DNA from: Rhodopirellula sp. | GTDB taxonomy: Bacteria; Planctomycetota; Planctomycetia; Pirellulales; Pirellulaceae | Direction of reading: 5' to 3' | Length of the DNA: 64,000 nucleotides | Assembly: GCA_002689655.1 (NCBI GenBank) | Contig: NZHC01000076.1 | Coordinates: forward strand, 62,001-126,000 | Part shown: one piece after another, positions 1 through 64,000 of the stretch | Layout: each line of letters opens with the position of its first letter | How positions within the stretch are numbered: the first letter of the stretch is position 1 | Position numbers and translations under genes: made by a program | Notes under the pieces: generated by a model | The model's input: the letters and a program-made list of their open reading frames with translations, nothing else | The model's database searches: none | Told to the model about the DNA's origin: nothing

Positions 1-1
1 G

Positions 2-2155
2 AAGCTTGATACTCAGTTTATTCAACAAATGGGATCTCCCTATTTGCTGGCACATGGACTGGGACGACCCGTCGACGATGCGGTCACCAAATTCAATATT
101 GGCGAATCAGGAAACTACCGTCTTTGGGTACGAACCAAAGACTGGGTCGCTCGGTGGAATGCCACGGCTTCCCCGGGCAAGTTCCAGATCATCATTGACG
201 GAAAACCCGCGAATGCAACATTCGGGACGAATGGCGTTCAATGGGGTTGGCACGATGGAGGTATCATCGCGCTTGAGAAAGGAACCAACGAGCTACGCCT
301 GAAAGATCTAACTGGTTTCGATGGACGGTGTGATTGCATTTACCTGACCACAGAAACTGATCAACCACCTCCTCCAGCTGACACTGTACTTTCTGAGTGG
401 CGTCGTGAACAATTGGGACTGGCGGCGAACCCTGAAAATCGCGGTCCGTATGATCTTGTCGTGATCGGCGGAGGATACGCAGGCATGGGTAGCGCTCTGT
501 CAGCAGCCCGCATGGGATGCCGCGTCGCTCTGGTGCAAGATCGACCGGTTCTTGGTGGTAATGGATCAAGCGAAGTGCGCGTGTGGGCCAAAGGAAACAT
601 CCGTCGCGGCAAATTCCCGCGGATTGGTGAGATCATCGAAGAGATCTCCGACAACGCCAAAAAGTCTCCTGGCACTTACGAAGAATTTGGGGATGAACTG
701 AAGGAAAGGGTCATCCGCGATGAACCCAACATCGACCTTCTATTGAACCATCACGCTCACCGCGTCGATATGGACGGGAATCGTATCACCGCCGTTCATG
801 CTCTAGACACGCGTACAGGAAGCGAAGTCAAAATCATTGGCGACTACTTTGCCGACTGCACCGGCCATGGCTGGATTGGCACGTGGGCAAAAGCCGATCT
901 CGACATGTCACCCAATGGTCGAATGGGTATGAGCAACATGTGGGCTTGGGATGAACTGGACACGCCCACAGCTTTTCCTGAGACCCCGTGGGCTCTCGAT
1001 CTGCAAATGGCTGATTTCCCCTACCCACGTGACCATCATGGCCAATGGTTTTGGGAAAGTGGCTTCGACAAGGATGCTATTGGCGATGCTGAGGGCATCC
1101 GAGACTGGAATCTCCGAGCGGTTTATGGTGCATTCAATGCAATGAAGAATCGTGACGGAGCAGCAAAGCATCCCAACGCGATCCTCACATGGGTTGCGTT
1201 CGTCGGTGGACCACGCGAAAGCCGACGCCTGATGGGAGATGTTGTTTTGACCGAAGACGATATCGTGGCAAAAAAGGAATTCCCAGATGGCTGCGTACCC
1301 AGCACTTGGTCGATTGACCTTCATTACCCAAAAGAGCAGTATGCAAAGAAATATGCTGACAACCCCTTCATTTCCAAAGCAGTACACGGCAAGGGTGTCG
1401 ATCGGTCTTATGGATACCCGGTTCCCTATCGCTGCTTCTACAGTCGAAACATCGACAATCTGTTCATGGCGGGTCGCTGTATCAGCGTGACTCACGAAGC
1501 ACTGGGCACGGTACGTGTCATGAAAACCTGTGGAATGATGGGCGAAGTGGTCGGAAAAGCTGCGTCGATATGCGCCATTAACGATTGCCAACCGCGCGAC
1601 GTCTATGAATCACACCTCGATGAACTCCTGACGTTATTGAAACTACCGGGCAAAGCTCACCGGAGTACACCCTCAGCGGAGATTATTATTCCGTCAGATG
1701 CTCTGCCACTGGCAGGACCCCGAGGACCAGCCAATGGCATGGAAATCAGCAAACTGGCTGGCATCGTCATTGACGATGAACTTGCAAAATTCACAGGGAA
1801 CTGGACCAGCGGAACCGGATTACCGAATTACGTCCGCTACAGCTACAAGTACACCGGACCGAACACCAATGCCACGGCAACCTTCAAATTCACCGTTCCC
1901 AAAGCAGGGCGATATTCAATCGAAGCATTCAGCCAAGCACACCCCAACCGTTCTACAAAAACTCCCGTAACCGTTCGCCACAACGACTCCATCAGCGAAT
2001 ACGTCATCAATCAACGCCTGAAAAGCAAAGATGATGTGGTTGGCATCACTGATCTGAAATTAGCAGAACAGGATGAAGTAATCGTGACCATCGGAACCAA
2101 GGGAGCCGACGGCACAATCCATGTTGATGCCGTTCGTCTTTTGGAAATCGAGTAA
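2..2155 (+). CDS. FAD-dependent oxidoreductase (PF12831-like) with N-terminal carbohydrate-binding-like and C-terminal golvesin/xanthan-lyase-like domain; 5' partial
   Basis: Reading frame is open to the window start (ORF track starts at ATG 29). Rossmann motif VVIGGGYAGMGSALSAARMGCRVALVQDRPVLGGNGSSE; C-terminal beta-rich domain ending HVDAVRLLEIE. Confidence 0.85.
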   Translation, partial: KLDTQFIQQMGSPYLLAHGLGRPVDDAVTKFNIGESGNYRLWVRTKDWVARWNATASPGKFQIIIDGKPANATFGTNGVQWGWHDGGIIALEKGTNELRLKDLTGFDGRCDCIYLTTETDQPPPPADTVLSEWRREQLGLAANPENRGPYDLVVIGGGYAGMGSALSAARMGCRVALVQDRPVLGGNGSSEVRVWAKGNIRRGKFPRIGEIIEEISDNAKKSPGTYEEFGDELKERVIRDEPNIDLLLNHHAHRVDMDGNRITAVHALDTRTGSEVKIIGDYFADCTGHGWIGTWAKADLDMSPNGRMGMSNMWAWDELDTPTAFPETPWALDLQMADFPYPRDHHGQWFWESGFDKDAIGDAEGIRDWNLRAVYGAFNAMKNRDGAAKHPNAILTWVAFVGGPRESRRLMGDVVLTEDDIVAKKEFPDGCVPSTWSIDLHYPKEQYAKKYADNPFISKAVHGKGVDRSYGYPVPYRCFYSRNIDNLFMAGRCISVTHEALGTVRVMKTCGMMGEVVGKAASICAINDCQPRDVYESHLDELLTLLKLPGKAHRSTPSAEIIIPSDALPLAGPRGPANGMEISKLAGIVIDDELAKFTGNWTSGTGLPNYVRYSYKYTGPNTNATATFKFTVPKAGRYSIEAFSQAHPNRSTKTPVTVRHNDSISEYVINQRLKSKDDVVGITDLKLAEQDEVIVTIGTKGADGTIHVDAVRLLEIE

Positions 2156-2164
2156 ACGTCCTTC

Positions 2165-3874
2165 ATGGTGACGAACCCAAAGCACATGCGTCCTTTGCGG
2201 GCGAAAGTCACTCATGTCTTTCGTACATGCGTGGTCATTTTATTACTGCTAGCCATACCGAAACCAGCACTTCGCCCCCAAAGCGAAACGGTTGAAGTCC
2301 CGGGCATCGAAGCAATTGAATTGCCTGACAACTTATCTAGGCAAGATCTATATGTGGAACCACAGCAAGATGCCAACGGCATGTGGCGTCTGATCAATGC
2401 GGACCAAGAAACTATTGGCCTTGTTGCTCGTACACTGCCAATCGCGAATGATGTCATTGGTTATCGAGGACCAACTGAATCGCTTCTTCTATTTGATCCT
2501 GACCTGAACCTGACCTCAGTGATGCTGATACAGAGTGCTGATACAGAAGAGCATGTGACAGCAGTCAAAGCTGAACAAACATTTTTCAAACAGTTTGAAT
2601 CATGGACTTGGGGCGGTCCTGCTGAGAACACGCAGATTGATGCCGTGTCAGGCGCCACACTTACGTCATTGGCACTTGCCGAAGGTATTCTCAAACGAAT
2701 CGGAGGCGAGCGTCCTTCGCTTCTTTTCAGCCAACCAATCACAATGCAAGAGATCCAAGATTGGTTTCCGGACGCTGTGGAACTGGACGACGAAAGTGGC
2801 GAGGCCAGGAATTCACGGGGTGATCTCGTTGGCAGCGTGATAAGAACCGGTCCACTTTCAGATAATCTGAGCGGATACCAAGGCCCAACCGAAATGCTGC
2901 TGAAAGTCACGACTGAGGGAATTGTTGAGGCGCTGCAACTCCGCACCTCGTACGATAATGAGCCTTACGTGGACTACGTCAGAACAGAAGCCGGATTCTG
3001 GAAAATTTTCCTGGGTAAAACAGTCGCCGAACTATCTGAATTTGATCCACAGGCCGCTGGAGTCGAAGGTGTTTCCGGCGCCACGATGACCAGCCTGGTT
3101 GTTGCGGACACCCTTGTCGCCGCTACCAAGGAGATTCAAAAAACACGAACCTCATCAAAAATAAAAACAACTCCTTGGCTCGGTTCCATTCGTTGGACGA
3201 TCGCGGACATTCTTACTATCTCAACCATGATTTTAGCCGCAACACTGAAGTACGCGGGCGTTTACCGACGGCGATCATTCCGGCGGATTTGGCTCACGTG
3301 GGTAGTCATGATCATCGGCTTTTGGGCAGGAAACCTGCTTTCAATGGCATTGATCGCTGGATGGTCAGCGGAAGGAATCGCATGGCGTTTGGCACCTGGA
3401 TTAGCAGCGATTACGTGTGTCGCCATGCTTGGGCCGCCGCTAACCAAAGGTAATCCTTACTGCAACCACTTGTGTCCTCATGGTGCGATCCAACAACTGA
3501 TTCGACCCAAACCGAAATCGTTGCGTTACAGGACGTTATCACCAGCTTTCAGCCGCATGATACGCCGCCTGCCCGGGCTTACTCTGTGCGCTGCCTACAT
3601 CGCACTCGTCTTACTACCCACCATCGACCTAGCGTCGTGGGAACCTTTTCATGCCTACCTGTTTCGCATTGCAAGTTGGAGTTCGCTCGGGTTCGCTTTC
3701 GCGACCATTGCTGCATCAACAGTACTTCCGATGGGATACTGTCGTTTTGGTTGCCCAACAGGAAGACTGCTGGACTATTTGAAACGCACCGCGACCAGTG
3801 ACCGTGTGCAGGTTGGCGACGCTGTGGCTGTTGGCTTGCTGATCTTCGCGCTCCTTAGCCCACATTTACATTGA
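2165..3874 (+). CDS. NosR-like membrane protein: two FMN-binding domains plus polyferredoxin-type membrane domain
   Basis: Two SGAT motifs (DAVSGATLTSL, EGVSGATMTSL), TM helices, CNHLCPHGA and CRFGCPTG cysteine clusters. Confidence 0.8.
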   Translation: MVTNPKHMRPLRAKVTHVFRTCVVILLLLAIPKPALRPQSETVEVPGIEAIELPDNLSRQDLYVEPQQDANGMWRLINADQETIGLVARTLPIANDVIGYRGPTESLLLFDPDLNLTSVMLIQSADTEEHVTAVKAEQTFFKQFESWTWGGPAENTQIDAVSGATLTSLALAEGILKRIGGERPSLLFSQPITMQEIQDWFPDAVELDDESGEARNSRGDLVGSVIRTGPLSDNLSGYQGPTEMLLKVTTEGIVEALQLRTSYDNEPYVDYVRTEAGFWKIFLGKTVAELSEFDPQAAGVEGVSGATMTSLVVADTLVAATKEIQKTRTSSKIKTTPWLGSIRWTIADILTISTMILAATLKYAGVYRRRSFRRIWLTWVVMIIGFWAGNLLSMALIAGWSAEGIAWRLAPGLAAITCVAMLGPPLTKGNPYCNHLCPHGAIQQLIRPKPKSLRYRTLSPAFSRMIRRLPGLTLCAAYIALVLLPTIDLASWEPFHAYLFRIASWSSLGFAFATIAASTVLPMGYCRFGCPTGRLLDYLKRTATSDRVQVGDAVAVGLLIFALLSPHLH

Positions 3875-3890
3875 GCCCACATTTACATTG
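3857..3890. repeat. 17-bp perfect tandem duplication (agcccacatttacattg x2) spanning the stop codon of the upstream CDS
   Basis: Direct reading of the sequence. Confidence 0.9.
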
Positions 3891-3964
3891 AGACAAACCT
3901 GCATCCCAAAAATCACTTTCTAACATCGGAAAAAACCAGGTGGTTCCGTGCATGGAACACATCA

Positions 3965-5380
3965 TCAGACTTCACTTTTTCGCCTGAACCGTGCATAAGC
4001 AAAGGTGTGAACCGGGGCAAGAACCAGACACATCGAAAGTGCATAGCCAAGCACCACACCATTGATTGAATAAAAGTATCCACCCAGCCAAACGGCTGTC
4101 GCTGTTGCGATCGATCCTACCAACGAAGCCGCCAGAAGAGGATTTGCACGTCGCGCTAGTACATAGTATCCCTGAACTGTCGCGATGTGACTTGCTAGGC
4201 ATCCAAGCCCTAGCACGGCGACCTGCCATGGTTGAAGGAAGCGATCTTCGATATTTTTACCTAGCCATGGCAAGCAAGCGACTCCAGCAGTCAAAACCAC
4301 GAATCCGGCAACAAGCAGCAATGTAGAAATAATCGCAGTACGACGCCAAATGGTTCCAGCCTTTTCCCGTTCACCGGAGCCATGATGGAGGGAAACGACG
4401 GGATACTGCGTTTGCACCCACGCAAGAGCCAACATCTGGATTGCTGTGGTAATACTCAGGGTCATTCCCAAGGGCGCAGCATCAGCATCGCTGTGAAACC
4501 ACAGAACAATGACTGTGAAAAACTGCGTTGCAAAATGAAAAGACGCACCAATCAAAGCGACGCGCCATTGAACAGGCAACACTTGATGAACCCAATCAAA
4601 GTTGGACGGTCGATTCTGAAGCCGGCGAAACTTACGAAAAAAATCAGCTTGGCCCACAAACGTGATGTACATGAACATCAAGGCCTGAACGGAAGAGGTG
4701 AGCACGAGTGCCCACAGTTTCAATCCGCATTCCAAGGAAATCCACATCACCACACTACCAATGGTTATCTGCAGGAATCGAAATCGGAAAATGATATTAC
4801 GAAATCCAGCACCTTCAAGAATTGAAAGTCCCGGTGACAACCCAACCGAGATCGCAGCGATGGGCACAAGAGTCAGTAACGGGCCGTGCCAGGCAACTTC
4901 AGAATCAGCAAGCGAATACCATCCAAATACCAAGGCTGCTACGACATAAAAAAGACTTGCTCCACTGAACCATCGAAAGGAATCGCGAATCAGATCTCTC
5001 ATCCGTGCCGCAGCTGCGAGCCACTCAGGATCTGATTCAGACAATGCTCCATCATCTGATGAATTCGCCACCTTGTTCATCGCTGCTGCTTCATGCCCTG
5101 CCTGACTTACTAACACATTCAACAACCCCAATTCAAAATAGGCCTGAATGCCGACAATGCCAATGATGCCGTAGTAAACGCCCTGTTCTGACAAATCGAG
5201 TGACCGAATCAGCAGCACGATCGTGATTGGACCAGATGCTGCCTGCCACACGCGCGTCATCAGCGCATAGGCAAGCGGCTTATCCAATTGAAAACGTGCA
5301 CGGAGATCTTCAAGCATGGTGATTGCTTTGCAGTACGCGTAACAAAGGCTGGCTTTCACCATTTCGACATGGGCATTCAA
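3965..5380 (-). CDS. polysaccharide flippase / O-antigen translocase-like membrane protein (start may be 5317)
   Basis: Multiple TM segments; MATE/Wzx-like layout; directly downstream of glycosyltransferase. Confidence 0.65.
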   Translation of the reverse strand: MNAHVEMVKASLCYAYCKAITMLEDLRARFQLDKPLAYALMTRVWQAASGPITIVLLIRSLDLSEQGVYYGIIGIVGIQAYFELGLLNVLVSQAGHEAAAMNKVANSSDDGALSESDPEWLAAAARMRDLIRDSFRWFSGASLFYVVAALVFGWYSLADSEVAWHGPLLTLVPIAAISVGLSPGLSILEGAGFRNIIFRFRFLQITIGSVVMWISLECGLKLWALVLTSSVQALMFMYITFVGQADFFRKFRRLQNRPSNFDWVHQVLPVQWRVALIGASFHFATQFFTVIVLWFHSDADAAPLGMTLSITTAIQMLALAWVQTQYPVVSLHHGSGEREKAGTIWRRTAIISTLLLVAGFVVLTAGVACLPWLGKNIEDRFLQPWQVAVLGLGCLASHIATVQGYYVLARRANPLLAASLVGSIATATAVWLGGYFYSINGVVLGYALSMCLVLAPVHTFAYARFRRKSEV

Positions 5381-5415
5381 ACTTCAGCCGCAGATAAGCG
5401 ACCCTCCATGTCCTG

Positions 5416-6492
5416 TTATTGCTTGGCATCCGCGCCTCCTCGCCAACGGCGTCGAGCACGCACCAAACCACGTCCAATGCGGTAAAACGACAAACTCGGC
5501 AACGAGCGAACCTGCAAGGAATTGCCAGGAGCAAATTTTGCGGTTCGGTTACCAAGAAAAAGAATCGCATCAGCCACTGAAACCAAAGCTGCCAGCCACA
5601 GGATCAACGACACAGGATGCTTTTTCAAAGCCGGTCCCAACATTTGCAGGGCCGACACGGGATTGCCCGACCTAAGAGCAATATTGATCCAGAACAGCCG
5701 CCGGTTCCAATCATCTTTTTTGACTGGTGGAATTTCATCCATGACCGTCCCGTCGCGTGGCAAGCCACGCCGTTTCAAAGCTTCCTGTTGGATGGCATGC
5801 CCCTGCGTTCTCTGATCAATATTCAACGTCCAGTTCGCCGAGGTGGCATGGACCCGATAACAAAGATGGCAGGCTGGAAGATTGGCGAGTTTGCCAATTT
5901 CGGCCAAACGTAACCACAATGAGTAATCTTCGGCACAAGGATATCGCTCGTCATAGCCACCGGCTCTCAACACCGCTGACTTCCGCACAAGGACGCACGA
6001 CTGAAAGAAGGCGTTTGCTTCACCTGACAAGTGTCTTTGATCTATTTCATCGCTATCGAGCGGATGTGTAATGGGCCCAATCGCTTTGCCAGTTGCCGTC
6101 ATGGAATATCCTTGACCACCCACCGCCACACACTCGGGATGACTGCGTAAATATCCAATTTGATCAACAAGCCAGCAGGGCGCAGCAAGGTCATCGCCAT
6201 CCAACCAAGCGACCAGATCCGTTTCCGACAATTCCAGCATTCGATTACGTGTTTTGGCCCGTCCTTGATTTGTTTGCGTGACGACTTTCAAGTTTGTTAC
6301 CTTCTCAGCCATCTGATTGGCAACTGCCAATGATTGATCCGTCGAACCGTCATCCAACACAATGATCGAAAGCGGACCGTCATACTGCTGCATGAGAACG
6401 CTCTCGATAGCGTCCTGAAGATACGCATCCAAATTGTACGTAGGGATCACAACGGTCACGGGATCAATTCGAGTTCCAGCAACCATGGTCAC
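5416..6492 (-). CDS. glycosyltransferase family 2
   Basis: VTVVIPTYNLDAYLQDAIESVLMQ...IIVLDDGSTDQS...WLDGDD. Confidence 0.9.
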   Translation of the reverse strand: MTMVAGTRIDPVTVVIPTYNLDAYLQDAIESVLMQQYDGPLSIIVLDDGSTDQSLAVANQMAEKVTNLKVVTQTNQGRAKTRNRMLELSETDLVAWLDGDDLAAPCWLVDQIGYLRSHPECVAVGGQGYSMTATGKAIGPITHPLDSDEIDQRHLSGEANAFFQSCVLVRKSAVLRAGGYDERYPCAEDYSLWLRLAEIGKLANLPACHLCYRVHATSANWTLNIDQRTQGHAIQQEALKRRGLPRDGTVMDEIPPVKKDDWNRRLFWINIALRSGNPVSALQMLGPALKKHPVSLILWLAALVSVADAILFLGNRTAKFAPGNSLQVRSLPSLSFYRIGRGLVRARRRWRGGADAKQ

Positions 6493-7454
6493 GCACCCGG
6501 TCCAGAATCAGCAAAGCTGTCAGGTTCCGCGAGTGAGTCAAACATTACTACCGGTTCGTGTCCAAGCACCTCTCTCACTGCCTTTACAGCAGCAACGTCA
6601 TCACGAGACGCCCAAAGAATTGGAAGTGTTGTCTTTTGATCGGTCAACAGAATTGCCTGATAGTTCAATTTGCAGAGAATCTCAGCACAAGCCAACGCCT
6701 CATAGATCCCATGCAACTCGACTAGTAACCGAGGCTTACTAGTAGCGATCAAGTTGAGCCCTGCACCCAAAATCGCAGCCTCTGCTCCTTCGGCATCAAT
6801 CTTCATAAAGTGCACAGCAGGCAACTCAACGAGCAGTGAATCTAGCGTTTGTGCGGTTACCGTTGTACGTGAGAAGTTTCGATAATGTTCATGAGCAGCC
6901 TGTGTATCCACCCCACCGTAGGCATCAAGAAATGCCATGGAGTCATCACTACCTTCTGCCTCGGCGAACTGCAGCGTCATCTCACCCATCTCGCCAGCCA
7001 ACGCTACTTGATGTACGTGAATATGTCCGAGATCGGACTTTATTGCTGCTTCGCGAATTCTCGCCGCGTGAGCCGGTACGGGCTCGAAAGTGTGAACCTG
7101 TCCGTGAGTAACCAATTTGGCAAGCGAAAGTGTATAGCAACCATAATGACCCCCGATGTCAAAGCAAACATCGTCTTTCCCCACTAACGATTCCACCACC
7201 TTGAGGATTTTTCGATCGTAATCGCCGGCTGTAATCGCTTCGGCAATCGGGGTATCGCAAGGCAACATCACGTGCGCCCCTGCTGCAGGCCCAGATTCAA
7301 TTTGATGCCAACCGAATTCAACCGGCGGTGTTGGTGGCGTCAAGAGCGACCTGACTCCTCGCGCCACCGGCTGCAATGCTTGCCTGCACGCATGTTGCAT
7401 TTGCTGCTTGAATTGACCCATCAGCTTCCGTAAGACTTCGAGGATAAATTTCAT
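6489..7454 (-). CDS. FkbM family methyltransferase
   Basis: DVCFDIGGHYGCYTLSLAKL, HTFEPVPAHA, FMKIDAEGAEAAIL; overlaps the GT2 start. Confidence 0.85.
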   Translation of the reverse strand: MKFILEVLRKLMGQFKQQMQHACRQALQPVARGVRSLLTPPTPPVEFGWHQIESGPAAGAHVMLPCDTPIAEAITAGDYDRKILKVVESLVGKDDVCFDIGGHYGCYTLSLAKLVTHGQVHTFEPVPAHAARIREAAIKSDLGHIHVHQVALAGEMGEMTLQFAEAEGSDDSMAFLDAYGGVDTQAAHEHYRNFSRTTVTAQTLDSLLVELPAVHFMKIDAEGAEAAILGAGLNLIATSKPRLLVELHGIYEALACAEILCKLNYQAILLTDQKTTLPILWASRDDVAAVKAVREVLGHEPVVMFDSLAEPDSFADSGPGA

Positions 7455-7560
7455 ACCGCATCGTATCCCGAACGCGGTCCTCGTTATAGTTTATCCAACT
7501 CCCGGATCAATGACTTGAGTATATATGGAGGGGGTCTACCTGTTTTGGGAATGAAATCGA

Positions 7561-9102
7561 ATGCGTATTCTGGTTGCAGTGGGGTCTGAAGAGCAAATCA
7601 ACACGGGCGCTGTGTGGTGTGCTTCCATTGATGGAATCTCCGCTGAAAATCTCGAAATTGCCATTCTGGGCGCAGACCGCAAGGCATTAGCGGAATATGG
7701 GCGCAAAACACTGGCCGCCGAGCTGAATTGTCAACCCGCAGACGTCAATGTGGCCACGATCGAAGCTGACGCCAATGCGATTCTCACCCATGCGGAAGAC
7801 CAACATTGCAGAAGTCTGGTTCTACTTCACAGCGGGAATTTGTCCGATTTGCATAAAGAGATCTTCCAGACCTCCAAGCATCCCACTCTCTGGCTCCGCA
7901 TCATTGGGAAACCCCCAAGCTCAGAAACACAAATTATCTCGGCGTTCCAGAAGCCCAGTCATGTCACGTCGATTGTTACACAGAAACTGCTTGGATTCGC
8001 GCCTGACAGAACCCTGTGCAGTCATGTTGATCTGCAGCGAGACAACCTTACCGAAGTAATCAAGACAACGATTGGCGAAGACAATATCACCGATGATGAA
8101 CTGCTTTTGTTTGGTATCGATGACCCTGATTCTTCGGATCGTGTTTACAAAACGGCACTGCTACTGATTGATTCAAAGACAACCACGTCGATCGGTATGC
8201 TGCATGATGGCTATACATTACCGGAAAAAATTGCAAGTCAGGTGTACCAATGGGCAGCTGATGTTGCACCCCCGATGGACCGTCAGGAACGAATCGATCT
8301 ATCACAGGACCTGCAGTCTGGCTCTGCCCCGAATCTTGAGTTCTTTGGGTTGATCTCAGCGGCTGCAATGCTCGCTGCCTTTGGGCTCATCCAGGATTCT
8401 GCTGCCGTCATCATCGGGGCCATGCTGATCGCTCCACTGATGACACCGATCATCGGAGCGGGCTTGGCCTTGGCACAAGGCAATCGACCTCTTTTTCGCT
8501 CCGCCGCAACCACAATCATTCTTGGATTCTTGTGTGCTTTAACCGCCAGTATGCTGTTTGGCTGGTTGGTACTCATTTTTCAGGAACCAATCATGACTTC
8601 CGAAATGCGAGCCAGATGCAGCCCATCTCCGATTGATTTCTGCGTCGGCTTGGTGGGTGGCTTTGCAGCAACCTACGCCAGAACGCGTAGGCACCTATCA
8701 GCTGCATTAGCAGGCGCAGCCATCGCTGCGGCACTCGTACCGCCTATATCGACAGCAGGTCTGCAGCTTGCATTTCATGTCTGGACTTGGGATACCAACC
8801 CGGTAGGCATACCGATTCTCGGCCCCATTCTGTTGGTACTCGTTAATGTTCTGATGATTATGGGCGGTTCTGCTTTTGTACTCTGGGCACGCGGTATGCG
8901 GACGGATCGAACCCTCACTATCCAGGACCGGTGGACTGTCAGGATTGCAGCTTTTCTATTCACTATCACGCTGCTAATTCTGACATGGCTGTTGTTACCC
9001 CACACGAGCCAAGCAGGAAACCCCGGTAATACCCAGAGCAATTCGAACCCAAGTCAGAGCCTGATCGATAACACGAATTCATCCGCCACTGGCGAACCTT
9101 GA
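7561..9102 (+). CDS. DUF389 domain membrane protein with N-terminal UspA-like region
   Basis: FFGLISAAAMLAAFGLIQDSAAVIIGAMLIAPLMTPIIGAGLALAQGN is characteristic of DUF389; N-terminal MRILVAVGSEEQ alpha/beta segment. Confidence 0.8.
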   Translation: MRILVAVGSEEQINTGAVWCASIDGISAENLEIAILGADRKALAEYGRKTLAAELNCQPADVNVATIEADANAILTHAEDQHCRSLVLLHSGNLSDLHKEIFQTSKHPTLWLRIIGKPPSSETQIISAFQKPSHVTSIVTQKLLGFAPDRTLCSHVDLQRDNLTEVIKTTIGEDNITDDELLLFGIDDPDSSDRVYKTALLLIDSKTTTSIGMLHDGYTLPEKIASQVYQWAADVAPPMDRQERIDLSQDLQSGSAPNLEFFGLISAAAMLAAFGLIQDSAAVIIGAMLIAPLMTPIIGAGLALAQGNRPLFRSAATTIILGFLCALTASMLFGWLVLIFQEPIMTSEMRARCSPSPIDFCVGLVGGFAATYARTRRHLSAALAGAAIAAALVPPISTAGLQLAFHVWTWDTNPVGIPILGPILLVLVNVLMIMGGSAFVLWARGMRTDRTLTIQDRWTVRIAAFLFTITLLILTWLLLPHTSQAGNPGNTQSNSNPSQSLIDNTNSSATGEP

Positions 9103-9127
9103 ACGCACCAGACTTGAACCCTAGCGT

Positions 9128-10444
9128 CTAACGTGGTGCCCGACTTCTCAAATACTTCAGCTTGTATTTTTCATAAAGCATTTTGTGTCGGCTACCGAGA
9201 TCCACGGCGCGCCCTTGGATAAACGCTGCCTGTACATTCGTTTCCGTCTCGAGGATATTACCATCTGCCAGGATCAAAGTCGCATCTTTTCCACTGCTAA
9301 TGGAACCCAGACGATCTGCGACTCCAAGAATTTCTGCTGCTGACAGCGTAATTGACCGCAAGCCATCTGAGTGGGGCAAACCATATGCAACTGCAACGCC
9401 AGCATGATAAGGAAGATTTCGTGCATTCGCGGCGCCCCCGGGAGATCCCGCGCCCTCTCCACAGATCGCAAACTTGACACCCGCCGCACGCAGTCGCTTT
9501 GGCAAGGTATAAGCCGTGTCGTAGGCTTCATCACGGCGGAGCGGAAGACGGTACGTGGATGCAATGATGACGGGAACATCATATTTTTTCAGAAGTTCAG
9601 CACATTGTTCAGCGTCATATCCACCATAAACAACAATCAACAAGCCTTGGGCCTGGCCGTAGGCAACAGCAGATTCAATTTCCATCTGTCGATCAGCATC
9701 GACAAACACCGGCAATTCTCCATTTATTACGGGTATGAGACTCTCCAACCTGATGTCAGTCGCCGTTGTAGTTGGTGCTGCCTCACGAGCCGTCTGGTAT
9801 CGACGCACTGAATCCAACAGCTCATCCAGTTCCGTAAATTTCTGCTCGCGTTTCTGCCGCTGATCAGCAGCACTATTGCCGCGAGGCTGCATGGAACCCC
9901 AGTCAATGTACATTCCTGCTGGTGCTTTGAGTTTCATTTCTGCCACCGTCCAACCATCAAGATTGATCACCGCAGTCTGCCCGCGAATGTATCTTCCGCG
10001 AGGTGCTGTCATGACTGTCAGAACGCCGCCAGCACGTGCCACAGGAATCAATTCACTATCGGGATTCACAGCCACCCATGCTCTCGCGTTTGGGTTCACC
10101 GAACCGTACTCGGTACGATCATCGGTTTCCTCAACAGCACTTATCTCACGCAAACCAAGGTCAGTCATTGATTCAATCAGGCCGGGGTACAGGTGTTTGC
10201 CAGAACCATCAATTTCCAAAGTTTGTTTGGGAACTTTGATTTCTTTGCCAACACTGGTGATTTTACCTGCTTCAAATAGCACATCCCCATTCTTGATATC
10301 AGGACCATCGACCACATGAACTGTCGCATTGCGAATCACGATGGGTCTGGTTTGTGGAGCGCCGGGAACCTGGTCGTGAGCTTCGATGTTGGACAACATT
10401 GCGAAGACTACATAAGCTGCTAAGGTCAGTCTTATTCCACTCAT
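9128..10444 (-). CDS. amidohydrolase-like protein, HxH motif absent (ORF extends to 10495)
   Basis: PIVIRNATVHVVDGPDIKNGDVLFEAGKITSVGKEI...YPGLIESMTDLG; signal peptide. Confidence 0.75.
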   Translation of the reverse strand: MSGIRLTLAAYVVFAMLSNIEAHDQVPGAPQTRPIVIRNATVHVVDGPDIKNGDVLFEAGKITSVGKEIKVPKQTLEIDGSGKHLYPGLIESMTDLGLREISAVEETDDRTEYGSVNPNARAWVAVNPDSELIPVARAGGVLTVMTAPRGRYIRGQTAVINLDGWTVAEMKLKAPAGMYIDWGSMQPRGNSAADQRQKREQKFTELDELLDSVRRYQTAREAAPTTTATDIRLESLIPVINGELPVFVDADRQMEIESAVAYGQAQGLLIVVYGGYDAEQCAELLKKYDVPVIIASTYRLPLRRDEAYDTAYTLPKRLRAAGVKFAICGEGAGSPGGAANARNLPYHAGVAVAYGLPHSDGLRSITLSAAEILGVADRLGSISSGKDATLILADGNILETETNVQAAFIQGRAVDLGSRHKMLYEKYKLKYLRSRAPR

Positions 10445-10502
10445 GATTATTAATCTACTTCCAGTCAACTGTTGGATTTTCTTACACCGTTTCACATTCT
10501 GC

Positions 10503-13500
10503 TCATTTCTTCTTCAGGTTTCCGGTGTAATCGTACTCATGACTACCGTGGGCAGCACAATGCACATCATGCTTTACCCAACGATCTTCCTCAGCTACTT
10601 CTTTCGGTGTCGCCCTTGATGCAGCGCGACCACCATTGAGTACTTTTTGTATTAGTCGGGCCCTCAACTTCTGATCACGATTCTGCAACTCCTGATCTTT
10701 ACCAAGATCAAAATAACAGCGTCCATCGACCCACGTCTGCTCACATCGTGTCAATGTTGACAACGGCCGACCACTCCAAACCACCAAATCTGCATGTTTA
10801 CCTTTGCGAAGCGAACCAACATATTGGTCAATTCTCAATTGCTTAGCAGGGTTCAGCGTTACAAACTTCAACGCTTCTATTTCAGGCACTCCACCATACT
10901 TGGTTGCTTTTGCTGCCTCTGTATTGAGATGTCGAGCAAGTTCGCGATCATCACTATTGAAGGAGACAACCACACCACGGTCATGCATTAAGGCACCGTT
11001 GTAAGGAATTGCGTCGAGAACTTCGAATTTGTAAGCCCACCAATCAGAGAAGGAAGATCCCATTGCTCCGTGAAGAGCCATGCGGTCAGCCACTTTATAA
11101 CCTTCAAGAATATGCTGTAGGGTGCCGATTTGGACGCCAAACTCCTCCAGAACATCCAGGGTTGCCACGATCTCATCCTGGCGATAACTGTGGCAATGAA
11201 TCCAGCGTTCACCATTCTGAACTTCGCTCAACGCTTCCAACTGCAGGTCAACACGAGGCGGTAAAGTGTCGCGTTCTCCACTCTTCCAGCGTCTCCACTT
11301 GGCTTGGTACTCGCGTGCTGCGAGCAATTGATCACGAATGATCTGCTCGACACCCATGCGTGTGTTGGGGTATCGGTTCTGGCTCCTTTTCACATTTTCA
11401 CCCAAAGCAAACTTGATCCCCTTGGGTGCTTCTTTCATCCTCAGCCCATCCATGGTCTGACCCCAACGCAACTTGATGACCTGATTCTGCCCCCCGATGG
11501 GATTGGCCGAACCATGCAGGATGTTCGAGGTTGTCAATCCGCCCGCAAGCTGCCGATAAATTTGGATATCACTATTGTCAATGAAATCACCAATGCGAAC
11601 TTCAGCAGTGACTGCTTGCCCCGACTCATTCACGCCTCCATCAGTTCCCATATGAGAGTGGCAATCGATGAGGCCGGGTGTGATGTGCTTCCCACTGGCA
11701 TCGATCACACGACACTCCCGAGGGACCTTGAGACCCGAACCCACCTCAATAATTAGCCCATCACGAATCAGGATGTCAGCGTTCTCAATTTTGCCCGCTT
11801 CTTCACAAGTCCAAAGGGTCGCGTTGCGGAATAATACAGTCGACTGCTCAGCTATTCTGGCATCAGAGCCGAATGCGCCGAAAGGAAAACGGACCCCCGA
11901 GTAAGCTACATCACGAGATGCAACATTCGCTTTGTCCTTCTCTGACTCAGCAGCAATGGCACCCGCGCCCTTGATGTTCTCGGGTACATCACCCTGATTT
12001 GATTCACTTTCGATTTTCGCGATATCCTCGGTGGCAACGGCAAGACGTTTTAAACCCGGGCTTTGGGAATCACCCCCAGGCAGTCTCAGGGCACCTACAA
12101 GGTCCGTTCGGTCACTGTTATTTTTCAGTGTAATGATCGTCAGTTGCGATGTACCCGATGGCAATCGTTTATCTACCTCACCTAAATCCAGATTTGCTGT
12201 CAAACGATCCCGCTGCTGAACCACGTTTTGCAACGTGGTTGATGCCACCTTTTCCTTGTCCTTCTTTCGTTTGGTCTTTGGTTTGCGTTCCTTGCCAACG
12301 GCAGGAACCGCGAAAACCGATCCATTGAGTTTTCCATCAACCCCTTCAATTTCCAGTCTGACTTTTACTTTTCGACCATCTGCATCATGGACAGAAAGCT
12401 CCCATTTACCTGCGATGGCAGGGTAATCAAATTTAGCACCGGCACTCATCACAAACCGCTCTCCAGCAACCCAGCATTCAAGCACTTTGGTTTTATCTGA
12501 GAACAGATTGCCATCCGTGATCACAAGATTGGCGATCATGCCAGATTCAACACGCCCAACCTGATCTTGTATTCCCAGCAATTCAGCTGGGACAACAGTC
12601 AACGCGGCCAAAGCCTCCATCTCGGTCAGACCACGCGTAACAGCCACTCTCACCTGTTTTAAAAACTTGCCCACATCATCCAGTCCATCACTGGTCAAAC
12701 AGAATTTCACACCGGCTGCTGCAAGCCTCGCTGGATTCTCGGGGGCCAACTCCCAATGCATGAGGTCCTGCAGAGTCACGTCGCGAGCAGCATCAGTCGT
12801 GTTCACATCGGGAGTATCTGGGAATACAACCGGCAATAAATAGGGTCGCTTCGTTGCTACGATCTCATCGAGCTGTCGATACTCACGCCCGGAACCACGA
12901 ATGATTGCCTCCAAAGAAAACTCACGAGCGAAGCTGTCAGCTCGAATAGCCATGCGATCGTTTGCTGCATCAATCAAAAATCGCTGTGAATCGATCGCGT
13001 CTCCCAGCACTTGCAAGGCAACATTTTTCTCAGGGCGATCAAGTTGCGGAGTCGCGTTGTACGCACTCCATGCCTGCTTGTACCAAGCCGCATCAAGAAA
13101 TGCCTGCCGAAGTAGTGCAACGGCACCCATCGGTGAATTCGGATACCTCGCTCGTGAACCACCACGTGGTACAGTTAAATTTAAATGCTGCCATACATTT
13201 TCTGATAACAAATTACGCCCTTTGGATGCTTCTCCAGTCAGCATCACGCAACTGCTACCTTTCACGATGCCTCCCTTGGGAGCAATCAATCGAACTGCAA
13301 TCCCTTGGGACCGAAGTTTCGATGCATCAGGTACGGTTTCCCCGATGGAAGCAGAAACATTGACCTGCGGCGAAACGTTAGCGTTCCAATATCCTGGCAA
13401 TGATTGGTTGACATTCGCATCACTTTCACTCCAAGCATCAATCAAGCCAGCATAAATTCGTTTGCCTTCACAATCGATGACTCGATAGCCCGCGGGCACT

Positions 13501-13733
13501 GCCTGCTGCTGTCCCACCGCAGTAATTGAAGCACCCTCGACAAGCACGGTTGCGTCACTGAGGGTTCGACTCGGCGAAACCACCACTTCGGCATTTACAA
13601 AAGCAAAGCCGTGGATTGGGTTTTCCCGCAAACCAACAATTGGTTTGGCCTGAGTATCTGATTGGGCCTGCAGGCCAGTTGGCAGTAGTACTGCGCACAA
13701 AGTCATCAGAAATAGCGTGTGCCGCATGGACAT
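10503..13733 (-). CDS. double amidohydrolase-domain protein (1076 aa)
   Basis: Two amidohydrolase modules: ...YAGLIDAWSESD and ...TPGLIDCHSHMGTDGG; signal peptide. Confidence 0.85.
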   Translation of the reverse strand: MSMRHTLFLMTLCAVLLPTGLQAQSDTQAKPIVGLRENPIHGFAFVNAEVVVSPSRTLSDATVLVEGASITAVGQQQAVPAGYRVIDCEGKRIYAGLIDAWSESDANVNQSLPGYWNANVSPQVNVSASIGETVPDASKLRSQGIAVRLIAPKGGIVKGSSCVMLTGEASKGRNLLSENVWQHLNLTVPRGGSRARYPNSPMGAVALLRQAFLDAAWYKQAWSAYNATPQLDRPEKNVALQVLGDAIDSQRFLIDAANDRMAIRADSFAREFSLEAIIRGSGREYRQLDEIVATKRPYLLPVVFPDTPDVNTTDAARDVTLQDLMHWELAPENPARLAAAGVKFCLTSDGLDDVGKFLKQVRVAVTRGLTEMEALAALTVVPAELLGIQDQVGRVESGMIANLVITDGNLFSDKTKVLECWVAGERFVMSAGAKFDYPAIAGKWELSVHDADGRKVKVRLEIEGVDGKLNGSVFAVPAVGKERKPKTKRKKDKEKVASTTLQNVVQQRDRLTANLDLGEVDKRLPSGTSQLTIITLKNNSDRTDLVGALRLPGGDSQSPGLKRLAVATEDIAKIESESNQGDVPENIKGAGAIAAESEKDKANVASRDVAYSGVRFPFGAFGSDARIAEQSTVLFRNATLWTCEEAGKIENADILIRDGLIIEVGSGLKVPRECRVIDASGKHITPGLIDCHSHMGTDGGVNESGQAVTAEVRIGDFIDNSDIQIYRQLAGGLTTSNILHGSANPIGGQNQVIKLRWGQTMDGLRMKEAPKGIKFALGENVKRSQNRYPNTRMGVEQIIRDQLLAAREYQAKWRRWKSGERDTLPPRVDLQLEALSEVQNGERWIHCHSYRQDEIVATLDVLEEFGVQIGTLQHILEGYKVADRMALHGAMGSSFSDWWAYKFEVLDAIPYNGALMHDRGVVVSFNSDDRELARHLNTEAAKATKYGGVPEIEALKFVTLNPAKQLRIDQYVGSLRKGKHADLVVWSGRPLSTLTRCEQTWVDGRCYFDLGKDQELQNRDQKLRARLIQKVLNGGRAASRATPKEVAEEDRWVKHDVHCAAHGSHEYDYTGNLKKK

Positions 13734-14005
13734 TCCACTTTTGAAATAGGAGCTATCAAAAACCTTCTCACAGCATAGTTAACGCTTTCCTTTTCTGCTG
13801 CTTGATCACGCCTCATTTGACCTGGGAAACCCCTGGTTTCTGTAACTCCACTCCACAAGGTCACAAATGACTACCAGTTGCTGATTTGACCGTTCACGCC
13901 CCTGTTTCAGCAGTTTTCCAAAACCCGATCTGCGAGACCAAAAACTTCGGGATTGTGCTGTTCAGCGTAAAACAGTCTTGACCTGCGCCGATTGCCGTAT
14001 TATTT

Positions 14006-14620
14006 GTGGAAGTAAAGGCGCGGCGAGTGACAAAGAACGCCGGCATGGAGGCTGAACTTAGGAGGCTGAACATGAAGCCCGAGAAGACCTCAGATAATTC
14101 GCCCAACCGCTCGACCATCGAACGGTTCTTTAGCGGTCTAAGCGAATATATCTTCCAATCAAAACTGGGCGTTGCAGATGTCCAATTAATCGACTACCTC
14201 AGCGACATGATGCTGAGATTTATCAGACTCGATTCACTCAACCGTGTGCGACGCTCGAACGGACGCCCTGCGACTGAACTCTTCCAGATGTTGAGTGAAG
14301 CCGAAAAACGGATGGGTCTTGCCAAACGTGATGTTCACCGACACATCGGTGATGTCACACTATTTTGGTCCGGGATGTATCCCGAACGACTGAGGCGTCT
14401 AAAATCCTCGCACTCACCTGATGGCTTTCTGGACTACTGCAAACAAGGAAAGAGAGCCTATGCAATCGCGGCTGAGATCGAAGGAGATGAAAACCGACCA
14501 TCCAGCGATCTACTCCATCAACTCAGCATTGAGTTTGAAATGTGCGCCTACGGATTGCGCGAAGTACGCCGTGAGTGGGAACGAGGGCCATCTGATGGAG
14601 GGCCGCTTTTACTTTCGTGA
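14006..14620 (+). CDS. hypothetical protein (start may be 14048 or 14072)
   Basis: 204-aa ORF with no competing ORF; no recognised domain. Confidence 0.55.
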   Translation: MEVKARRVTKNAGMEAELRRLNMKPEKTSDNSPNRSTIERFFSGLSEYIFQSKLGVADVQLIDYLSDMMLRFIRLDSLNRVRRSNGRPATELFQMLSEAEKRMGLAKRDVHRHIGDVTLFWSGMYPERLRRLKSSHSPDGFLDYCKQGKRAYAIAAEIEGDENRPSSDLLHQLSIEFEMCAYGLREVRREWERGPSDGGPLLLS

Positions 14621-14940
14621 GTCCACGCCGAAGCGGAGATTTCAAGGTCACCGTACCCCTCGGAAAATCCCTGCGATGGACGCCCCGGTGACCGACCTGA
14701 ACCATGTCAACAGAAACGCATCGAATCCCATCTCTGGGAACGGCTGCGTGACAGCAAGCTTCGCGTCAATCTGTGCTTAGCTCACCATATCGGATTCCCC
14801 GATCATACTCAGCATCCACGCTGATAATGGTGATGCTGAAGCCGGTTCCTATCCAGATCCTCCGGTGATGGCGCACAGGCTCGCAAACGTTACGCTTCTG
14901 TCATCAATCGATCAGCTGTATCAAAAGAGAACACCACAAA

Positions 14941-16470
14941 ATGTCAGCCAGCCAGAAACGTTTCGAATCGGTATGTGCAAGAGCCCGCGAGGCCATGTTA
15001 CTACACTCCACGGCTGACACACTTGAATGGGATGAGCGGACCGGTATGCCGATCGCTGCTGGAGAGTATCGTGCTCAACAGATCTCGACCTTGCGGGCGC
15101 TCGTACATGAACGGCGCACAGATTCCGCGTACGGAGACGACCTACAGCAACTGATTCAGGAAAGCGAAAATGAAGACCCGCACGGCGCAGTGGCCGCTAC
15201 TGCGAAGCAATTGCACCGGGACTGGGAACGTGATTGCAAATTACCAACAGAACTCGTTGAACGCATCTCACAGGCAACAGTGCGTGGACAACAGAAGTGG
15301 GATGCTGCTCGGCAAGCCGATGATTTTTCAATCTTTGAAGAGACACTCGAGCATGTCATCAATTTGAAGCGCGAGTCAGGGCAACGACTCAGCGAAGGAA
15401 CTGATCGAAGCGTCTATGAAGCGTTGCTGGACGAATACGAACCCGACGCAAAAGTGAATGATATCCAGCAGGTGTTTGATGATCTGCGCACGCCTCTAGT
15501 GCAGTTGATAGCAGCCATCAAGGAATCCTCTCGACAACCAGACACAAGTATTCTGGAACGCACCTACTGCATTGATGACCAGCGGGATTTCAGCCATTAT
15601 GTTGCTGAACAAATAGGATTTGATTTTGAGCGAGGTCGATTGGACGAAACATCCCATCCATTTTGCACCACGCTTGGTCCACATGATTGTCGCATCCTGA
15701 CCCGGTACGACCCTCATTGGTTACCCGCAGGTTTGTTCGGAACAATGCATGAAGCGGGTCACGGCATGTATGAACAAGGGTTGCGACCCGATTGGTTTGG
15801 CCTGCCCCCAGGATCCTATGTTTCATTGGGGATTCATGAATCCCAGTCGAGGTTATGGGAGAATCAGGTAGGTCGCAGTCGCCCGTTTTGGGAATGGCTT
15901 TATCCACAGACCAACGAGGCTTTCCAGTCACAACTTGACGGTATCTCACTTGACACCTTTCACTTTGCCATCAATGCAGTACGCCCAAGTTTGATTCGCG
16001 TTGAAGCAGACGAAGCAACCTACAACTTGCATATCATCATTCGTTTTGATCTCGAACAACAGTTGATTGATGGTTCTCTGAAAGTCAAGGACTTGCCAGA
16101 CGCATGGAACGCTCGTTACCAGAGTGACCTAGGAATTTGTCCGCCCTCTGATGCCGATGGGGTTTTGCAAGATGTTCACTGGAGTGCTGGCTTGATCGGT
16201 TATTTCCCAACCTACACGCTGGGAAATGCTGCGGCAGCACAACTTTTCGATGCTGCCAGTGAACAGATCGGCGACCTCGACGAGCTCTTTGCACGAGGTG
16301 AATTTAGGCTTCTGCTGGATTGGCTGCGAGAACGAATTCACTTTGATGGTCGCTGCTACAGTGGTTCAGAGCTGATCGAGAGAGCAACCGGATCACCACT
16401 TAGCGCTAACCATCTGATCAACTACCTGAAGTCAAAACTGGAACCTCTGTACGGAATCATCGAAAGTTGA
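14941..16470 (+). CDS. carboxypeptidase Taq (M32) metallopeptidase
   Basis: HEAGHGMYEQGL (HExxH) motif, IHESQSRLWENQVGRS. Confidence 0.92.
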   Translation: MSASQKRFESVCARAREAMLLHSTADTLEWDERTGMPIAAGEYRAQQISTLRALVHERRTDSAYGDDLQQLIQESENEDPHGAVAATAKQLHRDWERDCKLPTELVERISQATVRGQQKWDAARQADDFSIFEETLEHVINLKRESGQRLSEGTDRSVYEALLDEYEPDAKVNDIQQVFDDLRTPLVQLIAAIKESSRQPDTSILERTYCIDDQRDFSHYVAEQIGFDFERGRLDETSHPFCTTLGPHDCRILTRYDPHWLPAGLFGTMHEAGHGMYEQGLRPDWFGLPPGSYVSLGIHESQSRLWENQVGRSRPFWEWLYPQTNEAFQSQLDGISLDTFHFAINAVRPSLIRVEADEATYNLHIIIRFDLEQQLIDGSLKVKDLPDAWNARYQSDLGICPPSDADGVLQDVHWSAGLIGYFPTYTLGNAAAAQLFDAASEQIGDLDELFARGEFRLLLDWLRERIHFDGRCYSGSELIERATGSPLSANHLINYLKSKLEPLYGIIES

Positions 16471-16559
16471 CATGCGCTGGTCAGATCCAAGATCGGTGTG
16501 ATTTTTGTCGGTCGTTCCGTTACACTTTCGTATTCCTCTCCTGCTTCTCAAAGGTCACC

Positions 16560-18023
16560 ATGATTATCTCGAATTGCCCAAGGTGCCAAGAAGTGTTTCG
16601 TGTTCCCTTGGGAACACTGCCTGACGACGCCTATGCGATATGTCCTTGGTGCCACGAGACGTTTCCTCTCGCGGAAGTGCTCGATCATCTCCCACCCGCA
16701 TTAGAAATCCTGACGGCCGATGGCGAACCCATTCCTATCATGGAACCCGTTGATAGTCACTATGCAGCTGGAATTCAATCGTTAACTGGTACGTCAGTGG
16801 GGACTTCGGATCACCTTCAGACGCATAATACTTCTGGCGGCGGCCAACCGTGGGATCCTGCAACACTGGACTTTGGTGCTGAAAGCGGACAAATCGATGG
16901 TGGGTGGAATGCCAGCGGCACACCCCAAGCCGCACCAATGAGTGTATCCCCACGCCCCAACCGCCGAAAAAAAGGGGCGTCCGGTATTCGATCGATGGTG
17001 CAAGTCGTTGTCGGTGGATTGCTTTCAGTGCCCATCGCCCTTGCAATCCTCCTGGCTGTTGGACGTGCCCCAGACCTTGGTTTCTGGCCCTTCGATGGTC
17101 AGAAAAGATCACCACGAGAACTGCTACCGTTTCTTGATGATGCCAATACTGATGACGAGATGACACTCCCAAGCTTCGACGGTCAGCAGCTTGATACAAG
17201 TGACTTCGACGAGGTAATCAAGGAAACTGAGGACCCCGGTCAATCTGCTCTTGACCAGATATTTGCACCCGTCGAATCACCGGAACCTGATGATCAAAGC
17301 ACTCGAAACCGAACGAAACCAACAAATCCAAATCAAACTGCTTCTCTTGAAGTGACAGAAAACACGCTCGATCCTTTGCAGCCCGACGAGCGTAAAGATG
17401 CACCTGAACTGCCAAATAATTTGCCGAACACAGGCACTGATTCGATACCGCTGAACGCTCCCGAACCAGCAAATTCACAAAACAACAATCCCGATTCAGC
17501 AACCGCGATCATCGCCGCAAGCCAGACAAGATCATCTGAGCGATTGGGCGATCACAACGCAGAATCAAAATTGATTGACTCGGTACCTGCACAAGCCATG
17601 ACTGAGGTTACCACTGCAATTCAAGCAATCGAAAGACTTGATGCGGACAATCAAATCATTGACACAGATATCCTGGCGGAAACCTACGAAAAAATCGCGC
17701 GAGCTTGCGAGACGGTACAAAAGTACCCTGCTGCACTTTCTTCATTGGCCAATGCAGTTACCCAATCCAGAGCATTGAACCAAATTCAGGAAGCAGCAGT
17801 AACCTGGTTGGACTACCCTCGACGATCAGCACAAGGCATTGTTCTGATTGGCAAACCAGGCACCACAGCAAAAAGCCAAATCCTTACCCTAGATTCAGGT
17901 CGCATCCTCACCATCAGCAGCAAATTGAGCCTGCCGCTAGCGGAGAAGGTGGTAGTTTTAGGGCGGATCACTAAGGATCCAGATAAGATAGAGGTCGACT
18001 TCACTGCACCTGTTCTTCCTTAA
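16560..18023 (+). CDS. zinc-ribbon membrane protein, hypothetical
   Basis: Start chosen at MIISNCPRCQEVF...CPWCHETF (two CxxC); one TM helix (VVVGGLLSVPIALAILLAVG); low-complexity acidic linker. Confidence 0.65.
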   Translation: MIISNCPRCQEVFRVPLGTLPDDAYAICPWCHETFPLAEVLDHLPPALEILTADGEPIPIMEPVDSHYAAGIQSLTGTSVGTSDHLQTHNTSGGGQPWDPATLDFGAESGQIDGGWNASGTPQAAPMSVSPRPNRRKKGASGIRSMVQVVVGGLLSVPIALAILLAVGRAPDLGFWPFDGQKRSPRELLPFLDDANTDDEMTLPSFDGQQLDTSDFDEVIKETEDPGQSALDQIFAPVESPEPDDQSTRNRTKPTNPNQTASLEVTENTLDPLQPDERKDAPELPNNLPNTGTDSIPLNAPEPANSQNNNPDSATAIIAASQTRSSERLGDHNAESKLIDSVPAQAMTEVTTAIQAIERLDADNQIIDTDILAETYEKIARACETVQKYPAALSSLANAVTQSRALNQIQEAAVTWLDYPRRSAQGIVLIGKPGTTAKSQILTLDSGRILTISSKLSLPLAEKVVVLGRITKDPDKIEVDFTAPVLP

Positions 18024-18265
18024 GTTACGGACTTTCCGGCAAAGAACTTGTCGGAAACTAGTGAGTCGCCATTCATCAAGCGAGAGTCCACGACGGATGT
18101 GTGATCGCGTCCTCGGGACAACACCCCGTCTTGATGGATCCTTCGAATGCATGAATCAAGCGGCAATTCTCTGATGTGCAACACAAGTTCATCGCAAAGT
18201 TGCTTAGCTTCTACACTTGCAGCGAAGTCATTCATTTCATTCGGTTCCACGACACGACGTGATCG

Positions 18266-19183
18266 TTGACCATGAAGATTTATTATACCGATCATTTCAA
18301 CCTGCCACTGCCAGATAGCCATCGATTCCCGATGGTCAAATACCGCCAACTTCGCCAACATGTCGTACGAAGCCCTTTTCACCTGCATGATTTGCTAATC
18401 GTGCCCCCTGCGGCCACTGATGAACAACTATTGTCCTGTCACACTGAACGTTATGTAAGCGCAGTCCGCGATGGGACACTCAGCAACAGCGAAATTCGCC
18501 GCATCGGGTTTCCATGGTCAACACAGATGGTGGAAAGATCGCGTCGCAGCACTGGGGCAACGCTAGCCGCTAGTCGAGCTGCATTGAGTGACGGCATTGC
18601 GGTCAACCTGGCGGGTGGCACCCACCATGCTATGCATGACGCCGGGGAGGGTTACTGTGTCTTCAATGATGCCGCAGTTACGATTCGCACTTTGCAACGC
18701 GAGAAGTTGATCCAGCATGCTTGTGTAATCGATCTTGATGTTCACCAAGGAAATGGCACTGCGGAAATACTCGGCGACGATCACACGGCATTCACTCTGT
18801 CACTTCATGGAGTTAAGAACTTTCCCATGCGAAAATCACCCAGTGACCTTGATATCGATCTCGATGACGGGACCACTGACGAACAATACATGGCTGCACT
18901 CGACGGTGCACTCGATCAACTTGATAATGAGCAGCCATTCGACCTTGCTATTTTTCTTGCTGGTGCTGACCCCTACAAAGATGATCGCCTTGGCAGGCTG
19001 GACTTGTCAAAGAACGGCTTGGCTGAGCGCGATCGAACTGTCATGCAATGGTGTCGAGACCGCAGTATTCCGCTGGCCATAGCCATGGCGGGGGGATATG
19101 CACCCGATGTGAACGATATCGTCTCCATTCATGGGATGACGGTGCAACTGGCCAGTCTACACTCCAGAATCGCAACACAATAA
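18266..19183 (+). CDS. histone deacetylase / AcuC-like family protein
   Basis: GGTHHAMHDAGEGYCVFNDAAV, VIDLDVHQGNGTAEI, GADPYKDDRLGRL. Confidence 0.9.
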   Translation: MTMKIYYTDHFNLPLPDSHRFPMVKYRQLRQHVVRSPFHLHDLLIVPPAATDEQLLSCHTERYVSAVRDGTLSNSEIRRIGFPWSTQMVERSRRSTGATLAASRAALSDGIAVNLAGGTHHAMHDAGEGYCVFNDAAVTIRTLQREKLIQHACVIDLDVHQGNGTAEILGDDHTAFTLSLHGVKNFPMRKSPSDLDIDLDDGTTDEQYMAALDGALDQLDNEQPFDLAIFLAGADPYKDDRLGRLDLSKNGLAERDRTVMQWCRDRSIPLAIAMAGGYAPDVNDIVSIHGMTVQLASLHSRIATQ

Positions 19184-19394
19184 CGCTCGCTGCACACTGG
19201 CTTGTACCTTCTCTGAGTCTCACTTTGGAAGGGCTTCACCGCAAAAGATTGTGAATCAACTCCGGAAGAATAGATTCAGTACTGACGACCGCTTATGGTG
19301 GGAACATCGATGAATGGTTGTGCATGCATCAAAACGCAAGCTCACGCCTGCCATCTTACCAACCCCAACAGCACCACTGACCGAAAGATAAACT

Positions 19395-20318
19395 GTGCGA
19401 CTTTCCATCCTGCTCTTTATTGCCAGCTCACTTAATATTGGAATCCACGAAAATCTAGTTGCTGCTAAAGAAGCGAAAATCGTGTTGGTAGCAGGAAAAC
19501 CTTCACACCCACCACGAATGCACGAATTCAATGCGGGGGTTCAATTGATGACTGCATGCCTTAAGAATATACCGAACGTTGACGTTAAGTTTGTGCTGAA
19601 TGGCTGGCCAAACGATGAATCGATCTTTGATGGTGCCAGTGCTGTTGTTTTTTTCATGGATGGGGGGCGGCGACATGAAGTCGTTGGAGAGAACGGAAGG
19701 CGATTAAAAGTGGTAGATGACTGGTCATCGAAAGGTGTTGGGCTAGGTTTCATGCATTTTGGTGTCGAAGTCATAGCTGATCAGGCCGGAGCAGAATTCA
19801 AACGATGGATTGGTGGTCACTACGAGCACATGCACTCTTGCAATCCGATTTGGGAACCAAATTTCATGGTCTTCCCCGAGCATCCGATCAGCCGTGGTGT
19901 GAAACCGTTTCAGGCCAAGGATGAATGGTATTTCAATATGCGTTTTATTGGCGACATGTCTGGCGAAAAAGCGAATGAGATTGATGGACTCAAGTTTGTT
20001 CCCATCCTGACCGCTGTGCCTTCAGACGAGGTTCGTGATGGCCCCTACGTCTACCCAAGAGGCCCTTATCCACATATTCAAGCATCCAAGGGACGAGCTG
20101 AAGCAATGATGTGGACCGTGGAACGACCTGATGGGGGTCGCGGTTTTGGCTTCACTGGTGGCCACTTTCACGACAATTGGGCAAATGACAACTATCGCCG
20201 AGTCGTTCTCAACGCGATCCTTTGGATTGCAAAAGCGGATATTCCCGAAAGCGGTGTTGAGTCCACCGTTTCAGAGGAACAGCTTAACGCCAATCTTGAT
20301 CCCAAAAATCGCCGATAA
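19395..20318 (+). CDS. ThuA-like domain protein
   Basis: GTG start, signal peptide, IVLVAGKPSHPP...GGHYEHMHSCNPIWEP, GFTGGHFHDNWAND. Confidence 0.8.
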   Translation: MRLSILLFIASSLNIGIHENLVAAKEAKIVLVAGKPSHPPRMHEFNAGVQLMTACLKNIPNVDVKFVLNGWPNDESIFDGASAVVFFMDGGRRHEVVGENGRRLKVVDDWSSKGVGLGFMHFGVEVIADQAGAEFKRWIGGHYEHMHSCNPIWEPNFMVFPEHPISRGVKPFQAKDEWYFNMRFIGDMSGEKANEIDGLKFVPILTAVPSDEVRDGPYVYPRGPYPHIQASKGRAEAMMWTVERPDGGRGFGFTGGHFHDNWANDNYRRVVLNAILWIAKADIPESGVESTVSEEQLNANLDPKNRR

Positions 20319-20427
20319 GCATTCGCTGGAAACTCAGTGAGCAATCAACCGCCCTCAAGAGTGCTACAACGCAAGGTGCTTTTCACGGCACTTTTGCGTT
20401 TCAGTTCGAGAGGCGTGAAGACGCGGC

Positions 20428-21438
20428 TCACTCACCCTTTTCGGGAACGTTTTCCAAGATGTCCAGCAGGATCTGGTCAGCTTCAATGCCTTCGGCTTGA
20501 GCTTCAAAATTCAACAGGACCCTGTGGCGCATGGCTGGCAGGAATACTCGCCGCACATCCTCGAAGCTGACGTTGTAGCGGCCTTCAAGCAAAGCTCGAA
20601 CCTTCGATGCCAACGCGAGCGTCTGCGCTCCACGCGGACTGGCACCCCAACGTACATAATTGTTGGTTGCCGCAACTGAGTGTGGGCCATCGGGGTGTGT
20701 CCCAAGATTCAAGCGAACCAAGTAGTCTCGAACATGTGGCGCGAGTATAACCTTACGGACCATCTGCTGCCACTTTTGTATCTCTTCACCATCCATCACT
20801 CTCTCAAGATCAGCTTGGTGCTCCTGAGTTGTTCGTTCGACGATCAAATTCAGATCTTCGCGGCTACTGTATCCAACCACCAATTTGAAAAGAAAACGGT
20901 CTAACTGTGCTTCGGGCAGCGGGTAAGTCCCCTCCTGCTCGATGGGGTTCTGCGTGGCAAGCACAAAGAAAGGCTTCTCCAACACAAAGCGTTTTCCCCC
21001 GGCGGTCACCGTTCCCTCCTGCATGGTTTCTAACATCGCAGACTGCGTTTTGGGTGTCGCGCGATTGATCTCATCCGCCAATAAAATCTGCGTGAACACA
21101 GGCCCGCGTTGAAATTCAAATCCCCGGCGACCATTCTCATCTTCAACAATCATGTTCGTCCCGAGGATGTCGGCAGGCATCAGGTCGGGCGTAAATTGGA
21201 TACGGCTATAATTCAAGTCCATGACATCAGACAATGTTCGAACGAGCATTGTTTTTCCAAGCCCGGGAACACCTTCCAACAAACAGTGTCCGCCACAGAA
21301 AATCGCTGTCAGCACACCATGAACGATGTCGTCATGACCGACGATGACCCGCCCAATCATTTCACGAACTGCGTTGTAACGCTGCCCGAACTCTTCTGCT
21401 TCTGCCTGCATCGAATCTACTGTGTTACTCATCTGCAT
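20428..21438 (-). CDS. MoxR family AAA+ ATPase
   Basis: LLEGVPGLGKTMLVRTL, LLADEINRATPKTQSAMLETMQE. Confidence 0.93.
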   Translation of the reverse strand: MQMSNTVDSMQAEAEEFGQRYNAVREMIGRVIVGHDDIVHGVLTAIFCGGHCLLEGVPGLGKTMLVRTLSDVMDLNYSRIQFTPDLMPADILGTNMIVEDENGRRGFEFQRGPVFTQILLADEINRATPKTQSAMLETMQEGTVTAGGKRFVLEKPFFVLATQNPIEQEGTYPLPEAQLDRFLFKLVVGYSSREDLNLIVERTTQEHQADLERVMDGEEIQKWQQMVRKVILAPHVRDYLVRLNLGTHPDGPHSVAATNNYVRWGASPRGAQTLALASKVRALLEGRYNVSFEDVRRVFLPAMRHRVLLNFEAQAEGIEADQILLDILENVPEKGE

Positions 21439-21630
21439 TCATCAATGGGTTGGTGACCAAGCCGTGCGATTTAACGCTGTGACCGCAAACGCACCGTTGG
21501 TGAAAAACTGCAAAGCCAACACTTGGAAGGGCATGGCAAAAGCAGTGAAGTCGACCCTGATCATAGCGGAAATATTGCCACCTGGGTGGAACTCATAGCG
21601 GCTCAATTCGGTCGTTTCCGAGTTCCCAGC

Positions 21631-22914
21631 CTACTTTTCCAATGACAACTTCCTTGAAACCTCTTCTACCTGCCGGAAAACTCGCATCACATTGCCACCG
21701 AGGACTTTTCGAATATCAGATTCGGTATAGCCACGATTCAGGAGCCCCTGAGTGATTACCGGATAGGTACTGACATCTTCAAGTTGCGTTGGCAGTGCTG
21801 GGACGCCGTCGTAATCAGAACCCAATCCCACATGATCAATTCCAGCAACTTTGACAATGTGATCAATGTGGTCGAGCAGATCGTGTACGGTACACTGCTT
21901 CGACCGCGGATTCTTGAGTTCCCATTGCCTCAGTTCAGACGCCACTTTTGCCTCGTCATCTGAATAACGTTCATTCAATTTTTCACGCTGGTCATTCCGT
22001 TTTCGAGATCGCGCCGCGTCAACGGGATTCACAAAATCCGAAAAGAAGTTCACCATCACCACGCCGCCATTTTTTTTCGTCAGCAACAGAACATCATCCG
22101 GAACATTTCGAGGATGCTCAGCCACAGCCCTAGCCGATGAATGCGAAAAAATCACAGGAGCCTGGGTCGCCTTCAAAGCCTTTGTCATGCACAAAGGTGA
22201 AACATGCGAGAGATCAACAATCATCCCCAGCCGATTCATTTCATGAACGATCTCCTCACCAAAAGCAGACAGCCCCCCAGAAATTGGTTCATCACTACAA
22301 GAGTCCGCCCAATCGAGAGACATCGAGTGGGTCAATGTCATGTACCTGGCTCCGTCACGGTACAATTGACGAAGGACATTCAACGAGTTTTCAATCGAGT
22401 GCCCTCCCTCAACACCAATCAATGATGCAATCTTTCCATTGCCGCGGATCCTGGTGACATCCTCAGCAGTCAACGCCAACTCAAAAACATCGCTGTATTG
22501 TTTGGTTAACTCCCTGACAACTGCGATCTGCTCAAGGGTCACCGTAAGTGCATTGTTTTGTGTCGCAGTAGTGACGGGCACATACACCGACCAAAACTGA
22601 GCACCAACACCACCCGTGCGTAAGCGAGGAATATCCGTATGAAGCTTCAGCTGATTCTTGCGCAAATCGATGTTACCCACTGCAATACCACTTTTCCGCA
22701 GCGCCCATGGTAAATCATTATGCCCGTCAAATACCGGCGCTGCTTTATGAATCCGAATCGCCTTTTCTGTAACCACAATCGAATCACGCTTACTTGAAGA
22801 CAATTCCCTCACGGCTGATCTGCCAGGCTCAGCATGAACACGGAAAACTGAATAAGCGAAAAGGGACGCAGCAACACAAAGCACATTTCGCAGGTGAATC
22901 ACAAGGTCACTCAC
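21631..22914 (-). CDS. membrane dipeptidase (peptidase M19); ORF extends to 22977 but 22914 gives a signal-peptide start
   Basis: VFDGHNDLPWALRK, IGVEGGHSIENSL, VDLSHVS, HVGLGSDYDG. Confidence 0.9.
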   Translation of the reverse strand: MSDLVIHLRNVLCVAASLFAYSVFRVHAEPGRSAVRELSSSKRDSIVVTEKAIRIHKAAPVFDGHNDLPWALRKSGIAVGNIDLRKNQLKLHTDIPRLRTGGVGAQFWSVYVPVTTATQNNALTVTLEQIAVVRELTKQYSDVFELALTAEDVTRIRGNGKIASLIGVEGGHSIENSLNVLRQLYRDGARYMTLTHSMSLDWADSCSDEPISGGLSAFGEEIVHEMNRLGMIVDLSHVSPLCMTKALKATQAPVIFSHSSARAVAEHPRNVPDDVLLLTKKNGGVVMVNFFSDFVNPVDAARSRKRNDQREKLNERYSDDEAKVASELRQWELKNPRSKQCTVHDLLDHIDHIVKVAGIDHVGLGSDYDGVPALPTQLEDVSTYPVITQGLLNRGYTESDIRKVLGGNVMRVFRQVEEVSRKLSLEK

Positions 22915-22957
22915 AGCTGAATGGGATGATATAGTCAAGTGGTATGATGACAGAGGG

Positions 22958-23052
22958 CCCAGTACTGCTCTAGCCACCCAGTACTGCTCTACCCACCCAG
23001 TACTGCTCTACCCACCCAGTACTGCTCTACCCACCCAGTACTGCTCTACCCA
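22958..23052. repeat. 19-bp tandem repeat, 5 copies (cccagtactgctctaccca)
   Basis: Direct reading; copy 1 differs by one base (tagcc/taccc); each unit has palindromic core CAGTACTG. Confidence 0.95.
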
Positions 23053-23127
23053 CAATGTCCAACGATCCGATCGTCATGCCTTGGCTAACCGTTTGCAAGG
23101 CAGCTCAACGTCGGACTCGCGATTCAA

Positions 23128-24549
23128 TCAAGTAGCTTTTTTTGCCTGCTTCAGGCGATCATGCTCCTCACGAACCTTGTAATAAGGGTCAAGCGGATAA
23201 CAACCACTAACCATGCCCTTACGTGGCGCCGTCGTACAATCACTGAAGGTGCGACATACTTTTTTTCGAGTCAGCTGCTCTCCTGACAAGACATCAGCAG
23301 GCAACTCTGGATAAGACAACACCATTCGACCCAACCCAACAGAATCTACCCACTTCTCTCGAATAAGGGCTTGAGCAGTATGCGGTAGCCAATCCTGAAG
23401 ATAACTGTAGCCAGAGCCAACAAATATCAACTCAGGGTGCTTATGTTTCAATTCAGCAGTTGCACGTAACTGGCGCGCCACACCCACTAGCGGATCTTCC
23501 GGAAGTTTGTATCCATCGCTGGGTGGAAAATACGCTGGTCGCTGGATGTGAGGATTGTAATACGGACTTCCTGCTGTCGTACAAACGAGCTTAATACCAA
23601 GACTTTCCAGAAGCTCCATGAATCTTGAGGGTTCACTCAAATCGACTTCGCAGCCCGATAGACCACTACCAAATGCAAGTCGTTGATCCCCAAGCGGGTC
23701 CGCAACACCAATTTGATCTAACCCTCGTTGAAATGGCAGGAAATCAAAAATGCTGAGTCTTACTCCAATCATCAAGCCGTGCGCGCGAGAATGAATTCCG
23801 TCAATAATATCGCGTAGAAAACGCGTTCGATTTTCAAAACTACCGCCAAACCGCCCAGCACGATCGACTCCACTTAATAATTCATGTCCCAAATAACCAT
23901 GGCAATGTTTGATGTCAACAAACTGAAAACCAGCGCGCTGCGCAAGCACCGCGGCATTAATGAAATCATTTACCAATTCCTGCAACTCATCATCGGAAAA
24001 AATTGCGGCTTTATCATCAATCCCCAAGCGAGCATCCAGTGCTGGATTGCATTGTACGGTCCGTGGTTCACTGACACTCTTCTGATTGGGACGTGCGTAC
24101 CTTCCCGAGTGGGTCAACTGTAAGCCGACCAGCAAATCGTCGTCCACGCCAAATTTAGCTCGATGAGCCTCGCACAACTCCAATCTCAAGGACTCAATGC
24201 CTTGAAAATTTTCCTCGGAAATCATCAACTGATTAGGGTTAGCGCGACCATCAGGACGTACTGCAACGGCCTCCCCACCCCATATCAGTTTTGCGCCACT
24301 GAGACCAAAGTTCCGCCAACGTCTCTTCGTCAACTCGGTAGGCTTTCCATCAAGCGTTCCATCCCAACCCTCCATGGGGAGAATACAAAATCGATTTCCA
24401 ATTTCCAGTCCATCAAGATGCAATGGATCAGCAAGAGGATTGCTGCTGGTCACGATCTGCTCATCACAGGGAAACTCAATTCCCAACTGGGCAAGATGAC
24501 TCACGAAAGCATCATGTTTCTTAAAACTTGCCACACGCGGGTAAGTCAT
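23128..24549 (-). CDS. NADH:flavin oxidoreductase (old yellow enzyme family)
   Basis: [51 protein letters not shown]. Confidence 0.92.
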
Positions 24550-25514
24550 TAATTCTCCTCTTTCATAATTCTCTGAATATCACTCGCAATCAATTGCAGA
24601 ACTGCAACATCGGAATCGGATCGATGTCGCGAATCCGGGTGAGTCTGATCACTGGCAAGCATCCCTCTAATTTTCAAGAACATTGCAGCGGAATGTTTGT
24701 ATGCGGGGGTGGGATCGCGGAACGCAAAGGCGCCCAGATACTGCAACATATCATTCAGCTCATAGAAAGACGGATCCCCCGCCTCCCACATGGCATCCCG
24801 TCGCGCAAATGCATCAGGGGCAAAGGTACTCAAACCCAGCAAATAGTCACTTCCATACATCACCATATCGATGGCAAGATCATTTCCGGTAAACACTTTA
24901 AAATCAGGTCGAACTCGATTTCGCAACTCAAGGCGTTGCCACTCCGGTAACCGATGAAGTGATGAATGCTTTGCGCCCAGAGCGTTGGGAATCATCATCA
25001 ATTGCTGATAGACATCCAGTGCGTAAATCCTGCCAAAGGGAGCAAAAATCTTCCCCAACTCAAAGAACAGAAATTCTTGGCACTCACACGCCAGTGCCTG
25101 ATAGGCTTCGACCAATTCGTCGTCAGACAATTCAATCAACCCATAAGATTGAAAAAAGATGGGTGTACCACCATGTCGCTGAATTTGCTCAATTCCAACT
25201 CGATATAAATCTTTACCAAAGGGAGACCCCGGCTGATCACCCACAAAAATACCCGCAACAAATGAACGCCCGTCAGCGATTTGCTGAGCACGCAGTAACA
25301 CCTCCTCACGGACTGCATCGTCAATCAGATTACCGTAGCCGGTATCCATATTGACCGCCGGAATCAATCCAGCATCCAGTGTACGATGCAGATGCGCATC
25401 GAAGCCTTGCCAATCAACTTCTCCACCCGAATGGTATGGCAGTAAGATGGCGGAAATACCGGTAATCTTTCGACGAGGTTGCAGCAGTTTTGTAGGATCG
25501 ATCACTTCAGTCAT
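24549..25514 (-). CDS. dihydrodipicolinate synthase-like (class I aldolase) protein
   Basis: [42 protein letters not shown]; Lys in GAKHSSL. Confidence 0.75.
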
Positions 25515-25614
25515 ACTCTCTCAAACCAAATAAACCCGAATCATTTCAACTGTACGCTGCATTGCACCAGCCGTCTTGGCAAATTGGGCACAACGGTACC
25601 TTGCAAAGCAGGCA

Positions 25615-26460
25615 ATGGAATCACACTTGGATTATCAACTCACGGACCAGGCGCTCCCCGAGAACTTACCCCCATGGGGCGTTCTTGTGCTGGAAAGTCA
25701 TCACAGCCCAAAATTTGCGATGAACTGGCGCACCCATGAGTTTGTCAAAATTGTCTACATATGGAAGGGCAGGGGAGAGTTCCATATTGGTGACAAGATT
25801 CACAACTTCGATGCCAATGATGTGATCGTCATTCCACCCCATACCCGTAACCGCATCATTGATGACGTCTCGGCTGCGCCCAGCCTGTACATCTGCTGCA
25901 TTTCAACACAGCTTCTCAGCTTTGAACCCCGTATGGCTGGATCGCTCAATGTCCGACTCCAACATCACCGACATGGGTTCACCAATCGGATCACATCATT
26001 GCTCCGCTGTTTGATTCACTCTCAGCGCAAACCTGTGGCCACCACTTCAATCTCCATGGTTGCCGACGCATTGCGGCTCCTGCAACTCGTAATGGAACTT
26101 GAACCAGACCGGCAAGCCAAGCTTCCACCCCACGGAAATGAACGTGCCGTTCTGCAACGTTACATCTCAGACCTGCCTGATCATTTTTTTGAGGAATCAT
26201 CAATCGATTCCACCAGTCAGCGTCTCGGCATTCCCAGACGAACCTTTACTCAACTGTTTCATGAATTGACTGGTGAGACTTGGCTCGCGCACACACGACG
26301 CCTTGCCGTTGAATATGCCCAGCAACGACTTTGCCACACGGACCTCCCAATCACATCCATCGCTTTTGAATGTGGTTTCCGTGACCTTTCTACCTTCTAT
26401 CGGCAATTCAAAAAAATATCGGGAACATCACCCGGTGAGTACCGATTGACCAAGAGCTGA
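25615..26460 (+). CDS. AraC family transcriptional regulator with cupin sensor domain
   Basis: C-terminal double HTH: DLPITSIAFECGFRDLSTFYRQFKKISGTSPGEYR; N-terminal cupin. Confidence 0.9.
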   Translation: MESHLDYQLTDQALPENLPPWGVLVLESHHSPKFAMNWRTHEFVKIVYIWKGRGEFHIGDKIHNFDANDVIVIPPHTRNRIIDDVSAAPSLYICCISTQLLSFEPRMAGSLNVRLQHHRHGFTNRITSLLRCLIHSQRKPVATTSISMVADALRLLQLVMELEPDRQAKLPPHGNERAVLQRYISDLPDHFFEESSIDSTSQRLGIPRRTFTQLFHELTGETWLAHTRRLAVEYAQQRLCHTDLPITSIAFECGFRDLSTFYRQFKKISGTSPGEYRLTKS

Positions 26461-26479
26461 CCGGTCAAAAAGCTAGCGA

Positions 26480-27742
26480 TCATTCCTGAATGCGATAGAG
26501 GGCTTCTGCGGTTCTTATCAGAATCGAATCATCAATCACACCAAGCGATGCGAGCGTGCGTTCTTCAAGGGAACTTGACCCCAGTTCCTCAAACTCTTTG
26601 CCCGCCCCTACGACCGTGGTTACACCATCTTCACTGGTGAAGTACAGCTTGCCACCAGCCAAGAGGGGTGATGAAGAATAGTTCCCACCGATTCGCTTGC
26701 GGTAAACGAGGTCTCCTGTCTTGGCTTCAACGCACGTAGCAATTCCATCGTCACTAATCGAATAGACCAACCCTTGATGGGCAACCATCGAGGGTGTCTT
26801 CGGTACGTTCCTATCAAGCTGCCATGCAACATGAGTATCGGTAACCACCCCGCTTCCGGTGGGACGAATAGCCAGCATTTTACTGTTATCAAAACTTGTT
26901 GAAATAAAAACAAGACCACCGTGAAAAACCGGTTTCGGTACTACAGAATAGCCGACATATCGAACATCCCAGATTGTTTCTCCGGTCACTGGATCCAGTG
27001 CCAACACACAATCACTACCGGGTGCGATGACTTGAAGTTTACCGTCTACTTCAATCACCGTCGGAGTACAAAACGAAAAGGTTTTTTTTGCTGAAACTGG
27101 TCGTGGAGTCGACCACACCAACTGCCCGTTCGATGCATTCAAGGCAACAATCCTCGGCTCTGCATCACCATCACAAGTGAAGATCAAGTTTCCGGAAACC
27201 AAAACGGGACTACCACCGTTACCATGCGTAGGCTTGAAATACAGTTCGCGGTTCTTCCATAAAACTTCACCAGACAAAGTCAAGCACGCCGTACCTTGAT
27301 ATCCAAAGTGCACATAGATTTTTTCACCATCAATGACAGGTGTGGGACTGGCGTGACTATTTTTGCGGTGGATACGAGCAAGCCGTTCTCTTGTCTGCTC
27401 CAAGATCGGGATCGTTTTCAAGAGTCTTCCCGAAACGGCGTCAACGATGATCAAGGACAGCGTGTAATCCTGATTGTCTTGATTTTCATCGCTTTCAATG
27501 GTGGGAATGGCTGCCGTCAGATAGATACGGTCACCTGCTGTCACTGGTGAGGACCACCCCTCACCTGGAAGTTCGGTCCGCCACGCAATGTTTTTGTCGG
27601 GACCCCATTCAGTTGGCAAGGATTGATCAATCACGCCATCGCCTCGGGGACCACGAAAAAGTCGCCAATCCTCGGCCGCTAACGACGACGAAAATGCACC
27701 AACGAATACGAACATTGAAACGAGCAAGCGATTAGGCATCAT
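26480..27742 (-). CDS. PQQ-like beta-propeller repeat protein, secreted
   Basis: WRLFRGPRGDGVIDQSLPTEWGPDKNIAWRTELPGEGWSSPV; repeated blades. Confidence 0.9.
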   Translation of the reverse strand: MMPNRLLVSMFVFVGAFSSSLAAEDWRLFRGPRGDGVIDQSLPTEWGPDKNIAWRTELPGEGWSSPVTAGDRIYLTAAIPTIESDENQDNQDYTLSLIIVDAVSGRLLKTIPILEQTRERLARIHRKNSHASPTPVIDGEKIYVHFGYQGTACLTLSGEVLWKNRELYFKPTHGNGGSPVLVSGNLIFTCDGDAEPRIVALNASNGQLVWSTPRPVSAKKTFSFCTPTVIEVDGKLQVIAPGSDCVLALDPVTGETIWDVRYVGYSVVPKPVFHGGLVFISTSFDNSKMLAIRPTGSGVVTDTHVAWQLDRNVPKTPSMVAHQGLVYSISDDGIATCVEAKTGDLVYRKRIGGNYSSSPLLAGGKLYFTSEDGVTTVVGAGKEFEELGSSSLEERTLASLGVIDDSILIRTAEALYRIQE

Positions 27743-28047
27743 TACTTTTCATGAAAAAACTGAGGCGGGAAGTGTGTCAAAAAAACGAAGCCATGAAGTG
27801 ATGACATCGATTGCCACGACAGATGCGCGAAGGCGACTGACTGCGAAACGCTGGCTTGTCGTAGTTTTCGCCTCATTCACCGGGGCAAACGACGGATACG
27901 AACCTAAAACAAAGCCATTGCCTGCAACCGCATCGTTCCACTGTCTTGACTTGTGCAGATAGTTTACAGGACGGGCCGGTGGCGAACGGATAGTTTTAAA
28001 TCAGAAAGGCAGCGTTCCGCGAAGGACACACTCCAGGAAGAACCTCA

Positions 28048-28245
28048 ATGAATGATTCACCGAAACGCATCGTAAGCTCTCGCTGCGTCGGAGTTTGTGC
28101 GTTAAATAGCGATGGAACGTGCATTGGCTGCCACCGGAATCTGGAGGAAATATCCCAATGGGCCAATGCATCTGCGGACGACCGCGAAAAGATCAACCGT
28201 GTCGCGGCAACACGGGAACAACAAATGAAGCGGCATTCTGCCTAG
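28048..28245 (+). CDS. DUF1289 family small protein
   Basis: CVGVCALNSDGTCIGCHRNLEEISQW Cys pattern. Confidence 0.8.
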   Translation: MNDSPKRIVSSRCVGVCALNSDGTCIGCHRNLEEISQWANASADDREKINRVAATREQQMKRHSA

Positions 28246-30413
28246 TCTTCAACCTGCAACTCAGCCAGCAAGCGAGTACCTTGAATACCAGCTGTGGTAA
28301 ATTTCAGGCGATCGGGAGATCCACTTGCCGCATAAACTCTCCGCGTAACAGGGTAGTTTTCCCCAGCGATGACAAGCTGTACAGGAGCGGCAAGTGACAT
28401 CAGGCCATCAAGGTCCAGATATTTTACAGCGCCAGGTACAAACATTGGGTCATCATGGCGATCGATCAAAGAAAACCTGAATCCTTTAGGGTCGACAACG
28501 CATCGTTTTACTGACTGAACAGCCTGACTGCAGGCAGCGGCGACCAAGGGACCGGCCACTTTACCACGACCAATCATGCAAATTTCATCGTCTTCCCCGA
28601 CATGCTCAATCACCGACAGTAGATCATGCGTACGTTGAACGAATAGACAATGATTGAAGCCATAGGTGTAACCTGAGAACTTGTGCCAGCCCTTATCCCC
28701 ACCCCGTTGAAACCACAATCTCTGCGATTGATCTTTCACCACAGTTACTGCGAGTTCACCCTGCCCGAAAAGATCAGGAACGATTACATCATAACCAGCA
28801 TTCACTAATAACCTGATTTCATCAGCGACTTCGCCATCTTCGAACGCACTCCCTTTCCCGTCATCGGTAACCCAAATTACACTGGTTTTCTTGTTAGTTT
28901 TCTGTTGCGGCACAAATTTTAGAATGGGAAATTCCTCTTTGTGGTCAACGTTCCTGATCGCACCAGCTTGGATTATCAACTGGTCTTTTTCAGTGGATGA
29001 AGTCTGTTGATAAACCACTTGCCCTACCTGATCATCACGGCGGCCGATCAGTATCTCCCATGCAGTCCCAACGGCATCCTGATAGGACTGCAAACCGTCA
29101 CGCGATTCGGGAACCAGACGACCGATTGTTCGATCTGAATCCTGTGACGCTAGAGCAAGCAATCTGGTCTCATGCAAATCCCCGACTCGGTCACCCGAAG
29201 GCGCGGGGTAGGTGCTACTCCAAACAGTCGACTCACTTTCACTCAAAGGCAGAAAATCCCTTTCCACTATCGCTTGATGTCCAAGTGAAAAGTGTTGATT
29301 AAAGAAAGCATACATGGCCCGTCGATTGACCTGATTATAGTTGTGGGGAAATTGCGTGTGAAATACGGCAGTAAGTCTGTCCACGACCCCCATCATTTGA
29401 TAGACATTCTTAAGATCAGGAAAACCACTCGTTTCCAGATCGATCGTCCAGTCATCAGCAGCAGTCAGCCCCAACGGTCGGGGCGCAGTTGCTGCTGCGA
29501 TATCGATATTTCCCTGATCGATTCGCAAAAGCGGCGCATTTTCGCACGTACAACCACCCTGCATAGCAGTCGAAACCATGACACAAGGCATGGAGGCAGC
29601 AATCCGTTCATCGATAGCGCCAAGAATCATCGACTGAGTGCCACCACCACTCGCTCCCGTCACGCCAATGCGAGACGGATCAACGCTATCGAGTTGCAGT
29701 ACAAAGTCGACGGCCCTCATCGAATTCCAAGTCTGCAACCCCATCATGTTCTGAAGTCGAAGCTCTGCCTGGACGCTCATGAATCCCCAATTGTCCGACC
29801 GATCAAGATGTTTCCACTGGTCAGGTCGGTGACCCAATTGAATGGCATCTGCGTAGCCAGTCATGTCATAGTGAAACACCATGCAGCCCATCCGTGCCAA
29901 TTGCACTGCCCGTGCCTGCAGTGGAAACCGTCCCGCTTGTTTAAATTGCTCGGCGCCGTTTTCAATCTGCTTGCTGATAATATCGGGACCAGCATCGTAA
30001 AAACGTCCATCTTGCCAATGCCCATGCGGAGAGAGGATCACTGGGAACGGTCCTTTTCCTTCTTTAGGCCGGTACAAACTTCCCGTCACATAGTGACCTG
30101 GGATCGACTCAAAGAACACACGATCGACCACATAATCATCCCTTTGGACACGCCCATGAATCACTGCGTTCAAGGGTGTTCGAGTAGGAAGTGGCCACAG
30201 TCCCTGTGATATCAGGACCCGACGTTTGATCGCGGTCTGTCGCTTTTTCCAAACCTCAAGGTTGGTCACGGCCTTGAAGGGAAAAAAACCATTGAGAGTC
30301 TTCAATTCGCCCATCCGGTGATCTTCGGGCGATCTGTTCTCAAACACCTTCGGTATCTCAGCGCGAGCCGTGCCCACTATCAATGCAGCACAAAGACCAA
30401 GCAGATAGCGCAT
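28242..30413 (-). CDS. secreted alpha/beta hydrolase (acetyl-xylan esterase-like)
   Basis: GPFPVILSPHGHW, GVTGASGGGTQSMILGAIDERIAA; signal peptide from MRYLLGL. Confidence 0.8.
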   Translation of the reverse strand: MRYLLGLCAALIVGTARAEIPKVFENRSPEDHRMGELKTLNGFFPFKAVTNLEVWKKRQTAIKRRVLISQGLWPLPTRTPLNAVIHGRVQRDDYVVDRVFFESIPGHYVTGSLYRPKEGKGPFPVILSPHGHWQDGRFYDAGPDIISKQIENGAEQFKQAGRFPLQARAVQLARMGCMVFHYDMTGYADAIQLGHRPDQWKHLDRSDNWGFMSVQAELRLQNMMGLQTWNSMRAVDFVLQLDSVDPSRIGVTGASGGGTQSMILGAIDERIAASMPCVMVSTAMQGGCTCENAPLLRIDQGNIDIAAATAPRPLGLTAADDWTIDLETSGFPDLKNVYQMMGVVDRLTAVFHTQFPHNYNQVNRRAMYAFFNQHFSLGHQAIVERDFLPLSESESTVWSSTYPAPSGDRVGDLHETRLLALASQDSDRTIGRLVPESRDGLQSYQDAVGTAWEILIGRRDDQVGQVVYQQTSSTEKDQLIIQAGAIRNVDHKEEFPILKFVPQQKTNKKTSVIWVTDDGKGSAFEDGEVADEIRLLVNAGYDVIVPDLFGQGELAVTVVKDQSQRLWFQRGGDKGWHKFSGYTYGFNHCLFVQRTHDLLSVIEHVGEDDEICMIGRGKVAGPLVAAACSQAVQSVKRCVVDPKGFRFSLIDRHDDPMFVPGAVKYLDLDGLMSLAAPVQLVIAGENYPVTRRVYAASGSPDRLKFTTAGIQGTRLLAELQVED

Positions 30414-30462
30414 CCAAAATCCTCCCACCAATGCTGATATTCGAATGACGGAAACCCTCGCC

Positions 30463-31347
30463 TCACTTCAATTCATTCATCAACGTATCCAAACCGTCCA
30501 AATTTTGCTTCAGCGATAATTCAGCATCCAACTCGCTACGATGATCAAGGATTCCAATCGGCCCCTGATAACCCTGCCGCAAAACTTCCTTGATCATCTC
30601 ATGTTCATGCACACCCTGACCAATCGGCAGAATTTTATTTTGAGTACCGACCAAGCTAGAAGGAACCGCCATGCCATTCAAGTTGAGGCACAGCAGATAC
30701 GGTTTGACTGCAGCAAATGCTTCCGGAAATCGACCAATATGATCGTGACCATGGTGAAAATTATAAACAATACCCACATGTTCCGCGTCTTGATGCTCAC
30801 GCAGATATTTGCACACAGCCACTAGATTTTCCGGCTCACCACCCCAACCACCATGATTATAAAGGCCAAGGCGCAGACCAAGCTTGGCTGTTTTCTCTAC
30901 CATGGGACGGAGTGCTTCTGCTGCTGCTTGCACCTTGTCAGAATCAGGCTTCTGACCAACACCTGGCACCATCAGCCAAATCTGCGGCCGAACTCCATGC
31001 TTGGCGATCAACGGTTCCAATGCATCATGCCAACTCCAAAAAGCAAAGAACTCGATGCCATGCTTTTTATACTCTTGAATTTCTTCCTCAAAGGTTGGCA
31101 CATGTTCCCCGCGCCAATCATACGCAACACGAGCCATCCCCAGCTTCTCGACCATCTCAGCTCGTTGCGAGGGCGTTCGTTTTCGGGCATCGAATGGCAC
31201 GATGCACCAAGCCACCAAACGATCGCGCTGGAAATTTTTCTTGGCCTCGGGAGCCTCGGCCATTATCGTCCCCGCCGGCATCAGCAGTGAAAAAACTGCC
31301 GCCGATACCAGACAGCGAATCACTGTCAACCTAAACGCATTACCCAT
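30463..31347 (-). CDS. secreted sugar phosphate isomerase/epimerase-like TIM barrel protein
   Basis: Signal peptide; LGLYNHGGWGGEPENL, VGIVYNFHHGHDHI. Confidence 0.8.
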   Translation of the reverse strand: MGNAFRLTVIRCLVSAAVFSLLMPAGTIMAEAPEAKKNFQRDRLVAWCIVPFDARKRTPSQRAEMVEKLGMARVAYDWRGEHVPTFEEEIQEYKKHGIEFFAFWSWHDALEPLIAKHGVRPQIWLMVPGVGQKPDSDKVQAAAEALRPMVEKTAKLGLRLGLYNHGGWGGEPENLVAVCKYLREHQDAEHVGIVYNFHHGHDHIGRFPEAFAAVKPYLLCLNLNGMAVPSSLVGTQNKILPIGQGVHEHEMIKEVLRQGYQGPIGILDHRSELDAELSLKQNLDGLDTLMNELK

Positions 31348-31370
31348 CGGAACCACCTCGAAATTTACAA

Positions 31371-32228
31371 TCACTTCACAGCAACAATATAACAGATCCA
31401 ACTTGCATCACTGGGTGCTGTTTCCTGACGCTCCCAAGTGCTGTACTCGTCATCGTCGATGTCTTCATCGTCTTTTTCCCAGTAGATATGACTCTCACCA
31501 AAGCCGGCTTCTGCCAACATTTCTCGCACCTCAGGAATGGTCCAGAAACGCCAATGATACTCAAAGGCCCTCTTCATTTTACTGCCATCGGCAAACTTAA
31601 AGCTGATGGCAAAACTTGCATCCGCTGTAATTGGGTTGAAGCTGACCTGCTCCCAGTGATACTTGAAGCCTTTCTTGCCCTTGACGATCTTTCGTTTATC
31701 AACCAGCCCTTCTTCGTAACATTCACCACCACCCATCATATCCATCACCATCACACCTTTCGATCTGAGGTTGGAATGAGCGATTTTGAAGTACTCAATC
31801 ACTTCTTCACGTGTCTTGAAAATCCAGAACGAAAAATTTTGCGCCGCGAGCACATCCACAGTTGGTCGATTCCGCTTCCGTACATCCTGCTCAATTAGCC
31901 GCACCCGTTTTTGCTGGGACTTTTTCAGCTTTGCTAGGTTATTATCGCGACCCCATTGCAGGGTTTCCGAGCACAAGTCGACACCAATGGCTGTTCGCTT
32001 TGATTTCGATGCCACCCAGTCACAACAAATAGCAAACGTGCCACAAAAGTCCTCACGTAAATCCGTCGGGGCAGAACCGTACGCATCCCGATAGGCCTGT
32101 TCAAAAAACACGACCTCATGATCCGGTGTTTGCACCGACTTTTGATAACAGTCAAATCGATCAGCAACGGATGCCATAGTTGGCTTGCCGGATTTGATGT
32201 TCTTGGACTTGGATTTGGATTTGGACAT
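31371..32228 (-). CDS. class I SAM-dependent methyltransferase
   Basis: LREDFCGTFAICCDWV...AIGVDLCSETLQWG, VMVMDMMGGGE; Lys-rich N-terminus. Confidence 0.75.
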   Translation of the reverse strand: MSKSKSKSKNIKSGKPTMASVADRFDCYQKSVQTPDHEVVFFEQAYRDAYGSAPTDLREDFCGTFAICCDWVASKSKRTAIGVDLCSETLQWGRDNNLAKLKKSQQKRVRLIEQDVRKRNRPTVDVLAAQNFSFWIFKTREEVIEYFKIAHSNLRSKGVMVMDMMGGGECYEEGLVDKRKIVKGKKGFKYHWEQVSFNPITADASFAISFKFADGSKMKRAFEYHWRFWTIPEVREMLAEAGFGESHIYWEKDDEDIDDDEYSTWERQETAPSDASWICYIVAVK

Positions 32229-32587
32229 TCGCGTGCTGCTTAACTCTTGAAGGTAATTATCTTGTCGCTGTACTAAATACTACTGGTCACCAATACTACT
32301 ACTCAACTGCGTCTGACCGCACTACATCTGACCGCATACAAAGACGGGCATTCTCATCGAGCCAACTGGCATCAGATTGTAACGAAGTGGGATACAGGGA
32401 TGCCGAGTGCAAAATAAACACTGCCAGCAAACATGACCAACAAATCGCTCTGATCATTCGTTTCGAGGAGGGTGTCAGTACGAAACCAGTAATTTCGCCA
32501 TCAGGCCCAAACCAATCGGCTCAACAGCCTAGCACCTCGGCATTTAGTATTCGAGAAGCAAGTTCTCGGTTTCTGTGATGATCCGGT

Positions 32588-33190
32588 TCAACCAAGGTCT
32601 TTTAATCGCGTTAGTTTGGGTGCGGAGAACCAAAATCCCACCAAAACACCGGCCATCAAACCACACAGGTGTCCGTCCCAAGAAACATCCGATTGCCACC
32701 TTGGAATCACTCCACTCAACAGTGTGCCACCGTAAATAAGACCAACTAAAATCGCAATGACGACGGGAATCAAAAGGCGTTCCCGCACCCCCACTGTAAT
32801 CAGAAAAGAACAGAGACCAAATGTCAAACTGCTGGCGCCAATATGCACGGCCGAACGTCCCAAAACCCATAGCAAAGCCCCGCTCGCGACAACAATAAAT
32901 CCAACCACCAGCCAGGAATCCTCGCGAGAGCTAACGAGAAGAAACAGTAAGACCATCAAGGGAATTGTATTTCCCACCAGATGATCAAGATTGGCATGCA
33001 AAAAAGGCATCATGGGAATTCCAAAAATTCCGCCAGACGATCTTGGATATAAACCCAGACCCCGCAAATCAAAGGGCAAAATCCAGTTGACTGCAAACAC
33101 AAACCACATCGCAGCAACAAACAATCCAATTGCGTAATATTGCTTTTTCACGACGCTACCTTGAGATTGAAAATCGTTCTGATGTGCCAC
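32588..33190 (-). CDS. rhomboid family intramembrane serine protease
   Basis: MPFLHANLDHLVGNTIPL, HIGASSLTFGLCSFL, SDVSWDGHLCGLMAGVLVG. Confidence 0.85.
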   Translation of the reverse strand: MAHQNDFQSQGSVVKKQYYAIGLFVAAMWFVFAVNWILPFDLRGLGLYPRSSGGIFGIPMMPFLHANLDHLVGNTIPLMVLLFLLVSSREDSWLVVGFIVVASGALLWVLGRSAVHIGASSLTFGLCSFLITVGVRERLLIPVVIAILVGLIYGGTLLSGVIPRWQSDVSWDGHLCGLMAGVLVGFWFSAPKLTRLKDLG

Positions 33191-33306
33191 AGCCTACACA
33201 TCGGTGTAAACTATCCTACCCACCAACACCCCATGCTGTTTGTCACCAGCAGGCAGACTTTGTTACGGTAAAAGATTTCGCGCAGGGCAAGGACACTGAA
33301 GAGATC

Positions 33307-34749
<1,443 letters not shown>

Positions 34750-34894
34750 CCAGCTGATCACCAGATCGCACTCTCTGGATCGAAGCCTCTCAATACCAAG
34801 TGGTTGTGTCCTTGATTCGCCGATCCAAAATTATCGAGTCAAACACGTTTTGCATGACTCGGAGAGCGAACCGTTAACAGCTATCATTTCGACT

Positions 34895-35899
34895 ATGAGC
34901 CAAAAATCATCTCCACCGCTGATTGACTCATTTGGACGTGTGCACACCAGTTTGCGTCTAAGTGTCACTGATCGCTGCAACATCCGCTGTTTCTACTGCA
35001 TGCCGGAGAAGGGTGCTGAATTCGTCCCCAAGGACCATATCCTCTCTTTTGAGGAGATCTATCGGCTTGCGCGATTGCTTGTTGAACAAGGAGGAGTGAG
35101 GGACATTCGCATCACGGGCGGTGAACCCTTGGTCCGACAACAGATTCCGCATTTAATCGAAATGCTGGCAGGCATTGAACTGTTGGAGGACCTGTCTCTC
35201 ACAACAAATGGGATGTTGCTTGCAGAACATGCCCACGCGCTTCACGAAGCCGGTTTACAAAGACTGAATATCAGCCTTGATACACTGAACAAGGAGGTCT
35301 TTAAGAAAATTACTAGGAGAGATGGGCTTGAAAGAACACTGCAAGGAATCGACGCTGCCATCAAATGTGGATTTAAGTCCGTCAAGCTCAACACACTTGC
35401 GATCAAAGGCGTGACTGAGTCGGAAGTAGCAGAATTGATCCGCTATGCGCTCGATCGCAATGTCATGCTGCGATTCATTGAATTCATGCCATTGGATAGC
35501 GATCGAGCCTGGCAACAAGATCAAGTATTCACTGGTGACCAGGTATTGGTGACTCTGCAAAAAGAATTTGCAAATGTTGTGCCGCTCTCACGGCCTGATC
35601 CATCACAGCCGGCTGAAGAATTCCAAGTTGAACATGGACGAGTCGGCATCATACGCTCTATCACAGCGCCATTCTGTGAGGCATGCAATCGCATCAGAAT
35701 CACCGCGGATGGAGCCGTGCGGAATTGCCTTTTTGCAACAAGCGAAACACCACTACGAGGTTTGATCCGGGACGGATCCTCAGATGAAGACTTGATGTCA
35801 GCAATTCGTGATTGCATTGCTGGAAAATCCAAGGCCCACGGCATCGATCAAGACGGCTTTCAACCACCCGACCGACCGATGTATGCGATCGGCGGGTGA
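34895..35899 (+). CDS. moaA: GTP 3',8-cyclase MoaA
   Basis: LRLSVTDRCNIRCFYCMPEKG radical SAM motif; FCEACNRIRITADGAVRNCLF second FeS site; C-terminal GG. Confidence 0.95.
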   Translation: MSQKSSPPLIDSFGRVHTSLRLSVTDRCNIRCFYCMPEKGAEFVPKDHILSFEEIYRLARLLVEQGGVRDIRITGGEPLVRQQIPHLIEMLAGIELLEDLSLTTNGMLLAEHAHALHEAGLQRLNISLDTLNKEVFKKITRRDGLERTLQGIDAAIKCGFKSVKLNTLAIKGVTESEVAELIRYALDRNVMLRFIEFMPLDSDRAWQQDQVFTGDQVLVTLQKEFANVVPLSRPDPSQPAEEFQVEHGRVGIIRSITAPFCEACNRIRITADGAVRNCLFATSETPLRGLIRDGSSDEDLMSAIRDCIAGKSKAHGIDQDGFQPPDRPMYAIGG

Positions 35900-35944
35900 C
35901 ACGCCGATTCGACACGCATTCTGCCGAACTGTAGGCCCACAACC

Positions 35945-37882
35945 CTAGGGCTTCATCAACCACCACACCCGGTGCAGCAAAAGATTGGTATCAACCTCAG
36001 CCTCATTCATGGATTTCACCGATTCCTGCACATACGCCGGAACTTCGTTTTGACCTGCGAGATAACCAAGATGGTTGATTTGGCTCTCACGATCCTCGAT
36101 TAATTCCAACCATTGCACCGGCAGTAACTCTGCTTTCATCGGCAAGTCAGCAGCCAGCGGCTTGACACGCTTGACGTTAGGGGCAGTACCTCCCTGACCA
36201 ATTTGACCAAGAGAAGACCTGCCAGTGCTATCGATTCTCATACCAAGGGATCTCAAGACTTGGTCAGTCCGCTGAGATGCAGGTAAAGGAACTCGGGGAG
36301 GCAATACTGCCGCGAATGCGTCAACAGCACTCATTGCTGCGTTAGTATCCTCCTGACTAGCCACCCACAGATTATCCGGGAGCAGCATTTCAGGGACAGA
36401 CCGCCGCATCGCAGGGGAAGCAATGATCAAAGCGAGCGTACGTGCCAAGTTAAAATGGGAGTCGATTAAATCTTCAGTCAACTGCTCTTCCAAGCGTTCC
36501 AAAGCTTCATTGTTAGGCGCACTAATTGGATCAACCACACCACCTCGCAGGGGTTGGCCATGGACCAACTGCCACAACGAATTTACAACGCCACTTGCTA
36601 GCTCGGATGAGCCTTCCAAACCTTTCGCGAATTCCTGAAAGCGTTGGTAACCTTCCGAAGCTGAGCGGCTTGTCCAGGCAGCAGATACTCTGGCATCCGC
36701 CACTCTCTGACGACCATCAGATAACTCATAGAAAACGGGATCCGATGAGTTATCACCAAGATCGACTTCGAACTGTCCGTCAGAATCTTTTCGCACACTA
36801 CGTTTCAAAAATGCAAAGAAGTTCCAATAGTCGCTCTGCTGCCCAGTACCTTCGATGTACGAGTCGTGGCAACGTGTGCATCTAACATCCACATTGAGAG
36901 TCAGCGCTGCAAGACTTCTCGCCATGCCATGCTCACCACCCACAGAACGTGATCCAGCAGCCAGGGCAGAGAAGAATGCTCCCGAGTTCTCGCTCTCACC
37001 GTTCAACCATCCGGCGACAGTCTTATCAAAGCTACCTCCAGTCTGGATGCAACGAGCTATTTCGCTTACGAGCCGATCTCGCAACTCCGCATCCATTCGG
37101 CCACTGCGTTGGTTAGTGATTTGACGCAGCCACCTTCTCGCAATTGCCTCTGCATTCAAACTCTGCGCCAATTCGGCCTGCAGTTGATCGACTTCAGAGA
37201 CTGCATCTGCGGAGACCTTTGCCCCAAGTATCTTGCCGAGTCGGGTCACCGTCTCCTCATCCGTCGCCTCAGGTGTCGGGTTAATCCCGACGGCGTCCCA
37301 GTAGTTCTGCATTTCCGCATCAACTTGAGCCGACACGAACGCTAACGCTGCGGCTTCATTTTCGTCAGGATTTGTAGAGCTTGGCAAATCACCTTGCTCA
37401 AGCTCTGACTCAGTCCGATCTGAATCAGGCGTTTGCACGACCATTGGAATCCCTTTGGGAAGCTTTCGCGTCGGATTCTTCTTTTTCACGGGCTTTTGAG
37501 TTCTACTATCATTCCCTGAACCAGCGACCGCTGGTCGATTGCCCCCGCCAGCGTCATGCTCAGCATTCTCGACGAGCTCGGTGACACTATCAGTAATATC
37601 GTGATCAGGCTGTAACGCGATGACGCCTGCCACCATGGCTGCCAGAGCTGTGACGGCGACTGCCAATACAGTGACTTGCTTGGAACGTGATCGGCTGGGC
37701 CGCGACGATTTCCGTTGACGAACCTGCTGAACAGTGCCATCTGAATCGGTATCGGAATTATAAAATCGGGATAGTATCTGATCCGATAAATCTGGTGGTC
37801 GTGAACCGCCAAATGCTTCGTCGAGCATCGCGTCGAACGCTCGCTCTTCCTCCGCGGTGTGATTATTTTCACTCATTTTCAT
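35945..37882 (-). CDS. membrane-anchored anti-sigma-position protein with diverged DUF1549/DUF1553-like ectodomain
   Basis: One TM segment (VTVLAVAVTALAAMVAGVIAL) and RCTRCHDSYIEG...FYELSDGRQRVAD matching the pattern of the 39833 protein; overlaps upstream sigma gene. Confidence 0.65.
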   Translation of the reverse strand: MKMSENNHTAEEERAFDAMLDEAFGGSRPPDLSDQILSRFYNSDTDSDGTVQQVRQRKSSRPSRSRSKQVTVLAVAVTALAAMVAGVIALQPDHDITDSVTELVENAEHDAGGGNRPAVAGSGNDSRTQKPVKKKNPTRKLPKGIPMVVQTPDSDRTESELEQGDLPSSTNPDENEAAALAFVSAQVDAEMQNYWDAVGINPTPEATDEETVTRLGKILGAKVSADAVSEVDQLQAELAQSLNAEAIARRWLRQITNQRSGRMDAELRDRLVSEIARCIQTGGSFDKTVAGWLNGESENSGAFFSALAAGSRSVGGEHGMARSLAALTLNVDVRCTRCHDSYIEGTGQQSDYWNFFAFLKRSVRKDSDGQFEVDLGDNSSDPVFYELSDGRQRVADARVSAAWTSRSASEGYQRFQEFAKGLEGSSELASGVVNSLWQLVHGQPLRGGVVDPISAPNNEALERLEEQLTEDLIDSHFNLARTLALIIASPAMRRSVPEMLLPDNLWVASQEDTNAAMSAVDAFAAVLPPRVPLPASQRTDQVLRSLGMRIDSTGRSSLGQIGQGGTAPNVKRVKPLAADLPMKAELLPVQWLELIEDRESQINHLGYLAGQNEVPAYVQESVKSMNEAEVDTNLLLHRVWWLMKP

Positions 37883-38480
37883 TCTGCCAAAGTTTTTCGT
37901 CTACGCACCTGCGTAGCTGCTGCTTGGCCCGCTGCATAAGATTCCGAGCCCCGTGATCCGTAATACTCAATGCCTCACCAATCTCGACGCGACTCGCCTG
38001 CTCGGCGAAACGCATCCTCAGCGCGATCTGTGCTCTTTCAGTTAATGTCGCGAGACACTTCCGCAGCGACTCAACCGCGGTATCCCCAGACAGATCCTTG
38101 CCAGCCCAGCGATCCCAGATTTCATCCAATAGACCTGGCTCGCACAGCGTCTGCACCTTTCTCTGTTTACGGTGCATGGACACCAACAGGTTATACGCCG
38201 TCCGCCTGAGGTAGCTGGAGGTCGCGGCATCACTGTGCTGCACGAAACTGTCTCGCCTTAACACCCGCAAAAAGGTTTCTTGCGTTAAATCGTCAGCCGT
38301 CGAGGCATCACATCCAAGCATCCGAAGGTATCGCCAAATGCCGTTTTGATGTCGCGCAATCAACTCGGCTGGCTCCAACTCAACCTCGGCATCACATGCA
38401 CTTGCATCCTGATGCCCCGGTGTAATTGAGTCGAAGCCGGTATCCGGGGTTTGACTTTGCGAACTCTGCGGCGACGCCAC
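37869..38480 (-). CDS. ECF-type RNA polymerase sigma factor
   Basis: GCDASTADDLTQETFLRVLRR region 2; LTERAQIALRMRFAEQASRVEIGEAL region 4. Confidence 0.85.
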   Translation of the reverse strand: MASPQSSQSQTPDTGFDSITPGHQDASACDAEVELEPAELIARHQNGIWRYLRMLGCDASTADDLTQETFLRVLRRDSFVQHSDAATSSYLRRTAYNLLVSMHRKQRKVQTLCEPGLLDEIWDRWAGKDLSGDTAVESLRKCLATLTERAQIALRMRFAEQASRVEIGEALSITDHGARNLMQRAKQQLRRCVDEKLWQNENE

Positions 38481-38485
38481 TGTTG

Positions 38486-39760
38486 TTACGCCACCAGTTC
38501 ACTGATGATCTTTCCACCACCTGCGATTTTCATTGGACGACCATTCTTACTTGTAAACGTTTTCTCAGTTGAAATACCAAGACCTTTGCAAACTGTGGTC
38601 ATCAAATCCTCGCTGCTGAATGGCTCGCTTTCGACAGCCGTACCGTCACTGCTAGTCTCACCAACGGCGAGACCACCATTGATGTCACCACCACCGACAA
38701 CGCATGACCATGAACGTGCCCAGTGATCGCGACCAGCATTCTGGTTGATCCGCGGTGTGCGACCAAATTCACCCATCCAGATGACGACAGTGTCTTTCAA
38801 CAGCTCTCGCTGGTTGAGATCCTCAACCAAGGCGCTCATGGCCCGGTCAAGTTGTGGCAACTTAGTATCCTTGAATAAAGCGTGGATACCGCCATGGTTA
38901 TCCCACCCCCCAAGATCAACCTCAACGAATGGAACACCAGCCTCAACAAGACGCCGAGCCAGCAGACAACCTTGCCCAAAACGGTCTGTACCGTACCGCT
39001 CCTTGACCTCTTCTGGCTCCTTCTCAACACGAAACGCTTCCATCTGATCGCTCGTCATCAGATCAAAAGTCTTCTTCAGAACCTTAGCGTGCTCGCTGGC
39101 AGGCAGATCTCGCGTTCGTTTGGAGAAGCCGGTCTCAATCGTATCCAAGGCGGCCATTCGCTGAAGCAAACGATTGTCCTCAAGATCCATTTTCAAGTTC
39201 CGGATCTGTCCATTGCTGGTTACCGAGAACGGTGACCAAGCCATGCCCAAAAACCCTGGCCCGGCACTAGCTCCACCAACCGAAACGAATGGAGGGATCT
39301 CAAGGTTCGGACGCTGGTCCATCACTTCGTGAGCGATCACCGATCCATAGCTGGGGTGCTCGATGTTTGGATTCGGGACATAACCTGTATGCATGTAGTA
39401 CCGCCCACGGTTGTGATCAGCCTCACGCGTCGACATGCTTCGCACGACCGACAGATGCTTCATCTGCTGAGCAACCATCGGCATGTGCTCACAAATTTGC
39501 AAGTCGCCCGTGGTTGAAATTGGCTTGAACGGGCCACCGGTAGGCGCGCCAGGCTTGAGATCCCAGATGTCAATCGTTGCCGGTCCACCGCCCATCCACA
39601 ACAAGATTGCTGACTTGCCATTTTTTCTCATCTCATCAGCATTTGCCTTGATGGCACCACCCATCGTCATGGATGCCGTTGCAACTGCGGAGGAGCCAGC
39701 GAGGTGCTGCATGAAATGGCGACGTGACATCCCGTTTGGAGTTTGCCAGTTGTTGAACAT
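38486..39760 (-). CDS. DUF1501 domain-containing protein (Tat-like leader)
   Basis: MSRRHFMQHLAGSSAVATASM; ILLWMGGGPATIDIWDLKPG; IWMGEFGRTPRIN. Confidence 0.92.
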   Translation of the reverse strand: MFNNWQTPNGMSRRHFMQHLAGSSAVATASMTMGGAIKANADEMRKNGKSAILLWMGGGPATIDIWDLKPGAPTGGPFKPISTTGDLQICEHMPMVAQQMKHLSVVRSMSTREADHNRGRYYMHTGYVPNPNIEHPSYGSVIAHEVMDQRPNLEIPPFVSVGGASAGPGFLGMAWSPFSVTSNGQIRNLKMDLEDNRLLQRMAALDTIETGFSKRTRDLPASEHAKVLKKTFDLMTSDQMEAFRVEKEPEEVKERYGTDRFGQGCLLARRLVEAGVPFVEVDLGGWDNHGGIHALFKDTKLPQLDRAMSALVEDLNQRELLKDTVVIWMGEFGRTPRINQNAGRDHWARSWSCVVGGGDINGGLAVGETSSDGTAVESEPFSSEDLMTTVCKGLGISTEKTFTSKNGRPMKIAGGGKIISELVA

Positions 39761-39832
39761 ATGAAGTAGCCTTTAAGGAAGAGAGGTTTTTGTTCGGTTT
39801 GAATACTTGAAAGATGGAAGCTCGCGGCAGAA

Positions 39833-41494
39833 TCAGTGCTGCATGATGAATTCATTGCTGTTCAGGATTGCCCACCACATGTCCTGTAACATTTCTTTTT
39901 CTTTACCCTTCCGTGCGATCAGTAGTTTGCTTGCGATCGTCATTTCGTTCCTGCTGGGTCGTCGGGCAAGCCCGGCGAGAAACAGTTCGTTCACTCGATC
40001 ACGAGGTGATTTCCCGGTCTTCGACAGTCGGTCAATGAAACTTCCACCAGACGTGCTGATTGCTTTCTTCGTTAAGTCACCATTGAACAGCATCAGTGCC
40101 TGTGGGATCGAACCGTTGAAGGTTGTCGCTTCGTCGCCTTCGTCGGTGCCGAAAGCTACGACAAACTGCTGCAACCAACGATTCCGCTGCCGTTCCTGCT
40201 CTTCGTAACTCCCTTGCGAGGTAGCATCGGTGGCAGTCACGAGTGACTGATAAAGTTGCTCAGCGCTCATTTGACGCAAGTAGAACCGGGAGAACTTTGG
40301 CATCTCTCCGATAGACGGATCATCGATTTCATTGTTTGATCCCAGGACAGGAGCGAGATTGTAAGGTCGGCTCAAGGTAATCCATGTGATCAATTGCTTG
40401 AGGTCATAACTGTTCTTGCGAAACTCGGCAGACAGCTTTGCCAATAACTCAGGATGTGACGAAGGATTGTGCGGTCCCAAGTCGTCCACTGGTTTTGTGA
40501 ATCCGAATCCGAGGAACAGCGACCACATTCGATTGACACCCATTTTGTCCATATTTTCGCTAGCCAACATCATCCGCCCAAGTTCGCTTCGGCGTTTGAT
40601 ATCACTTACAAAACCACTGACACCAATTGCAGTTCCGTCGGTGAAGACAGGGTAGGCGACACGAGTAAGTCCGTTCCGAAGTTCGTAGAAAACCAATGCA
40701 TCTTCGGGGTCATTTGCCTCACCAGCAAAATCTTCATCGATCAATTCTGCGTGATCGATATCACGCGTGCCGTCAACGAAACGTCGCAACGAGCGTGTCT
40801 GCCGGAAGAACGAATTGAACTCCCAAAACATCTGCTGCTTCCACTGGTTGAATGGGTGATTGTGGCACTGAGTGCACTGCACTTGCTGCCCAAGGAAGAT
40901 CCGCGAGGTACTGCTGGTCGCAAGTACACCCTTTTCTTCATTCACCTTATCGATCAGAAAGTTAACAGCTCCATTAAAGTTGTCTGTACCGGGCTTGGTT
41001 GATCCCGTCGCGGTAACCAAATCAAATACGATTCGGTCGTAGGGCTTGTTTCGCGCAAACGAATCGCGCAGATACTTTTTCATCCCTGCGCGACTGATCA
41101 TCGAATCCCGAGCATTGCCACCTGATTGACCAATGAGAATGTTGGTCCAAACCGTCGACCAATGACTGGCATACTCCTCGGTGTATTTATCATCGTATAG
41201 GAGAGTATCGATGAGGGCCGCACGCTTGTCCTTGCCTTTAGCAGCCAGAAACTCGGAGAGTTCACTTTGGCTAGGCACGCGTCCGATCACGTCAAGAAAA
41301 ACACGGCGACACCAGCTCGAGTCATCGACTTCGGGAGCCGGCCGAATTTCGAAATCTCGCCAACCCTGCTCGATCATCTCATTGATCATCGTGACTTGGC
41401 TAGGGACCACGGTTTCGGCAGCCTCCGATTTCCCAAGAGGCAGCAGAGATCCTAGAAACAGCACTGCGGTCAGGATCGTTGAATATCGCGTCAT
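39833..41494 (-). CDS. DUF1549/DUF1553 planctomycete protein
   Basis: FLDVIGRVPSQSELSEFL, QVQCTQCHNHPFNQWKQ, NRMWSLFLGFGFTKPVDDLGPHN. Confidence 0.92.
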   Translation of the reverse strand: MTRYSTILTAVLFLGSLLPLGKSEAAETVVPSQVTMINEMIEQGWRDFEIRPAPEVDDSSWCRRVFLDVIGRVPSQSELSEFLAAKGKDKRAALIDTLLYDDKYTEEYASHWSTVWTNILIGQSGGNARDSMISRAGMKKYLRDSFARNKPYDRIVFDLVTATGSTKPGTDNFNGAVNFLIDKVNEEKGVLATSSTSRIFLGQQVQCTQCHNHPFNQWKQQMFWEFNSFFRQTRSLRRFVDGTRDIDHAELIDEDFAGEANDPEDALVFYELRNGLTRVAYPVFTDGTAIGVSGFVSDIKRRSELGRMMLASENMDKMGVNRMWSLFLGFGFTKPVDDLGPHNPSSHPELLAKLSAEFRKNSYDLKQLITWITLSRPYNLAPVLGSNNEIDDPSIGEMPKFSRFYLRQMSAEQLYQSLVTATDATSQGSYEEQERQRNRWLQQFVVAFGTDEGDEATTFNGSIPQALMLFNGDLTKKAISTSGGSFIDRLSKTGKSPRDRVNELFLAGLARRPSRNEMTIASKLLIARKGKEKEMLQDMWWAILNSNEFIMQH

Positions 41495-41828
41495 CGTCGC
41501 TAAATTCCTTGGCGGTGTTTTTTGATCGTCTGTAGGCTGAACGAACCACGTTGGAGCATGTACCCACAACGTGCAATAGAACAGTCATTTATTCTATTCG
41601 AGGACTTGGCGGTCCTCAAACAGATAACCGGGATAGAACGTTTGATAAAAGCACCGGAAATGCAGGCTTTTCCGGTAAGTCGGCCCAAACAGGGCCCTTT
41701 CAGCAGGTGAACCGACAATCAGCGTCTAAAACGCCTCTTTTTTTCACAGCAAGAGCGGAAAACACGAAAGTCCAGAGAATTTCCTCAGGACGCCGCCCTC
41801 ACTAGCGAGAACAGCCTGTTCAGCTACC

Positions 41829-42428
41829 TCAGGATTCCGCAACTTTATCACTGATCGACTCCAGCAAGTCCCAGCTGGCACCATCAGTTTCAGCGTTCCA
41901 AAGATCTGACAACTCTTCACCGCTGATCAGGCTCTGAACAACCCAAGCCATGGGATCTGGAATCACAATGGCAATCTGCTCGGTACCACTCTTTCGAAGC
42001 ACCTTCCGAATGGCCTTGGCAACACGATCACGCGCATCACGAATTGACTCACCACCTGGAGGACAAACATCCGAGGGTGAATCCTGACCCTGCCGATAGA
42101 CCTTTGGATGGTTTCGCCGTACCTCTTCGATCAGCTTCCCATGCCACAGTCCATGATCCACGTTTCTGAAGGCGTCGATGACTTTGATCCGTATCTCGCG
42201 TCCCTGAGCGAGTTGCTGTGCAGTTTCACGAGCGGATTCGCAGGGGGCGGTGTAAATTGTCGCTACGGGAAAATCAGAGAGTTGCTCAGCGAGAGAATTG
42301 ACCTGTCTTCGGCCTCGCTCGCTCATCGGCATATCCAGCGTGCCCTTGATACGCCCCTGATCATCAAAGTCAGTCGCACCAGGTCTTATTAGTAAGACTC
42401 GGGAAGCTAAAGGTGTTCGGACAATCAC
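41829..42428 (-). CDS. histidine-phosphatase-fold protein, catalytic His residues absent
   Basis: LLIRPGATDFDDQGRIKGTLDMPMSERGRRQV; GTG start overlaps rpe stop with ggagg SD. Confidence 0.75.
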   Translation of the reverse strand: MIVRTPLASRVLLIRPGATDFDDQGRIKGTLDMPMSERGRRQVNSLAEQLSDFPVATIYTAPCESARETAQQLAQGREIRIKVIDAFRNVDHGLWHGKLIEEVRRNHPKVYRQGQDSPSDVCPPGGESIRDARDRVAKAIRKVLRKSGTEQIAIVIPDPMAWVVQSLISGEELSDLWNAETDGASWDLLESISDKVAES

Positions 42429-43153
42429 GAGTGATCCTCCCGTTTCAACCCTCGTACCGACTCGTTGCGTGCAGCAGTCTGAATCCCGGCGTTCAAGTCG
42501 GCAATCGCTGCCAGATAGCTGTCCTGGCGGAAAATCGCTGACCCAACCACAAACAGATCGCATCCCGCAGCACGAGCCAAACTGATGGTATCGACGCCGA
42601 TCCCCCCATCAATCTCAAGCAATAGGTCGGGATAGTCCTGCCGCAGAGAGCGTAATTTTTCCAAAGCAATCGGATTGAAGGCCTGCCCGCCAAAGCCTGC
42701 CTCGACACTCATGACCAAAGCCATGTCGACCATGGAAATTGCGTCCCCAAAAGACGCCAGCGGAGTCTCGGGATTCAATGCAATCCCAACACCGACACCC
42801 AAGTCCCTGAGCTTACCTGCAGTTTCAACCGGGTCACGGACCGCTTCGACATGGAAGGTAAGCATGTCTGCACCGGCATCCACCATCGGCTTCGCGTAAG
42901 CCAGCGGATCAGTAATCATTAAGTGAACATCCAGAGGAAGATCAGTGTGCCGACGAAGTCCTTCCACAATCGGCATTCCATACGTCAGGTTGGGAACAAA
43001 GTTCCCATCCATCACATCAAGGTGCAAAACACGCGCACCCGCGGCAGATAACTCAGCCACCTCACCTTTCAAATCCCCGAAATCACAGAGCAACAGGCTA
43101 GGCAGCACTGCTGGCGCTGAATCTCGAATCGCTTGTAACGCGGCGGTTGCCAT
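42425..43153 (-). CDS. rpe: ribulose-phosphate 3-epimerase
   Basis: VLPSLLLCDFGDL, HLDVMDGNFVPNLTYG, DVHLMI, MSVEAGFGGQAF, EIDGGIG. Confidence 0.95.
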   Translation of the reverse strand: MATAALQAIRDSAPAVLPSLLLCDFGDLKGEVAELSAAGARVLHLDVMDGNFVPNLTYGMPIVEGLRRHTDLPLDVHLMITDPLAYAKPMVDAGADMLTFHVEAVRDPVETAGKLRDLGVGVGIALNPETPLASFGDAISMVDMALVMSVEAGFGGQAFNPIALEKLRSLRQDYPDLLLEIDGGIGVDTISLARAAGCDLFVVGSAIFRQDSYLAAIADLNAGIQTAARNESVRGLKREDHS

Positions 43154-43532
43154 ACAGTTTGATCTCATTGAGTGTCGACACCCTGTGCGATCTTCGCAAG
43201 CAAAGCTCGGATCACAGCAGGACCAAATCGGGGTGACAGATTGGTCTCAAGGGGTGCTGCTTGTCAATTCCGCCGAGGCAAGACACCGCCCCCCTTTTGG
43301 GTGATCATTGGCCTTAGTTCGCAACTTTACCGCTGTTTGCACGTGATTTCCCCTTTAAGAAGGGGTGCTAAAATTCCATTAAATTTCGCTATTTTCCCTG
43401 CATTCGATCGCCCTTTCACAGCAGGTGACCCCGATCAACCATTCACAGCCTGAACGGCCTACCCTTTTTCCACCGCTAGCCCAACAGTGACCGCCACATC
43501 CAGCATGCCTCAGAATCTGCCTCGCGTGTCCA

Positions 43533-44513
43533 TCACATGTGTTTTTCTCGCACCCATGCTGCGGCATCGTCAAGAGTTTGCTGGACATGCCGAGGCTTGT
43601 ATCCCAACTCTTGCTCAGCTCTTGAGCTATCGTACCAGTGGTACTGAGAAGACATTTTAATGGCAGCACTATTAAAATCAGGCTCTTGATAGATACAGCC
43701 AATCAGATCTCCCAGTGCCGCAGCGATCCTGCGTTGAAATGGTCCCGCACTCATCAGAGGCGCTCGTTGACCGAATCTCTGAGCCATGCTCGCCCACAGA
43801 TGTTTGTAGGTCATATTCTCGCCAGCGAGGATAAACTGACGACCACTCGACAAATCCTTATCTACTGCCGTGATGGTCGCCGCAGCGACATCCCGTACGT
43901 CGCACACACTACAACCTCCACTGGGAGCGATTGCTTTCCATCCCTTACTCAATGCCAACATCATTCGACCGCTACTCGGCTTCCAATCCCATGGCCCTAA
44001 CATGAAACCAGGCGCAAGAATCACTGCTTGCAATCCTTGCTCGACACCTTTTTTGACAGCTTCAACGCCCGCCCTTTTGCTCAGTACATAACTGCAGGGG
44101 ATCTGCCCCCCAGCATTGCTGCATGGCGTTGACTCATCCGCAGGTTGCTCAAGTGTTCCAACTGCGAGTGTATTGACGGTTCCGACATGGATAAGTTTGC
44201 AGCCGTGCTGCAAACAGGCATCGACCATGATTTGGGTTCCCTCGCCGTTAACCCTCATTGACTCCTGCAGTCGCCTCCAGCCGAGATGAATCAAACCTGC
44301 CGCGTGTATCACAGCGTCGCACTGACGGACCACGTTTGTGATCAGTTCCCGATCAAGCAAATCACCTGTAACAAATTCCGTATCAATTCCCTCAAAGGCA
44401 ACTGAATCGCAGGGTGAACGGACCAAGGCCACAGAATCATGGCCTACTGCGTTCAACTCTCGTAAGACTGCATTTCCAAGTAACCCGGTTCCCCCGGTCA
44501 CGAAGACTCTCAT
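43533..44513 (-). CDS. NAD-dependent epimerase/dehydratase (extended SDR)
   Basis: MRVFVTGGTGLLGNAVLREL; YVLSKRAGVEAV (YxxxK). Confidence 0.88.
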   Translation of the reverse strand: MRVFVTGGTGLLGNAVLRELNAVGHDSVALVRSPCDSVAFEGIDTEFVTGDLLDRELITNVVRQCDAVIHAAGLIHLGWRRLQESMRVNGEGTQIMVDACLQHGCKLIHVGTVNTLAVGTLEQPADESTPCSNAGGQIPCSYVLSKRAGVEAVKKGVEQGLQAVILAPGFMLGPWDWKPSSGRMMLALSKGWKAIAPSGGCSVCDVRDVAAATITAVDKDLSSGRQFILAGENMTYKHLWASMAQRFGQRAPLMSAGPFQRRIAAALGDLIGCIYQEPDFNSAAIKMSSQYHWYDSSRAEQELGYKPRHVQQTLDDAAAWVREKHM

Positions 44514-45204
44514 CGATACCCTCAAGCTAAAACGTAAAATAAGCAGTAGACATAGCGTACGTCCTCGGGTGCCACAAAACCTCAATCACTACAAAATTCT
44601 GGCCTGACAAAGCCTGACCGACTCGAAAAAACATCGATTGCGCGAAGCGGACAACACCGAAATCGATTTTCACAGTAATCAACGCCAACACCGAATGAAC
44701 GTCAGGAAATAGCAAACACAAGCAACAGCAACTGGTTTCATGATGGTCAGGAGGATAATAAGAGGAAGTGCGAATATGATGTGGGTCGTCTGACTGAAAC
44801 CACGATTGCGGAATCGAAGCAGCTTTAGCAAAATGCCGTGGTAGCCCCAACCGCAACGGAAACGCCGACCAGGAAACCGCGAAAAAAGAGTTTTGCTAGC
44901 AATGGGGTAGCCCTGACGAAGATACCACTCACCGAAAAATGGTGGATCTGCTTATTCGGGATTCTGCTTTTCCAGTGAGAAACGGTTGTTTTCGGCAGCA
45001 TCCACTTAGTGATTTTTGCTGCAAAACGTTGTCGAGACTCTACTCAGCCTCTATCGGCCAACAGCACCATCCACTAGCAACTCGCCTGAACGCTACGCCT
45101 GAACATCTCACTCATAGAATCGGCAAATCAACCTTGCGCTGAACACCGCAATATCGCTAGACTCGCTCGGTGGTGGCGATTTTCGAATCCGGTGCGACGA
45201 GGAT

Positions 45205-48200
45205 GTGACCGTGACAACTGATGACTTCGTTTTGGAGCAGGGCGAACGTTCACAACGACAACAAACCGATCAACGACGCAGTGAACGAGCCCAGCGTCAC
45301 CGATTGATTGTGTTTGCTGGCCTTGCGTGTGTGTTTCTCCTGCTGTTTCTGGCTCCCAGCATGGTCAGTCACTCCTCGATTGGGCGTTCCTACTTAATCG
45401 ACTATCTGGGTGCTCAAGGACTGCAGGCTGATGTTGCCTCGGTGAGAATCGGCTGGCTCACGCCACTGCGTCTTAAAAACGTGAAGATCAATGGCAAAGC
45501 TGGTAGCCAAATTGCAATTGAGCAATTAGACCTCAGTCTCACCGTTGGTGATCTGATGTCCCTACCTGACGACTTGGGGCCGATCCATCTGCGTGGAGTT
45601 GCTGTCGCTTGTTCCATGAGTGATGGCAAGTGCAGCCTAGAAAATGATTTCGAAGCGTTCCTATATTCCGACTATTCCGACTCGCCGAAATCGCTCACTG
45701 TGGCAAATGTGCAACTACATGACGTCACGATTTCAATGACCCAATCAGCGTCGGATCAAAGTTGGACCCTGACGCAATCCAATGCGAGCATTTCTCTCAC
45801 TGAGGCATCGACGGAACTCTCTGTATCCGGGGTCTTGAGCGAACCCAACGGAGATCATGGATCACTCCAGAGTTCACTCAAATTGAAGGAAACCGAGGAT
45901 GACAAAACAGGGAATCAGTGGTCATTGAATCTCAGTTGCGAGTCACTGCCAATCTCGATTTCTGAACTGCTGCTGACTCGATTCCCAGATATGGCATTTG
46001 GTGTTCCAACGAGGATCCATGGAGATGCAACAGGGACAATTATAGCAGATGGCAACTCAAACGGTTCTGTCACTGCCAGTTTGCAGAATTTTGAGATCCG
46101 AGAACTCACTGCTTCGGAGGATGGCACACGTGTCTGGACGAATGAACGTGCCATACTGAACGGAAAGCTGATCCTTCAGGGGGAAAGACTTGTTGGCGAA
46201 GCACTCAGTGCACACACAGACTTTGCTTCCGCTACGATCGATGGTGCTTTTTCTCGAAGCTTTTCCTTGACTGGCAGCAAAGACAATCCACTTCAATGGC
46301 TAGAAGCCATTGACGGCAATGCATCTGCCGAAGTTGACATCGCAGCATTGGAACAAGCGTTACCCGGAGTTCTTCCATTGCGTTCGGGCGTGACATTGGA
46401 ATCAGGACGCGTGATTGCTCATCTGGCATCGATCCCTCATGGCAGTCGACAGCAGAAAAAACTGCACATTGATTGCGACTCCTTTAGAGCGGTGTCCCGG
46501 GGGAGAGAATTTGCAATCGATCCGATCACCCTGATCGCGACTGTGTCCAGTGATGATGGTCAACTCATGGCCGAGCAATTCGAGTGGCGAAGCGCGTTCG
46601 GCACAGCGATTGGAAACGGAAATCTTGAATCAGGCAGTGCTGACTTCAATGTGGATTTTGGGCAACTAACCAACATGTTGCTGCCAATCTTCAAAATGAC
46701 TGAAACACGATTCGCTGGGAATGCTCGCGGTAACGTCCAGTGGACAAGTGGTGATCGAGACATTTGGCGTTTGACGGGCAACGGTCAAACAACGAATCTG
46801 CTCATCCAACTTCCTGGTGGTCGCGATATCCAGCGAAACGCTATGCGAGCATCAATTGCCGCCGAGGGGCGATGGTATAAAAACACGCTTCGGGAACTTA
46901 CCCGAGCCAACCTGATCATCAACAGTCTTGGCTTGGATCTCAACGCAACTCTAACTGAGCCCATCAATCATCTGTCTCCGGATTCCCAGCTTCCATTCAC
47001 TCTGAAGGGGGAAGGACGCTTGGATACCATGGAAGGAATTTTGGATCCATGGATTCCTGTCGATGTCGATCAGCTCGCGGGAAATTTTTCGACTGAGGCC
47101 AAAGCACTCGTTAGTTTAAATCAGGTCATGATTACCAATACTGCCCTGGAACTTACCAGACCCAGCTTCAACTACAAACAACGCCAATTCCAACAACCCC
47201 TGATAAAGATTCAATTTGACGGCAACTACAACTGGCCTGCCAATTCCATCAGCGCCCGATCTATTACGATCGCAAGTGATGCTTTCTCACTCGCTGGTCA
47301 AGGTACCATGCGCACTAATGACATCAACATGGAACTCAAGTACCGTGCAAACTTGGATCGCATACAGGGTTATCCTGATCAACAGCTTGGAGCAAGCGAT
47401 ACAATTCAGACTGTTACTTATCAGGCGAGCGCAGTTCCACCATCTGATGCGTGGATGGTGTTGGGAGACTGTGAGGGAGAAATATCATTACGATCAATCG
47501 AAAATGATCTATTCATTGAAGTGAGTTCCGTGGGACAAAACATTGCATGCCTTCAACCGGCAACACAGCATGCATCAGTGCAAACCGTGGGACCATGGCG
47601 TCAACAAGATGCCCCGCAACAACCAAAAGCAACCGTCGTCTGGTCCGAACCCAATCTGACACTGGAAGCTCGTCTGCGGCATCGGCCTGATTCAGACACC
47701 ATTACCGCTGAACAGGTACAAATTGCTGGAGATTGGTTTGCAGCTAATCTGTCTGGTCAAGCGCGATGGACAAACGGTTTGAGCGAGATGGATTTGACGG
47801 GAGCTTCACGACTGAAAATGAACGAGGTTGCCCAGCATTTTTCGAAGATGGCAGATATCGACATTCGAGCGACAGGTATTCATGAGGCGGCTCTAAATCT
47901 GCGGGCTGCTATCATCGATGGTGGCGATGTTGAGTTTACCCTTGCAACCGACTTGGGTTGGGAATCTGGCCACATTGCGGGCATGAACATCGGCCAAGCT
48001 TTGGTACCCCTAAAACTGACAGAAACAAGCCTCAAAGTCGAACAAGCCGAAATCCCTGTCAATCGGGGCAATCTGGCGTTCGCGGGTCAGTTGCATTATC
48101 GACCGGGCCCCGTCTGGATACATCTTGAACCGGGAACTACCGCCAGCGCGATTCAGTTAACGCCCGAGATGACAGATCGATGGCTCAAATACGTTGCCCC

Positions 48201-48822
48201 TCTGGTAGCGAATACCACCAGGATCCAAGGTACTTTGGGTGCCAAAATTGATGAAGCAACAATTGTCTTCGATCAACCTCAGCAAACGCAAGTCATCGGC
48301 AGGATCAACATCAGCGAAGCGGAAATGACTGCAGGTCCGCTGGCATCACAGATCATCCAGGGTATTGGGAATCTTACATCGCTAACTCATGGTCTTAGTC
48401 CTCAACTTAGTCCTCAACCCGGACCTCAACGAGGCCCTCCACCGAAAATCACCAAACTTGTCACCCTGCCACCTCAAACGGTCGACTTTTCAGTTCGTCA
48501 GGGTATCGTTAGCCATCAGCGACTCTATCTGCAACTGGATCGAGCGCAAGTCATCACCAGTGGGCGTGTCACATTGGATGGAGGCTTGAATATGATTGCC
48601 CAAATACCATTGGACACTCGTTGGCTAGGGCGGGATCTTCAAGCTCTGGCGGGTCAAGTGGTTACCCTGCCCATCGATGGTTCAATCTCGCATCCGAGCC
48701 TTGATTCGAGCAGTTTCCGTCAAATTGCCACGCAGCTTGGGACTCAGGCGGTACAAAACACGGCCGAGAATTATTTGCAGCAGCAATTAAATAAAGGTCT
48801 CGACAAAATCTTTCGGTGGTAA
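45205..48822 (+). CDS. AsmA/TamB-like large membrane-anchored protein (1205 aa)
   Basis: N-terminal TM then LGAQGLQADVASVRIGWLTPLRLKNVKING; long beta-rich repeats; C-terminal IPLDTRWLGRDLQALAGQVVTLPIDGSISHPSLD. Confidence 0.65.
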   Translation: MTVTTDDFVLEQGERSQRQQTDQRRSERAQRHRLIVFAGLACVFLLLFLAPSMVSHSSIGRSYLIDYLGAQGLQADVASVRIGWLTPLRLKNVKINGKAGSQIAIEQLDLSLTVGDLMSLPDDLGPIHLRGVAVACSMSDGKCSLENDFEAFLYSDYSDSPKSLTVANVQLHDVTISMTQSASDQSWTLTQSNASISLTEASTELSVSGVLSEPNGDHGSLQSSLKLKETEDDKTGNQWSLNLSCESLPISISELLLTRFPDMAFGVPTRIHGDATGTIIADGNSNGSVTASLQNFEIRELTASEDGTRVWTNERAILNGKLILQGERLVGEALSAHTDFASATIDGAFSRSFSLTGSKDNPLQWLEAIDGNASAEVDIAALEQALPGVLPLRSGVTLESGRVIAHLASIPHGSRQQKKLHIDCDSFRAVSRGREFAIDPITLIATVSSDDGQLMAEQFEWRSAFGTAIGNGNLESGSADFNVDFGQLTNMLLPIFKMTETRFAGNARGNVQWTSGDRDIWRLTGNGQTTNLLIQLPGGRDIQRNAMRASIAAEGRWYKNTLRELTRANLIINSLGLDLNATLTEPINHLSPDSQLPFTLKGEGRLDTMEGILDPWIPVDVDQLAGNFSTEAKALVSLNQVMITNTALELTRPSFNYKQRQFQQPLIKIQFDGNYNWPANSISARSITIASDAFSLAGQGTMRTNDINMELKYRANLDRIQGYPDQQLGASDTIQTVTYQASAVPPSDAWMVLGDCEGEISLRSIENDLFIEVSSVGQNIACLQPATQHASVQTVGPWRQQDAPQQPKATVVWSEPNLTLEARLRHRPDSDTITAEQVQIAGDWFAANLSGQARWTNGLSEMDLTGASRLKMNEVAQHFSKMADIDIRATGIHEAALNLRAAIIDGGDVEFTLATDLGWESGHIAGMNIGQALVPLKLTETSLKVEQAEIPVNRGNLAFAGQLHYRPGPVWIHLEPGTTASAIQLTPEMTDRWLKYVAPLVANTTRIQGTLGAKIDEATIVFDQPQQTQVIGRINISEAEMTAGPLASQIIQGIGNLTSLTHGLSPQLSPQPGPQRGPPPKITKLVTLPPQTVDFSVRQGIVSHQRLYLQLDRAQVITSGRVTLDGGLNMIAQIPLDTRWLGRDLQALAGQVVTLPIDGSISHPSLDSSSFRQIATQLGTQAVQNTAENYLQQQLNKGLDKIFRW

Positions 48823-48861
48823 GAAACCAAAAGTCCCTCCGACGGGACACCTCCGTCAAAA

Positions 48862-49863
48862 TCACATTTGCATTTCGCAAATTTTCAATGCATCGACCGC
48901 AGTCTGCGCATCAAGAGTAGGTGATATTTCACCATCATCAACACACCGTGCCGCGGCATCAATTTCAGCAACAAAGGAGTTGACCGGATCTCCATCTCCC
49001 AGCTCTGGTCTCTCAAGACTACCATCACGCTTCATGACAGTGACTGGCAACAGTGTGGTTGATCCATCAGCGTACGCGGCAAACTCGAAACGCACCGTTG
49101 CATTCTCAAAACTGACTTCATAGCCATGCGTAAAACTTCTCGCTGGTGAATCAATCACTCCACCACCACAAGCGACCGCCACATCTTGCTGTTCGAATTC
49201 GAAAACTGTTTCATAGAACATAGGAACACCATCTTTCTTGCGGCTAACACTGTGGGCTGCTGATGGCATTCCAAACAGCAACCGAATCAGGTGAGCATCA
49301 TGGACGTGCAAATCCACTAATGGGCCACCAATACTGGACGGATCGTAAAAATCTGGAATCCAATCCGGAGGGCCAATCGTCCGCATGAACCGACCTGCTA
49401 CAGGCTTGCCCCAACGCCCGTCCTGAGCAGCATCGACCAATACCTTGAACTCTGGCATCAACGGAAGAATATGGGCAACCATCAATTGCCCGGTCCCGGC
49501 CGCCTTGGCGAGTGCTTCCGCAGTTTGAGCATCCAGAGCGAGAGGCTTTTCGCACAGCACACGTTTTCCGGCAGCTAAGCATTTCTCGATGGCTTCCGGA
49601 TGTAGCTTGGGAGGCAGACAGATATCGATCAGATCAAGGGTTTCGTCCTCGAGCATGGTCTCGAGTGACTCATAGACATTCATTCCGGAGATATCAATTT
49701 GTTCGCCTGGTGGGCCAAAATTGCCCTTCACACCACGCCAGTCCCCCGACCTCTTACCAGGATCCCGGCTGGAAAATGCTGCCATCTCGGCAATTTCGCT
49801 TCGCTGATACGCGAGATAATGAATCCAGCTCATGAACCCAACGCCGACAATTCCAGCCCGCAT
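48862..49863 (-). CDS. Gfo/Idh/MocA family oxidoreductase
   Basis: AGIVGVGFMSWIHYLAY; VLCEKPLALDAQTAEAL. Confidence 0.9.
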   Translation of the reverse strand: MRAGIVGVGFMSWIHYLAYQRSEIAEMAAFSSRDPGKRSGDWRGVKGNFGPPGEQIDISGMNVYESLETMLEDETLDLIDICLPPKLHPEAIEKCLAAGKRVLCEKPLALDAQTAEALAKAAGTGQLMVAHILPLMPEFKVLVDAAQDGRWGKPVAGRFMRTIGPPDWIPDFYDPSSIGGPLVDLHVHDAHLIRLLFGMPSAAHSVSRKKDGVPMFYETVFEFEQQDVAVACGGGVIDSPARSFTHGYEVSFENATVRFEFAAYADGSTTLLPVTVMKRDGSLERPELGDGDPVNSFVAEIDAAARCVDDGEISPTLDAQTAVDALKICEMQM

Positions 49864-49981
49864 GCCGATTCTCCAGTTTTTATTCTCTAACAAGTACTTT
49901 GAACTACAGGGGCTATGATCGTCGATCCTGTGCCGCTAAGAAAGATGGTGTCGGAACAAAACCCTTCTCGTTGATACTGCT

Positions 49982-51283
49982 ATGAATTCAGAAAAATCCC
50001 GCCCCGTATTCGCCGTCGTGTGCTGTGCAACCCTGCTGATGATCACCACAGTCGCTCAGGCCGATGACTGGTCAGGTTGGCGTGGCCCAGAAGGCAACAA
50101 CCATGCTCCGGATGATACTGATGTTCCTCTACGCTGGAATATCGAGTCCGAAACCAACATCATCTGGAAAACTGCCATTCCTGGACGTGGTCATTCATCG
50201 CCAGTCGTCGTCAAAGATTCAATTTTTCTCACCACAGCAGAAACGGATAACCAAACCCAATCACTACTGAAATTTGACCGTGAAAGCGGCCGAATGATGG
50301 ACCAATGGGTACTGCATCGAGGCACATTGCCACGGCGAATCCACCCCAACAACTCGTACGCCTCACCGACACCCGTCTTTGATGGAGAAAACCTTTTCGT
50401 TGTATTTCACACCGATGATGCAATCTGGTTGACAGCAGTGACAACAAGTGGACAGAAAGTCTGGACCCTCCGAGTCTGCGACTTCAAACCGGGTGCTTTC
50501 CAGTTTGGCTACGGTGCGAGCCCCTTGATCGAAGACGACCTGGTGATTGTCGCTGCTGAATACGATGGTGCTGCAAGTGGAATTTACGCGTTCAGTCGCC
50601 GAACGGGAAAACAGGTGTGGATGCAACCACGACCCGAAAACCTGAATTTTTCATCACCCATCATCGCAACGATAACCGGTCAAAGACAACTTTTACTCGC
50701 CGGTGCCAACACGATTATCTCTTACGATCCTCAAACCGGCCAAAAACGCTGGTCGATTGACGCTGGTACAGAAGCCATGTGTGGTACTGTTGCGTGGGAC
50801 GGTCGACGAGTACTTTTCAGTGGCGGAAATCCCGTTGCTGGCACCTGGTGTGTCAGCGGTGATGGCTCCCAAAAACTACTTTGGCAGAACCCTGTGATGT
50901 GCTATGAGCAGTCACTGCTGACTATCAAAAACTATGCCTTTGCGATCGCTGACAATGGCGTGGCCTATTGTTGGCGCACTCAAGATGGCGTTGAAATGTG
51001 GAAGAAGCGACTCTTCGCTGGCCGCATCAGTGCCTCACCTCTACTAGTAGATCAGCGTATCTACATCGCAGCTCAGGATGGCACGGTCTATGTCATTTCC
51101 GCGATCCCCGACCGTTTTGACTTGCTCGCAGAAAACAACACGGGTGATTCAATCTTCGCCAGCCCGGTCGCAGTCGATGACCGGCTTTACATCAGGTATG
51201 CCAAGGGACAAGGGCAAGCTCGTAAGGAGTATCTAGTAGCAGCCGGTGAGGTCACGGTTGAGAAAAAACGTGGCCAGCGGTGA
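49982..51283 (+). CDS. PQQ-like beta-propeller repeat protein, secreted
   Basis: WSGWRGPEGNNHAPDDTDVPLRWNIESETNIIWKTAIPGRGHSSPV; paralogous to 26480..27742. Confidence 0.9.
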   Translation: MNSEKSRPVFAVVCCATLLMITTVAQADDWSGWRGPEGNNHAPDDTDVPLRWNIESETNIIWKTAIPGRGHSSPVVVKDSIFLTTAETDNQTQSLLKFDRESGRMMDQWVLHRGTLPRRIHPNNSYASPTPVFDGENLFVVFHTDDAIWLTAVTTSGQKVWTLRVCDFKPGAFQFGYGASPLIEDDLVIVAAEYDGAASGIYAFSRRTGKQVWMQPRPENLNFSSPIIATITGQRQLLLAGANTIISYDPQTGQKRWSIDAGTEAMCGTVAWDGRRVLFSGGNPVAGTWCVSGDGSQKLLWQNPVMCYEQSLLTIKNYAFAIADNGVAYCWRTQDGVEMWKKRLFAGRISASPLLVDQRIYIAAQDGTVYVISAIPDRFDLLAENNTGDSIFASPVAVDDRLYIRYAKGQGQARKEYLVAAGEVTVEKKRGQR

Positions 51284-51655
51284 TCGCCAAACGGTCACTG
51301 ACTAACACAAATCGATAGTGGAATCCGCTTCAGCTTAGATTTTCGACCCAATCTGTCCTGAAAAAATTGGCAGTAAACCTTCTGATCAACGGGGCTGCAT
51401 GCCATTCGTGCGCGATTCACTCAGTTCGTTCCGGGACAATTCGTCGCAGCCATTTTACCAGCCTAAATATGCCCCAAAATGGCATCACCAGCATCGCATG
51501 AAAATATGTCAATCAACGACTGATGCCTCCATCGTTTCGTAAGACTGGACTATCCTGTCAGGCACATATTCAATGAGGAAGAGGACAAAGTGAGAATCAC
51601 CACCTTCGTTCTTGAATCCAACTTTTTTTCTATTTTGCTAAGAGAATTGCCATCA

Positions 51656-53431
51656 ATGCTCCGATTTCTCGCCCTTCTTGTGCTATCAACGCTAACGATC
51701 AGATCCGTTTTCAGTTTAGAAGATGATCCAAAAGCGCTCGAAACACGGAAAACTCCAACAAGCAAATCGTTAGCGGAAAGCGACACCGTTGAACCGTCCG
51801 GCAAGATCGCTGTCGATCTTGATAAAGACGATGCCGATGATCCGATGCGTCGCATGCAGCGGATTGCAACCGAAGACCAAATGGCATCATGGGGCCATTG
51901 GGGCCACCGGCCAAACAAATACATGACGTGGGATCAGCACAGCAATCGGCTGATACCTGTTTATACATTTGGAATCATGTTGGATGAACTTCGGGCCGAA
52001 GGGAGTGCCTACGCTGATCCGGAACGGCTCAAGAAAATATACGGCAAAGTACCCAAGGGGACGCTGAATCCGTCGGCTCTCTATTTCGACCAAACAGATA
52101 TCTACCGGCTCCAACGGGCAGCGATCGATGCCGGATACACCAACATCATCCTGATGGTGTTCGACGGCATGGACTGGCAAACAACCCGTGCTACAAGTCT
52201 TTACAAACAAAACCGTTATAAAAATGGTCGCGGCACCGGTCTCTCTTTTCTAGATGACCGACGGGTAGAGACAGATTATGGCTTGATCTGCACTAGTCCA
52301 AAATCGGACATCCTGAAGTTTGACACCAACGCTCAAACTGTGTTGGATTGGGCTGGAGAACCCACCGGCGGATATGACGCGAACCGTGGTGGAGAAGCAC
52401 CCTGGTTGGAACAAAGCAAAAGGAACTACCTGCTAGGTGAAGATCGAGAGCAACCGCATACAGTGACTGACTCTGCGGCCTCCGCTACCAGCATGATGTC
52501 CGGTTACAAAACCTACAATGCAGCCATCAATGTTCTGGTAGATGGTAGCCAAGTCGTACCGCTCGGGCGTTCACTTCAGGCTGAAGATGGATTCAAGGTG
52601 GGTGTGGTGACGAGCGTACCTGTCACGCACGCAACACCTGCTTGTGCCTACGCCAATAATGTGACACGAAAAGACTATCAGGATATTGGCCGCGACTTGA
52701 TTGGCTTACCTTCAGCTGCGCATCGAAACACGCCGCTGCAGGGAGTGGATGTTCTGCTGGGCGGAGGATGGGGTGAAAAAAAAGAAGCGGATACAGCTCA
52801 AGGTGATAATTTTGTGCCGGGCAATCCGTATTTGCATGAAGAAGATATTCGGCGGGTGAACATTAAAAACGGTGGCAAATATATCGTCGCTCAACGCACT
52901 CCAGGAAAGGCTGGAAAGCCGCTTCTCATGGCCTCTGCCATGAAAGCCATCGACGAAGATCAAAGACTGCTCGGATTCTTCGGAACCAAAGGCGGCCACC
53001 TGCCATTCCAAACTGCAGATGGAAAATACAACCCCACAATCGACAACAAAGAAGCCAAGGAAGAATACACGCCCGCCGACATCACGGAAAATCCAACACT
53101 CGCCGAAATGACAAGAGCTGCTCTCCTGGTTCTGGAACAGGCGGTCGACGGCTTCTGGTTACTCGTCGAAGCTGGAGATGTTGACTGGGCAAATCACGCC
53201 AATAACGCTGATAACGCAATCGGCTCCGTGCTTAGCGGGGATGAAGCTTTTCGAGTCGTGATGGGCTGGGTCGATGAAAACGATGCATGGCCTTATACAG
53301 CCGTGATTGTGACTGCTGACCACGGACACTATCTGGTCATTGACGATGCAGACCGTTTTGTCGAAGCAGGGAAACAGGTCGAGACCGGCCAAAAGCAGGA
53401 AAATCCCGTGTCAGACACTTCTGTTCCGTAG
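51656..53431 (+). CDS. alkaline phosphatase family protein
   Basis: ILMVFDGMDWQTTRA, VTDSAASATSMMSGYKTYN, EAGDVDWANHANN. Confidence 0.88.
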   Translation: MLRFLALLVLSTLTIRSVFSLEDDPKALETRKTPTSKSLAESDTVEPSGKIAVDLDKDDADDPMRRMQRIATEDQMASWGHWGHRPNKYMTWDQHSNRLIPVYTFGIMLDELRAEGSAYADPERLKKIYGKVPKGTLNPSALYFDQTDIYRLQRAAIDAGYTNIILMVFDGMDWQTTRATSLYKQNRYKNGRGTGLSFLDDRRVETDYGLICTSPKSDILKFDTNAQTVLDWAGEPTGGYDANRGGEAPWLEQSKRNYLLGEDREQPHTVTDSAASATSMMSGYKTYNAAINVLVDGSQVVPLGRSLQAEDGFKVGVVTSVPVTHATPACAYANNVTRKDYQDIGRDLIGLPSAAHRNTPLQGVDVLLGGGWGEKKEADTAQGDNFVPGNPYLHEEDIRRVNIKNGGKYIVAQRTPGKAGKPLLMASAMKAIDEDQRLLGFFGTKGGHLPFQTADGKYNPTIDNKEAKEEYTPADITENPTLAEMTRAALLVLEQAVDGFWLLVEAGDVDWANHANNADNAIGSVLSGDEAFRVVMGWVDENDAWPYTAVIVTADHGHYLVIDDADRFVEAGKQVETGQKQENPVSDTSVP

Positions 53432-53858
53432 GGCTTGTTGGCCGTTTGACACCATTCCACAGAATACTCACTGTTAATCAAAACAAAGAAGCGTTTCGGC
53501 TCCGCGGGGATTCAGATCAGGATCACCGGGAACTCAAAGGCATTGCGGCAGCGGAATCGACTTTGATTCTCATTGCACCGTGATTCACGCAAACACGAGC
53601 AAAATATTAGAGCATCAGGAGTCAGGGCATTGAAACCTGTTCAACTGACGCGGAGAGGGGTAGAATACCGCGCAGTCGTTCACCGGCGTTCGAGTTGCAA
53701 CCAAGTTGATGGGCGGGCAGGCTATTGGACTCGGCTCATCGCAATCAACCCGATCGCCGGTGTGTGACACCAATACCCCGCTAGTACCATGCCCCGGAAA
53801 AACGAACCGGAACCACTACTTGTAGTTTGGTTCCACTTTTTCCTACCAACAGGTTTGG

Positions 53859-54695
53859 TTGTTTGCTGCCCCTGGTCACACCGTGAATCTGCCGGATCCC
53901 CGAGCAACCGATACCGCCATTGATATCCATCTTGTCGACGGCACAGGTGATATTGATGGCACCGATCAAGGTTCAAAACTTGAGCGGTGTCAAGAAATTA
54001 TCAGCTATCGTTTTCAAGATGAATCACTTCTTTTGTCTGCTCTGACACACGCTTCAGGTGCGTCTCATCGGCTTGCAAGCAACGAGAGACTCGAATTCCT
54101 CGGAGATGCGGTACTCGGATTAACTGTTTGCCAATGGCTGTACGAGGATTATCCCGAGTACAACGAAGGAGATCTGACCAAGATCAAGTCTGCTGTTGTC
54201 AGCCGCCGCTCCTGCGGTAAGGCGGCCTGCTCATTGGGGCTCGACCGATGTCTGATCGTTGGCCGTGGCGTCACTCGCAATCGCAGCTTCCCAAGGTCGT
54301 TGGTCAGTGACGTTTTTGAGTCAGTAGTCGCAGCCTTGTACTTGGATGGTGGCAGTGAAATTGTCAAGACGCGACTAAAAGAATGGTTGGCTGATGAAGT
54401 TCACACTGCAGTCGAAAATCAGGGTGCCAGCAACTATAAATCATCACTACAACAATACGCACAACGCGAACTATCCAATACGCCGATCTATCGACTGGTG
54501 CGTGAATCAGGCCCAGATCACCGAAAGTCATTCCTGATCTCGGCTGTTATCGCTGATCGCGAATTCACAGCCGCCTGGGGTAACAATAAAAAGGATGCGG
54601 AACAGAGAGCAGCATCAAATGCGCTTGCCGAACTGCACAGCCAACCGCTGCCCTTCCCAAGTGACGTACGCGAGAACGAATCTCCCAACGAATAA
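53859..54695 (+). CDS. rnc: ribonuclease III (start uncertain: TTG 53859 or GTG 53883)
   Basis: NERLEFLGDAVLGLTVCQWLY; C-terminal dsRBD. Confidence 0.93.
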   Translation: MFAAPGHTVNLPDPRATDTAIDIHLVDGTGDIDGTDQGSKLERCQEIISYRFQDESLLLSALTHASGASHRLASNERLEFLGDAVLGLTVCQWLYEDYPEYNEGDLTKIKSAVVSRRSCGKAACSLGLDRCLIVGRGVTRNRSFPRSLVSDVFESVVAALYLDGGSEIVKTRLKEWLADEVHTAVENQGASNYKSSLQQYAQRELSNTPIYRLVRESGPDHRKSFLISAVIADREFTAAWGNNKKDAEQRAASNALAELHSQPLPFPSDVRENESPNE

Positions 54696-54708
54696 CCACA
54701 TGCGTTAA

Positions 54709-54740
54709 AGAAAAAACGCATTCACCGAAGCGAATGCGTT
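54709..54740 (-). terminator. Rho-independent terminator for the minus-strand TPR gene
   Basis: Minus strand: AACGCATTC-GCTTCGGT-GAATGCGTT followed by TTTT; perfect 9-bp stem. Confidence 0.85.
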
Positions 54741-54768
54741 CTCGTAAGTGACTTTCGGAGCCAGCAGA

Positions 54769-55917
54769 CTATTTGGTCGTTGCTGGCGTTGGTGGAAGCT
54801 CGGGCAAAGTAAGTCCACCGGTCTGAGCGGCGGCTGGTGCAATGCTTGTCGGAACACCAACTCCAAGGTTCACACTGTTGGTTACCGAATTCGAAATCGG
54901 AGCTGCTGCTGGTTTTGCTGAGTCAGTGAATGCTCGCGCGATGGTTGCTTGAGGCGAAGGCTGAGCCACAGGACCGAGGTTGGTATCAATTTGTGAGAGC
55001 AGGCTGCGAGAACGATCAACTGCCAACTTCACGGCAGGATCAGCGACGCCCTCTCGTTGAGATTGCAGGGCCTGATTCAAGTAGCCACGAGCAACCTCCA
55101 CTTGCCCATTACTGTACAGCAAATAAGCCATGTTGTAGTTTGCGATTGCAGGTTTGTTGTTAGCAAGCAGCACCTGGTAGGCGGCCGTTGCGTCGCCACC
55201 ACCGAATCGGACACTTGCAAGACTGTTTGCATACTTTGAAGTGCCTGGCGCCAATTCCAAAGATTTTTCGAGCGCGACAACTGCTTGCTGGTAGTTCCCA
55301 GCAGTATTCAGCACCAAGCCGAGCTCGTTGTACAAAAGTGCGTTTTCTGGAGCACCAGCAATAGCCTGCTGAAAGTACTGAACTGCCTGCTGCTGATTTC
55401 CCTGTCGCAGGTGCAATCGGGCGATGCTAGCGAGGGCTTCTGGATCACCCGGAGCGTTTTGCAGGGCTTTGGTATAACTTTCCATGGCCTTGGTATTATC
55501 ACCAGTTGATTCCCAAAGCCGACCGTTTGCGACATAAACCTCTGGACCAACACTTGCTGGCTTGTTAGCAAGGCTGAGTGGGTCACTGATTACCTCTTCC
55601 TCTACTACCTTGTCATCACCGAAGCGAAATGCACCAGTGACAGCGTTCGTGGTCTTGGAAAAGGCCTTTTTGGCATTTTCTCCAAATGATGCAAGCTGAC
55701 TCTTGGTTCCCTCATCAGAAGCAGCGATCGCTTCAGTGACATCAGGAGCCTGCTCAATCGTCGCTTTCTGCTTTGAGAAAGGATTCATTGAGGAGAGAGA
55801 GACGCCACCGCTGGTGCAGCCGGTCAATGTGACGGTTGTTCCAACAACAAGTCTTGAAAAGATAACTTGTCGAAGTTTGGATACTGAATTCACGGCTAAT
55901 TTCTTTCTCCTCTGCAT
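54769..55917 (-). CDS. TPR repeat lipoprotein
   Basis: Lipobox-like VTLTGCTSGG; TPR units (GDPEALASIARLHLRQGNQQQAVQYFQQAIAGAPENALLYNELGLVL). Confidence 0.85.
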   Translation of the reverse strand: MQRRKKLAVNSVSKLRQVIFSRLVVGTTVTLTGCTSGGVSLSSMNPFSKQKATIEQAPDVTEAIAASDEGTKSQLASFGENAKKAFSKTTNAVTGAFRFGDDKVVEEEVISDPLSLANKPASVGPEVYVANGRLWESTGDNTKAMESYTKALQNAPGDPEALASIARLHLRQGNQQQAVQYFQQAIAGAPENALLYNELGLVLNTAGNYQQAVVALEKSLELAPGTSKYANSLASVRFGGGDATAAYQVLLANNKPAIANYNMAYLLYSNGQVEVARGYLNQALQSQREGVADPAVKLAVDRSRSLLSQIDTNLGPVAQPSPQATIARAFTDSAKPAAAPISNSVTNSVNLGVGVPTSIAPAAAQTGGLTLPELPPTPATTK

Positions 55918-56033
55918 CACACTGATGGACTGCAACAGTGAACACAGATTGATGGTTCGATTCCTATCTCTTAATAATCCGGATCGACCGTTCCGACCGG
56001 TAAACTTTAACGGCAATCATCAAAAGTGACTGA

Positions 56034-56072
56034 GGAAAAAAAAAGGATGATTCCCCGAGAGGAACCATCCTT
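56034..56072 (-). terminator. Rho-independent terminator for the minus-strand gene 56138..56704
   Basis: 12-bp stem with one mismatch (aaggatgattcc/ggaaccatcctt) followed on the minus strand by a T-run. Confidence 0.8.
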
Positions 56073-56137
56073 GATATGAGTTTCACGCCAGTCGTGGCAG
56101 ACGGCCTGAGCTGTCAGCCAACCCAGTGAATCTAATC

Positions 56138-56704
56138 TCACTGATTCGCAATGCCCGGCGTGCCCCCCGCGCTGCTGGCAGGCAACCGAGGTGCTGCGAG
56201 ATTCTGCAACCAGTCACGATTGATCTTGGTAGCCCAAGCCCCGGGCGAATGATGTGGCTCAACTTCAGTAATTTGCACGTCTGGCAAAGAACCTTGCACA
56301 TCAATACGGCTGATGGCATTACGCACAGCAGCAACTCGAGCGGCGGTCTCACGTTCACTCCCCCCACGTAGTACAAATACTGTACGCCGTGCCCGCGGCG
56401 CTTGAGTAGCGATCCAGTAGATGCGTTTGTTCCCTGATGCCATCAAAGCGCCGTCGTCTGGGCGGAACAACTCATGCCCAATCGTGTTGTGCATTCTCCA
56501 GCCGTTGGCCTTCATAGCCTCAAACGGCGCAGCAACATTCATGGCGTCAGCCTCGTTAAACGGGGCAGGCCATGCATTGTTGCGATGGTATCCAACGTGC
56601 AAATTTTGCCAAAATTGATTCCAATCAGCTGAAGCAGATGCGGTGGTCGTTGCAAGAGCAACCACTGCAATGACCGCGCGGGTCAACTTATTGTTGAGTG
56701 TCAT
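56138..56704 (-). CDS. secreted hypothetical protein
   Basis: Signal peptide MTLNNKLTRAVIAVVALATTTASASA; followed by a terminator. Confidence 0.7.
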   Translation of the reverse strand: MTLNNKLTRAVIAVVALATTTASASADWNQFWQNLHVGYHRNNAWPAPFNEADAMNVAAPFEAMKANGWRMHNTIGHELFRPDDGALMASGNKRIYWIATQAPRARRTVFVLRGGSERETAARVAAVRNAISRIDVQGSLPDVQITEVEPHHSPGAWATKINRDWLQNLAAPRLPASSAGGTPGIANQ

Positions 56705-56879
56705 GACAGGCAGTTCCTTCCGCCTCGCTCGCAGGCAGACAGTGACGTCTGCGGTGAAATGGGATGAGATTCTGGCAACACATCAATGCATTACCCATCA
56801 TTTCTCGATATCGGACACTGCACCACGTGGACTGCTTAAACGCTGACAGCTTCGTTCCATTCGGCAAAACCGGAAAAGT

Positions 56880-57110
56880 TTAATCTTCAAACGGTGTAAC
56901 CGTCAGTAATTCACCCAAAAGGCCAATCTCGTCGCCCAAGACCAATTGCTTCCGTCGCCGTGTCTCAACACTTCCATTAACCGTCACATCACCCGCCTGA
57001 ATGTACATTTTTGCTTCACCTCCTGTCCCCACCAGACCACTCCGTTTGATAAAGTCATCCAGCCGTATCACCGACTTATCAGATTGCTTATTCATATAAA
57101 TCTTCCTCAT
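56880..57110 (-). CDS. S4-domain RNA-binding protein (YbcJ/RlbA-like)
   Basis: IRLDDFIKRSGLVGTGGEAKMYIQAGDVTVNGSVETRRRKQL. Confidence 0.88.
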   Translation of the reverse strand: MRKIYMNKQSDKSVIRLDDFIKRSGLVGTGGEAKMYIQAGDVTVNGSVETRRRKQLVLGDEIGLLGELLTVTPFED

Positions 57111-57299
57111 GACGACTCTGGTAAGCGTTTGAAAATTTTTTCGGCGTAAAATTTGAGGGACACTCTCGACAGCAACGCTTCCAAGCTCGAGGTAGCAAGA
57201 TGGGAAGAAGCACAAAAAAGACGGCGTCCAAATTAACCCACCAAGCAGTCCGTTATTGCTTGCTCGCCTACAACCTAGACGCAGATCTGGCCTGAATCG

Positions 57300-58727
57300 A
57301 TGAGCATGAAAGTCCATCAAATTGATTTTCACCGACTCGACATGCAGACACGATTTCCGTTTCGGTACGGTATCGCAACCATGAGTGAAGTTCCACATCT
57401 ATTTGTACGGATGCATGTAGAAATTGATAATCAAATGTGGCAGGGCACATCATCAGAAGGGCTACCACCAAAATGGTTCACCAAGAATCCTGAAACTGAT
57501 TTCAAGGTCGATGACTTACCTGAAATGCTGAGGGTTATTAAACAGGCAGCACATTTTGCAATGACAGCAGATGTAAACCGCGATTTTTTCTCTTGGTGGA
57601 TGGATCTCTCTGAGCAACAGACAGCTTGGGCAGCTGAAAATGGAACCCCATCTCTGTTAGCGAATCTCGGTGTCAGCCTAATGGAACGTGCTGCATTAGA
57701 TGCTACATGCCGACAACAAGAACTGTCTTTTTCCTCGGTCCTGCGTCACAACAGACTAGGGATAGACTTCTCTGCAATCCGCTGCTCTTTGACCGGAATG
57801 AAACCATCGGACATTCTTCCCCCGCAACCACGCCGCCATGTGCAGCTCCGGCACACCGTTGGTCTTGGTGATCCCCTGACTGATTTGGACATATCGAAAG
57901 ATGAGAAACTGGGAGACAATCTGCCACACTCTCTGACGAGTAGCATTGATCGTTATGGTCTTCGCTATTTCAAAATCAAGCTGGCGGGAAACTTAGAAGC
58001 CGATCTCTCTCGGATGCGATTACTATCCCAGCTGTTGCGCGAGCGGGTCGGTAACTCAATGCGATTCACGTTGGATGGCAACGAACAATACGCAACGATG
58101 GCGCAATTTCAGAACCATTGGCAGGAACTGAATAGCGACAAATCGATTCGACGCATGGTAGACCAGTCTTTGCTATTCGTTGAACAACCTGTTCATCGCG
58201 ATGCTGCATTGCTGCCAGAAGTGCAGGAGACATTATCGGATTGGCAGAATGCGCCACCTGTCATCATTGATGAATCTGATTCAGAAATCGAATCCCTGCC
58301 AACCGCACTGAAACTTGGCTATGCAGGTACGAGTCACAAAAACTGCAAAGGAATACTCAAGAGTATCGCTGCCCTGGGAACAATAAAGAAAGAGCAATCG
58401 GTCACTCGACAACTCATCCTGTCTGCCGAGGACTTGGGAAATATCGGACCGGTTGCTCTGTTACAGGACTTAGCCGTCGTCGCCGCGTTGGGGATCCCAC
58501 ATGTAGAGCGAAACGGACACCATTACTTTGCCGGTTTAAATATGTTTCCTGAACCGATCCAGAACCAAACTGCAATTGATCACCCTGATCTTTTTCAGCG
58601 CGATGCTTCGGGTTTATTGGCCCTGCAGCCTTCTGCTGGTCAACTTCAGCTCGATAGCATCAATGCAGCACCCATGGGACTCAAGCAACAGATTGACTTA
58701 CAACATTTTTCCCCTTGGCGACTGTAA
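57300..58727 (+). CDS. enolase superfamily protein (mandelate racemase/muconate lactonizing-like)
   Basis: FKIKLAGN (KxK), FTLDGNEQY, FVEQPVHRD, VIIDESDSE, GTSHKNCKG. Confidence 0.75.
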   Translation: MSMKVHQIDFHRLDMQTRFPFRYGIATMSEVPHLFVRMHVEIDNQMWQGTSSEGLPPKWFTKNPETDFKVDDLPEMLRVIKQAAHFAMTADVNRDFFSWWMDLSEQQTAWAAENGTPSLLANLGVSLMERAALDATCRQQELSFSSVLRHNRLGIDFSAIRCSLTGMKPSDILPPQPRRHVQLRHTVGLGDPLTDLDISKDEKLGDNLPHSLTSSIDRYGLRYFKIKLAGNLEADLSRMRLLSQLLRERVGNSMRFTLDGNEQYATMAQFQNHWQELNSDKSIRRMVDQSLLFVEQPVHRDAALLPEVQETLSDWQNAPPVIIDESDSEIESLPTALKLGYAGTSHKNCKGILKSIAALGTIKKEQSVTRQLILSAEDLGNIGPVALLQDLAVVAALGIPHVERNGHHYFAGLNMFPEPIQNQTAIDHPDLFQRDASGLLALQPSAGQLQLDSINAAPMGLKQQIDLQHFSPWRL

Positions 58728-58818
58728 ACCCTTCGCTGTCATCAGCCGGTTACGTTGCAAAGCGATCCCATGTCGTCCACACTATGTTGTCGACCCCATC
58801 ACCTATCTCACCAATCGC

Positions 58819-60171
58819 ATGCCTGACCCAATCACTTCTCACCGTCACTGGTACCGCCGCATCGGACCTGGCTTGATTACCGCTTGCGTGGTCATTGGCC
58901 CCGGAAGCATCCTGACGAGTTCCAAAGTAGGAGCCAATGATGGATATTCCAAGCTATGGATCGTACTTGCATCGGTAGCATTCATGTTGGTGTACATGAC
59001 GCTGGGAGCCAAACTGGGAGCGGTTGCCAAAACCTCACCAGGAAATTTGATTCGACAAAAAGCTGGCAAAGGGCTTGCCATCATGCTCGGCTGCTGCGTA
59101 TTTTTCATTTCCGCCGCATTTCAATCCGGCAACAATCTGGGCGTTGCTGCCGCTTTTGATGCCTTCATTGATGCTGATTGGGCCATTACCGGTCTGGTCG
59201 TCGGATTCAATCTGCTGGCCATTTTTTTTCTGCTTGCATTTCGAAATCTCTATCGAGTTCTGGAACGCTTGATGATGTTTCTGGTGGCATTGATGTTGCT
59301 GAGCTTCGCTATCAACCTGATTGTGTTGAAGCCCAACCTCGGTGAGCTTTTCATGGGTTTCATCCCATTTATGGGAGCAGACAATGCAGCAACCACGCAG
59401 GAAACCAGCAAGGATGGACTGATCGCACTACTCGGGCTGATCGGCACGACGTTTGTCATTACAGCTGCTTTTTACCAAGCGTATCTGGTGCAGCAAAAAG
59501 GCTGGGATGAAAACGAGGTTCACAATGGAATCATGGACGCCCGCGTAGGAGCTGTACTCATGATGCTGATCACGGTGATGCTAATGTCAACAGCAGCTGC
59601 AGGGCTCTACACAGGATCAGAGGTGCAACTGGCTGATCCAGCACAGGTGGCTGTGGCTTTGGAGCCAAGCTTTGGGGTTTTTGGGAAATACATTTTCTGC
59701 TTGGGGCTGTTCTCAGCAGCTTTCTCCTCTTTCCTGATCAACTCCATGATTGGTGGGTTCATTGTCTCGGATTGTCTCGGTCTGGGCAGCGATCCCAATG
59801 GACCTGCGCCACGAGTCATGACCACGGTCGCCTTGTTGACTGGAATGTCTGTTGCAGTGGCATTCCTGCTACTCGGATTTGACCGAACCCCGACCATCAT
59901 TGCCGCTCAAGCCGTCACCGTTGTCGGAGCACCGTTGGTGGCAGGAGTTCTTTTGTGGTTATCGAGTAGTAAAGACATCATGGGGTGCCATGCGGCCAGC
60001 ACACCTACAAAAACAGTCGCAGCAGTCGGTCTTGCTGTGCTAATTGCCATCGCCGCCAATACAGCAATCAACACACTACCCAACAGCATCAAAAAGTACA
60101 TGGCGGAACCAAGCGAAGAAACAGCACCTGAAGAAGCCAGTGTTCCTGAATCCCCACCCGTTGCTGATTGA
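58819..60171 (+). CDS. Nramp-family-like divalent metal transporter
   Basis: IGPGLITACVVIGPGSILTSSKVGANDGYSKLW; about 11 TM; start moved from 58576 to avoid overlap. Confidence 0.8.
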   Translation: MPDPITSHRHWYRRIGPGLITACVVIGPGSILTSSKVGANDGYSKLWIVLASVAFMLVYMTLGAKLGAVAKTSPGNLIRQKAGKGLAIMLGCCVFFISAAFQSGNNLGVAAAFDAFIDADWAITGLVVGFNLLAIFFLLAFRNLYRVLERLMMFLVALMLLSFAINLIVLKPNLGELFMGFIPFMGADNAATTQETSKDGLIALLGLIGTTFVITAAFYQAYLVQQKGWDENEVHNGIMDARVGAVLMMLITVMLMSTAAAGLYTGSEVQLADPAQVAVALEPSFGVFGKYIFCLGLFSAAFSSFLINSMIGGFIVSDCLGLGSDPNGPAPRVMTTVALLTGMSVAVAFLLLGFDRTPTIIAAQAVTVVGAPLVAGVLLWLSSSKDIMGCHAASTPTKTVAAVGLAVLIAIAANTAINTLPNSIKKYMAEPSEETAPEEASVPESPPVAD

Positions 60172-60280
60172 CACACGGAATCCACCGTGCCGCAGCAATG
60201 TGCGTCCACCAAGCCAAACAAAAGCCTCACATTCTCCTCCAGTTGCTCACCCTTCAACCATATGAACCAGGAGTGATTTG

Positions 60281-61030
60281 ATGTCCCGACCGTCTTTCAC
60301 GCGGAGCGAGTTGGCGGAATTTCGAAAAACGGGTCATGTAACACGGCGGGACCTATTCCAGCAGTCGACAATCCAATCGGTTCTGGATGACCTGAATGTC
60401 TGGAGTGAACAATTTGTCGACACATTGGATCCAAATGAACAGCAATGGTTCCTTGAACGGGGTGACGGGAGTAGAAAAGCGCTGCGTAAACTCGATCACC
60501 CCGCCTTCCATCGAAAACCATTTCGCGAGCTTGCGCGGCACACTTCTTTAAAACCCCTGATCGAACAATTACTGGGATCACCATACCACTTGTTTTTCAG
60601 TCAGGTTTTCATGAAACCCCCTGAAGCGGGCAGCCCCAAGCCAATCCATCAGGACAATTTCTATTTTGGGCCTGACAACCTCGATGCAACCTTGACAGTC
60701 TGGATTGCTTTGGATGATGCAACACTGACCAATGGCTGCCTCCACTACTGCCACCATCACCAACGCGAAGTACTACCGCATTTTGCTCCTGAAAATGAAC
60801 CTTACAATTTGCAGATTGATTCCACACACGCTGACGAACTTGAATTGACGCCTGTCCCTATTCAAAGCGGTGGCGTTTCGTTTCACCACGGCAACACACC
60901 ACACTTTTCTGCTGCAAACCGCAGCACAAAATCACGCCGTGCGGTTGCGTTTCATTACCTGAGAAATGATGCCATCTTGGTCAATTCGGGCTTGAAATAT
61001 GATTCAGCGCTGCGGATGGATATCGTCTAA
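60281..61030 (+). CDS. phytanoyl-CoA dioxygenase family protein
   Basis: PKPIHQDNFYFGPDNLDATLTVWIALDDATLTNGCLHY; HHGNTPHFSAANRSTKSRRAVAFHY. Confidence 0.9.
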   Translation: MSRPSFTRSELAEFRKTGHVTRRDLFQQSTIQSVLDDLNVWSEQFVDTLDPNEQQWFLERGDGSRKALRKLDHPAFHRKPFRELARHTSLKPLIEQLLGSPYHLFFSQVFMKPPEAGSPKPIHQDNFYFGPDNLDATLTVWIALDDATLTNGCLHYCHHHQREVLPHFAPENEPYNLQIDSTHADELELTPVPIQSGGVSFHHGNTPHFSAANRSTKSRRAVAFHYLRNDAILVNSGLKYDSALRMDIV

Positions 61031-61103
61031 CCAATTTCGCAAATGATCGATGCGTTGCCCAATTCCATTTTATTTTTGCAAAGCCATCTGACGACCCATC
61101 ACT

Positions 61104-61925
61104 GTGAATCACGATATCCAGTTACTCGAATCCTCCGACATTCCCGGAGCACTGAAATTGTGCCGGGCCTCGGGGTGGAACCAGCTTGCAACCGACTGGC
61201 ACCGCTTGATCGAACATGAACCAGATGGATGCTTCGCATTGAAAGTCAATCAGGAGATCATCGCAACTGCCACAACGACCTGCTACGGATCAGATTTGGC
61301 GTGGATCGGGATGATGTTGGTTCACGAACAACATCGCCGACAGGGGATCGCAAAAGCGCTGATCACGACCTGCCTGGAATACTTGCATTCAAGAAATATC
61401 CGGTGCATCAAACTGGATGCAACCCCCGCTGGCAAACTCGTTTACTCTCAGTTGGGGTTCCGCGATGAATGGTCATTCCATCGCTGGCATCGAGAAAGTG
61501 ACGGCACCCATCAGCAAGGCAATCTTTCTGCTCACGACACTTTGGATAGATGGAATCCCAATCTCGACAAAGCAGCATTTGGTGTTCCACGAACAGGTTG
61601 GCTGAATCGTCTTGCCGCCCATTCCCATGTCATCCGTTACCGCGAAGGCTGTGGCATGATCAGGGAGGGATACTTGGCCAGTTATCTCGGTCCAATCATT
61701 GCATCAACACCCAGCAGTGCGGGAAGAATCGTCACGGACCTGTTGGCTTGCAGCAAGCGAACCACTTTCTGGGACATCCCCCACCCAAACCACAATGCCG
61801 TCATGCTCGCGCAGGCGCGCGGCTTTCAAGCCGTGAGAAACCTGACGCGCATGTGGACAGGGTCGGAACTCATTCCCTGTGATCTCAGCTTACAATATGC
61901 CATTTCCGATCCGGGTACTGGCTGA
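61104..61925 (+). CDS. GNAT family N-acetyltransferase
   Basis: WIGMMLVHEQHRRQGIAKALITTCLEYL. Confidence 0.88.
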   Translation: MNHDIQLLESSDIPGALKLCRASGWNQLATDWHRLIEHEPDGCFALKVNQEIIATATTTCYGSDLAWIGMMLVHEQHRRQGIAKALITTCLEYLHSRNIRCIKLDATPAGKLVYSQLGFRDEWSFHRWHRESDGTHQQGNLSAHDTLDRWNPNLDKAAFGVPRTGWLNRLAAHSHVIRYREGCGMIREGYLASYLGPIIASTPSSAGRIVTDLLACSKRTTFWDIPHPNHNAVMLAQARGFQAVRNLTRMWTGSELIPCDLSLQYAISDPGTG

Positions 61926-61976
61926 ATTTGAAACGTTTTTCTGATTCAACTGGACCCCTCACTGGGTAACACGTCG

Positions 61977-64000
61977 ATGAATCGACTTATCGTCATAATC
62001 ACGTTCATCTTTCTGCCCACATGCCAAGGTTTGGCTGAAGAGTCCGGAAAGTATCTTGAACGTCCCAACATTGTCTTCATCCTGCTCGACAATATGGGAA
62101 AAGACTGGTTAAGAAGCTACGGCAGCCAGGAAAATCAGACACCCAATATCGATCGACTATGCAATACAGGAATGAAATTCCGGAATTTCTATGTCACGCC
62201 GGTGTGTAGCACCACACGAACCATGCTGCTGACGGGTCGATATCCCTTTCGTACTGGCTGGCACACACATCACGATTCTGCGATTTACGGCGGTGGATTT
62301 CTCGACTGGGATCGTGAAATCTGTGTCGCGAGACTGCTACGGGATTCAGGCTACAAAACCTGCATTTCAGGTAAATGGCAGATCAATGATCTATTTGATC
62401 CAGATCAACAGGACGCGTTAACAAAACATGGCTTCGAGCAACACTGCATCTGGCCGGAAGCGAAGCCAGGGCTACCTGGACACAAACAACGTTACTGGGA
62501 CCCTTATGTCATTCGCGACGGGAAAAAACTCGACGCCACTGGAATGTTCGGACCCGATGTCTTTACCGAATACTCGATCGACTTCATGAAGCGTCACCGG
62601 GACAAACCATTTCTTCTTTATCAATCTGCAATCCTGACGCACATACCTGTCACCACCACCCCGCACACTCCCAATGTAAATGCAACGGCAAGGGAAAAAT
62701 TCGCTGGCATGGTGCATTACGCGGATCATTTGATAGGACAGATAACGCAGGCAATCACCGACCTGGAACTCCGTAATAACACGCTGATTTTCATTACCAC
62801 GGACAACGGCACCGACAATGGCTCTGATCAGGGGATGATAGAAAGTCTAGGTGGCATGCGAAATGGACGAATCTCGGACGAAGGGATTTATTCGCTGACC
62901 GAACGAGGCATCAACATGCCATTGATCGTTAATTGTCCAGGATGGATTACTGAAGCTCGCGAAAGCGATGCTTTACTCAATGCAGCCGACATCCTTCCCA
63001 CTCTCGTCGATCTTGCCAATGCGTCTACACCCGCAAAGTTAAAGATTGATGGAGTCAGCTTTGCAGAGATTCTTCGAGAACAATCCGATAGCTCGTGGGC
63101 CCGTCCTTGGACTTTCTCACAATACGCTGAGGATCGTGTCATACGTGATCAGCGTTACAAATTATATTCCAGCGGTCGTTTCTTCGACCTTGCCGTCGAT
63201 CCTTCAGAACAACGATTCATCTCACCTACTACCCAAACCCAATCTGAATCTGAGCGAAGATTGGCGTTACAACAGGTGCTTGATGCGTTTCCCGGGAATA
63301 ACCAATGGCCTTGGAAGTTCCGAAGCATCTCTGCACGCAAAGCACGCGCTGCAGCAGATGCTCCACGAAGAGCCGAATGGATAAGTAACGATGTCGCACC
63401 GCCCGAGTCTTTGGAAAAGTTTTTTCAATGCCCACCTGACTATGAATTACAGCTCGGCGATCACCGTTCACCATTGGATTCTGGAAATGGGGTACTGGTC
63501 ACAACACCTCAACAGTGGCAGCAACGGCGTTCAGAAATCTTGGACACCTGGCACCAAATCATGGGCCCATGGCCAGCCTTGGATGCGAACCCCAAGTTTG
63601 AGCAGATTGCTGTCACACGCCGCAAAAACATTACCCAACGACAACTGAAACTGGGCATTGGCATCGGTCGTGAAATGGTTGATGCCTTCATGTTAATCCC
63701 GGATGGCGATGGTCCATTCCCTGCAGTGGTCGTGCCGTACTACGATGCCCAGACCGGCATTGGTAAGGGTGTTGAGTTGCGGGATTTTGGCTGGCAATTG
63801 GCAAAACGCGGTTTTGTCACGCTATCCATTGGCAAACCAAACTCCGGGATCAACTTTGACAATCCGCGTGAAGCAGGACACCGTGGCCAATACTTTGGCA
63901 GCGAAGGTAAAGTTGTCAAAACCCAACCCCTGTCGGCTCTCGCCTTTGCCGCTGCTAACGCACACACGTTTCTTGCGTCCCGTCCTGAGGTATATCCGGA
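61977..64000 (+). CDS. sulfatase fused to alpha/beta hydrolase (esterase) domain; 3' partial
   Basis: Hand-translated and absent from the ORF track. NIVFILLDNMGKDWLRSYGSQENQTPNIDRL...VCSTTRTMLLTGRYPFRTGW then GPFPAVVVPYYDAQTGIGKGVELRDFGWQLAKRGFVTLSIG; no stop for 674 codons to window end. Confidence 0.88.
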   Translation, partial: MNRLIVIITFIFLPTCQGLAEESGKYLERPNIVFILLDNMGKDWLRSYGSQENQTPNIDRLCNTGMKFRNFYVTPVCSTTRTMLLTGRYPFRTGWHTHHDSAIYGGGFLDWDREICVARLLRDSGYKTCISGKWQINDLFDPDQQDALTKHGFEQHCIWPEAKPGLPGHKQRYWDPYVIRDGKKLDATGMFGPDVFTEYSIDFMKRHRDKPFLLYQSAILTHIPVTTTPHTPNVNATAREKFAGMVHYADHLIGQITQAITDLELRNNTLIFITTDNGTDNGSDQGMIESLGGMRNGRISDEGIYSLTERGINMPLIVNCPGWITEARESDALLNAADILPTLVDLANASTPAKLKIDGVSFAEILREQSDSSWARPWTFSQYAEDRVIRDQRYKLYSSGRFFDLAVDPSEQRFISPTTQTQSESERRLALQQVLDAFPGNNQWPWKFRSISARKARAAADAPRRAEWISNDVAPPESLEKFFQCPPDYELQLGDHRSPLDSGNGVLVTTPQQWQQRRSEILDTWHQIMGPWPALDANPKFEQIAVTRRKNITQRQLKLGIGIGREMVDAFMLIPDGDGPFPAVVVPYYDAQTGIGKGVELRDFGWQLAKRGFVTLSIGKPNSGINFDNPREAGHRGQYFGSEGKVVKTQPLSALAFAAANAHTFLASRPEVYP

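Follow-up and report, generated by a model that had tools for sequence, protein, structure and literature searches.

A conserved family of probable histidine-phosphatase pseudoenzymes at the rpe–accD locus of Planctomycetota

The window, a 64,000-nt stretch of a Rhodopirellula sp. contig (NZHC01000076.1), carries directly after rpe a gene for a protein related to histidine phosphatases, referred to below as the pseudo-phosphatase (Table 1). The gene start was found as given in the preliminary description, with the GTG codon overlapping the TGA stop of rpe and a Shine–Dalgarno-like stretch inside rpe. A four-base overlap with rpe, ATGA or GTGA, is common to most of the window's genus; outside the genus it gives way to gaps, commonly of 10–100 bases, and strict translational coupling is therefore local and not family-wide. 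Thus, the earlier proposal that the protein is made in step with Rpe could hold in the window and in most members of the genus, and does not hold as a rule for the family. A promoter and terminator scan of the region gave nothing above chance (two hairpins found versus 1.8 expected). The rpe gene of the window is the single Rpe match found in its genome; in four other genomes (G074, G085, G089 and G108) we saw second copies of the Rpe domain (PF00834) in open frames of ∼576–586 aa, which suggests a fusion of Rpe with a further domain.

Table 1. Genes and sequence features around the pseudo-phosphatase gene (window coordinates)
Feature	Position	Strand	Description
Pseudo-histidine-phosphatase gene	41829..42428	-	199 aa plus stop; GTG start
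rpe, ribulose-phosphate 3-epimerase	42425..43168	-	247 aa; PF00834 2.2e-62; TIGR01163 219.2 bits (cut-off for Rpe, 212.6 bits)
GTGA shared by the rpe stop and the pseudo-phosphatase start	42425..42428	-	read in sequence
GGGAGG Shine–Dalgarno-like stretch	42436..42441	-	inside rpe 3′-end, 7 nt before GTG
Terminator-like hairpin	41652..41677	-	∼150 nt past pseudo-phosphatase stop
Downstream neighbour, where accD sits in other planctomycetes	39833..41569	-	open reading frame; presumably DUF1549-like

Of the five pocket residues that are classical for histidine phosphatases, the protein lacks four. Motif I reads LLIRPGATDFDD, with RHG changed to RPG and the first catalytic histidine (His1) replaced by P16. 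The segment of the second histidine is AIVIPDPMAW; upon alignment to canonical proteins the His column falls on P157, followed by D158-P159. These two losses had been recognized in the preliminary description; two more had been missed, namely the second pocket arginine (canonical SSPLxRAxQTA), which is S65, and the acid glutamate (canonical L.E...G.WEG), which is N89. Only the arginine of RHG is kept. The window's genome was found to contain four further histidine-phosphatase paralogues, each with both histidines in place.

We searched for close orthologues with an intact RHG motif and found none: in an alignment of 91 rows from distinct genomes (A2; 78 Planctomycetia and 13 from other classes) the phospho-accepting histidine is present in 0/91 orthologues, and the second pocket histidine and the second pocket arginine in 1/91 each. 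At the acid position all 78 Planctomycetia copies have Asn, while Glu is found in 12 of the 13 copies from other classes; P159 is likewise invariant in the 78 Planctomycetia. Catalytic residues are thus lost in essentially every planctomycete carrying the gene at the rpe/accD locus; the rpe- or accD-linked copies are dead, while genome hits elsewhere, as read at the best loci, have RHG and the second histidine. The one orthologue with the second histidine (locus L210, genome G483) is half-dead, having Pro for His1 (RPAETAW) along with VLHP, and could be an intermediate.

The fold has apparently been retained. The match to PF00300 (His_Phos_1) scores 128.4 bits against a cut-off of 21.7 (E 3.5e-37), which places the protein in the branch 1 homology family; the score for the PspA equivalog NF045917 was 102.1, below the cut-off of 350. 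An AlphaFold model built on A2 (pLDDT 93.6, pTM 0.90) has the alpha/beta phosphoglycerate-mutase-like fold, and its best PDB matches are PspA (4ij6, TM 0.83), PhoE and related phosphatases. Still, none of the features that mark a branch 1 enzyme, His1, His2, the second Arg and the acid Glu, occurs in the window protein; loss of catalytic residues under purifying selection in many species is what was found, as expected of a pseudoenzyme.

Conservation was ranked over 197 positions within Planctomycetia. N89 came second, T19 fourth and P159 seventh, with G17, P16 and R15 at ranks 27, 37 and 39; the columns of the second arginine (S65) and of the second histidine (P157) ranked just 86th and 76th, so some of the old pocket can vary freely. 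The rebuilt pocket is described by the motifs RPGxTx[FY]D, N[LVI][DN]xGLW[QH]G, PPxGE and PEPLA. This pattern suggests an old active site that was remodelled and then largely fixed within Planctomycetia.

A match was observed in 58 of 60 relatives searched, with open frames free of internal stops in most of them, and a search with one motif alone confirmed 364 stretches across 84,980 species genomes. Named carriers include Rhodopirellula baltica, R. europaea, R. sallentina, Stieleria and Neorhodopirellula. Among close relatives dN/dS was ∼0.03–0.06 for the pseudo-phosphatase versus ∼0.06–0.14 for rpe of the same genomes (NG86, meaningful for pairs with unsaturated dS only); the values for the pseudo-phosphatase are mostly below those for rpe. 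That the window protein is, judged by its sequence, catalytically dead and under selection, as the preliminary description had it in the first of these respects, is strongly supported, and its sequence argues against hydrolysis through a phospho-histidine. Recent decay, a sequencing error or a wrong reading frame could in principle imitate a dead enzyme; however, the same losses occur in 91 genomes of several classes, frames are open in most relatives and dN/dS is low. We found no support for such an artefact; the orthologue survey and dN/dS rule it out, and its probability is practically negligible.

In a maximum-likelihood tree of 63 proteins (midpoint root; canonical sampling mostly planctomycete) the dead proteins and the canonical paralogues are split with support 100/99 and one state change. 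With PspA and two paralogues from the window's own genome added, and the active-site columns removed, the split between dead and canonical proteins had support 99/96. The dead copies of Planctomycetia form one group (support 99/95), the order among dead copies of other classes being unsettled. One early loss would be in keeping with the tree. The simplest reading would be that catalysis was lost once, before Planctomycetia parted from several other planctomycete classes, and that the change of Glu to Asn came later, on the Planctomycetia stem. An independent origin of the dead forms in other classes was considered and is unsupported, as all dead copies group apart from the canonical proteins.

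Turning to the gene neighbourhood, the typical order elsewhere is rpe, pseudo-phosphatase and, directly after it, accD (acetyl-CoA carboxylase carboxyltransferase beta); a Ser/Thr kinase gene is frequently next in line. We scored 106 dead loci, three further loci being left unscored on one side where the contig end was too close. Both rpe and accD flank the gene in 67 of them (21 families); rpe is the sole neighbour of the two in 31 (six families, the window's clade included) and accD in eight (six families), and none of the 106 has neither. One hit with neither gene beside it (L196) proved to be a canonical RHG protein. The accD gene was found beside the pseudo-phosphatase in 37/41 named loci (L111–L151), 23/26 order-level and 29/30 class-level loci, and in 14/14 loci outside class Planctomycetia. 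Other conserved neighbours (ScpB or GAPDH upstream) occur in subsets only.

Across the Rhodopirellula clade, none of 39 named loci shows accD beside the gene. The window's genome has accD on a separate contig (G000:C131:14852-15655; L252:2406-3309), with a Ser/Thr kinase gene after it, and this pair looks like the displaced half of the cluster; the cluster has therefore been split between the pseudo-phosphatase and accD. The place after the pseudo-phosphatase is occupied in this clade by a gene pair (38486-41569 on the reverse strand of the window) which we take to be DUF1549-like and DUF1501-like. The preliminary description could see rpe alone because accD has moved away in the window's clade, and the link that it drew to Rpe and sugar phosphates in particular is too narrow, given that accD is an equally regular neighbour and that eight dead copies have no rpe beside them.

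The middle gene is dispensable in some planctomycetes. No match to it was found in many genomes of family f23, and rpe and accD are directly adjacent, with no pseudo-phosphatase, in many planctomycetes (for example G425, G549, G337, G358, G405, G471 and G454; in G099, too, it is missing between the adjacent pair). Thus, the locus is better written as rpe-[pseudoHP]-accD, with the gene as an optional member. The direct rpe–accD pairing by itself spans many planctomycete families; we found no explanation for it, and a literature search found no description of an rpe–accD link, which is not proof of absence. Rearrangements have removed the rpe neighbour in six families and the accD neighbour in six. 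Such breaks cannot pick a partner, since after any one break the gene still has one neighbour at its side.

Taken together, we favour, with a probability of about 0.6, a conserved non-catalytic branch 1 pseudoenzyme in the rpe–accD housekeeping locus; its remodelled pocket probably binds a metabolite or a protein. An ancestor of Planctomycetota would have lost the phospho-accepting histidine, the second histidine and the second pocket arginine; in Planctomycetia the acid glutamate would additionally have been swapped for an invariant asparagine. The fold would have been kept, and the old active site rebuilt and then largely frozen, in a gene that presumably belonged to an rpe-pseudoHP-accD(-Ser/Thr kinase) locus. 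The accD–kinase half would have gone elsewhere in the clade of the window, leaving rpe and the pseudo-phosphatase with their four-base overlap. Most likely the protein no longer hydrolyses phosphate; its remodelled pocket would instead take up a ligand or dock a partner protein, making it a non-catalytic modulator of a pathway served by the neighbouring genes. A binding or regulatory role, as had been suggested earlier, can reasonably be inferred, and by analogy with the inactive flea XcAP proteins the favoured candidate is a modulator of the rpe/accD pathways that would bind a ligand or a protein.

Which neighbour such a modulator would serve is a matter of weaker claims. The protein could regulate acetyl-CoA carboxylase via AccD, with the old active site perhaps serving as sensor for a fatty-acid or CoA-pathway metabolite. 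The accD gene lies downstream in all loci outside the class and in nearly all of the class set and of L111–L151, a Ser/Thr kinase gene is often next, and a fatty acid is bound at the dead site of a flea pseudo-phosphatase (PMC10728186); however, the window's whole clade has no accD nearby, and, since rpe and accD also adjoin each other when the gene is absent, it may merely sit between genes linked otherwise. We consider this version unlikely. The protein could also be a subunit that regulates or stabilises Rpe in particular, made in step by translational coupling; this would fit the four-base overlap seen in the window and across most of the genus, the retention of rpe in 31 loci after accD left and the single rpe of the genome. 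Yet the overlap turns into gaps beyond the genus, the eight dead copies with accD and no rpe come from six families, and many planctomycetes run rpe with no pseudo-phosphatase at all, which makes such a subunit quite unlikely.

The remodelled pocket might also have acquired a new catalytic activity. Around it stand the invariant polar residues N89, T19 and E127 and a mostly conserved R15; but the old His positions have gained no invariant His, Cys or acidic cluster, and none of P16, P157 and P159 brings an obvious catalytic group, so a neofunctionalised enzyme seems very improbable. Returning to the preferred non-catalytic pseudoenzyme, one could speculate further, on a scenario that is itself rather improbable, that a phosphatase fold disarmed early senses a metabolite via the rebuilt pocket and adjusts acetyl-CoA carboxylase and/or Rpe, which would connect the flow of pentose-phosphate carbon with fatty-acid synthesis in Planctomycetota.

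What we describe is a bacterial family of histidine-phosphatase pseudoenzymes that is well conserved and that databases annotate as phosphatase. The dead family scores well above the Pfam cut-off, and phosphatase function is not assignable from a profile score alone. The pseudo-phosphatase evolves at least as slowly as the adjacent housekeeping enzyme. It also opens to direct test a possible connection of a central-carbon enzyme with acetyl-CoA carboxylase and an unexplored protein.

A literature search found no described planctomycete or bacterial branch 1 pseudophosphatase, which is not proof of absence. In fold the window protein is like PspA of Hydrogenobacter thermophilus (4ij5/4ij6) and PhoE (1h2e), all of branch 1; it shares with PspA, its nearest relative of solved structure, 28% identity and the IDHGxWxG and GGES segments. 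In the pocket it is unlike PspA, which keeps His1, Arg2, Glu and His2, while only the first Arg remains in the window protein. Cf60 of Dictyostelium, a branch 2 pseudophosphatase that is inactive and acts in a complex (mentioned in PMC7926622), is also a phosphatase-like protein, but it belongs to a eukaryotic secreted complex and differs in branch and context. The closest precedent in substitution pattern is given by the flea XcAP proteins of branch 2, in which the His of RHG is changed to Gly and the second His to Ser or Pro; they were shown to have no phosphatase activity and to bind amines, and a fatty acid was modelled beside the substituted catalytic residues (PMC10728186). Both catalytic histidines are replaced and the fold is kept there as here; however, the XcAP proteins are secreted animal proteins of the acid-phosphatase branch with no operon, whereas the window protein belongs to branch 1 and to a bacterial, phylum-wide family. 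The histidine-phosphatase pseudoenzymes that we found described are eukaryotic, and the present family would add a bacterial one, spread over a phylum and apparently of single origin.
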